49,022 bases of DNA from Neolecta irregularis DAH-3 (lineage: Eukaryota > Ascomycota > Neolectomycetes > Neolectales > Neolectaceae): contig LXFE01000904.1 of the NCBI GenBank assembly GCA_001929475.1, forward strand, positions 1-49,022, given 5' to 3'. The translations under genes were made by a program, and so were the position numbers. The notes under the pieces are model-generated. The model ran no database searches, was not told where the DNA came from, and worked only from the letters and a program-made list of their open reading frames with translations. Position 1 is the stretch's first letter; every line of letters starts with the position of its first letter. Below are positions 1 through 49,022 of this stretch, piece after piece.

Positions 1-284
1 GGAGGGGGAGGGGGGGGAGAGGGGGTCAATTGGTACGGCGCTGAGCTTATATTTTATCAAGTAGATAGGAGTTCATACCTAGCCAAAGTCCAAATCCACT
101 AAAGCTAGGTATGTCCACAACATAAAAGTCCAAGTCCACTAAGGCTAGAAATAAACAAAGTCTTCTTCGTTACTTGAGCTATCACACCCAACAGCTACCA
201 CTGAATATTTGTCCTTGCATCAACAAGATATTTGCGACCCTACATCAACACTGTGGCTCATATATGCAAAAGATATAATCCTCT
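1..284. other. Window edge and RRG7 upstream region
   Basis: No gene is visible here. The first 26 bases are almost pure G/A on this strand, followed by the small repeat described separately. The remainder is the presumed RRG7 promoter and contains nothing I can name. Confidence 0.5.
75..148. repeat. Direct repeat with embedded inverted repeat
   Basis: Two 24-nt near-identical units at 85-108 and 125-148 (two mismatches, period 40) share the core AAGTCCA..TCCACTAA..GCTAG. The first unit is also flanked by a perfect 10-bp inverted repeat, CATACCTAGC at 74-83 against GCTAGGTATG at 104-113, with a 20-nt loop. It lies upstream of RRG7. I cannot tell whether it is a degenerate mobile-element end, a regulatory repeat or chance. 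Confidence 0.5.
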
Positions 285-968
285 ATGCTACTCCTTCAAT
301 CACGCACATTCGCTTTCCGGCAATTTCTCACGAAAACATCCCTTGCGTTCACTACCTCCACCTTTAGAGCCGCCAAGAAAGCTTCCGATCAACACCACGA
401 CTTGGAATCTTACCTCAAATACATCGAGTCGTCATGTTCATCGACGACATCTACCGTATATAACGGAACTGTGTTTGAATATACCGCAAAAGAAGCTCTG
501 GGACGTATAGACCTTAAGCTTCACCGTTCCGGAGGCAGGGGTGATAAGGGTGTTGATTTAAGAGGGCAGTGGCATCTAAAAATTAACGGTAGAACAACAA
601 TGGTACCAACAATTGTACAATGTAAAACCCGCACGAAAAGATCTGGACCTAGAGACATAAGGGAGTTGGAAGGAGCTTTGGCGAATGAAACTGAACATAC
701 GATTGGCATACTCGCGAGCACATCTACATTCACAGATGCTGCCAGACAGCAGTTACTATCTACTACACGTCCAATGTGTTATTGCCTGATTGGCAGATAT
801 TTAGAAGGTGGCGCATTATATCAATTGGCATGGAATGGTTCCGCAGATAGGTTTCTGGCCGAGTATGAAGTGAAAACAAAACATAAAAAAGAAGGACAAA
901 TTGATGGAGAGTACAAGATGTTGAGTGATGTATCTCTGGTGCGCAAATCCACTCGTAAGAAAGATTAG
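285..968 (+). CDS. RRG7: Rrg7-like mitochondrial protein with Mrr-type nuclease fold
   Basis: This intronless gene of 227 residues matches the fungal RRG7/DUF2034 family, needed for respiratory growth in yeast. The N-terminus (MLLLQSRTFAFRQFL) is basic, hydroxylated and nearly free of acidic residues, like a mitochondrial presequence. The core keeps the Mrr-like PD-(D/E)XK signature: GDKGVDLRG near residue 87 supplies the catalytic Asp, and VQCK near residue 112 supplies the Q-x-K pair. A Glu-containing helix follows (IRELEGAL). By family knowledge it is an imported mitochondrial nuclease-like protein whose substrate is unknown. The tail is lysine/arginine-rich. It converges on BST1, whose stop codon is 179 bp away. 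The start is the first in-frame ATG that yields a presequence; an overlapping ATG at 232 is in another frame. Confidence 0.88.
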   Translation: MLLLQSRTFAFRQFLTKTSLAFTTSTFRAAKKASDQHHDLESYLKYIESSCSSTTSTVYNGTVFEYTAKEALGRIDLKLHRSGGRGDKGVDLRGQWHLKINGRTTMVPTIVQCKTRTKRSGPRDIRELEGALANETEHTIGILASTSTFTDAARQQLLSTTRPMCYCLIGRYLEGGALYQLAWNGSADRFLAEYEVKTKHKKEGQIDGEYKMLSDVSLVRKSTRKKD

Positions 969-1147
969 CAGAGATATCTGACACGTAATATAACCTAAAA
1001 AGATCATTACAACTTCCTATTAAAAGATCCTATGATATTCAATGCAGAGAATAATTACTGTTATACAAACCGAATCTATCAAAAGAATATCCAAAGCACA
1101 CCATGTAAAGATGTCCCCACCAAAATCCCAAAACTGATCTAGCCCTG

Positions 1148-4100
1148 TTATCGTGAGCTCGATGAAGCATTTTTCGTCTGTGTTGATATAGGTGGAAGCC
1201 TGCGCTTCGATTCATGCCCAAAAGCTTGGAGTATAGTGTTGGGTAGACCACGACTTGAGTGTGTATTGATCAATTGAACGACGACAAGCCAGGTAGCAAA
1301 AATATTGACGAGGTAGTGAAGGAAATAAGTGTACATGACGCCATAAAGGGCGGCATAAATCGCAAGTAAGAGGAGAATTACACTTGTAATAATTCGAAAC
1401 CTGATGTTACTTCAATTTGGTGACACAAAAGATACCTATTATCCATTCGAGGTATTATATGGCCACTAACCATGGCTTCGATCATTAGAAGTATTGGTGC
1501 TACCGACAACACATTGTGATGAGATGAAAACGGCGTCAACCACTGGACAGCCAAATTTCGAACCCAGACTACGAGGATTGGAAGATTGATCGGAAGGAGA
1601 AATATCATCAAAATCAAAATGGATTGGGCGTAATTAAAGAAATCTACGCTTTTCTGAGGATAGCCCTATTATTATCAGCCATCCGAACGCGCGAGATACT
1701 TGTACCTGCTCTCTAACTTGTTGAAATGCTTTGACGCAAGTAATTAGTTGAACAAAAGAACCTATGATGTATGCGAACTGAAACGGCACGACGGTAGCAA
1801 CGAGGGCAAGTAATACTGTAGCCGTAATTATTCTTTTCCTAGCATTTTTACTTAGCGGAAACTGAGTCGGTGAGTTAGATCTTCGAAACCATTAGAACCA
1901 ATTAAGAGAGTTGAAACTTGCCTATCACTAATTTTCTGCCATTTTTTAGAATTATACAGTGTCACACTATATAGTAGACTGGCGAGGAAAATCGTCAGGG
2001 AAGTGCAGTAATAAATAATGGCCGAGACTCCAATTGACAGGAGTAAAAAGAGTGGAGCAAGGAACCAGAAAAATGGCTCACGCAGACCGAGCAGAATATC
2101 ATTGCTCATCCAGAGATGATAAAGAATATCGGCAAAACTTTCAGGGGCCGGGGTAATTTCAAATGCAGTTGGCGGAAACTGAGCACCGCTATCTCGGAAT
2201 AAAATCAAAAGGAGAGAACCAAGTGAAGTCCAGGTAAGTAGCTGACGTAGATCTTCGGCGATAACAAGAGCCAACCCTTCTTTAAAGTTCATGAATGGAT
2301 CTATAAATCAGCATATTGAGACAGTGGCGGCATACGGCCAATATCATACGCGTGAAATTGTTTGCGTAAAGTGAGCGATACAATGATAAATGGAAATGCG
2401 ACAAAGGCAACACGATATCGCATGACTAGTTTGCCTATACTTCCAAAAGGATCAAAACGAAGGGAAACAGTTATAGGCGAATGGCAAGTTGGATCGGACC
2501 AAACCTGCAACGAAAGAGCTTTCGTGATATCGTGTTCCTGAATAGGCTCTAGAAATGGAGATCCGCTGTGTATATTGATATCTGCCTCTCCGACGTTTAC
2601 GTGAAACTTGGTTTCATGAGGATCAGAAATGTACTGACGAACAAGAGGAGGGAGGAGCTCATGATTTCCTGTACTAGTGAATATAAAATTAAACGCTCAA
2701 AAAGGCATACCGCACCGACCACCTAAAACTTTCAATTTATATGCCAAAAGACTACTCTTCACTGCTGGAAGACGAATATCATGAGTGATTGCACGACCAT
2801 GTCCCAACGTCATCTCCGCTCCGTTGGAAAGCAAGGCTAGAATATTAGCATGAGCAGAAAGAAGAAACAACAAATCAAAGTCGAATTAATAAAAGTAACA
2901 GCTTTTGCTTTCTCAAAAAATTCCGCAAGGACAAATCGGGATTTCTGCTGCGTTGATCGGTCAATGATGGCGACATATTGGTAAGCGGTCACCATATCAA
3001 GCAGGAAACTGAGATAATTAAAAGGACTTTCAGAATATGGGCTCTTGTGGTCCGTTGTCGAAGCCGGTATGTAGATAACATCAGAAGAAGCATCCTTGCA
3101 TGCAAGTGGGGCAGTATCGTCCTTTGTAGAACCTTTTAATAAGATAGGCAATGGGGACCGAGAACCATCAAAAGGAAGAACAGTACAGAACATGACATGG
3201 ATCCCATTCATATTGCCGCTCTGCACAATGTGCTCATTCGTAAGAAGCTGAAATTCGCCAGTTCCGTGCAATGAGCCAATTGGTGGAACAGGCATCAAAT
3301 GAATCTTCCCGATTGATGAAGTAAAGGGATGTAGAACCAAACGCTGATTTAGGGTAAGAACTTCGTGAGAATATTCTTCGAGACTCAATTCGACTGGGCC
3401 TTTGACTTTTACAGTCAACTCCAAGAGCATCTCTCAAGGAAATACCTGAATGAAGGAATCTTCGTTCGCTGTTCTCTTCCAGACCAGTCAAATACCACCT
3501 TCTAAATATAGACATCCGATCTGCCCGAGGTTTTGTCTGACCCGCACGTCTGACGTCGACGATTTCCAGCAATGAGCTTGCTACTACTTTTCGGAATTGA
3601 TCACACCACATGATAGCTTGGTGGTCCATTCCGGTCCAAACTTTTGGAATGGAGGAAGTAAATACGGTGAATCCATGTGTAGCAGGCACTAGTCGGGATA
3701 CGCTTGCGTGATCGGAACTGACGACCGTATCCAATCCACCTCCGGCAATAGATATTAATGTCACATGCCACAAAGGATTATTATTAGCCCATTTGGCTGC
3801 ATGGGATTTTCTCCAGTATTCGTTTATATGCTGATATATGCGTTGGATTTCCCAGTCAAACGGAGCTGGAGGCAACGAATGGGGTGTCGACATAGTGATA
3901 ATTGTATTTATCGTATTTGCTTGATAGTTTGGCATCGTAAGCAACGCTCGTGCAACAAGTCCCCCCATGGAATGGCCAATAACAATGACTGAACTTGGGT
4001 CTGGAAGATTGACGTCCCATTCCGACCTCCGAGAATCGTGATACAACAAGAGAATATAAGTTATTGCATCGTTCAAGTACTCTGCTTGGTCAAGTAAGGT

Positions 4101-4852
4101 CCTTCCGTGAAAAGCTGAGAAATCTTCCTTAAAGTCGACTGTTTCCCATCAACAAATGTGAGCGAGAATCTCCATACCAGTAAAGAAATCAAGATTGCGG
4201 ACACCACTCTTCAACATGGCGGGTTGGCTTTTATTGAGCTTGGAAAATTGATGCGCTGCTTCAGCGGCAAGAGGCCGGACTTGTTTGTAGCTGCCTGCGT
4301 TCCCCGGAATGAAAAGAACTGGAATACCACGGGGCTAGAATTAAACAAGTACCACAGTAGGCATGTTACCTCTTCGGAAGTATCGATTGATTGTTCACGA
4401 TACAAGTAGAGGGCATATTTGCTAGCAAAACGCGTATGTTCGGTGTCAAAACCCTTGAGGTGGATGTAGGACGGCGACATGTATGACATCCGACAGCCTG
4501 CAGTATCACGTTGATGGCCGGTAAAGGAGTAATTAATGGTGTAGAAGAAGAGCAATGAGATTGCTGCAAATGCAACCACGAGAACAGAATATCGTGCTTG
4601 TTTTGGATTCTGAGCAGAAGTTGATGTATCCGCTTTCTCGTCGTTTGAAAAATCTGGCGTCTCCAGTCCGAACAGCGATATGGAGAATTTTGCCGGTATT
4701 GTTTCAGGCATTCCCTCCCAGACACTTATATCGTGCGAAGCGGAACGTGCTCTTCCGGGATTTTGCCCGATCGTTTTTGCGTGCAAGACCTTTGTGGAAG
4801 ACGAATTGTGTCTGGGGTCATTTCGGTCGAGCGAGATCCTCGGAACGAACAT
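1148..4852 (-). CDS. BST1: GPI inositol-deacylase (PGAP1/Bst1)
   Basis: This ER membrane lipase removes the inositol acyl chain from GPI anchors. About 1090 residues are spread over ten exons. An N-terminal membrane anchor lies near residues 95-112, followed by GIPVLFIPGNAGSYKQV and the nucleophile elbow GHSMGG (about residue 243). After MSTPHS the protein runs through a lumenal region to a multi-helix C-terminal membrane domain containing the conserved VRNLAVQWLTPFSSHHNVLS block. Introns are 35-64 nt; clear ones are 4369-4335, 4177-4139, 3445-3406 and 2335-2301. One junction near 2900-2813 is unresolved: the natural acceptor (TTCTAG at 2842-2837) leaves the frame one base out, and only a later AG restores it. 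That site may hold an indel or an odd intron. Confidence 0.93.
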
Positions 4853-5477
4853 AGAGTCTGGATGGTATGGGAGCAGGAAGGATATTTTTCAATTGGATTC
4901 TGGAGGAGGGCAAGGTACCATAGTATGCGGGTGGGGGCGGGCAGGGCGCGAGTCAAGTTGTGTGGCGGCCGGCGATTTTGACGCGCGAGGTTAGAAACGC
5001 ACCACCCGTTTTTTGTTTTACATTCTGGAATTACCTTCTTTCACTATGTATGCAGATGAATTTTATAGTATATCTTGCGACACTCTGCAGTTGCATCTTG
5101 TTTGAGTACGACATATAATGACATTGTGGTGCTACACACAAGATTCCAGAGATTACGAGACTTGTAGATTATTTTCAAGCTCGGCAGATTTGTAGCTTCA
5201 CTCTTCACATTCGATATAAACATTCCACTGCTTGCCTGTCGAGGATGGTTCGAGGCGAACAGACCGGACCTAGTGTCAGGTGCGATAACGATTGACTCCA
5301 TGTGATGCTTGGCACCATCACGCTACAACAGCGGGAGCACCAAAAAGGTAAAATGTGAATGGCGTGATTAGGGACACAGCTGATTGGTCTGACTCTGAGA
5401 TCTTAGTTTTTCATCCTGTTCCATCCGATAATCATAAATAATGTCTCTATTTTACATCAAGCACAAGAAAAAGATGC
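4853..5477. other. Intergenic region between BST1 5' end and IRC3 3' end
   Basis: This 625-bp region should hold the BST1 promoter and the IRC3 terminator. A GC-rich patch at about 4929-4990 (GGGTGGGGGCGGGC and nearby CGGCCGG) contrasts with the A+T-rich surroundings and could be a GC-box-type promoter element. An 85-codon minus-strand frame at 5044-5301 resembles nothing I know and lacks convincing coding features, so I do not call it a gene. Confidence 0.45.
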
Positions 5478-7708
5478 TTATATTGTCAGAGGCCCGACCT
5501 GAACATTATCCCGCTGCTCTTGCCGTTGCTGTTCATCGCGTAGTCTCTTCTGCATCTTTTCTATCTTGAGCTGCTCCTTCTCAGCCTGTTTCAATTCTCT
5601 CTCCTGTTGGCGGCTTTTCCGCTTCAATTCTCTCCTAGATTTGGCCATTACACTGTGAAAACCATGCTTCATCTTGGTGATCAAATCCATTGCTTGACCT
5701 TTTGTAAAATTTCTCCCGTTGAACGTTTCGTCTTTAAGTACTTTCCGAAGGAATTCGATCTGGCCTTGGGTCGGTGGTCCTTTGGATCTCCAGGCCGCCC
5801 GGCGTTCAAGCAAAATTCGAGGGCATTCTTTCCTAGCGAACGAATCTGCAGCATGAATTGCCTGCTCCAGAGTTTCTACGTCTTTAAACAGTTGTTTGGG
5901 CGTTCTTTTGATGTGCGGATTCATCCATGGAACCTTTAAAAATGATGGAAGGTCGGCTGTATATGTCCCATAGTAGGTTCCTTACATTAGCATCTAGCCG
6001 TCAAGTCTTGCACCTGTTTTATTGTCCAACTCGACTCGGATAAATCCATGTTTTATGATCTCTAGTATGTACTTAGTTTCGTCAATCACGGTCCATGCAA
6101 AACGACTCATTTGCTGGATATTCATATTTTTGGCGTCGTCGATCAATTCTCTCACTGAAGACCAATCTGTGTAAATAATTCTGACCTGTTCCTGAAGTTC
6201 AATGAGGGTCGAACGAAGGTTGTTTAGGTGGGTTGGTGTAGACCCTTGTTGCTCGTTTTCCTGAGCTCTCTCTTGAACCATTTTCTCCAAATCTTTGAGG
6301 GTTGCATTCTCGACAAGATCAAAAGGATCTAGTCCAAAGAGCGTTGGAACACATACTATTCCCTTGGTTATGCCATCCACCATGTCAATGACATGACAGT
6401 CTGCTTTACTATTGTGCAACCGCATCCCCCGTCCAATCATCTGGATGAGTAGATTTCGAGAATGTGTTGGTCGAGCTAGAATGATGGAATCGATATTGGG
6501 AATATCCGTTCCTTCTGTGAAGATGCCTTATGTCAGCGCTTAAGCATATGATGATGATGTACCGCAATTTACAAGGACTGGGTACTCATGCTTCTTGAAC
6601 GCTTGTACAAGGTCTTGGCGTTCTCGTGGGATTGTATTGTTTGTAATATATCGGGCATCAATCCCATACTGACGAAAAGTATTCGTGAGGTCTTGGACAT
6701 GTTGAATATCAACACAGAATACCAGAGTTGATTTTCTATGTGCTAGAGTTTAAGATTCGTCCCTGAAAGAAGGGTACAGGCTCGGTCCAACCACGCACGA
6801 ACAGTTATTTCGTTGGCTGCAGAGGTATTGACTACTTTTGATAATTCATCTAATTGAAAGTCTCCATGGTATGCTTTTTTAACACCGCTTAAATTCACAC
6901 CAGATTTGACTGACGTGAATTTCACATCTGAAAGCCAACCAGTAAGGATATGCAGTAGGGAGTCTGTACCACTTGTCACCGATCATGTCAAGGTAACTTT
7001 TATGATAAACAACATAATCCATCGCCCGGCCCAGTTTCAATCCATCTAGACGAGAAAGAGTAGCAGAAAAGCCAACGACATAGGTATTTGTATCGGAAGA
7101 TCCAGCTCCAAAATAATCGAGTATTTTCAAATAGGAAGGAGCAGCAGCATGATGAGCTTCATCAATTAAAATCAACTTGATCCTCTTTGGATCAAATTTT
7201 TCCATTCTATTTTTGGAAATAAGTGATTGTACAGACGCAATTGTGATATCCGCAAAACCTGAAGCGAGATGATTACCCATTTCAATTTCGACTGTGCTAT
7301 CAGGGTACATCGATTTACAATGACGAGCAGCTTGCTGAGCCAATTCACTCCGATGGACCAAGATTAATGTCCTAGTTGCGTCTTTTGAGGGTGAGGGAAC
7401 TCGTTGTATCAGACTTGTAAAGATGACCTTTATGTCAAACCCACCAAAACTAAAATCCATACAGTTTTGCCGCTTCCCGTAGCTAAAGAAATGGCTAGGC
7501 GTTTTTTCCCTTCTTCCATATGAGATAGACATGCTTCAATGCATTCTTCTTGATACGGTCTCAACTTGACAGCGGATGTATATTTTCTGACTATCCCTGC
7601 ATAATTTTGCGGCAACCAGGTTATTCGAATGGGGTTCGGATGTGCAAATATGGGGTTGTATACTGCCACTCGTAGGGTCCGCAAACATCTTTTAGAAGGT
7701 GAAAACAT
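5478..7708 (-). CDS. IRC3: Mitochondrial DEAD/H-box helicase Irc3
   Basis: This is a superfamily 2 ATPase of about 679 residues, in six exons. In yeast Irc3 is a mitochondrial double-stranded-DNA helicase needed for mtDNA maintenance. The N-terminus is arginine-rich ([13 protein letters not shown]), fitting import. Motifs appear in order: [11 protein letters not shown] (Q-like motif), ATGSGKT (Walker A, split by a 35-nt intron), ILIDEAHHA (DEAH), [26 protein letters not shown] and [10 protein letters not shown] (motif VI). A charged coiled-coil C-terminus follows ([22 protein letters not shown]). Introns include 35-, 52-, 35-, 36- and 33-nt examples. The junction after YLDMI is placed at a GTGACA donor and is the least certain. 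The start lies 108 bp from the divergent MFS gene. Confidence 0.92.
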
Positions 7709-7816
7709 CTCACGATTATTCCAATGGAGTTGAAGTCCATCAAAGAGCTACATGAAATTTAATCTGAAGTTATCCACGTGCACCCCGGATTCAGTCTCTA
7801 CCAGGCCTACCTCATC

Positions 7817-9553
7817 ATGGTTTCAAAAACAGTCAAGGTAGGAAATTTAGTCGGCGCATTGGTCGTCGCTATGTCTTCTGGGGTGACATATGTCGTAGCG
7901 AGTATCGATCCGCCATATGAAACACGGCTAATTACAGCCTATCTAACACCCTTATCCACAAAATTACAGCTTTCAGCAACCCAAATGAATGCAGTAGCTG
8001 CTTGTAACCATATCGTCTTTTGAAAAATTCTCAGTAGATAGCGGGAAGTATTGGTTCAACTATTGCAGGCCCCTTGGTTGGAAAACTGGTCGATCGACGG
8101 GGTCATGTACCGTACATTGAAACCTATTCGCAGTTCTTACACATCTAGTCCCTTAATTCTGGCCAGTATTGCATATTTCGGCTTCTATGGACTACGGAGG
8201 TCCTATCTGGGCGAAGCTAGCGGTGATTATCGATTCTTGATGTTGAATCAATTCTTCATTGGGATCGGCACAAACGCCTCATTCTCTGCTGCTATCAACA
8301 TTTCCGCTGCCACAATCAAGAGTGCAGTATGGGTTCTTGTATATGATATGACACGATGCTGATATTTATAGGCTTCTACAGCTGTACCTCTAACTGGTAT
8401 TGCACAATATTAAATGTCGGATTGACCTTGATCTCCAGCTCTCGGATTATCAGCATTCATATATAGCAGTCTTGCACCTGCAGACCTCGATGATTATTTA
8501 TTGCTGCTTTTTGTTGGCACAGTTTCTTCCTGCCTTTTTGGCTTGGTTTTCTTTACACGAATAAAGAACAAACCCTTTGCAGATCAATATGACGATTATA
8601 TGGGTACTTTGCACCTCTTGCTTTTGTGTTTACACATTTGAAGAAGCCCGATCATCTTCATCGGCCCTTGGAAGAGTAGAATTTTGGGTACTCTTTGTTC
8701 TGATCGGATTTCTCAGTGGCTGTGGGTTAATGTATGTACGTTTCTTAATCTCTTAGAGTCCGAGCTAAATTTGAGATACACAACGTAGGCATTTCCGTAA
8801 TCCCCTCCTGCAAATGACAAAAAGTGACAATAGACCAAATCTCTGATCGAAGATGCGGCTTTGCTCACTCAACTCCAAAGGAGACAAGTCAAAATCATTT
8901 CATTGACAAACTCCTTGTCGAGACTAGTGACAAGTATTGAAAACCCTCTTTGCGATGGCTGACAAAGGCTCGCTTTCGGATTACTTCAAATCCAAATATA
9001 AACTACGTAGGTTGTGGTTCATCTTTTGCTCTGCAATATTATGTTTTATCTCCCAGCTACTCGCATTTAACGCAACTGATATTACGCATTTGTCGGTGAC
9101 AAGTGCGTTCACTGGTCTAGCGTACGGGGCAAGTATCGCTAACTGTCCCCAGCTGACTTTTCAGAGTTTATTCGGAATAAGTCCGATTGTAGTACTAGAA
9201 TCTTTTGGAATGTCTTCATTTTCGCACAATTGGGGTTGGTTGGTGACTCCTTTTCTTGTCGGCGCTGAAATAGCGTAGGATTGGTGCTGCTCCCGGAATA
9301 TTTGCTAATATCTTTAATCTCATATTTGGAAGGTATGAGATAACTTATCACGCCAACGATAACGCTATTCAGGGTTTATGATAGGAATACGGTCGAAGGA
9401 ATATGCAAAGGGAATGTGTGCTTCAAACATGCGTTTGTGGTGACCACGATGTGTAGCTTTTCATGTGCGTGTGTTGCATACATGCTTGCACGTCGAGGAG
9501 TGGAGGAATCGCCGCAAGAAGAGAATATAAAGATGAGGAGACGTCCATCATGA
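7817..9553 (+). CDS. MCH1: MFS transporter, Mch1/NFD4-like
   Basis: This predicted 12-helix major facilitator of 447 residues comes from eleven short exons. The signature between helices 2 and 3, GKLVDRRG, is intact. Later landmarks are NISAATIKSASTAVPLT, a central GFLSGCGLMYIHNVG segment, NSLSRLVTSSLSDYF before helix 7, and a C-terminal FGRVYDRNT, all in the order seen in fungal MCH1 proteins. The family is related to monocarboxylate porters but its substrate is not established. The model contains unusually small exons (25 nt at 8372-8396 and 21 nt at 8776-8796) and ten introns of 34-45 nt whose total leaves an exact reading frame. A run of about 15 extra residues near 9130-9180 may hide another intron. 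The gene name is by similarity only. Confidence 0.82.
8776..8796 (+). other. 21-nt internal exon of the MFS gene
   Basis: The exon encodes seven residues (IHNVGIS) that complete the family motif GLMYIHNVG. It is flanked by a GTACGT..GAG intron (8736-8775) and a GTAATC..TAG intron (8797-8833). Without it both frame and motif are lost. Confidence 0.75.
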
Positions 9554-9639
9554 TGGATCTTTATTACAATTCGTCATGGTGATCAATTACAAGGAGAAAG
9601 GATAGACTTACACCCTTTATAATACCTGTGGGCAAAGCA

Positions 9640-10791
9640 TTAGCCAGGAGGCTCCGCTATCCCGAGTTTTTCTATCATACTGCTTTCACCTGATTTCTCA
9701 GAGATCTTTCTCTTTTTATTATTCCGCGTTTTGTTAGCGTAAGGAGTTCCAACATCCTGATATCCTAGTTCTGCCAGCTTATCCTTTAGTGAATTTATAT
9801 GTACATCCTGGGTATTTTGTATAGACATTTGTTGGTCGAGTCGAGCTCGGAGGTGGGCATCGTTTTCTTGGAGCGTTTCGAGGCGGTCTTTAATCTGATC
9901 GAGTTTTGACTCGAGTTCGGAGACTTTCGACTTATATATATCACAGACGACATCTTTCTCGGCCATTTCTGTTCTCAGTTGTGCATTTTCGAGCTTCAGC
10001 CGCTCGACAAGTTCTTCTGGCGAGTGGAACTGCTGTTCTGCAGAAGAAACCGAATTTCCGGATGGATGAAATTGTTGGAGTGGGGGGGAGTGGGGAGGGG
10101 TGGACGTCGGAGTCTCTCGCGAGGAACTGGCGACCGATTCGTCCTCAAAAGTCTAGAATTGTCAGTAAGCAATACACAGTAGACAAAAGAATACCTTTCG
10201 TTTTGAGAGACCGCTGCTTTTGACACGATTCCGGCTTTTAATGACATCAGTTTTGAGACTATGAGGACGATTGCGACCGTGTAGCTTGAGAAACAACCCG
10301 CAGGCATTGCAGAGGGTTTTTCCGTTCTCGTCTCGTCTCCAGAGAGGAGTTGTCAGAGTATGGCAGTTCCAGCAGACGGGTGGATTTCCGGGACCAGATC
10401 CACTGGCGCCCGGGGTAGCTGTAGGAGGAGGATAGAGCATTCCGGGATGGGGCATTGGGCTGGAGGAATAAGCAGAAGGGAGGTGTATGGCAGGGTGGAT
10501 GTCGATTGGGGCTGAGTGCATGCTTGGAGCAGGATGCTGGTGCATTCCTGAGGAGACATGGTGCATATACTGGAGATGGTGGTGAGGTGGATAGCCATAG
10601 GGAAGGACTGCTACCTGCGGATGTTGCTGGAGATGTTGATGTTGCTGGAGATGTTGATGATGGCGTTGTTGTTGATGTTGTTGTTGTTGCTTATACTCAT
10701 GCTGCTGCTGGTGTTGTTGATGCTGCTGCTGCTGGTGTTGTTGCTGCTCATATTCATGTTGCTGTTGCAAACTGCCATGTGGTATCTGCAT
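9640..10791 (-). CDS. AreB/Gzf3/Asd4-type GATA transcription factor with C-terminal coiled coil
   Basis: This predicted regulator of 369 residues has two coding exons with an intron at 10194-10153. After a long Gln/His tract (residues about 8-60) and a His/Pro/Ser-rich stretch comes one GATA zinc finger, [14 protein letters not shown] then [13 protein letters not shown] (C-x2-C-x17-C-x2-C), followed by [16 protein letters not shown]. That tail after the finger is typical of the AreB/Dal80/Gzf3/NreB class, as is the C-terminal leucine-zipper-like coiled coil ([13 protein letters not shown] through [12 protein letters not shown]). A basic [10 protein letters not shown] may be a nuclear signal. 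These factors usually repress or modulate nitrogen-catabolic genes. The start is uncertain: the frame stays open for about 43 codons upstream without an ATG. Confidence 0.88.
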
Positions 10792-11131
10792 CTGCAGTTG
10801 GTGTTGAGTTTCCTGAGAAGCATCACTGTCGATTGGCTGAGCAGCAAAGCAGCCCGGACGACTGGCGGTGATAATTTGTGCCAGGGTTGCGAGGGTTGAT
10901 TTCTTGGCGGAGAGGCAAAGCTGGAATAGTCAAAAGAGAGGAGCAATGCGAAAATGCCACTCCACCGTGTTCAATCGTTTATCGATACTTAACGGCGGTG
11001 TCTTACCTGCCCTGCCCCTCTTTATATCAGCTTGGCATATACAAGTATATGCACTGACCACCGTGTACGAGTACTTTTCTCTACTCAAATGCCCATGCAG
11101 TGTATATTTGCTGCCAAGTCTGCTTCTAGCC
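10792..11131. promoter_or_regulatory. Divergent promoter region, GATA factor and LSB6
   Basis: This 340-bp spacer lies between the two start codons. On the minus strand a TATAAA (11026-11021) and a GTAAGA donor (11006) followed by TTGACTATTCCAG (acceptor at 10921) suggest a leader intron of 86 nt upstream of the GATA gene. The TATA lies only about 15 bp before that donor, so the two cannot both be used in the simple way. I see no clear LSB6 core element. Confidence 0.4.
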
Positions 11132-13487
11132 ATGTCAGCCACCACACCATCACCGACCCCTGCGATGGCTCCGACAAATCCTCAGTTTGCCTATGAACGG
11201 CTGGTTCAGGCCGACGATATTGATACTGCCTTTGATAGACTCGATTCTGATAATAACACTGGGCAGCAGCAGGTCCCATCGAAACGCTCCTCCAGATTAC
11301 CATCCCGGGCACGAAGCAATTCGGGCATTGATATCAAAGGTGTGTCTTGTCCGAAAGCAATAGAAATCATTTGACCAGCCAGCCATAAATGCCCGTCTCG
11401 AACACTGGGCAGATGAAATCGCGAGCAAATTTCGTCTCGGTAAATCAAAGGGAAAGTCACAGGCACAGGCCCTATTGCTGGTACGCCATCGCTAATCTCC
11501 TCAGCCCAGTAAAGATGTCTATTACTCCGTTTTCACTGCACCAGAAGTGCTTTTCCCCCCCTCAGAAACAGTATCTATATTGCCATTTCATACACTCATG
11601 CCTCAGATACTCACCCTGGATCATGGTCCTCCAATGACTCCAGAGGAATTTGAAAAGATTGCGGATTCCGTGCGCTACGCCATTTCTCGTGGTGTACACC
11701 CCCAAATGATTCGTCAAGGCTCGTCTGGGAGTTACTTTGTCCGCGACATCAATGGAACCACAATCGGTATATTCAAACCTAAAAACGAAGAGCCGTACGG
11801 CAAGATGAATCCAAAGTGGACAAAATGGTTGCACCGGACGTTGTTTCCCTGTTTCTTTGGAAGGAGCTGGTACGCCTTTGACTTTAATATATTTTGAATC
11901 CCAGTCTTATCCCAAACTTGAGCTACATATCCGAAGCGGCGGCTTGCGTGATAGATCGACAATTGCAAACCTTCATGGTTCCATATACTGATATCGTCTG
12001 GCTGTCTAGCAAATCATTCCACTACGATTGGTTCGACAGACGCGCATATTATGTCAAAGGGAAGCCTTTATCCCAGAAACTTGGATCCTTTCAGGTCTTC
12101 TTGCAAGGCTTTCGCGACGCAAATTTATTTCTGCGCGACCATCCATGGCCAGATCAGAATACTTCGAATGTTACCGCTGCCGTGCACAAGAAAAAGTCTT
12201 GGGTCAGTACCTGTCGGGCTGGTGATGACGATAGTGACGATGATGACACGGGTTATTCTAGGAAACCCTCAGAATCGGTTCCGCGGTTTACTTGGACCGA
12301 TACTCTGCAGCAAAACTTTCGAGAGGAATTGGAGAAACTCGTCATTCTTGATTATATCATGAGGAATACAGGTATGCTTTGCGGTTTTCACCAGCCAACT
12401 GTTTAGATCGTGGACTCGATAACTGGATGATCAAGATCTGCACACAGACTCAGGATGTGAAGATCGTAACACCTAACCCTCCATCTTCAGCAACAGGCTT
12501 CTACAATGGCTTTCCTGCTGAACCACACGTATATTCATTATCAACAATCTCATTAAATTCTCCTGTATACGGCCAAGGACCATCTATGGCGGCAACTGAA
12601 GGTCCCTCATCTAGCGTGAATACACCTCAACAAGATCAAACACATATTCACATTGGAGCAATCGACAATTCTCTTGCATTTCCTTGGAAACACCCTGACG
12701 AATGGCGTTCATATCCTTATGGTTGGCTCTTCCTCCCTGTCTCTTTAATTGGTCAACCTTTCTCCCAAAAAACTCGATCTCACTTTCTACCTCTTTTAAC
12801 ATCTTCCACGTGGTGGCGACAAACAACAGATCTCCTTCACAGTCTCTTCAGCCAAGATTCAGACTTTCAAGAACGAATGTTTCAAAAACAACTCGCCGTA
12901 TTGAAAGGTCAAGCATGGAACGTTGTGGAAACTCTAAAACAACCTGATCAGGGACCCCTTGAACTCACACGACGAGTCAGAGTTCAAGTATGGGATGATG
13001 AAATGGAAGTTCCCATCACGGTGCCCTTGACGGCTCCAGCAAGCCGCAAACTTCCCATCCATGATGAAATGGACATTGCAACAGCCGCATCTGCCCCCCT
13101 TGTCCGTGAACTCCATCATCTAGGAGAATCCGCTCAAGGAGCACAGTCTCCAGGTTCGGATCTTGGTTCACACCGTGGAGATCCAATGAGTCTATCGGAT
13201 CAATGGGATGATCGACGGTGTGTTAAAACTCATCATGATCGAAAGAGTCTGGATGATAGAAAGTTTGATCCAGCTGTACATACCAGGAGATACTCATTAG
13301 GCACTAGTGGAAGAAAATATTCTTCTACAGAAGAAGACGGTGACCTGGGCTTTTCAGCCACCGAGGGTGTGGAGAGTTCATACAAGAAGGTTATCGTTGA
13401 GCGGTACGTTATCTTTTGGGGCCAGTCGTGACTGCTTCTAGCCTTGAAACTGTCAAAGGGAAGACTCCGGTATTTACCTGGTGTTGA
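11132..13487 (+). CDS. LSB6: Type II phosphatidylinositol 4-kinase Lsb6
   Basis: The enzyme phosphorylates PtdIns to PtdIns4P on endosomal and vacuolar membranes. The six-exon gene encodes about 716-726 residues. Visible landmarks are GSSGSYFVRD and GIFKPKNEEPYG (N-lobe), the cysteine segment LFPCFFGRSC that in this family can be palmitoylated, IPNLSYISEAA, DIVWLSSKSFHYD, the catalytic loop LDYIMRNTDRGLDNWMIK split by a 35-nt intron, and AIDNSLAFPWKHPDEWRSY. The extreme C-terminus, RLETVKGKTPVFTWC, matches the conserved fungal ending. An acidic insertion (DDDSDDDDT) and a long Ser/Asp-rich region before the C-terminus look disordered. The second intron is ambiguous: 24 nt from GTACGC or 54 nt from GTCACA, both in frame. 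Confidence 0.93.
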
Positions 13488-13719
13488 ACATTTTCGCATT
13501 TTTGGACGCTTTCGATTTTTCGGTTATATTTGGGTTAATAGAATGATGGCATTTTGGAAAATTGCATTCGTCTGGACTCTGGTGCGTTTGGATTGGATAT
13601 TCGCCTATGATACAGCGCTAGTCGTGACTACTTTAGCAATATTGGAAAGGTCTTTTTGGGGGCAGAAAGTCGACACTCGCAAAGGCTTCTAAGAGAATCC
13701 TGGGGAAACAAAATTGTAT

Positions 13720-16301
13720 TCATGTATATCCTTGATTATTTATTTCTTCCTCATCATCTGCATCAAGGTCAAAGATAACATGTGTCTGCCCATCTTGAGC
13801 CAACATACAGCCGATCCTTCTCCCAACATTTCCATTTACCGCCAATTTGCAGGGCTGAAATGACTTTACAAACTCGCGCTTTCGATTCCAAGATGGGGAT
13901 ACTATTGGTGCATTGTTCATGACCAATTCTCCAATACGGGTATTATCACGGAGAGGCCCGAGGGGAATAAAGTTGAAATCGTCGAGCGTTACACAACTGA
14001 GCATAGTATAAGGATCTAGGAGTCAACCATGTCCATATCCTTTAGTTATACCCGTGTCTTTACAATTAGACAAAAGAATGAGGAGTGTCTCAATATCTTC
14101 AAAACAGAAATCTTGTGTTTGTAGCCTTTCTTCATCTTTTCTCAAATCGATTGCAACGCCTGAAACAATCCCCTCTGGCTTTTCGAGTCCTTTCCGTGGA
14201 AACTCAATTTTTACGAGGTACACTAATCATAAGTAGAGTATGTCCGAGGGAAATACAGCAAGTTTTCTCTGTTCGAGATGAGAAAGCGACGATTATCTGG
14301 AGTTGATAGTTCTCTTCTTAGCTGTCACATTTAACAGGACATACATTCTCCCATACTCGAACATCGAAATGATAATCTCCTCCGCGAGACAATATATCAA
14401 TTGACTCGGTGGACGAAATTCTTTGACACACGTTTTTCGCTGGTACCTCATAAATAGCTTGGCATGAAGCAGATAACTTCGAGACAAGTTCTGATAAACT
14501 GCTTTCTGAGAGTTTAAGAGTTAAACAAACTGACAACATGGCATGCATACCAACGACCGCGTTTTCTGTCGTCTTTTGACAAAGAAACAGATCCAATGGA
14601 GAATCATTAAATCTATCCCTGAGATACGAAACGACTTCAGAAGGGTTGAATTCAGGAGCAATCTCGCTGTTTTCAATTTGTTGCACATCATCAAACACAA
14701 TCCTTAACCAAATCGTGAAATTTCGAAAAGCTTCTACTTCTTTATTGAGTTCGAGAAGGAATTTGTGACTCTCATGGTAAAGTTCCTTCAAGGCAGATAT
14801 TGGTCCATCAATTGTATCGATACCGAGAGTAAAGTCATTTTTATAGTTGGCCCTTTCCCTCAACAAACGAAATATTATATAGAATACCACTTGACTGCAC
14901 CTTTGAGCTCGCTCAATAATACTGACAGATGATCGCATGCGAGAAGGATGTTATCATGCGTGAGATTACGTAGATGATCATATGCTGTATTCAGTGTTTT
15001 CTCCCAAGCCTTAAGTCCCTTGTTATAAGCTTAAATAAGCAGCGATCCATACTCTCTCCGTCAAATCGGTAAGAAGCCAGTCCCTCGTAGGTGCACTGGG
15101 TATCCCAGTAAGTAAAAGTTGGAAGAGTTCAGGTGTAGGAGTCACTGAATCGCCAACTGAAAATCAATCTAGAGGAATCAAAATGAATCTCATACCTCGA
15201 TGAGCAATGAGAGAACTTTGAAACTGCTTGATATGCTTTTGTGTCAGATCAAAAGCCACTTTCCATTCGGCTTGCATATTTTTAACTGCCTCCCTAATAT
15301 ATGCAACAATTCCAGTAATTCGAGTAGAGATTTTGGTGATTCGAAGCAATTGCGAGGGTGTGTCGTCTAAGAATGCAATATGTTGGTAACTCAACCGGAG
15401 AGATGATGAATCGTCCACAGCGAGGATTGCTTGTAATGACTGATCTGGAGAGCATGCATGCTTTACAAAATATATGTTCTGAATGTTCGGCGAGAATAAA
15501 GGGAGATTTGAAATCACCTCGTGAGGCATTGGAAATATATACTTTTCGAGTATTCCTAGCATGTACGTGCCATCCAGGCTTAACATTAACAAAACTCGAA
15601 AGGGGCAGTACCAGATAACGAGATTTCCTCCAGCGTCTACAACCAATAAAACATTGAGTAACGAGTCTAGTTCGCCTGAATCCTCTTTGCTTTGATTCGT
15701 GTTGAAATGGTAGAATGTCCCACTGTTACAAAGTCAGGAAGAGCAGGAGTATAAAATTCTACGTAGTCCGTATATTAAGAAGCTTGGGCAACTCTGGGAG
15801 ATAGCCAATTACACTTTCTGGCGGATTCGACCCAGGCTGCAGTAAGAGAATGGTCAGTAAAGACTGGAATGCCTACCTTGATTGGAGGAATACGTTCGGT
15901 TTGAAACATCTGCTCGTTCCATGCAAGGCATCTTATTGGGGAGAATGGAGTATTCAGGGATAGACTATGCACAATCTTGCCTTCCTGAACATTGCAAAGA
16001 CTTATAGACCCCGTGGAAAATCCAATCGCTAATACTTGACCTCAGAAAGTCAATTTATTTTTTACGAATGAGCACTACCATCGGGTTTCCATGAAATAGT
16101 AGTAATTTGGCCAACATTTCCCTTTATTTCACGGGTTCGCAAAGCCCATACTCTTTGTCCGCGATATCTATACAATAACAAGTCATTTGTATTTGTGACA
16201 AGAGCAATTAAATCCATTGTAGGACACCATTCGATAAGAACGGCAGCTTCAGAGAATTTTTTCTCTTTCTCGATCAGGCTGAATTGCTGTAAAGAGTTCA
16301 T
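13720..16301 (-). CDS. APC4: Anaphase-promoting complex subunit 4 (Apc4/Lid1)
   Basis: This APC/C scaffold subunit has 748 residues in ten exons. The N-terminal WD40 part starts with AAVLIEWCPTMDLIALVT and LLLYRYRGQRVWAL, typical of the ANAPC4 propeller, and is followed by an all-helical long domain (ALKELYHESHKFLLELNKEV, AFRNFTIWLRIVFDDVQQIE). An acidic tail ends the protein (DADDEEEINN). With introns of 38, 34, 40, 39, 34, 32, 48, 34 and 36 nt the coding length divides exactly by three. The two introns around 15720-15800 are the least certain because a second reading of that exon (FYTPALPDF) also looks plausible. The assignment rests on domain order and pattern rather than on a single signature motif. 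Confidence 0.85.
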
Positions 16302-16523
16302 CTCTTCCGTTTAAGGTACACTTCAGAGGTTACCAACATCCTGTTGATTTAGTGTAGACATCATTCCATTCAACCCACTTCACCACCAAACACCTTATCC
16401 TGAGAGATCTTCGGATTGTGGTCGTAGGATCCTGCCGTCTGACTTGTTCATACTGTACATTTCTTAAACGTGGAAAAAATCAGGGACCAAAATAAATAAA
16501 CTGAAGGCCAAACCAAGATACTC
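16302..16523. promoter_or_regulatory. Divergent promoter, APC4 and PAN3
   Basis: This 222-bp spacer separates two start codons and must hold both promoters. I see no unambiguous TATA or CCAAT element. Confidence 0.4.
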
Positions 16524-18843
16524 ATGGCCGATATCGATTCGCCAAATAAAACACAGCAGATATTTCAAAGCCCTGATTCAAAGCAAAAAATCGCAAGGTT
16601 TCGAAGTCCGTCTTTTTAAGTGGCGAAATGTGCTAACATACCTAGCGGACCTTAACTCTAATGCATCTCAAACATTTTGTAGAAATATTACAATATTTGG
16701 AAACTGTAAATATGAGAAGGCAGGCTGTATGTTCAAACACGAGAGGGTAAGTGTCCCACTGTCTATCATTATTTATGCTATTAGGATCCCCCGCCGCAAC
16801 CAAAACTGGAAAGGTTCTATTCACTTTATTTGGATTGCTATTGACTGGCAGAAGTAGTACAAAGCTCAAGGCGGATTCGCCACATTTCAAACCAGTAACA
16901 ATGTCTAGCAAGCCAATTGCTGCAGATATGATCAAAGCCGCACCATTCGTGCCAAAAACTGGTATACATTCAACTTTGTTGCCCCATCTAACGACACAGC
17001 TACGGAGGCAAAGAAAGCTTCTTCGGTGGATGATACCCGGCTGCAAACACCAACAGATATGATGTACGGGTACATCTAATTTATGAGGCAAATTGTTGAT
17101 GTCAAGCACGGGATATACACCCAGTGTGACGAATACTCCTTACAATGAAACAAATTACACAGACTATGGATTTCAAGGAAACCAAATGACCTCGGATTTC
17201 GCTTCAATGACATTCTCTGTATATTTTGCATCTAATCTTGACTGATATCTTAGCCTTCGGCGAATGAACGACATACAGCATCTACTACGACAACCGAACA
17301 AACCAATCAATATGACTATGTCGCTCCAACAATGGATATGTATTATTCTCAACCCACAGTAATGCCTCCTCAATACCATTTATATGCATCGTTACCGCCA
17401 CATTCGATTAAACTAGCCTCCAATCAGACCTTTTCTAATGGATTCTTTCTTCCAGATGAGTTCCGAGTAGAGCTACAGCGCAAGTGCGAGGCAACCTTGC
17501 AGACTTTTGCGGATACTTCATTGCCAGAGAGCGTTGGAACTTACCATTCCCTTGTTCCTCTTGATTATCAACGGTCGAAATCAAGAGGTCCACTCGGTGC
17601 TACTATGCTTTACAAAGCTATGAGCCGATCAGATGGGAAAGCGTATGCATTGCGGACCTTTGACGCACAATTCCTCAAGAACGATCAAGGTCTCAAGGTG
17701 ATTGACTCATGGCGAAGGGTGGATAGTTCTTCATTGATATCCGTATATGAAGCTTTCACGACAAAGGCTTTTGGTAACAATGGTATGGTCATAGTATACA
17801 TATTTGTGGAATAATGATGTAGCTGTTGTTGTGGTCTATGATTACCATCCTCTTTTGCAGACTCTACTTGAGAGTCGTACAGGAAGAGTAGCGAGACTCG
17901 ATTCGACAGCCCAGGAACAACAACTATGGAGTTTTATGTGTCAAATAGCTCTTCTTTTGACCAAAGCGCATGCTGCAGGATTGGCAGTGAGAGCATGGGA
18001 TCCTTCAAAAGTCCTTGTTACATCCAAGTCAAGGTGAAGATTGACGTTCTATCTGTTTTAATTGTCGCAGAATTCGTTTTAGCGGGTGTGGATTACTTGA
18101 TATCATGGAACCTAGTCAAACCCCCATCGATGAGCTTCAGCGCGATGATCTTGTCCAGATGGGGCGGTTGATTGTTCATTTAGCCACCAACAGCTTTTCT
18201 CTCGCCGATTTCAGTAATGTAGATGCAGTTCTGTCTGGGTTTAGCCTTGAATTTCGAAGTATACTGCGGCAGCTGCTCGGTCAAATTACAGGCATTGATA
18301 CAGTATCCCACTTGATTACCGCGCTCGCACCTCATTTAGCGGACAGTCTGGATGCTTCATTCTAGTATTTAATTTCCTCAAGGCAATCTGACATCATAGC
18401 TCAACGGATTATATTACAACTCTGATGACTCGAGAGCTTGAAAATGGACGACTTGTTCGTTTACTGTGTAAATTGGGGTTCATTAACGAACGGGGTGAAT
18501 TTGAACTCGACAAGCAGTGGTCTGAAGGTGGTGACCGTTATGTGATTAAATTATTTCGAGATTATGTGTTTCATCAGGTAGACGAAAAGGGAGCTCCAGT
18601 TGTGGATCTCGCACACGTCCTGACGTGTTTGAATAAAGTTCGTTTCTTTAAATCTTGGTATGCTGATGATTAGCTGGATGCTGGAGTCGACGAGAAAATT
18701 GCTCTTGTAACAAGAGACGAGAACAATATCATTGTCATCTCTTACAAAGAGGTGTTGTATCCTGAAGAATATAGCTAACGAGGCAGCTCAAATCTGCTAT
18801 AGACACCGCATTCAGCATGCTTACTTATAGTCGACCACAGTGA
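16524..18843 (+). CDS. PAN3: PAN2-PAN3 deadenylation complex regulatory subunit
   Basis: Pan3 dimerises, recruits the Pan2 nuclease and binds poly(A) and PABP to start mRNA poly(A) trimming in the cytoplasm. The product is 636 residues from twelve exons. A C-x8-C-x5-C-x3-H zinc finger ([20 protein letters not shown]) lies near residues 33-55. A low-complexity region and then the pseudokinase follow: [17 protein letters not shown]-like entry, [28 protein letters not shown] and [19 protein letters not shown]. The C-terminal coiled-coil and knob domain contains [31 protein letters not shown] and LVTRDENN. Introns are 35-40 nt and sum to an exact frame. The last one (GTGTTG..GGCAG) joins the final 18 codons. 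Confidence 0.94.
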
Positions 18844-18948
18844 TTTCAGGAATGGTTCGGTCATCGGCGCTTCAAGATACATGGTTGTACTATATGTAAC
18901 AAGGCTTTTGATTACCTAAATACCTTTTCCTATAATCACTTTATTGCC

Positions 18949-19421
18949 TCATTCTTGATCCTGTAAGAATGGATTAGCAATTTCTTCGCTTCCATCAACA
19001 GGCGATATAAGCACAAGATTTGGGCCGCGTAATACAACGAGTCCAAGAGACCGAGTTTGGTCAGAGATGTTTCCTTCTGCATCTGAATGTCATGATCAAC
19101 ACTTTCTCTCTCAAAGACGAATACCGCGGAGAGATTCTTCTACATCATCCAATACCAGGTTCATGAGCTGATCGTATCCTTTCAATAGTCCAATCACTTG
19201 TATGTCAGCATGCGTGCAGTTGCTTCAAAGATAATGGTACCTTCCCGTCCCCCAGCAATTTTTACACGGATCTTTTGATCCTGGTACTTTACAAGGTCTA
19301 TAACTACCGTCTTTTGCTGGATTCGATCGCCCGGAGTACCGCCTCCTCGGTGGTTTCCACGGCCTCTGCCTCGGCCCTGGAAAATAAATGTTGTTTAGAC
19401 AAAAGAACGCACCCGTTCCAT
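18949..19421 (-). CDS. LSM7: U6 snRNA-associated Sm-like protein LSm7
   Basis: This 116-residue subunit belongs to the LSm2-8 ring (U6 snRNP, nucleus) and the LSm1-7 ring (decapping, cytoplasm). A Gly/Arg-rich start (MERGRGRGRGNHRGG) precedes the Sm fold: KIRVKIAGGREVIGLLKGYD with NLVLDDVEE (Sm1), and RSLGLVVLRGPNLVLIS (Sm2). The ending SPVDGSEEIANPF is diagnostic of LSm7. Four exons are joined by introns of 36, 44 and 42 nt. The first coding exon is only nine nucleotides (19421-19413, Met-Glu-Arg), and the start is supported because splicing gives the family's RGRG opening. The gene converges on PAN3 with 105 bp between stop codons. Confidence 0.93.
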
Positions 19422-19821
19422 TGCAGCAGATAATAAATGTCTCTGAGGTTTCTAGACTATAGTCCAAGGCCCTGCTAATATCTACAGGCTGGTTGGAGCA
19501 ATGATCCGCGCAAAAGTGTAGATTGTCAGTGTGAGCAAGATCGTGCGACTCCCAGAACTCCACATCATTCGTCTTCTCGCCTCCATCGAGATCATTGTCA
19601 CTTTCAACCGCCAGTTTTTTCGCTCTATTTTCCTCAGTAAACATACTAAAAGCACTGTTTACCAACAAGGTGTGTGTGTGTGATTGTCCTTATTTAATTC
19701 TAATCGTGAAAACTATTGCTGACGTACCTAGTCCAGCCCTATCCTAAATTTCCAGTTCCATCCTTTGACACCAACTTTATACGCGTCAATTATACCAAGT
19801 AACGCTTAATCCTGGTCGGCA
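19422..19821. promoter_or_regulatory. Divergent promoter, LSM7 and KAP95
   Basis: This 400-bp region has a short GT microsatellite (about 19670-19683) near the KAP95 side. A minus-strand open frame (about 19643-19422) carries on into LSM7 sequence with no good splice site. It reads as acidic, low-similarity protein, and I treat it as LSM7 leader or a shadow. Confidence 0.4.
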
Positions 19822-22800
19822 ATGAACGTCGGAGAGCTTCTTCAAAACACACTTTCTACCAGTACGTGCATTTTCATGCAGGAGATGGAATATTTCCACT
19901 CCTCTTGAATCCCCGGTAGGATTTTTTCGCTGATACTCTTGTAGATGCAAAACTTCGACAAGATGCCGTTGAAGCCCTGGAATTGGCTTACACAAATCAT
20001 TTTGTACGCCCTTTTTAAAGTCTCCTACTGGGGTTCTAATACTTTATATAGCCGGCTTATGTAGCTATGCTTTCTCAAGAACTAGCAAGCGAGAATTCCC
20101 CGTCTCATATTCGAAACGCTGCTGGATTGGCTCTAAAAAACACTCTAACCGCAAAGGTGAGTCAATCAAGCGCAAACCTCGCCTCATAATCCAGGAAGCT
20201 GTAAGAAGGGAAGAATATCACCACAAATGGATTATGTTAGAGGATAATACGAAGCAGCAAATCAAACAAAGCGTAGTTCCTCTATGAAAGTGTACGATTA
20301 ATCAGTAGGCACTACAAACGCTCAACTCGCACGATCAAAAGGCAGGTCAGTCTGCTGCTCAGTATATTGCAGCTATCTCTGCAATCGAAGTCCCTCGAAA
20401 TGAATGGCCAGAACTAATGCCTCAACTTGTTCAAAACGTTTCTGAGGGTCAGGAGTGGCACTTGAAACACGCTTCATTGCAAGCCATTGGTTATATATGC
20501 GAGAGTGTGGTATGTTTCCTTATTTAGGATATTTTATTGAGATAATAGGATCAAGAATATCTTGCGACTCAAGCCAACGCAATTCTTACCGCGGTCGTCT
20601 CTGGAGCTCGCAAGGAGGAATCAAACGCTAATGTTCGACATGCCGCTATTATGGCTCTGTTCGATTCGCTAGAGTTTGTCCGAGAGAACTTTGAACGCGA
20701 GGGGGAACGAAACTATATTATGCAAGTAGTCTGCGAGGCAACCCAAGCAGAGGATAATCGAATTCAAGTAGCTTCCTTTGGCTGTCTTGTCCGAATTATG
20801 CAACTTTACTACGATAAAATGCGTTTTTATATGGAAAAGGCCTTGTTTGGCCTGACGGTTTTGGGAATGAAACATGACGATGAGAATGTTGCGCTCCAAG
20901 CTGTTGAATTCTGGAGTACTGTCTGTGAAGAGGAAATTGAGATCTCATTGGTGATTCAAGAGGTTTGGCATAATCCTTTTTCGAGACTTATCAAACAGGC
21001 AGCCGAGGTAGAAGAGCAGACTGAGACGGAATGTTTCCATTTTGCCAAAGTAGCTCTTCCTGAAGTTCTTCCTGTTCTTTTGCAACTACTTTGCCGTCAA
21101 GAAGATGATGCCGAGGAAGATGAATGGAATGTATCAATGGCCGCTGGAACCTGTATTCAGCTTTTCGCCCAGTGCGTTGAAGGGGCGATTGTTCCTCCCG
21201 TACTTGGATTTATCGAAGGAAATATCCGGAGTGATGATTGGAAGAGGCGAGAGGCTGGAGTCATGGCCTTTGGATCTATTTTAGAAGGACCAGAGCCAAC
21301 ATTGTTGGAACCACTTGTTCAGCAAGCTCTTCCGGTTCTTATTGGTATGATGTCGGACCAGCATATTCAGGTTAAAGATACTACTGCTTGGACGCTGGGT
21401 CGTATTTCGGATCTTGTCATTTCAGCTATTTCGCCTGAAGCTCATCTGCCGAGTCTCATTCAGGCTCTGCTAGCGGGCCTTAATGATAATGCACGGATCA
21501 TCTCAAATTGCTGTTGGGTATGCCTTTTGTAAAGAATGACGGCCGATTTGGTAGGCTTTGATGAATCTGGCAGAGCAAATTGGAGGAGATGGACTCGAAA
21601 ACCAAACATCATTGATGTCCCCATACTATGAGTCTGTCATCTCTGCCTTGATGCGTATTACTGAAAGGAAAGTTACACAGCTTTGAAACATCTAACACAT
21701 TGCAGCGCCGCAAATGAGAACAATTCCCGGACATCTGCATATGAAGCCTTATCGACCCTGGTGTCGCAGGCTGCCATTGATGTCTTACCTATGATTGCCG
21801 AGTTGAATAAGCTAGTTCTTGATAGACTTGAGCGTACAATCGCCATTCAAAGTCAAATTGTAGGACAAGATGAACGAAACAATCATATCGAGCTTCAGTC
21901 CAACCTTTGCAGTCTCTTGACTGTATATTCTCTTTCACCGTAGAGTCTCACCTTTGCTAGAATATCATCAGAAGACTGGCGTCTGAGATCCGTCCTGTGT
22001 CTGACCGAATCATGTCTATCCTTCTCCAGCTACTGGGATCTGCGTCCAAGCAGTCTATTGTTTTTGAAGATGTCTTCCTCTGTGTTGGTGCTCTCACATC
22101 AGGCACAATCTTTCTTATTGTATATGCTGACTAGACAGCTTTGGAAGTCAACTTTGGAATCTATTTGGACCCATTTGCTCCCTACTTGTATAATGCACTT
22201 CAGAACCAGGAAGAACATCAACTATGCTCGATAGCTGTTGGGCTGATTGGCGATATATCTCGAGCTCTTGGAGAACGTTGCATGCCATATTGCGATAAAT
22301 TCATGCAACATCTCGTCGAGAATCTCCAGGCAGGTCATCTTGGCAAGTCCTACTCTGATTTGAGCAGAGCTCTGTCGTGCACCGAAACGTTAAACCGGCA
22401 ATCTTGTCATGTTTTGGCGATATTGCGCTTGCTATTGGACCAGGTTTTGAGAAATATCTTGATGGTGTGATGCAATTCCTCCAGCAAGCCTCTTCGGTTA
22501 CTGCTGCACCAGATAATGCTTATGATATGGTTGAATATCTCAATCAACTTCGGGAAGGCATCGTCGAAGCTTATGTCGGCATCGTCCAGGCTTTGAAAAC
22601 TGGTGGTAAATGTATAAAATTATTTATTTGTAATCTTCGCTAACCGATAGCCGAACTCCTGCTGCCTTATGTTCAGCATATTTTTGGCTTCCTCGCAATG
22701 ATCAACAGCGAACCAGAAAAGACCGAGACACTTATCCGCGGCGTAGTTGGTCTCTTAGGGTACCTTACATAATGTATGAAACGAAAACTAACTTTTTCCA

Positions 22801-22961
22801 GCGATCTTGCTGAAGCCTTCCCAGACAAAAAGCTTCGGCAGCTTTTCCTCTCTGACTGGATCAATGAGTGTCTAAGAGTCGGGCGCCAGAAGAATGGTTT
22901 ATCACAGCAGACAAAAGAAGTTGCACGATGGGCAAGAGAGCAGATTAAACGGGCCATCTAG
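19822..22961 (+). CDS. KAP95: Importin subunit beta-1 (karyopherin Kap95)
   Basis: This nuclear import receptor binds importin-alpha, Ran-GTP and FG nucleoporins. The product is about 870 residues of HEAT repeats in thirteen exons. The start [12 protein letters not shown] and [17 protein letters not shown] form the Ran-binding IBN region. [20 protein letters not shown], the acidic [12 protein letters not shown] loop (importin-alpha contact), [12 protein letters not shown] and [18 protein letters not shown] follow in order. Most introns are 36-48 nt; the first is 83 nt. Two are GC-AG: 22103-22138 and 22330-22367. The junction at about 21650-21710 is unresolved. The branch and CAG acceptor point to [13 protein letters not shown], but no GT donor fits the frame. 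The options are a GCGTAT donor (53 nt) or a later acceptor (47 nt). Confidence 0.95.
22103..22138 (+). other. GC-AG intron in KAP95
   Basis: This 36-nt intron begins GCACAA and ends GACTAGACAG. Removing it joins GALTS to ALEVNFG, the conserved importin-beta helix. No GT alternative restores frame. Confidence 0.85.
22330..22367 (+). other. GC-AG intron in KAP95
   Basis: This 38-nt intron begins GCAGGT and ends TTGAGCAG. It joins VENLQ to [10 protein letters not shown] in frame. Using the GT inside GCAGGT would shift the phase. Confidence 0.85.
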
Positions 22962-23195
22962 AGGACTCGGGACATATTTTTGCTCTTTCTTTTGTTCGCT
23001 GCATATGATTTAATTTGGTTTTGTAGTCGGCAAGTCCCATCAATATTATATGATAGACTGAATCTGGGATGCGGCGCATCATTTGATGCACTTTTTTAGT
23101 GATCGTTTCCAAGCAAGACGGAGTTTCAATATCAGAGACATCCAAAACCTTGCGCTCAACACAACCCAGCCACCACCATTATCATCATCCTCCTC

Positions 23196-23691
23196 ATGCA
23201 TTTCTACTTGAAGTTATCTTGGTTGACCTTTTTCACAGTTGTCTTCTGTCTAAGTACGTGCCCTTTTTGTATTTATATTAAACAAAAGGCTTATACGGTA
23301 CCCCCTCTGCCCTTTTTTGATATTTAATAAAAAAAGTCTATAGAGAATACTGGCAACGCTATATACCGTCCCGGTTACGCGCATACACCCGTATCCCGAT
23401 ATCATCTTTTGAAGACGACATCGAAGGAGGCCTGACTTCAGCAAACTTTGATCTGCGATATAATATCCAGAATGGCGATGCTCGGGGCGGGTTAGATGAA
23501 GCTGGAAAGCGTGAGATCCACAAGATTATGACCACGCAACTTGTTTCATTTGACGAGGCGAGGAGAATATTGCTACAAGGTAGAATGAAGAAGAATGGTT
23601 TGTCTTGATGAAAACTGTCAAAGCTGAACAGCTAGGCATTGATCCGAAATCCGGGCGGCCCTTAGACCCGAAAGCTGTGTTCTTTTCTTGA
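23196..23691 (+). CDS. UPF0357/DUF2015 single-pass membrane protein
   Basis: This small protein of 124 residues belongs to the fungal UPF0357 family (yeast YCL012C type), whose function is unknown. One N-terminal hydrophobic helix (LSWLTFFTVVFCL) is followed by a conserved domain: SFEDDIEGGLTSANFDL, DARGGLDEAGKREIHKIM, VSFDEARRILLQ and KKNGIDPKSGRPLDPKAV. Three exons are joined across 83 nt (23254-23336) and 38 nt (23598-23635) introns. The second acceptor is the later of two nearby AGs, chosen because it keeps KKNGID in frame. The start is the first ATG giving the membrane helix. It lies 234 bp downstream of KAP95 and converges with PET127. Confidence 0.88.
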
Positions 23692-23898
23692 GCATATTCT
23701 GTGTGGGGTTGTATTGGAGTCGAGGGTATTTTGGTTATATGGGGAACTTAGTGTCAAGTAAATAAGTCGAGACGAATCAGATTTATCAAATTTGCCTTTT
23801 ACCAAACTACTATTTGTTTGTTGGATCAACCAAAAAAATCTACTATTACACACATACACCGAATTTAAACTATCGAAGTCCCGAAATGAAAAAAAGTT

Positions 23899-26353
23899 CT
23901 AGTCCAAAGCAACTGGTTTCTGTCCCCATCTAGTTTTGAAAACTACGAGTGGTTTTCCTTGTTGTTCCTTTTCATGTTGTTCTCTCCATTCTCGGCCTTT
24001 TTGAGCGAGAGCTCTAAGTTCCTGGATAAAGCGATCTTGGATCTCGTTGGGAGTTTCATCTTTTTCGGAAATGGTGTAGGATTCTAGACGACGTTGGAGC
24101 ATGGCGATATATTCGTTCATGGGATGTTTCATTTCAGAGTATTGAACTTCGACTTGCCAGTCGTCTTTTGAAGTCGGCATTGGACTGCCCTCTACGAGGG
24201 TTTCGTTAACAAAGGAATCTGTTTCGACGACGAGACCAAATACTTTATCGCAAGTTGAAAGATGGTCCTTGTCGATTTCGGGGGAAACGTCGCGTATCGT
24301 GACATGCTTTGCACCATTTGATTTCTCAGGTTCTGTTGGTTTACTGGGTTCCTTAGACTTGGAATCTTCATCATCATGGCCAGTGAGTTCGAGTTCATGC
24401 AGTTTTTCTTCAATCTTTTCAACGGCTTCGGGTTTAACGATGCCCTGAGCCGATTCAAGGACTGCTCTTACTGCGCCGGCTTGATGCTCGTTGATTCGTG
24501 TTTCAGACATGGCTTCGACGATAACATACATCCGGTTCCTCAATCCGGGGTCTGTGTCAAACATCATTCTCATAGACTTGTAGCGTTAGCTTTGTGCGGG
24601 TCACCTGCAACATACTTGGTTTGGAAACCGTTTTGTTGCTTTTTGCAAAATGTCCTCTAGGATAGTGATACTGAGTTTGAATTCGCGGTTTCCGATTCCG
24701 TGTTCATGGCTTCCATGAATAGCACAATCCATTTCTTCCAAGCTGATATACTGGAATCCAAAGATACGATTGGTATTGTGAAAGGCAACAAAAATCCCGT
24801 CCATATTTCCTATTCGGACTTGGAGAGAATATTTCAAGAAAGCAGATCGAATAAGATCGTAGTATTCCCGTTCAAATGATTCGTATTCGCCGTAATTGCC
24901 ACGGATTTCGTAGCCGGACCCGTGTTCTTCAGCATTTGCAATATCCATTCGAACAGCGATAACCGCGCGTGTTTTTAAATCAAAGATACCGCTTCCAGGC
25001 AATCTGGGGTCATAGCAATCGAGTTGAGAACGCATGAGTATATCTCCGCATGTCGAAAAGTGGTAAACTTCCCTTTCGTTTCTCTCGGAAGGGGTGAGAG
25101 TATGGGAATTTGTTTTTCGGTATTTTTCAAGGACCGAGGGGGCTACGGTGAGCATTTTTTCCATTGAACGGCCCTAGGATATTATGACCAGACAAAAAGA
25201 CATAAATGTACGAGCCAAGAGAGGACGTTGTTATCGGTATCTAGACTTTTATCTGCATCTATCGAGTAGATGCCGTTGTTGCATCTCAGAAAGATGGAGG
25301 ACGGTGCTCGCTGCGCTCTTGTAAAAGTTTTCAGCATGCCGCCGTATTTACTAGACAACTTGGAGATCGACACGGACCTCCATGAGGAAAGGAGGAAATG
25401 AAAGTGCGAGAGAGTGGCAGTCATGCTCGATGTCGATCCGACAAATGTGCAATTGTGTTGGCGAGCTAACGAATCGAGATTCTATAAAGAAGGAGATTAA
25501 CTACGATAGCGGGGAAAATATACTGTATCACGAGACGAAGTGATATATTCGAACAAGGCGTCATAGTCAAACTCTTTTTTGGGCATGATCTTTTCGATAT
25601 AGGGATCAAAATTGTATACGTTGGAGCGCGGGTCTCGCATGTACGTGACGCCAGGACTGCGAAGTGAATACAGGATTGGAGCAGACATACTTGAACAGGA
25701 CACGGTCAAGACCATGAGCAAGACCTGCAACCTTTTTTTGTCCAGGCAATATGACTTCTGCACAAGATCAGCTCGAGATCAACAGCAATGCAACCTTTTA
25801 TATGGATATTCTCCGGTTTGAGCGAGAGCGTCTGTACTGTAACAGACCCGTCGATTGTGACATTGAGCGGTTCAGGTGCGGTGGTGTAGCCGGAGCGAGG
25901 AAGAAATTGTATCTTAAAGTTTCCATCTAAGGGCTTTCGTAGACGCCATTTCAGCACACGGGCAGAGAGCGTCTCGTCTGTAGACCGCAAAAATTCTTTG
26001 CTGGTAGTAGCCTTCATTTTGGAGGTTTGTTTTGCAGTGTCAAACACTGGAGCGGGGTTGCTATTATAGTTGCTACCGTCACCCTGGTCCATCTGCTTTT
26101 GGTGGTTTGCTTTCAGGATCGCCGTCGCTGCCTGGGTCGCCATACTTCCTATCTTCGATGTCGCAATACAGCCCTTTGCTTTTTCCTTCAGGCTCAGAAT
26201 CCTGTCCTTGCAGCCCACCATCTGGCTCTTTGCCCTGCAGTATTTCTGCTGGCGGATTGCCGCGACTGACTGGCGGCAGTGCATAAACTGCATGAGAACA
26301 ACGAAAAAAAAAGCGAATAGAGGTGCGATTAGCGGCAGTCCTGAAATGGTCAC
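23899..26353 (-). CDS. PET127: Mitochondrial RNA-processing protein Pet127
   Basis: Pet127 is a mitochondrial membrane-associated factor for 5' processing and turnover of mitochondrial transcripts. It is related to PD-(D/E)XK nucleases. The longest model has 754 residues and six exons. Landmarks are GLAHGLDRVLFNPGVTYMRDPRSNVYNFDP, with intron at LFN, then GSTSSMTATLSHFHFLLS, IYSIDADKSLD, CYDPRLPGSGIFDLKTR (the D-x-K part of the nuclease motif), VRIGNMDGIFVAFHNTNRI and NQSMRMMFDTDPGLRNRMY. The start is uncertain: 26353 gives a hydrophobic leader, while later in-frame Met codons (LMQFMHCRQSVAAIRQQK) would give a more typical presequence. Introns are 34-42 nt and sum to an exact frame. The C-terminal region is charged and probably helical. 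Confidence 0.92.
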
Positions 26354-26600
26354 GTGAGCGTCATGTGCAGGGATGCGTCAGTGGCGCACGCGCCGTCTCC
26401 CGCCTAACAAACAACGCTAGAACTGCGACCGCGGTTGTCCCCTGAACATGGGCCTCGTCAAAAGGCGGGCCCTGCCCTGGAAAGCGCATATACTCCACCG
26501 CATATACTCGACTGCATAAAACTCTCGCCTTTCCCAGTTTTCGTCTCACCACCATCCTCATCCTGCCATCCCGGTTCTACCGCCTTTAGTCTCCTCTGCT
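26354..26600. promoter_or_regulatory. Divergent promoter, PET127 and PH-domain gene
   Basis: A 247-bp spacer that becomes clearly G+C-rich toward the PH gene. Nothing specific can be named beyond the GC patches near 26386-26405 and 26450-26480. Confidence 0.35.
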
Positions 26601-27974
26601 ATGGACGGCTGTCTGCTTTTTGCTCCGCCCGCAGACTCGGGCCTGCTCAAGCTGTCAAAGCTTACCGCCAAGTTCAAGCGCCGGTACATTGGTGGGCACA
26701 GGCAGAAAAAGCCGGCATGCTGATGCTGCAGTCATTGCATCCGCGGCAGACGGTTACGTGCTGTCCGTGTACAAAACCAGACCCAGGGGCGGTAAGCCAG
26801 ATCCCATCCATATATTCAGCATGCTTCGGTTTGCCGCTGCGTACATCACCGACGACAAGCCCCCGACGCTGATAGTTGCGGGCCGAGACTGTCCGCCTGC
26901 CGCGACGCCTACCGCCAGCTCCAACCCAACCAATGTCCTGCGCCTCGCCAGATCGTCGCGGCTGCCCTCCAGCAACAGCAGCGCCCCCGTGCTCATGTTT
27001 AGAAACGACCCCGATCTGCCCAACCAGCTCGACTCGTGGCAGCGCTTCATCACAAACGTCCTTCGGGTACGCCCATGCAAGTATCACGGCCTTACCGTGT
27101 CTAGTTTGAACTGACTCCTTCCCCGGCGGCCGCTGTGCCAATAGTAGCGCCTCCTGTGCAGCCCCAGGCCGGCGCCGTCGATGTCGCGCTCTCCCGCCTC
27201 GGGCCTTCCGTCGCGCATCTGTCAATGTCGTCGTCGTCGCCGTCCACCTACTCGTCGTTTGATGGCCACACCATCCGCCCGGTGCGCAGCAACCGCGGAT
27301 GGGACGCGCAGAGCGCATCGACCACGGCCAGCTCGCACCTGTGCGCGCTTTCAGCCGCAGAGGATGCCGGGCTCGACTCGCGGGCCGTGTCGCCGGTCGC
27401 CGCAGACAGAGCAGATCAAAGCCACCTGTCGATTCTCGACCGCGCCCTCCGCCAGCGCCACGGCCAGCTGCCAGGTGCATCGACCATCAGCGGCGTGCTG
27501 GACAGGCACGCATCGATGCCGCCAGACAGTTTTGCCGCCCAGCAGCGCTACCGCCCGTTCCCCCGCCGCAACACCTCCGCCTCAACTACAGTCTCCTCCA
27601 TCCACGGCAAACGCGAACCAGGCCTGCCAAAAGCAGCGGCAACCACCACCACCAGAGAGATCGCCGGCCACAAGAGTCCTGCTCCTCCGTCTCCGGCAGA
27701 AATTCGCGACATCCGGCGGAGCAGCATCATTAGTTTCATTAATCCCACAACCGTCGGAGGTACGGACAGTAACAGAAACAGCCTTAACGATTCAAGGCCA
27801 TCGACGTCGTCAAACGATACAGAAAATCTTTTGCTAGCTCTCAAAAACCGTTATTTATTCTCTGAGCGAGACCCAGAAGATTCCATCTCCATACGAAGAC
27901 GCAGCGTTCAATATGCCCCCGTCGGCAAACGGTTCAGTATCTCTAGCCTTGCAAGTATCGAAGGCAAATGCTGA
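26601..27974 (+). CDS. PH-domain protein with long disordered tail
   Basis: I do not recognise this 431-residue product as a named protein. Three exons are joined by introns 26692-26731 (40 nt) and 27067-27104 (38 nt). After splicing the N-terminal about 155 residues read like a pleckstrin-homology fold: GLLKLSKLTAKFKRRYIVI (beta 1-2), GYVLSVYKTRP, DPIHIFSMLRFAAAYIT, TLIVAG, VLMFRNDPD and a final helix with the invariant Trp (LDSWQRFITNVL). The rest is Ser/Pro/Ala-rich, with DSFAAQQRYRPFPRRNT and RRSSIISFIN as possible phosphorylation segments. Base composition is strikingly G+C-rich up to about 27700 compared with all neighbours. A role in phosphoinositide binding at a membrane or cortex is inference from the fold. 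Confidence 0.78.
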
Positions 27975-28233
27975 GCAGTTGGAGCCTTTCTTTTTGTAAT
28001 GTCAAGTATTCTTTGCGCGCATTGTTAGTTATCTTCATCTTTTAGTAGGTTTCTTGGGAAGGTTATTCTGTCTTTTGTTCCTCTTTCTTTGGCTTTCAAG
28101 GAGTTGGGGCACATTTCTACTGTAATAAGTAGTCGAGATACTGAATCACCACATGTATTGCATTTATATTATTGCCCGATCGTGAATTCTTTCTCCATGT
28201 TGTATCTATTGCTCCTCCCTATGTATTGCACAT

Positions 28234-31200
28234 CTATTGCTCAACCCACTTCCCATGAACCCGCTTCTGCCGAATCTTGCAAGGTGCAAGCTCCCATCCC
28301 TTGCCTACACCATATCTCGGCACAACCATACACTCCCGTGACATCCCATCCGAGGAAACCACAGGTCGAGGATACTCTAGCGGTTTCGAGTATGTTATCA
28401 ACGGCGTGGACTTTGCAAGAATCGTGAGATGTTGCGCAGATATCGGCGTCAGTGGTTTAATGTAAACTCTATCTGATCCTCCCGACGACCTAACCAGTTC
28501 CTGGTAAATAATATAATCAGGAACCGCCTGGCGCGTTGTCTTGCAATTTATCACCGACGAAGAATGAACAATTGCGAGACAGTTCTCGAGACAAGTCTCA
28601 AGCTGACCAGACCGTGCAACAACAACGTAAATAATACCCTTTTTAAATCCTTTTGCGAATTCTTTAATCGACTCTGAGGGTACTAAATCTGCCCGGACCG
28701 CAGCTTGGTCACTAAATCCGGCTGCCACAATTTGTCTAATTGCTTTAATCTGGACCGATTTTGGTAAACTTGGTTTCTTCTCATAGGTTCCGTTTCGACC
28801 GAGGGCCACCGGTGAATTTGACAAGACAATTTCAGTCAATTGTTTACGTAGCTTATCAATTTCTTCCATCGCCTGACATATTACTTGAAGAATACCAGAG
28901 AAAATACGTACCTTAGGACGAAGAAAGAATTTCTCACAAAATTCTTGTTTATCCTGGCTATAAATAAACGCACAAATCACCGATAACAATTTCAAGACAT
29001 CAGACATGGGATCTAATTTCATAAACTGCTGCTGAGCCACGAAAAATTCCTTCCGTCGTCGCTTTCGTTGTTCCTTTTTACAAAGTTGTTCATTAGTAAG
29101 AACCTGCTTTTCGTCTTCCACATCTAAAGGTTCTGCGAGACTAAACTCTTCAAGAAATGGAGAGCCAACAGAAAGACCAGCAACGATTGAAATCACATAG
29201 GGCAGACATCCGTGTTGACCGCCAATTGTAAGCATCTTTGCAAACCGAGGAGAGAGCGGGAACGCAGCCATACTTTGACCCAGTTCAGTTATCCTCCCAT
29301 CAGAATCTAGAGCTCCAAGACATGATAAAAGCTAAACATTTAGCCAGGAATCAAGGGATTACAAAAAATACCTCTTCCGCTTCCCGAAGATGACGTGATT
29401 CGGGAGGTGTAGGAAAAGGAAATTTGACAACTTGGTCGATATTCATATTCTTCATCTGCAACACAGTGCCCTCAATTGGTGCACGATTAATTTCAGCCAT
29501 AGTGAATTCATTGAAATCTCTTTCGTATACCGCAGATGAATACAATCGATAGCAATGACCAGGACCGGTACGGCCCGCTCGACCAGATCTCTGTTCTGCG
29601 CTAGCTCTACTGATCCATTTAACATCATAGCTTTGAACTCCAGTATCTCGATTGTATGATTTCTCCTTGACTTTGCCCGAGTCTACAACGTATCGAATAC
29701 CTGGAATTGTGATACTTGTTTCGGCCACGTTGGTTGCTACTACGCATAATCGATGATCTGTTGGTGGTGCCTGAAAGACCTTAAGCTGCTCGGATGTTGG
29801 TAGAAGAGAGTACAGCGGAAGAAGGTGGAGCGGTTGCGATGTACAGCCCAACATCTCATCAGAGCTAGACTCTTCAAACTCTTCAGCCTCTGAATTTTCT
29901 TCATCTTGGATATCGTTACCGAAATCCACGTCTTCTGCTTCAAGCGTTACTTCACGGCCTGAAAGTCTAACTTTTGGAGTATACTCAGACGATGATGTTT
30001 TACAAAAGGATTTCTTCAGCTTGGAACAAAGTTGTCTAATCTCGCCTTGACCAGTAAGGAAAACAAGAATTCCTAAACATCAACCGCCAGAGTAAAGATT
30101 TTTGTATACCGCCTGGAGGTAACTTGTTGTGAATTTTGCATACTTTTTTATAGACATCATCAACATATTTAAGAGAAGTTCGCTTTGCAAAATGTGTCGT
30201 AACAGGAAATTGACGTGCATCGATTTTGATGACAGGAGGAGAAACACCAAACAATGTTTTATTTTCCACAAAATCAGACACTCGTAAAGTTGCAGACATA
30301 ATAATGAGTTTCAAAGGCTTGAAAAGGTTAATACGAGGTTTTATTTTTGAAAGAATACCCTTGTCGTAGATCCTTCCTCTTGACTCATTTCTGCTCGAAC
30401 TTTTAGTACTCTGCTCAAGATGCCAATCAAAATATCAGTATTAATGCTCCGCTCATGTGCCTCATCTACAATAACGACAGAATACCTTGTCAATAAAAAG
30501 TCGGTAGCCAATTCACGCAATAAAACACCGTCAGTCATAAATTTGATCGCAGTCTCGGGTTGACATGCTGAATCGAACCGAATTTGATATCCAACACGAT
30601 CAGCCGCATCCCCCATCTCGGTTTTTAAACGGGATGCCATACTGACAGCAGCCACTCTTCGAGGCTGGGTTATTCCAATCATACCAGGATTATCGGTACC
30701 CAAGGATCCGTAGCCGGCTTCGTAAAGGAATTGTGGTACTTGAGTAGTCTTCCCGCTGCCTGTCTGCCCACATAATACCACACAAGGATTATGATTAATA
30801 ACTTCCATTATTCTTTGTTCCTCAGATACAACAGGCAACAACATTCGTGATTCTTCTATTTCTTGCGTACGGGTAACGGTAACATGAGTAGTTTTAATTA
30901 CAGTCGACGGGTTTAGAGAAACGGAAATTTCTTCTGGGGTTTCTGAACGGTCTCTTGGTCTTGATGATGTAGCTTTCGATACAATTTCCAGCGGTAATTC
31001 CAATAATTGTACAGGCGCCGAGGTTTCCACCGTCCTTTCAATAGCCCAAGCTTTAAATCGATCTCCTCGGGCTCTCAAATCTTGCCGAGTATCTTCATCC
31101 ATAGTATTTTCACTCTCGGGCTCTGATGAATGTTTTGATTCTTGGTCTGATTCTTGGTCTGATGCTGGGTCAAAAGAAGAAATATTCGATTCTGGTGTTT

Positions 31201-31752
31201 GTACTCGAGCTTGTAATTTTTCACGCCAAGTTAAACCCATTTTCAACTTTTTCCTTTTCGGTTGTACGTTTGAAGAGATATGATAGCGTCGTTTCAATCC
31301 GGATCCAATATTCACGGGCTCCTCATCACATTTTGGCACAATTTTGCCGGGAACTTTGGCTTTATCATGTTCCTCTACAATATCTTGGTTTTGTAGAGGT
31401 TTTTCTTTTCTAGGTTTATCCTTTTTCCCCAATTCTTTTGTCTTTTGCATCATCGAGTGATCGATTTTAGACTTTCTTAAAGTATTAGTAATACCCGGTA
31501 GACGCAAGATACGATAGTTTCTGGATAAGCATAGCCTTTTCTTCCTTGCGCATCTTTGCTTCCTATCCGATTAACAATTGAATATGAATAATCTCTTACA
31601 ATATACTTGTCCAATCTCTTTTTCTTCTTGGCCGATATTTTCGACTCTGGTTTCCGAGCTTCTGCTTCCGCCCTCAAGATTTCTTTTCTTTTCTGTCTCT
31701 CTGCCTTTGATACAGGCATCATTAATATGGCATTAGGGTCGGGTGTATCCAT
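28234..31752 (-). CDS. ECM16: DEAH-box RNA helicase Ecm16/Dhr1 (DHX37)
   Basis: This helicase of the small-subunit processome unwinds U3 snoRNA from pre-rRNA. The product is 1106 residues in six exons. A basic N-terminus ([30 protein letters not shown]) is followed by [10 protein letters not shown] (motif I), [20 protein letters not shown] (DEAH), [35 protein letters not shown] and [18 protein letters not shown] (motif VI). Ratchet and OB-fold domains come next, with the Dhr1-specific [12 protein letters not shown] and the ending [14 protein letters not shown]. Between motifs III and IV lies an acidic insert ([16 protein letters not shown]), as in the family. Introns are 41, 41, 37, 40 and 39 nt. 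The last (28911-28873) is stop-free and in frame. Confidence 0.95.
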
Positions 31753-31860
31753 AGCGAATCGGAAAGGTAAAAGTCGCGAAATATATTTTGTCTCGGTTAG
31801 GAACCTCGTGGCTATCTTGGTAGATAATCAAATGGTATTGCCTAACCGCCGTTTAACAAT
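31753..31860. promoter_or_regulatory. Divergent promoter, ECM16 and MET8
   Basis: Only 108 bp separate the two start codons, so the core promoters must overlap or be shared. No element is obvious by eye. Confidence 0.45.
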
Positions 31861-32657
31861 ATGACTCTTACACAACCCAAATACCCTCCAATACAGCCCG
31901 GAGGTTCTTTGATTCTAGCATGGCGGATAAAGAACAAGCAACTTCCTTTTTCGACTTTGAATCTTACAAAACAGCAAAGTGCTTGTTGTAGGAGGTGGAA
32001 ATGTCGCTGCTGGTCGTATACTAAGCGCGTTGAATGCCGATGGAATCGTCACAGTGGTATCTCCATCCAAAGGACTTGTTCCGGAAGTGAGATACCGAAT
32101 AGTACATGGCCAAGTAGAATATTTTGACCGAGAATTTGAACTCCAAGATCTTGAGGGCGTCGACATGTGCATGACTGCAATTGACTGTCCAGAAACCTCG
32201 AGGACTATATATAAACTATGCAAAGAACGTAAAATACCTGTAAACGTTGCAGATGTGCCTTCTGAATGCGACTTTTATTTTGGGAGTCAATATAGGGATG
32301 GGCCACTGCAAGTTATGGTATATCTGGTGCACATCGTATAACTCATTGGAGGTAAGTACCAATGGAAATGGACCAAAACTCGCAAACATCATCCGGGAAC
32401 AAATTGCAGCAGGAATACCAGAGAATGCAGGAGATGCAATTACAAAGGTTGGCAAATTACGGCAGAAACTACGAGAAATGGCACCAGGAAATGAACAAGG
32501 ACCGAAACGAATGAAATGGATGATCCAAGTATGCGAAAAGTGGACACTTAACGATTTCATATCAATGAGTGAGCAAGACATGGATGAACTGTTGCAAAAT
32601 TATGAAAGCGGGATTGTTCCTCCAGCTAAAGATATCATCAGTGAAGAATTTAGTTAA
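31861..32657 (+). CDS. MET8: Siroheme synthase Met8 (precorrin-2 dehydrogenase / sirohydrochlorin ferrochelatase)
   Basis: Met8 oxidises precorrin-2 with NAD+ and inserts iron to make siroheme, the cofactor of sulfite reductase. The 241-residue product starts PPIQPGGSLILAWR, as fungal Met8 does, then has the Rossmann motif VLVVGGGNVAAGR, the acidic-strand region, DMCMTAIDCPETSR, PVNVADVPSECDFYFG (contains the Asp-Val-Pro segment near the active site), and VSTNGNGPKLANIIREQI. The C-terminal helical part ends WTLNDFISMSEQDMDELL. Two introns are removed: 31938-31974, a GC-AG intron that lies exactly before VLVVGGG, and a 34-nt GT-AG intron between LQVM and VSTNGNG. The gene is tail-to-tail with TMS1, with 45 bp between stop codons. 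Confidence 0.94.
31938..31974 (+). other. GC-AG intron in MET8
   Basis: This 37-nt intron begins GCAACTTCC and ends CAAAACAG. It joins RIKN to NKVLVVGGG. No GT occurs in the right place or phase. Confidence 0.85.
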
Positions 32658-32702
32658 AGACCAGGCGCCAAAAGATATCAGGTTGAAAACTGGAAAAAAG
32701 CC

Positions 32703-34366
32703 CTAGTACCGGTCCGGCATTACAACAGGGGCAAGCAGAGTCCAATCTAGATGTCAATTGAAATGAAAACCATAAACTCACAATAAAGACCATAGCAAAC
32801 CCAAGTACTGACAACCTTGACCCATACAACGGCATAACTTCTTCCAATTGCCACGAAATCATCCTCACCGTGGCCTTTCTCAATTTGAAAGGTTCCCCTT
32901 AGGAGATTAGCATAAAAGAACAGATGATACACATACCAGCTTGTTAGTAGACAAGCAGTGTAACAGGTTGCTAAAAAGAAGACGAGATGAAAGGTCGAAT
33001 AGTGATATTGAACACCACTTCTCTCGTCGTCCCGATCGTCTCCCGCGACTGATGCTTCATCATCTGAGCTATCAAGAGCAGAAGAAGGCAAAGCACTGTA
33101 TATCAAGAATGAAGAAACCTATTTCATCATACCCGCTTTCGACAGCAGCCAATAGAGCTTCACTTCTCATTCTGGCTCTGGTGGATGGTTCTGTCCTGAC
33201 AAGTCCATGTTCGGCATCATCAACACGCACATAACCGCCTGATTTGACAGACGCAGCACCGAGGGAACTTGTCTGGGTGGCAGCACGAGTTGTACTATAA
33301 GAAATTGCAAGAAAAGTAAAGATCGCTCCAACAATTACACTGGCGGTTTGAGTTCCCCGAGATCGAGCAAGAGGATTGCACTGATGGTCGTCTGGTTCAT
33401 TTGCGACTGCAGACATCGTTAAATAGGTTCCGTAAATACAAACCATAGCGGCTTGGGCTAGTCCTGACCGAGTATTGTATTCCTGAACCGTAGGATGGAT
33501 CGACATCGCCGTTGCGAGGATAGATAGAGCAAGATTGACGGAGATGAAGGCTTGATTCAAGGAACAACCAGAAGCCGCAAAGAAAATGAACATGACGATT
33601 GTCAGTGCTAATGACGCCGCAAACATCACAAAGGTGGATCCAATGAGAACAGTCTGCCATCCGGCTGATTCAGTCGCTTCGTACTTTTCAAGACAAGTTT
33701 CGGCCCAGGAATGCGCGAAATCTACGAGCAGCACAAGGCCGTATAGAATAAAAAGGACACTGCCAACGAGTGCAACATAATTGCCCCAAAATAAAAAGAA
33801 CTGTTCGGGCACGAAAAACGAAAGGACGACGAGAACAATCCACAGGACAAGTTTTGGACCCCAGAATCTTGTTGTGAGTGCTTTGAGAATGACGCACATA
33901 CCCATTTTGTATGGCCGAGCGCTTATTTCGAGTTGAATGGACGCCGAGGAGCATTAACGCGAGAAGCAGATGAAACATCCCCAGAGCAAAATTAACTCGA
34001 TGTACCTGAATATCGTAAGAATATTCCCAACAAGATGAGGACAGCCAAAACTCCATAACACGTTCCATCCGGGCAGTTTATCTGCATGTAATCCCCGGTC
34101 AAATGTTCCAACTTGCGAATAGCCCACGGCGTGAGCATGGTCCAGGACAACTGCATCATCAGCCAGATATCTTCGTGCTATCCAACCAACGAGTTGACGA
34201 GAAATAAAATCGCATACGCGATCCGTGTTGCGATACTGGATTCGCACGATCCACACGCCGAACACAATGCCGAACAAGCAGCGGCTCCACAGCAGCTCAT
34301 TGCAAAACCTCCGAGCGCAGTTAAAGACGGTAAAACGAGCAGCGGCAGACTTATTAATGCTCCCAT
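32703..34366 (-). CDS. TMS1: Serine incorporator family membrane protein Tms1
   Basis: This SERINC/Tms1 polytopic membrane protein of 478 residues is encoded by seven exons. The Cys-rich start (AMSCCGAAACSALCSACGSC) and the following helices (RIAYAILFLVNSLLSW) are typical, as are LTPWAIRKLEHLTGDYMQINCP, VHRVNFALGMFHLLLA, GPKLVLWIVLVVLSFFVP, ETCLEKYEATESAGW and VWVKVVSTWVCYGLYYWTLLAPV. Around ten membrane helices can be counted. The family was first linked to serine incorporation into membrane lipids; newer work treats it as lipid scramblase-like. The true C-terminus uses a 35-nt intron and ends VVMPDRY at 32703. The intron at 32936-32898 is stop-free and in frame. All introns together give an exact frame. 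Confidence 0.93.
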
Positions 34367-34442
34367 GTTTATTTCGGATGGTGGGCTATTTCGGATTGGT
34401 CGGCTATTTAGTGGTGTCTCGCCACCACCAAAACTCTATTGC
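34367..34442. promoter_or_regulatory. 76-bp divergent promoter, TMS1 and MED21
   Basis: The whole spacer between two start codons is 76 bp. It holds a CCAAT box (ATTGG at 34395-34399), a near repeat of GGCTATTT (34384-34391 and 34402-34409), and a small hairpin-capable inverted repeat GTGGTG (34411-34416) / CACCAC (34423-34428). Confidence 0.5.
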
Positions 34443-34968
34443 ATGGATCGTATAACTCAACTACAAGATGCTTTGGATCAAGTAGACACTCAACTGTACC
34501 GGAAATAAGTCTGAATGTGTGTTTAGCTCGCAATTCGATTCTATTCTACCCTGAACCATCTCAACACACAGCACGACTTTGTTCCGTTTCCCGGTCAAAC
34601 AAAAGCAACTGATCCGCACCGTGAGAATTCGCACCTGCAGTATTTGACTCGATAGTTCAAGTCAGTTCTGCGGAAGAGTTTGATGGTAAGTTGGGCTACA
34701 ATGGTCAAACTTATCTACAGCTTCGAAGCGGGAACTCGCAAAGGATATTGTGAGCAAAGCAAGGGAAATTGATTTATTGATTGAATCATTGCCAGGAATC
34801 ACAGCTACGGAAAATGAACAAATGGAAAGAATACGGAATCTGCAAGTGGAATTGGACAAAGTTCAACAAGAACAGAAACAGGTGTTTTCTGAACGGGATA
34901 TCCTTCGAACCCGTTTAGATGAACTGATTACATCTTTTGCAAGTCAAAAGGGTTCTGCACAGGATTGA
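34443..34968 (+). CDS. MED21: Mediator middle-module subunit Med21 (Srb7)
   Basis: This essential Mediator subunit pairs with Med7 in a long coiled-coil hinge. The 136-residue product is in four exons. The start MDRITQLQDALDQLAIRFYS and LNTQHDFVPFPG are family hallmarks, followed by the acidic SSAEEFDASKRELAKDIV, REIDLLIESLPGI (the conserved LPG turn), then a heptad-rich helix (MERIRNLQVELDKVQQEQ). Introns are 45, 35 and 35 nt. The first intron falls after DALDQ and the frame is exact. The length fits the family's usual 130-180 residues. APC10 starts 77 bp downstream on the same strand. Confidence 0.93.
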
Positions 34969-35044
34969 ATGTGTATTGGGATACAAGAAAGAACATTGCT
35001 TGTATGCGCCTACATAAATTAAATACATATTTCAGTGTGACTGC

Positions 35045-35779
35045 ATGTCAAACACAATCACGCATACAGATCCCGACGCGGAAAAGTTTTTCGGTATTGT
35101 CTTCCAACCTCCAAATGTTGACTAAATCAAGGATCGAAGTCAAGAAGAGAAATCGGCAGACTGGCAACATGGAGCGCGTCTTCCGCCAAAACTGGTCATC
35201 CGGTAGATTGTCTGTATGATGATACTACAGACACCTTCTGGCAGTATGCATCTTGTTGAATGGACCTTGAATCAAGATCAGATGGGCCTCAGCCTCATAT
35301 TATTCAAATACTATTCCCGAAGAAAGTATCTATTAATGCAGGTTGCAAGCAATTCCCTGCTTATAGATAGATGATCAGCTTGTATATGGACTACACGCTC
35401 GACGAGTCCTACACGCCATCCAGGATCACAATCAAATCAGGAACCGGCGTGCATGATATACAACAAGTCGTTCAACTGGAATTCGAAGAACCTCAGGGCT
35501 GGACAAATGTCGCTTTAAACGAGTTTGGATCAGGGTATGTGTGTGTTTTTTGTCTTTTAAAGGTCAGGGATGCTCTTGAAACGTATTTGATCCAAGTATG
35601 TATCCTTGGATGCCACCAAAACGGTAAAGACACACATTTGCGGGCTGTTAAAGTATATGCACCATACCGGTATTGTTTATTCTCAAACATGGTTGACTTG
35701 AAGGACAAACATGGGAGAAGGCGAAGATGGAATCGCTTATACAAGTAAAACATTCTTGAGTCATGGCTCAATCCGTTGA
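35045..35779 (+). CDS. APC10: APC/C processivity subunit Apc10/Doc1
   Basis: Apc10 is the DOC-domain subunit that, with the coactivator, binds the D-box of substrates. The 187-residue product has six exons. The DOC jelly roll shows IGRLATWSASSAKTGHPV, YDDTTDTFWQSDGPQPH, PKKVSIN-MISLYMDYTLDESYTPSRITI, EEPQGWTNVAL and CHQNGKDTHLRAVKVYAP. The last exon gives the terminal SHGSIR, so the C-terminal Ile-Arg tail that docks on the TPR subunit Cdc27 is present. One intron is GC-AG (35338-35370), which alone gives family spacing between FPKK and YMDY. The intron at 35535-35567 is in frame and stop-free. The last intron is 35670-35703; missing it would hide the IR tail. Confidence 0.94.
35338..35370 (+). 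other. GC-AG intron in APC10
   Basis: This 33-nt intron begins GCAGGT and ends TATAGATAG. It joins KKVSIN to MISLYMDY. A GT alternative (45 nt, 35326-35370) keeps frame but removes four residues the family normally has. Confidence 0.7.
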
Positions 35780-36054
35780 CTTCATTATAATCTGGATTTA
35801 TTAACATATCTGGATCTCATTTTCAATCTGGATCATCATTCATCGGGGTCTCATTTCTATCCTTTTAATTATCTTTAAATGTCTCTTGCGTTCGAGCTTC
35901 TGTGCCTTCACCAGCTGCTTGGTCAATACGAGACTAGAAGAATACTTGGCCGTTGAGTCCGTCATTGGCATCTTGTGCCTCTGCTGGAATTTAGTGCACA
36001 AAACATGCCCAGAATACATTATTTACAAATTATACAATGTATTGCTTGGAATCA
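35780..36054. other. Convergent intergenic region, APC10 and PSD1
   Basis: This 275-bp tail-to-tail spacer has several ATCTGGAT repeats near 35790-35830 and nothing gene-like. Both terminators should be here. Confidence 0.4.
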
Positions 36055-37497
36055 TCAATCGTTTTCACGTTTTGCATCTCCCAACGATTGTCCAACCAAA
36101 ACTTTCTGCCCGATATGAATATTGAAAGAAAAATCCTGAGGAGCTTCAAAGACTAAAACAATAGTACTTCCAAGACTAAACCCGCCCATTTCCTGGCCTT
36201 TTTTAACGGGATGTCCTCTTAACAGAACACTTGATCCTTCATATGTTGCCTCTGCATAGGTAACGTTCTCTGGTTTCTGTTTAGCCATAGTATTTGTCTT
36301 CAACTCGTGATCAAAGTTGATGCGTATACTGCCTACATTGGTCGCTCCAACTGGCGTCATACTGAAGAATCCGTGTCTCCATCGTCCGAGCAGTACTACA
36401 CGTTCATTCAACACAAAGAGATTTCCAAGCCGTTTAGCCATCCACGGCGAGACACTAAATAATTCACCGGCAAAATGTCTGCGTTTTTCAACGACCCAGT
36501 TTACAGGTGAATGGAAACGATGGTAATCTCCCGGCGCAAGATACACGACGACAAAATACAAGTCGTTTCCTTGTCCTAATTGTGCGGCAGTTTGAAATCC
36601 GACTTCTTTTAGAAGATCAGCAGTCTTTTTCTCGGCGTTTTGTTCTATAAAAGCGTCTTTGTTGGTGACCACAGCATGGCTTTGTTGTTCTTTGTCTTGC
36701 CCGATAAGAGTATCGACAGAATAAGTGATGCCGTTGACTTTGGCGAAATCCTCGTCGTGGGTAAACGATTCTTCATCCAAGAATACAATCTTTTCAGCAG
36801 AGGAGGTTTGATTTGAGCCAAGCAGTGCATCCAAAGAATAACTCAGACCTTTAACTTGCTCCACTTGTCTCTGTTTGATTTTTCCAAAGTGAAGAATTGT
36901 CCCATCCGAAGGAGAGACTAGTAAAGCTCGTTGATCGATTTTGCGAGCATCTGGAGCAAGTGATCTGTAAAAGAAATCGGCGAGATTTTTGTATTTTCCG
37001 AGATTGGGTTCAGCGAGTTCTTGGAGATTGCAGCCGAATATCCAAGCGTAGAGTTTGAATCCAGGGACACGCATCCATACAGGCATATCAATTGCATTAA
37101 TATAACCCCATATTTTAGATATTGACCGTAGGGGAAGAGTGCTGATCACATAGACCTGCAAATGTGAGAATAAGAGTAAAAATATATAGAATGATGCCTG
37201 CCATGGACCATGGACTTTGATTTTCTCATCAATCTTGTTATTCTCCCGATCAAAGGTTTTCTTGAGTTGAATAATCCCGACAACAGCAATACCAAGACCT
37301 ACTGGAATCGAGTACCATTCTACTTTTGTGTCTCTCCACGATTTCCCAAGATTTGCAAAAAAGCTCTTGTTTTGGTGAGTATTTGAAGAGTTATTTTCAG
37401 ATGTCAAAAACCTCTTGCTTAAAGAGTATTTATGAGATGCAGTGCTAAATAGACGGTGGGATGGATTGAGGGGATGAAATTTGAATCTGGAGGACAT
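36055..37497 (-). CDS. PSD1: Mitochondrial phosphatidylserine decarboxylase Psd1
   Basis: Psd1 makes phosphatidylethanolamine at the mitochondrial inner membrane. The 466-residue proenzyme has a presequence (MSSRFKFHPLNPSHRLFST), a membrane helix (YSIPVGLGIAVVGIIQLKK) and then the catalytic domain: STLPLRSISKIWGYIN, DFFYRSLAPDARKID, VSPSDGTILHFG, YLAPGDYHRFHSPVNW and LFVLNERVVLLGRW. Self-cleavage at LGST (in GGFSLGSTIVLVFE, near residue 432) would yield the pyruvoyl alpha chain. An in-frame, stop-free GC-AG intron (37197-37156) lies between HGPWQ and VYVISTLPLR; the family has no insertion there. The gene follows GID4 on the same strand, 103 bp after its stop. Confidence 0.95.
   Translation of the reverse strand: MSSRFKFHPLNPSHRLFSTASHKYSLSKRFLTSENNSSNTHQNKSFFANLGKSWRDTKVEWYSIPVGLGIAVVGIIQLKKTFDRENNKIDEKIKVHGPWQASFYIFLLLFSHLQVYVISTLPLRSISKIWGYINAIDMPVWMRVPGFKLYAWIFGCNLQELAEPNLGKYKNLADFFYRSLAPDARKIDQRALLVSPSDGTILHFGKIKQRQVEQVKGLSYSLDALLGSNQTSSAEKIVFLDEESFTHDEDFAKVNGITYSVDTLIGQDKEQQSHAVVTNKDAFIEQNAEKKTADLLKEVGFQTAAQLGQGNDLYFVVVYLAPGDYHRFHSPVNWVVEKRRHFAGELFSVSPWMAKRLGNLFVLNERVVLLGRWRHGFFSMTPVGATNVGSIRINFDHELKTNTMAKQKPENVTYAEATYEGSSVLLRGHPVKKGQEMGGFSLGSTIVLVFEAPQDFSFNIHIGQKVLVGQSLGDAKREND
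37156..37197 (-). other. GC-AG intron in PSD1, in frame
   Basis: This 42-nt intron begins GCATCATTC and ends ACATTTGCAG. It has no stop codon and if retained would insert fourteen hydrophobic residues into a conserved junction (GPWQ|VYVIS). Confidence 0.75.
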
Positions 37498-37600
37498 GTA
37501 AAAGTGAGGAGGATCACGAATAATTTGAACTCTGATTAGACGCCTAAAACTATCGACAACGATGTCCTCCGCAAACGCCAAATGCAAAAATAAAACAAGA

Positions 37601-38461
37601 CTATCTAAACTCAAACGTATCAAATGTGCGTTTTGGAACATGTTTGAGGGATAATTTCTGGAAACTGGGACTGTGAGAGGAGAAAGAGCAAAGGGACAGT
37701 TACAGTTCGCTGTTTCTGTGATAGTAAATGCCTTCAATTTCAGAGGGTTTTGTATAGCAGATGTAGTAAAAGCCCTGGGGTCAAAACAGAAGACAGAAAG
37801 AGAAAAAGGACCTGGAAACTGGCACCGCTGAGTTGGCCATTGTGATCTGGAATCAGAAATTGTTCTTTCCACCGCTGGAAAATGACACTCGCAGATTGCA
37901 ATTCGTCAATCGTCGACCCGATTTTGGCATTCCGTGGCAGCTGCCGGAATGCTTCAAAGCGGCTCTGCAAGTCAACTCTGAGTAGAAAACACACCAAAAC
38001 AATACCCAGTGGTTAAAGTCTACTGCCTGGTCTGCATCATAGTCTTTAGTGACAAACGACATTGCGTCGCCAATGATATCGCCGGTAAAAAAGGTGGTAA
38101 GCGAAGCAGTTGTCAGGTTCTTTATTTCAAAGTACCCGCAGACAAACCGGCGAGAGAGATCAACATGTTTAATCGTCACCGTCACATCGTACGATACTTT
38201 TCCGCTGACTTGCGATCCGCGAAAGACACTTCCGGCATAAAGTGCGCCTGTTCCAGTCCGGTATTCGCGCAAAGACGAGTCTGCGGATTCAGCAGCAGGA
38301 TGCTTCTCGCAGTCTTGAACAGTACTGGAAAGTCCAAGCGCAGGCGAAAATGGGCGGGTGCGGGTGTGTAAATGTGGATTTTCACGAACTGGCATGGCTG
38401 TAATTGAGGGTGGTTTGACTTGATATGAGCCGTTTTCCTTTCTCTGATCGGTTTCCCTCAT
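37601..38461 (-). CDS. GID4: GID E3 ligase substrate receptor Gid4/Vid24
   Basis: Gid4 recognises N-terminal proline degrons, for example on gluconeogenic enzymes, and docks them on the GID/CTLH ubiquitin ligase. The 249-residue product has four exons. After a variable N-terminus come GTGALYAGSVFRGSQVSGK, YDVTVTIKHVDLSRRFVCGY (barrel strands), LTTFFTGDIIG, DFNHWSRFEAFRQL, VIFQRWKEQFLIPDH, GASFQGFYYICY and the ending SLKHVPKRTFDTFEFR. All are in family order. Introns are 41, 37 and 33 nt. The last splice (GTAACT..CACAG) gives the conserved terminal EFR. It is divergent from RSE1 (194 bp) and directly upstream of PSD1. Confidence 0.94.
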
Positions 38462-38655
38462 CGTCGTGAATCCTTTCCAATCTTTCCAATCTTTCGGATC
38501 TTTGGATATCTGAATCTAATTCGAATCTTTCGGATCTTTATCTTGAATCCATCTCGCCCCTCTTGATTCTAAATCTAAATTCGTAACGGGCACAATTTCA
38601 CCTCCAACATCATTCAATATCATCCATACATCCACATCATCGATATCATTCATAA
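38462..38655. promoter_or_regulatory. Divergent promoter, GID4 and RSE1
   Basis: This 194-bp spacer has a run of short near-repeats (CTTTCCAATCTTT, CTTTCGGATCTTT, twice each, around 38474-38541). The repeats could be slippage products or binding sites. Confidence 0.45.
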
Positions 38656-41600
38656 ATGGCCGCCCGTGGAATCGCACCGTCGCTGTTTTTGTATTCGCTC
38701 ACCCTTTTACCGCCTTCAGCAGCAGTTCAAGCAGTCGTTGGCCAATTTTCCGGGTTAAAACATCAGGAAATCATCGTTGCTCGAGGTTCTTGTCTCGTAA
38801 TTCTGCGTCCGGATACAGCACTCGGAAAAGTCGTTTCAGTTCTATCTCACAATACATTCGGCATTATCAGATCACTCGCGGCATTCAAACTCACCGGATC
38901 CTCAAAAGGCATTTTCCCTCTATTTTTCTGTTCTAACCCAAAGACTTTCTCATCGTCGGCTCAGACTCGGGAAAAATTGTCATTCTCGAATATAAACCAG
39001 ACACAAATATCCTCGTCAAAGTTCATGAGGAAACATTTGGCAAATCTGGCGTTAGACGAGTCGTACCCGGCCAGTACTTTGCTTGCGATCCCAAAGGCCG
39101 TTCAGTCATGATCACCTCGATAGAAAAGAACAAGCTTGTATATGTATTGAACCGAGATGCCGCCGCCAATCTTACTATCAGCTCTCCTCTCGAAGCGCAC
39201 AAATCACATTCAGTTGTTTTTCACATCATCGGATTAGACGTGGGCTACGAAAATCCTATATTTGCAGCTCTCGAGGTGGATTATAGCGAAGTTGACCAAG
39301 ATCCTACCGGAAAAGCCTATCGAGACTTGAAAAAGGTACAAAACCACACCTTCACTATTAACCTCCAGACCCTCACCTACTACGAACTCGATCTCGGTCT
39401 GAACCACGTTGTAAAAAAATGGTCAGATGTTGTTGATAGGAATGCAAACATGCTACTCCAGGTTCCTGGCGGATCAGACGGACCATCGGGCGTTCTGGTG
39501 TGTACTGAAGATTTTATCGTCTATCGACACCAGAACAAAGGCTCTTTTAGGATACCAATACCTCGCAGATTCGGTGTCTATGAAGATCTAGACAAAAAAC
39601 AAATCATCGTCTGCGCAGTCATGCACAAAATGAGAGTATGCATCACTGAAATAGAATAAAATAAACTCACTCAATAGGGTGCTTTCTTCCTCCTCGTCCA
39701 AAATGAATACGGGGATCTCTTCAAAATAACCATCGATTATGACGACAACGGCGTCGAAGCAGTCAAAATCAAGTATTTCGATACCGTACCCGTAGCTACC
39801 AGTCTGTGCATCTTGAAATCAGGATTTCTTTATGTTTCTGCAGAAACAGGAAACCATATGCTTTATCAATTTGAAAAACTCGGAGACGATGACGACGAAA
39901 TCGAGTTTTCTAGTGCAGATTTCGATGAAGAAACCAAACCATACTTTAAACCACGGCCATTAGAGAATCTTCTCGCTGTAGACGAAACAGAAAGCATGAA
40001 TCCCATCATCGATGCAAAGGCATACAAATAACCCTTGATCACAAACCTAATCTTTAGGTTCTTAATCTAACCAACGAAGATGCTCCACAAATCTATGCCC
40101 TTTGTGGTAAAGGACATCGCTCGACATTCAGAATTCTAAGACATGGTCTTGATGTAAACGAACTTGTCGCCTCAGAACTTCCAGGTGTACCTACAGCCGT
40201 CTGGACCACAAAAATCCGCAAATCAGATGAATTCGACTCATACATCATTCTCTCATTCACCAATGGAACATTGATTTTATCCATTGGAGAGACAGTGGAA
40301 GAAGTAACAGATACCGGGTTTCTCTCATCAACGCCTACAATTGCAGTCCAGCAACTCGGCCAAGATGCACTTATTCAGATCCATCCAGGCGGCATCCGGT
40401 ATATCCGCGCAGACGGAAAAATCGTCGACTGGAAAGCTCCAGCTCAAAAAACTATCCAACAAGCTACCACGAATCAAAGACAAGTCGCGATCGCATTGAG
40501 TAGTGGAGAATTAGTGTACTTTGAATTGGACAGCGGAGAATTACAAGAATATCGGGAACGGAAACAGATGACTGGTGCCATCACTGCATTGAGCATTGGC
40601 GAAGTCCCAGAAGGAAGAGCAAGGAATAACTTTATGGTTTGTTGATCCGAGAACGATGTTGATTTTCAGGCTGTTGCGTGTGATGATAGTACTGTTCGAA
40701 TCATTTCTCTAGATCCGTCGAGTACTCTTGATTCTCTTGGCGTACAAGCTCTCAGTGCACCTGCAAGCTCACTCGTAATCATGGCGATGGTCGACGGAAG
40801 TGCAGAACGTGCTGTTAACAATATATATCTTCATATCGGTCTACAAAACGGGGTTTATCTTCGAACACTAGTCGATAGTGTTACTGCTCAACTAACCGAT
40901 ACGCGTCTTCGCTTCCTTGGATCAAAACCTATTCAGCTGTTCAAAGTCAAGGCACAAGGACAAGCTGCCGTTCTGGCGTTATCGTCACGGCCATGGCTAG
41001 GCTACAATTTAAACTCCTCTCTGAAGTTGACGCCTTTATCGTATGACCCGCTTGAATATGGATGGAGTTTCTCAAGCGAACAATGCCCAGAAGGCATGGT
41101 TGGTATTCAAGGCCAGTCATTAAGGTAGTGATACTTTGGAATGGACACTGACTCTAGAATCTTCACGGTCGAAAAATTAAGCGATAATCTTAAACAAGAT
41201 ACAATTTCCCTTTCACATACGCCACGAAGAATGGTCCAGCATCCTCACCAACCTATTTTTTACATTGTCGAATCAGACAATAAGACAATTTCACAATCAG
41301 TGAAAACCCGTCTTCTCGCCTCTAAACAAAACGGAGAAGCATTTGATCTTGCGCCAAAGGACTTTGGTTGGCCACAAGGCGGACCTGGGAGATGGGCATC
41401 GTGTATTCGAATTTTGGATCCTTTACTAAAACAAACTGTCTTGCAAGTCAACTTGGAGGAAGACGAAGCTGCCTTTTCAATCACTGTAACAACATTTAAA
41501 ACTCACGGTGACGATCTTTTCCTTGTTTTTGGAACTGCAAGTAAAGCTATTCTTGCTCCAAAGAGTTTTGCAGCCGCCCATCTTCACGTTTACAGACTGG

Positions 41601-42553
41601 CCCCCGATGGACGACAAATTGAATTTCTGCACAAGGTATTTTTTCTCATTAGACAATTGAATTTCTGACAAGGAGACTGAAGTGGACGATTTACCGACAG
41701 CTCTACTTCCCTTCCAAGGCCGACTTCTCGTGGGAGTAGGTCCATCCCTTCGAATCTATGATATTGGGCAAAAACGACTTTTACGGAAATGTGAACTTCG
41801 AGGTCCATTAACTTCGGTAGTCTCACTTCATACCCAAGGAAATCGAATCGTTATTGGCGACGTTGCAGATTCTGTTCATTTTGCAGTATACAAATACGCT
41901 GAAAACCGACTCGTGATTGTCGCGGATGATGAGGTTAGTCGATATACTTCAGCAACAGCAATGGTTGACTACGAAACTATCGCTGGAGGCGACAAATTTG
42001 GTAATTTCTGGCTTGTAAGATGTCCAGAACAAGCAACTAAAGAAGCCGATGAAGATCCAACGGCATCCCACCTCGTCAATGAGAAGCCATTTTTACACGG
42101 TGCACCATATCGGTTGAAGTCGCTTGCATCCTATTTCATAGGCGATATACCTACTTCAATGACTAAGACCTCCCTTGTTCCTGGTGGTCGAGAAATATTG
42201 TTGTATACAGGATTATCCGGATCAATCGGTATTTTTGTGCCATTTGTCAGTAAAGAAGACGTTGACTTTTTTCAACAATTGGAGATTCACATGAAGAGTG
42301 AGGAGCCTCCTCTTGCTGGTCGAGATCATCTTGCTTATCGAGGGTATTACAATCCTGTAAAAGGTTGTATCGACGGAGACTTGTGCGAGGTATCTGTCTT
42401 GTTTCTTTTCTACTACAGTTTTTCTAATTTTACAAGCGATATGGATTGTTGCCTCATGATAAGCAGCGGTTGATTGCAGGTGAACTCGACCGTACAGTTC
42501 AAGAAGTACAAAAGAAAATTGAAGATATGAGAGTTCGTGGTGTTGCATTTTAA
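38656..42553 (+). CDS. RSE1: Splicing factor SF3b subunit Rse1 (SF3B3/SF3b130)
   Basis: This U2 snRNP SF3b scaffold holds the branch-site machinery. The product is 1210 residues in eight exons forming three beta-propellers of the CPSF_A/DDB1 type. Landmarks: [115 protein letters not shown] and [13 protein letters not shown]. The C-terminus [20 protein letters not shown] is restored by the last splice (47-nt intron). Two introns are GC-AG (38909-38943 and 40020-40057). The others are 33-47 nt GT-AG and the frame is exact. Confidence 0.96.
38909..38943 (+). other. GC-AG intron in RSE1
   Basis: This 35-nt intron begins GCATTTTCC, has the branch-like TTCTAACCC and ends AAAG. It joins GSSK to [11 protein letters not shown]. 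Confidence 0.88.
40020..40057 (+). other. GC-AG intron in RSE1
   Basis: This 38-nt intron begins GCATACAAATAA, contains CCTAATC and ends TTTAG. It joins IIDAK to [12 protein letters not shown]. Reading through meets a stop codon at once. Confidence 0.88.
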
Positions 42554-42655
42554 ACACAGACAAACTAAAAGTAAAATCCCCAAACCTTCCAGCTATGTAA
42601 ACTTATAATACAAAAACCAAAAATTTGGATGGTTTTTTTAGAAAGACAATCAATA

Positions 42656-44674
42656 TTAAAGCAAAGTACCATAAGTCCCGTCTGGCTTCTTCTTTGGACT
42701 TGCAGTGTGACTTGGAATTTTGTCCGTCTTTTGGTGTCTAGAGGATATGTAAGTCTCGAAGGGATGTAGGGTGGATAGATACTTGTATGTGAAACCTAGA
42801 AACGCACTTTTATTCAGTCCGCCCTCGCGATCTGCAAGTCGTTCAAGCGCAGCTTGTTTATCATGGACTTCTTTATACTTTAGCATATCCTCCGGACTTT
42901 CGAAATCGTCAAAATAACCGGCATCGGCTTCGTGCACTAGATCAGGAATGAATGGAGGAATCTAAAGGTCAAACTTCGTGTGATTCGAGAAAATTACCTC
43001 TTTTGTTCGAAGATGTTCCCAATCCAGAGAGGAAAAATATGGATGGTGCCTCAGTTCTTTCATATTCTTTACTCGTTCCTTGGAACTAGCAATCAAACAA
43101 TCACAGTTAATATTGTGTTCAGAGATGCGGGAAAAGTACCATGAAATCATACTCCAAGCATTATCAGTCAACTCGACTTCTGCATTCTCCAAAGTCGGTC
43201 TTCGAAAAACTCTTCTCCAATTCTTCAAATTCGCCCAAGTTTCATCTACAGAAGCCCCCGCGAACGGCGGCCCACCCGCCAGGCTTTCAAACAATATACA
43301 TCCAATACTCCAATAATCGACAGAGTAGTCATATTCGCGTCCTCGGAGGACTTCCGGGGCCATATAATCGGGACTTCCAACAATAGAGTATGCATAATTG
43401 ACATCAGCAGCCCGAAGGGACCGATACAATGTTCTTCGTTCCGCAAATGTTCGTTCCGGAAAAGACATATCTTCGACCTGCTTCAATTTCATCTTCATGC
43501 TTTCTATTCTCTTTGGATTCAAGATTCCCGCACTCAGCCCAAAGTCTGCCAATTTAACATGACCCGTTGAATCGATGAGAAAATTTTCCGGTTTGAGGTC
43601 ACGGTGTATATAACCAAGACGATGAAGATCATCTACTGCTGCAAGCATTTCCGCAGCGTAGAAGCGAGCATAGCTATCAGCCATGTGTGCTGTACTATTC
43701 AACAATGATCGAAAATCTCCACCAGGGACATATTCCTGAATAATTAGTACCGGCGGACATTAACCTATTACCATAGCGAGGTAAATACTAGCTTCATTTT
43801 GAAACGCATATAATAATTTGACCAACCAAGGTGACTTTGCAGCAGTCAAGATATCTCTCTCAGTCAAAACATGTCTGATCTAAAGAAATAAGTATTCATA
43901 TGTCAGGCAAAGATACCTCGTCCATCTTGTAAAGAACCTTCTTACTCATGACCTTTAAGGCACAAATTTCCCTGGTGTCTTTCTTCCTCGCCAAGAAAAC
44001 AGCACCATATCCACCTTGGCCAATCTGCGTCAATGTACAGAAATCACTATGATTCAATTTAACGCGTCGTTTACGAAGAGCAGCGCGTTCTCGGCCGCGA
44101 TAGTCTTTCCAGGCAGCAATCGCGTCAGGCTGTTTCATTCGATCGATATCCTTCTTTGCACGTTTTAATCGTTGATTTCGTTCATTCAAGTACTTAAGCA
44201 AATCGAAATAATAGTCAATAAAGTCTAGACCAGTCAGTATCAGATGATATCGAGACAAGTACATAATTCAGCAACGGTAGCTCGTCTTTTAGCCTCGGGT
44301 TTCGAAATCTTACTCAGTTCATCGAGGCTTAAGCCCTTTGTAGCATGAACGTCTCTCAAAGACGAAGGAGCAGGTTGTTCTGGTGACCGTTTGCCCGTAG
44401 GAATAGCAAAATAGTCATGATCTATGGTCTTGTCCTGCTTCTTTGGTGAAGGGGATGTCCCCTTGAAACGAATTGCCGAAATCCCTGAACTCATACTTTC
44501 CAATGCACTTGCCGTGGATGAAAGAAAGCCGAATTTAGAGGGCGACCCAGGAGTAGACAGTCCACTCGTCTGTTTTGAAATGCGTTTTGTAGGTGAAGAC
44601 GGAGTACAGAAATTCATCGACTGCGAATCCGCATGAGAAAAGAAGGACTCTTCAAACTTTGTAGGACTCGACAT
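42656..44674 (-). CDS. SID2: NDR-family kinase, Sid2/Dbf2 type
   Basis: This mitotic-exit/septation Ser/Thr kinase of 590 residues has seven exons. A Ser/Pro-rich N-terminus (TPSSPTKRISK) leads to the Mob1-binding helix (RRATVAELYFIDYYFDLLKYL). The kinase core shows IGQGGYGAVFLAR, ALKVMSKK, AMEYVPGGD, HRDLKPENF, DFGLS, an NDR-type insert before AYSIVGSPDYMAPEVL, and YDYSVDYWSIGCILFES. The hydrophobic motif is FLGFTY. GQGGYG and the FIDYYFDLL motif place it with Dbf2/Sid2 rather than Cbk1/Orb6. Introns: 38, 37, 36, 54, 36 and 45 nt. The 54-nt and 45-nt introns are stop-free multiples of three. The name follows the fission-yeast ortholog; DBF2 is equally valid. Confidence 0.92.
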
Positions 44675-45354
44675 TTAACGCGTGGTATTTATTTTGGGGT
44701 GGTTAGTCCGGGGATTCCTGATTCAAGCCATATAAACGCCTCACATGCCATTGATCTACGCCAAATATGTACAGTCCGATAAGGATATCCTGGTTAGAAA
44801 TATCGGTAAATAATGAATTATGAACGACACAAATGGAACAATCGTAAAATAGTTTCGACTGTGCGATGTACAATCTACTGATTGTCGGATGCAGCAACTA
44901 ATAATTCCACAGGTGTTGAAGGGAGGAAACAAGTATCGAAAGAAATATTCAACGCTATATTTATTCTCATACTTCAGGCTGTTCTTGTACATGAAATAGA
45001 TCTGCGGTAGGCCAGTCAACCACTTATATCTCAAGCATCGGATCAGGATAAACCGCTGTAGATCTTTTCGCCCTTTGAACCAATTTCCAAACCTTTTAAA
45101 ACATTGTTTTGCATGTAGTTTGCCCATTTGTATCTCGATTCATAGAATTGAACTCGCCATGGAGTCACCTGCTGACTTGCTTGCAATAGCGTCGTCGCAT
45201 CATTCAAAATTTAAACATACATTAATACACAGATTAATTCACAATATGATTTCGGCATGTAACTCGAGCAAGTCCAAATGTATAAAAGATAGAATCTCTA
45301 TCGTGGGCTGTAGTGGCAATACACCATGACTCATTCTCCAAACCAACTAGTGCT
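44675..45354. promoter_or_regulatory. Divergent intergenic region, SID2 and LEU2-LEU1 fusion
   Basis: At 680 bp this is the longest gene-free stretch. Open frames on both strands here show no recognisable protein. I found no canonical Leu3 site (CCGG-N4-CCGG). The A+T-rich part near 45200-45300 is a plausible core promoter for the fusion gene, but no element stands out. Confidence 0.4.
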
Positions 45355-48300
45355 ATGGCCTCATCTCAAACGAAGAACATCGTAGTTCTGCCTGGCGATG
45401 GGTATTCTTGTCGTTAAATAGAGAAATTAAACTCAATATGCTAGTGTCGGTCCTGAAGTCATTGCTGAAGCACTCAAAGTTCTCAAAACTATTGAGCGAG
45501 TTCGACCAAACGTTTCCTTTAATGTCAATACTTTTATGATCGGAGGCGAAGCGATTGTATATGTTGTTCATACCATTGGCTCACTGGCGATAGGATGCGA
45601 CTGGATCGCCGCTACCTGATGATACTTTGAAAGCTGCCAAAGCTGCAGATGCAATTCTTCTCGGTGCAGTTGGCGGTCCAAAATGGGGGACCGGACCAAT
45701 CAGACCCGAACAAGGCCTTCTCAGGATTCGCAAAGAATTGGATGTATTTTCAAACATCAGACCATGCAATTTTGCCAGTGAAAGTTTGTTGGACTTTAGC
45801 CCTCTAAGGGAAGAAGTCGCCAAGGGCACAGACTTTACTGTCGTTCGAGAACTCGTTGGCGGTATTTATTTTGGAGAAAAGATTGAAGATGATGGATCGG
45901 GACATGGTATTATCTTCTACATAACATTACACTGAAGTGGTAGCCCGTGATATGATGCCATATAGCAAAGCAGAGATTGAGCGAATCACCCGAGTCGCAG
46001 CATTCCTTGCGATGAAGCAAAATCCACCTGCACGAATCCATTCTCTTGATAAAGGTATGATATCAGCTAACCACATTAAAATAATCTTTGTACAGCAAAT
46101 GTACTTGCCACCTCTCGATTGTGGAGAAAGACGGTCACCCAAGTCTTGTCAAAAGAATTTCCTCAAGTTAAGTTTGATCACCTCTTGATCGATAGCGCAG
46201 CTATGTTGGTCATCAAGAATCCCCGTGCATTGAACGGAATCATTCTCACTGAGAACATGTTTGGGGATATCATCAGTGACGAGGCCAGCGTCATTCCAGG
46301 CTCATTGGGACTTTTACCATCAGCTTCCTTGTCTGGAATCCCAGACGGAAAGAGTCGAACTAACGGAATTTACGAGCCTATTCATGGAAGCGCGCCTGAT
46401 ATCGCAGGAAAAGGAATCGTTAATCCTGTGGCTGCTATTTTGTCAGTTGCCATGATGTTACGATATTCTCTTGGACTTGCAAATGAGGCTCAAGCTATCG
46501 AAGATGCTGTTCGTAAAACCATCGATTCTCAAGAACTCTGCGGAGAAGGCATTCGCACAAAAGATATTGGTGGACAGTCGTCGACAAGTGAAGTCGGAAA
46601 TACAATCTGTACTGTCCTCGAAACATATCTTGAAGGTCTCAACTCGGCTGAGCGAGTTGACATAAAAGTACCCAGGGAGTTGACATCATCTCGACCGGCT
46701 GGGCGAAGACCGATGACTATCACAGAAAAGATTATAGCCCATGCTGCGATCAATCTCCCGCCGCCAGGAAATGTCAAACCGGGTGATATGGTCTGTGTGC
46801 ATGTTGACTGGACGTTGGCCTCTGAACTCACTTGGAAGGGGATGGAAAAGACTTACGACCAAATGAAACGGCCAAAGATCCACAGAAATGACAGATTTTG
46901 GCTTGCAATCGATCATACTGTTGATCCACGAACCTATCATCTTCCGAAAACTAAGAGTCTTGTTGAAGCTTCACTGAGCTTTTCCAAAGAAGCGAAACTA
47001 GTAGACTATCTTAGGCCGAATACCTCTATCCTTCACACGGAATTTTACCGCCAAAGAGCGCAACCTGGCCAAGTTATCATTGGAGCCGATTCGCATTCTT
47101 GCTCTGCTGGAGGTCTCGGAGCCTTTGCTGTAGGTCTCGGAGCAGCTGATGTGGTTATGCCTCTCGTCACTGGAGAAACTTGGTTTAGCGTCCCAGAGAC
47201 TTGCGAAATCAAGTTTATTGGAGAACCTCCTTTTGGAATTGGTGGTAAAGATACCATTCTCTACGTCCTTGGAGAGCTAAAACGAAACACTGTTGCTTTT
47301 GAACGGTCGGTAGAGTTTACTGGACCCGGATTAAAACATTTATCTTGCGATGCTCGATTTGCCATTGCGAATATGTCGACTGAATTCGGAGGTATCGCTG
47401 GTGTCGTGGAAGCAGATGAAATTACCGCAGCTTACATTTCTAAACGAACGAATCTAGCACACAAAAACAACGCGATATATTTTAGAGCAGATCCTGATGC
47501 CGAATACGCTGTGTCTTACACTATCGATCTCTCGAATGTTGAGAGTTTGGTCGCAGTCTATCCTAGCCCCGACAATGTTGTTTCCGTCGATGAAGCAGCT
47601 GATACTCCTCTTGATGGCTGCTTTATCGGAGCTTGTACAACTGCCGAAGAAGATCTAATTCTTGGAGCATTAGTTCTTGAAGCTGGGCTAAAGAATGGAA
47701 TGGTACCCATCTCCACGGGCCAACGCAGAGTAACCCCGGGGTCTCTCCCTATCCTTGCGAAGCTTCGAAAACTAGGGCTTTTGGCGGTCTATGAACGGGC
47801 TGGATTTACAGTTGGTGCTCCTGGATGTAGTTACTGCCTTGGTATCGCGGCTGATATTGCCGGTGAAGGAGAGGTTTGGCTTTCCTCTCAAAATCGAAAT
47901 TTCAAGAATCGAATGGGTAAAGGAAGTATTGGAAATCTTGCTTCTGCCGCGACCGTTGCAGCTTCTTCGTTCAATATGAAAATTGCCAATCCGCGGGTCT
48001 TGTTGGACTCTATCGACCGGGCACGATACTCTAGAATTCGCGAGGCTTGGTCTGAGGGAAATTTGCCCAAGATCACTATTTCCGAACCGATGCCTACACC
48101 TGTCGAGAATGCAAAACTGGAGGACGTTGTCGACAGTATTCAAAAGGTTTCCGATGGAGAGACCAAGCAGAAGAGGGTTATCAGTGGAAAGGTGCAACGA
48201 TTTGAAGAAAATGTAGATACCGATGCTATTATTCCTGCGCCTTTTATGCCTGGCAAGGATGGTATGTCATTTGATGAATTTCAGGATTCAAGTTCTAGAT

Positions 48301-48905
48301 CAGGATCTGGGGACACATTGTTTTGAATATTACAGACCAGAGTTTCGCCAGCGGGTCAAGGATGGTGCAACTATTGTGTACGTCTTGTACAATGTTAGTA
48401 TTGACTAGAAAGCGTCGCTGGTAATGGATTTGGATCCGGATCCTCACGGGAAGAGGCTCCGCGAGCGCTCATGGGAATTGGAGTGCAGTGTGTCATCGCA
48501 CCAGGTTATGCATTCATTTACGGACGAAATCAACTCAATATGGGACTTCTTGGGATTATTATCAAGGACGAGGAGTTTTATGAACTTTCCAAGGAAGGCG
48601 CTGTTGTCAGCATCGATCAAGATAATCTTGTCGTTACCGTTCAAGGCTTCGACAAAAAGTTTACCTTCAAGTTAACGGACTTTGAGCAAAAGCTGATTTC
48701 TGTAAGCATTTGGTCATTCTCCCCATTTTTGATAATTTCTCAGGGCGGTGGAGTTACGGCACTCTATGACAAATTCGAGAACCAGTTGTTTAGAAGTCTC
48801 TTGAGACCTGATGATAGTCAAATACAAGGCGGCTGTGGAAATGAAGTTGAGACAAGCAAAAGTGGTGATGGGTGTGGAGATACAAAACAAACGCTCGCTT
48901 GGTAA
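45355..48905 (+). CDS. LEU2-LEU1 fusion: isopropylmalate dehydrogenase plus isopropylmalate isomerase
   Basis: One 1094-residue frame in eight exons encodes two consecutive leucine-pathway enzymes. Residues 1-385 are 3-isopropylmalate dehydrogenase: [57 protein letters not shown] and [16 protein letters not shown] linker of about 15-20 residues ([15 protein letters not shown]) leads to a LeuC-like aconitase domain from about 403 ([25 protein letters not shown], with Fe-S ligands in GACTT and GCSYC). A LeuD-like swivel domain starts near 890 ([26 protein letters not shown]). No stop, intron or spacer lies between halves: one exon runs 46098-48261. There is no targeting signal, so it is probably cytosolic. 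The isomerase half is not the usual fungal Leu1 type. A biosynthetic role outside leucine is possible. Confidence 0.9.
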
Positions 48906-48926
48906 AGGTGAACCATCTGTATAGTT

Positions 48927-49020
48927 AAGGCTGCGTTTGGCGCGCGCTAAATTTCATAAAATGTGGCTTTTAACAAATTGTAATTTTAGGCTCGCGTTTG
49001 GTGCGCTCCACATTTATATG
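48927..49020. repeat. Imperfect direct repeat at the right edge
   Basis: Two units of about 31 nt, starting at 48927 and 48987 (period 60), share AGGCT(C)GCGTTTGG, then GCGC and CATTT/AATTT endings. They begin just after the fusion gene and the second runs into the window end. They could be part of a longer repeat or mobile-element terminus outside the window. Confidence 0.45.
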
Positions 49021-49022
49021 TC

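Follow-up and report, generated by a model that had tools for sequence, protein, structure and literature searches.

A LeuB–LeuCD fusion gene in Neolecta irregularis and its relatives among early-diverging fungi and protists

The LEU1 and LEU2 genes of yeast are familiar from genetics textbooks, and leucine synthesis has been proposed as a target for antifungal drugs. To our knowledge, and consistent with the literature seen, separate LEU1 and LEU2 genes are the rule in Dikarya. We asked whether a locus in a 49,022-nucleotide stretch of DNA from Neolecta irregularis DAH-3 (the window) encodes both enzymes as one protein, what that protein would do and how Neolecta came to carry it. The fusion is real: one polypeptide holds a complete LEU2-type 3-isopropylmalate dehydrogenase (IPMDH) and, after it, a single-chain isopropylmalate isomerase (IPMI; LeuC plus LeuD) that is also complete (Table 1). 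Judged from its sequence, it is quite probably a cytosolic, bifunctional leucine-pathway enzyme of old origin that the Neolecta lineage has most likely kept.

Gene structure and integrity of the fusion

In an initial gene model, 8 exons separated by 7 GT-AG introns of 31–43 nt encoded 1,094 amino acids. Setting the intron 5 acceptor to 48298 by comparison with relatives gave introns of 35–43 nt and a protein of 1,092 amino acids, and the junction is in frame in both models. The stored N. irregularis DAH-3 protein (P0001) equals the final model plus two extra residues at intron 3, where the boundary chosen in the final model agrees with the length in relatives. The join sits within a single exon of 2,166 bases (exon 5, 46096–48261), which carries the C-terminal half of the dehydrogenase, LeuC and the start of LeuD. 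The initial annotation had described one exon running from that half into a full isomerase. Exon 5 does connect them, but the GSGSSRE loop is encoded further on, by exon 7, and the dehydrogenase is complete, with residues 1–194 encoded by exons 1–4.

Table 1 Features of the fusion gene, its neighbour and related proteins
Feature	Position in window	Strand	Details
RSE1/SF3B3 neighbour	38656-42470 (approximate)	+	exon pieces; best matches Saitoella, Pneumocystis
Whole gene, bifunctional IPMDH-IPMI fusion (activities predicted)	45355-48905	+	8 exons, about 1092 aa
LEU2-type 3-isopropylmalate dehydrogenase domain, residues 1-365	45355-46607	+	PF00180, TIGR00169; exons 1-4 and start of exon 5
Junction: end of LeuB C-terminal helix and linker, residues 366-400	46608-46712	+	AlphaFold
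In-frame ATG, Met401	46713-46715	+	isomerase profiles begin at residue 401-402
LeuC-type large isomerase domain	46713-47996	+	profile matches; Fe-S cysteine codons start 47634, 47826, 47835
LeuD-type swivel domain and disordered tail	48186-48893	+	PF00694; introns 48262-48298, 48378-48412, 48702-48743
GSGSSRE swivel loop	48432-48452	+	exon 7; invariant in 46/46 aligned fusions
C-terminal tripeptide Leu-Ala-Trp	48894-48902	+	CIA-targeting-like tail
LeuA-LeuB-LeuCD proteins			P0101, P0104, P0105, P0109, P0110, P0113, P0114, P0121, P0122

Pfam profiles matched in the order Iso_dh (E = 2e-130), Aconitase (5e-71) and Aconitase_C (4e-14), values that exclude chance similarity. The arrangement is not unique to Neolecta, since 119 of the 120 database matches listed carry both Iso_dh and Aconitase; a single alignment spans the junction in 117 and extends from residue 30 or earlier to residue 1,000 or later in 96. 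This end-to-end similarity, together with the domain order, places the protein among fused LeuB–LeuCD proteins and bears out the proposal that one polypeptide, in a single reading frame, holds both enzymes. The predicted fold (AlphaFold) has a pLDDT of 85.7 and a pTM of 0.85; in a fold search, IPMDH entries were its best PDB matches and aconitase entries also matched. Entries that derive, judging by their names (TRINITY, Phypoly_transcript), from transcriptomes are found among the fusion matches.

It is extremely unlikely that the contig or the join is an assembly or contamination artefact foreign to Neolecta. Such an error would fit a genome derived from wild fruiting bodies, as the genome report describes (PMC5309816), and the facts that Neolecta is the only member of Taphrinomycotina named among the 120 matches listed and that no identical stored RSE1 occurs among the matches listed for the neighbouring gene. 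The join, however, is internal to one exon and is crossed by the alignments described above, and the RSE1 gene of this contig has its best matches in Saitoella and Pneumocystis. This Taphrinomycotina-like neighbour marks the contig as ascomycete rather than a mucoromycete contaminant. The window also has a GC content of 44%, the same as the 44% in the genome report (PMC5309816). On these two grounds, RSE1 and GC, we reject contamination.

Active sites of the two halves and the C-terminal tail

In the dehydrogenase half, Iso_dh (PF00180) covers residues 8–365 and profile positions 1–348 of 348, and the same residues pass the TIGR00169 leuB equivalog cut-off (486.1 versus 353.2 bits). All 13 LeuB catalytic and pocket positions, comprising the catalytic Arg, Tyr, Lys and Asp and a hydrophobic substrate pocket, are present in Neolecta, and each is kept in 41–45 of 46 aligned fusions; their mapping to Thermus numbering is one that we take to be correct. 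The listed PDB IPMDH matches have TM-scores of 0.85–0.94 by target length. Unlike LEU2/LeuB, the Neolecta dehydrogenase bears an isomerase at its C-terminus.

The isomerase half has the hallmarks of a LeuC+LeuD enzyme. As the initial annotation had noted, it retains the swivel-domain GSGSSRE loop and three Fe-S cysteines, which among 46 aligned fusions are conserved in 45, 46 and 46, respectively; its Asp–His pairs are likewise intact. In the predicted model the pLDDT falls below 50 over residues 781–794, a conserved segment next to the Fe-S site. The half stays below the curated threshold of each listed NCBIfam model, including canonical leuC (TIGR00170, 140 versus 560 bits) and the HacA/IPMI_arch large-subunit superfamily (TIGR01343, 283 versus 386; TIGR02086, 278 versus 410; NF001614, 315 (314.5) versus 385), and for this reason we infer its substrate.

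Fungal Leu1 also holds LeuC and LeuD in one chain and is expected to catalyse the same reaction, whereas the Neolecta isomerase is fused to IPMDH and is not of the canonical leuC type. The earlier assignment to a non-canonical subfamily thus stands, but its archaeal label does not: archaeal enzymes are the closest solved structures only, and the nearest sequence kin are bacterial LeuCD proteins (Myxococcota, Planctomycetota, Gemmatimonadota and others), which are likewise single chains. A single-sequence scan of prokaryote genomes with the isomerase half found no relative; an alignment query of prokaryote genomes gave 61 bacterial LeuCD loci, after which an archaeal origin was dropped. Identity was 44.7–55.1% in the 60 of 61 loci measured, the top value belonging to a 135-residue fragment, and one locus (L028) reached 53% over 1–658. 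None of the 61 is fused to LeuB in the sequence fetched; a separate LeuB-like gene lies in the flanks of 10, and one bacterial LeuB-like gene (L062), directly upstream of a LeuCD gene, scores above the 3-isopropylmalate dehydrogenase cut-off.

Between the halves, AlphaFold predicts a helix at 360–384 (P0001 numbering) and mostly coil after it. A PM[TN]..EK junction pattern (regular expression) matches 33 of 101 proteins. Because isomerase profiles begin there, Met401 looks like, and probably is, the ancestral LeuC start residue. This ancestry bears on the suggestion that translation also starts at ATG 46713 to give a free isomerase, so that one gene would yield two proteins. Methionine does occupy the site in 43 of 46 aligned fusions (alignment A1), but descent from a LeuC start accounts for its position. 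That ATG moreover has C at −3, a poor context, and is preceded by other ATGs, the first of which has G at −3 and G at +4; we regard separate initiation as very improbable.

At the other end, a C-terminal Trp is found in 98 of the 101 listed matches of at least 1,000 amino acids versus 0 of 55 complete bacterial relatives. The tail resembles the cytosolic Fe-S (CIA) targeting signal [LIM]-[DES]-[WF], reported for the C-terminus of fungal Leu1 (PMC10623007). Neolecta ends in LAW and so departs from the strict tripeptide, which occurs in 34 of the 98 Trp-ending listed matches, with [LIM]xW in 90 of the 98. According to a 2026 preprint, Ala at the penultimate site of Leu1 has only modest effects (PMC13082141). 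Here an Fe-S enzyme has likely acquired a CIA-like signal independently.

Distribution of the fusion and placement of Neolecta

Fusion matches come from Mucoromycota, Zoopagomycota, Chytridiomycota, Blastocladiomycota, Physarum, other protists and a divergent Pezizomycotina clade. The early-diverging fungal and protist fusions have the same domains, a similar length and mostly a C-terminal Trp; named full-length non-Dikarya fungal fusions are 56–67% identical to the Neolecta protein, and identity to Mucoromycota fusions is about 61–68%. The initial annotation had LEU1 and LEU2 separate in most fungi, which holds as the Dikarya rule, whereas the fusion is common outside Dikarya. Much of the fungal tree seems to carry the two enzymes in fused form, the isomerase being of a different subfamily. 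Some fungi may have both the fusion and LEU1, since a separate LEU1 homologue, leuA2, is reported from Mortierella alpina (PMC8880518). We found no description of a LeuB–LeuCD fusion family in the literature searched. Annotation is affected, as database entries are called only 3-isopropylmalate dehydrogenase, putative aconitate hydratase or hypothetical protein, and the distribution bears on drug-target reasoning and on the history of pathway rebuilding in Dikarya.

Nine proteins of eukaryotic or metagenomic source share the LeuB–LeuCD core but have 2-isopropylmalate synthase (LeuA) domains in front, four of them, including P0109, having been run through a domain scan; in Neolecta, by contrast, LeuA is a separate, yeast-type LEU4 of the Dikarya kind. 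The two- and three-enzyme fusions form a natural set for tests of substrate channelling.

Trees were built from a sample of 51 of the 120 listed proteins. The long eukprot rows P0100 and P0111 were left out of the later whole-protein trees, the LeuB-half tree and the AU tests, and ten Pezizomycotina rows were also left out of one tree and of the AU-test set. The LeuCD tree used 20 of 22 chosen eukaryote rows (P0053 and P0092, without the motif used for cutting, were omitted) and 21 of the 61 bacterial loci. The trees recover the sampled fungal groups and place Neolecta inside fungi, not within any one group with strong support; a quick PMSF tree that included P0100 and P0111 gave it no resolved place.

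These trees bear on horizontal transfer from a mucoromycete into the Neolecta lineage, an alternative to retention that we consider unlikely but worth weighing. It would explain the identity to Mucoromycota and the position of Neolecta beside Glomeromycotina in the LeuB-half tree (88/88), and AU tests with Pezizomycotina excluded reject neither Glomeromycotina (p = 0.272) nor Mucoromycota (p = 0.247) as partners. Whole-protein trees, however, group Neolecta with Pezizomycotina (97/93 under LG+G4, 93/91 under PMSF), as does the LeuCD-half tree (91/96), and an end branch of 0.33–0.61 across trees (0.33 LG+G4, 0.40 PMSF) argues against a recent copy of any sampled sequence. With Pezizomycotina, P0100 and P0111 excluded, a grouping of Neolecta with Mucoromycota plus Zoopagomycota received only 53/18. 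Retention is the reading we prefer: a fusion common to early-branching fungi and some protists suggests an old design surviving in Neolecta.

Proposed role in leucine synthesis

The LeuC–LeuD part would act as a [4Fe-4S] isomerase converting 2-isopropylmalate to 3-isopropylmalate, which the N-terminal LeuB part would oxidise with NAD to the leucine keto acid. The proposal that two consecutive leucine steps are joined agrees with a LeuB half over the leuB cut-off and an intact set of LeuCD residues. The CIA targeting complex probably loads the Fe-S cluster, reading the free C-terminal Leu-Ala-Trp. The fusion itself would be old, with an isomerase half akin to the bacterial single-chain LeuCD now seen in Myxococcota.

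The fusion is likely the sole IPMDH/IPMI enzyme in Neolecta. No separate LEU1 or LEU2 was found in the 8.96 Mb of Neolecta genome searched, an absence that is weak evidence because the search covers about 62% of the published 14.5 Mb (PMC5309816) and ACO1 was likewise not found in it. The same 8.96 Mb holds two NAD-IDH-like genes, a homoisocitrate-dehydrogenase-like gene, NADP-IDH, homoaconitase and LEU4. One further Iso_dh fragment (contig C10, 24859–25014) by eye repeats an exon of the NAD-IDH-like gene on the same contig, and it aligns to the LeuB half at only 26%.

The initial annotation had also raised a specialised role. On that reading the fusion would lengthen a non-leucine, homotyrosine-like keto acid, and leucine would be made via separate LEU1 and LEU2. 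We find this improbable. The LeuB half clearly qualifies as a leuB equivalog and has the leucine pocket residues, and the genes beside the fusion have housekeeping functions: RSE1 and, identified by eye, a Dbf2/Sid2-like kinase. The isomerase half's scores under equivalog cut-offs and the separate LEU1 homologue of M. alpina do fit a specialised enzyme, as does the diverged Pezizomycotina clade with its long stem (0.61 LG+G4, 0.75 PMSF), which a specialised copy might show; the Neolecta end branch is shorter than that stem.

Beyond the leucine role, we offer a fuller history only tentatively. The ancestor of fungi and some of their protist kin may have carried a leucine fusion built on a myxobacterial-type LeuCD, which may later have gained its CIA tail apart from canonical Leu1; Dikarya would have replaced it with separate LEU1 and LEU2, while Neolecta would rely on the fusion alone together with the newer LEU4. 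If so, the Neolecta leucine pathway would be a mosaic of old and new parts, and the trifunctional forms would carry the principle further, uniting the three committed steps in a single chain that might channel its intermediates.

Structure and predicted activity of the fusion protein

The Neolecta fusion is real, being neither an artefact nor unique. A Pfam search recovered Iso_dh, Aconitase and Aconitase_C in a single protein, bearing out the proposal that a LEU2/LeuB-type 3-isopropylmalate dehydrogenase (IPMDH) and a single-chain LeuC-LeuD isomerase (LeuCD) share one polypeptide. In the final model the introns are 35–43 nt long with GT-AG ends. The database holds a 1094-aa protein from Neolecta irregularis DAH-3 (P0001), annotated as putative aconitate hydratase, which is identical to this model apart from two extra residues at intron 3. 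The initial annotation had seen only the conserved C-terminal half of the dehydrogenase because exons 1–4 are small; the domain is in fact complete.

Coordinates of features in the window and of domains in the fusion protein
Feature	Position	Strand	Remarks
Fusion gene	45355-48905	+	eight exons, one protein, 1092 aa in final model
In-frame ATG	46713	+	encodes Met401, where isomerase profiles start
Iso_dh	residues 8-365		Pfam search, numbering of the first (1094-aa) model
Aconitase	residues 460-820		Pfam search, first-model numbering
Aconitase_C	residues 933-997		Pfam search, first-model numbering
Overlapping long open frames	26674-27974	both	270, 289 and 229 codons
GATA-type zinc finger protein	10162-10929	-	long glutamine/histidine repeat; by eye

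Judged by their residues, both halves look active. The dehydrogenase scored 486 bits against a leuB equivalog cut-off of 353, and each of 13 catalytic or pocket positions of Thermus IPMDH, matched by what we take to be the corresponding numbering, is kept in 41–45 of 46 aligned fusions, selected from the best 120 of 1106 database matches. The isomerase half exceeded the curated cut-off of none of the listed models in a profile search; it retains the three Fe-S cysteines (in 45, 46 and 46 of the 46 fusions) and the intact swivel loop described earlier, with the swivel serines and arginine present in 46/46. An AlphaFold model built from the 46 fusions had a mean pLDDT of 85.7 and a pTM of 0.85. 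Values fell below 50 in the final 28 residues, 868-875, 880-884 and 781-794, the last being less comfortable than the others as a conserved stretch beside the Fe-S cysteines. The top Foldseek matches were IPMDH structures (target-normalised TM-scores 0.85–0.94), followed by aconitase entries (0.68–0.70).

A methionine occupies the Met401 position in 43/46 aligned fusions. This codon had been suggested to allow separate initiation of the isomerase; the first ATG has the stronger context, and the Met401 codon, which coincides with the isomerase profile start, reads as a relic of the ancestral LeuC start.

Distribution of the fusion and its bacterial relatives

The same fusion was sought by a protein search whose scoring covered the 7996 candidates with the most words in common. 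Iso_dh and Aconitase co-occurred in 119 of the best 120 of 1106 matches, P0098 being the sole exception, and a single alignment spanned the junction in 117. Named sources among the matches listed, by higher group, include Glomeromycotina, Mortierellomycotina, Endogonales, Calcarisporiella, Kickxellomycotina, Entomophthoromycotina, Dimargaritales, Chytridiomycota, Piromyces and Blastocladiomycota, together with a Pezizomycotina set (47–55% identity), entries prefixed Phypoly (presumably Physarum) and further eukprot entries. No named entry from Basidiomycota, Saccharomycotina or other Taphrinomycotina appeared in the best 120 of 1106. The fusion family is widespread and apparently undescribed. 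What makes the Neolecta member interesting is this distribution, the CIA-like tail and the fact that the fusion survives in an early ascomycete.

Four isomerase halves were aligned and used as the query in a scan of prokaryotes (one genome per species), which yielded 61 loci, by title mostly Myxococcota and related groups, all encoding single-chain LeuCD proteins. Identity was 44.7–55.1% (60 loci measured), the top value coming from a fragment; locus L028 reached 53% across residues 1-658. None of the 61 was fused to LeuB in the sequence fetched per locus. The fetched flanks held a LeuB-like gene in 10/61, a LeuA-like gene in 12/61 and either in 20/61; two LeuA-like proteins were scored and passed no cut-off. 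Two Myxococcota-type loci, L062 (2898-6022) and L071 (2707-5941), have a LeuB-like gene immediately upstream of the single-chain LeuCD gene. This is the gene order of the eukaryotic fusion, although these LeuB-like proteins share only 36% identity with the LeuB half of the fusion. That of L062, the one LeuB-like gene of ten put through classification, scored as 3-isopropylmalate dehydrogenase (401 bits against a cut-off of 393).

Across two protein searches, nine proteins of 1340–2302 aa (P0101, P0104, P0105, P0109, P0110, P0113, P0114, P0121 and P0122) carry LeuA domains in front of LeuB and LeuCD, and hence three consecutive leucine enzymes per polypeptide. One is a eukprot transcript and the rest are metagenomic or genomic entries; P0105 is incomplete at its start. 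P0113 bears an intein-like insert at ~331-580 in its LeuA part, abutting a conserved cysteine, which scored 23.6 bits against Pfam Intein_splicing (below the cut-off of 35.8) and was not found in its relative P0114. In P0121 and P0122, a large insert beginning CLAEDMEVLTDRGF follows GSPGCSYC from about residue 1225, exactly at the isomerase Fe-S cysteine motif; by eye it looks like an intein N-terminus, and a Pfam scan found no intein family at threshold.

Probable retention in the Neolecta lineage and the leucine pathway

To see whether the contig belongs to Neolecta, the neighbouring gene RSE1, 3 kb from the fusion, was searched as a rough assembly of pieces (residues 1-1000 scored). Its three best matches, Saitoella complicata, Pneumocystis jirovecii and P. 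murina, are all Taphrinomycotina, and all named entries among the 120 matches listed belong to genera that we take to be ascomycetes. The window has 44% GC, as does the published genome (PMC5309816), compared with 61% in the stretch of overlapping open frames.

In two whole-protein trees, fungi grouped together (100/100 and 100/99) and the sampled fungal groups were recovered. Neolecta grouped with Pezizomycotina under LG+G4 (97/93) and PMSF (93/91), and again in the LeuCD-half tree (91/96). We favour retention of the fusion in the Neolecta lineage. An old transfer into that lineage is a tenable alternative, as the LeuB-half tree conflicts, placing Neolecta beside Glomeromycotina (88/88). AU tests rejected neither Neolecta + Mucoromycota nor Neolecta + Glomeromycotina, and Neolecta's position was not settled in a quick tree or in one without Pezizomycotina.

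The Neolecta sequence searched comprised 8.96 Mb in 363 contigs, the published genome size being 14.5 Mb (PMC5309816). It contains two NAD-IDH-like genes, a homoisocitrate-dehydrogenase-like gene, NADP-IDH, homoaconitase and LEU4. Neither a separate LEU1 nor LEU2 was found in these 8.96 Mb; as ACO1 was likewise not found, this absence is suggestive only. LEU4 is of the yeast type (TIGR00970, 826 bits against a cut-off of 697), for which a separate origin in Dikarya has been reported (PMC2904702; PMC9202105), so Neolecta combines a Dikarya-type first enzyme with an early-fungal-type fusion. The picture is complicated by Mortierella alpina, for which a separate LEU1 homologue is reported alongside its LEU2 homologues, in a paper whose main text does not use the words 'fusion' or 'fused' (PMC8880518). 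Part of an NAD-IDH-like exon is repeated at a contig end in Neolecta (C10:24859-25014), ~3 kb from the full copy on the same contig, as either a duplication or an assembly repeat.

The C-terminal tail

Of the 101 listed matches of at least 1000 aa, 98 end in Trp (all but P0087, P0103 and P0111). Among these 98, the ending is [LIM]xW in 90 and follows the strict CIA motif in 34. A final Trp occurs in 0 of 55 complete bacterial relatives. The CIA targeting complex is reported to read fungal Leu1 via a tail of this kind, absent from the bacterial orthologues (PMC10623007). Ala is described as tolerated at the penultimate site in a 2026 preprint (PMC13082141), so the Leu-Ala-Trp of Neolecta fits by physical properties rather than by strict motif. 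We infer that the Neolecta fusion is loaded by CIA. The fusion tails (48800-48902 in Neolecta) have a second feature: in all of the first 10 long matches counted, two cysteines lie within the last 45 residues, often inside a Gly-rich stretch.
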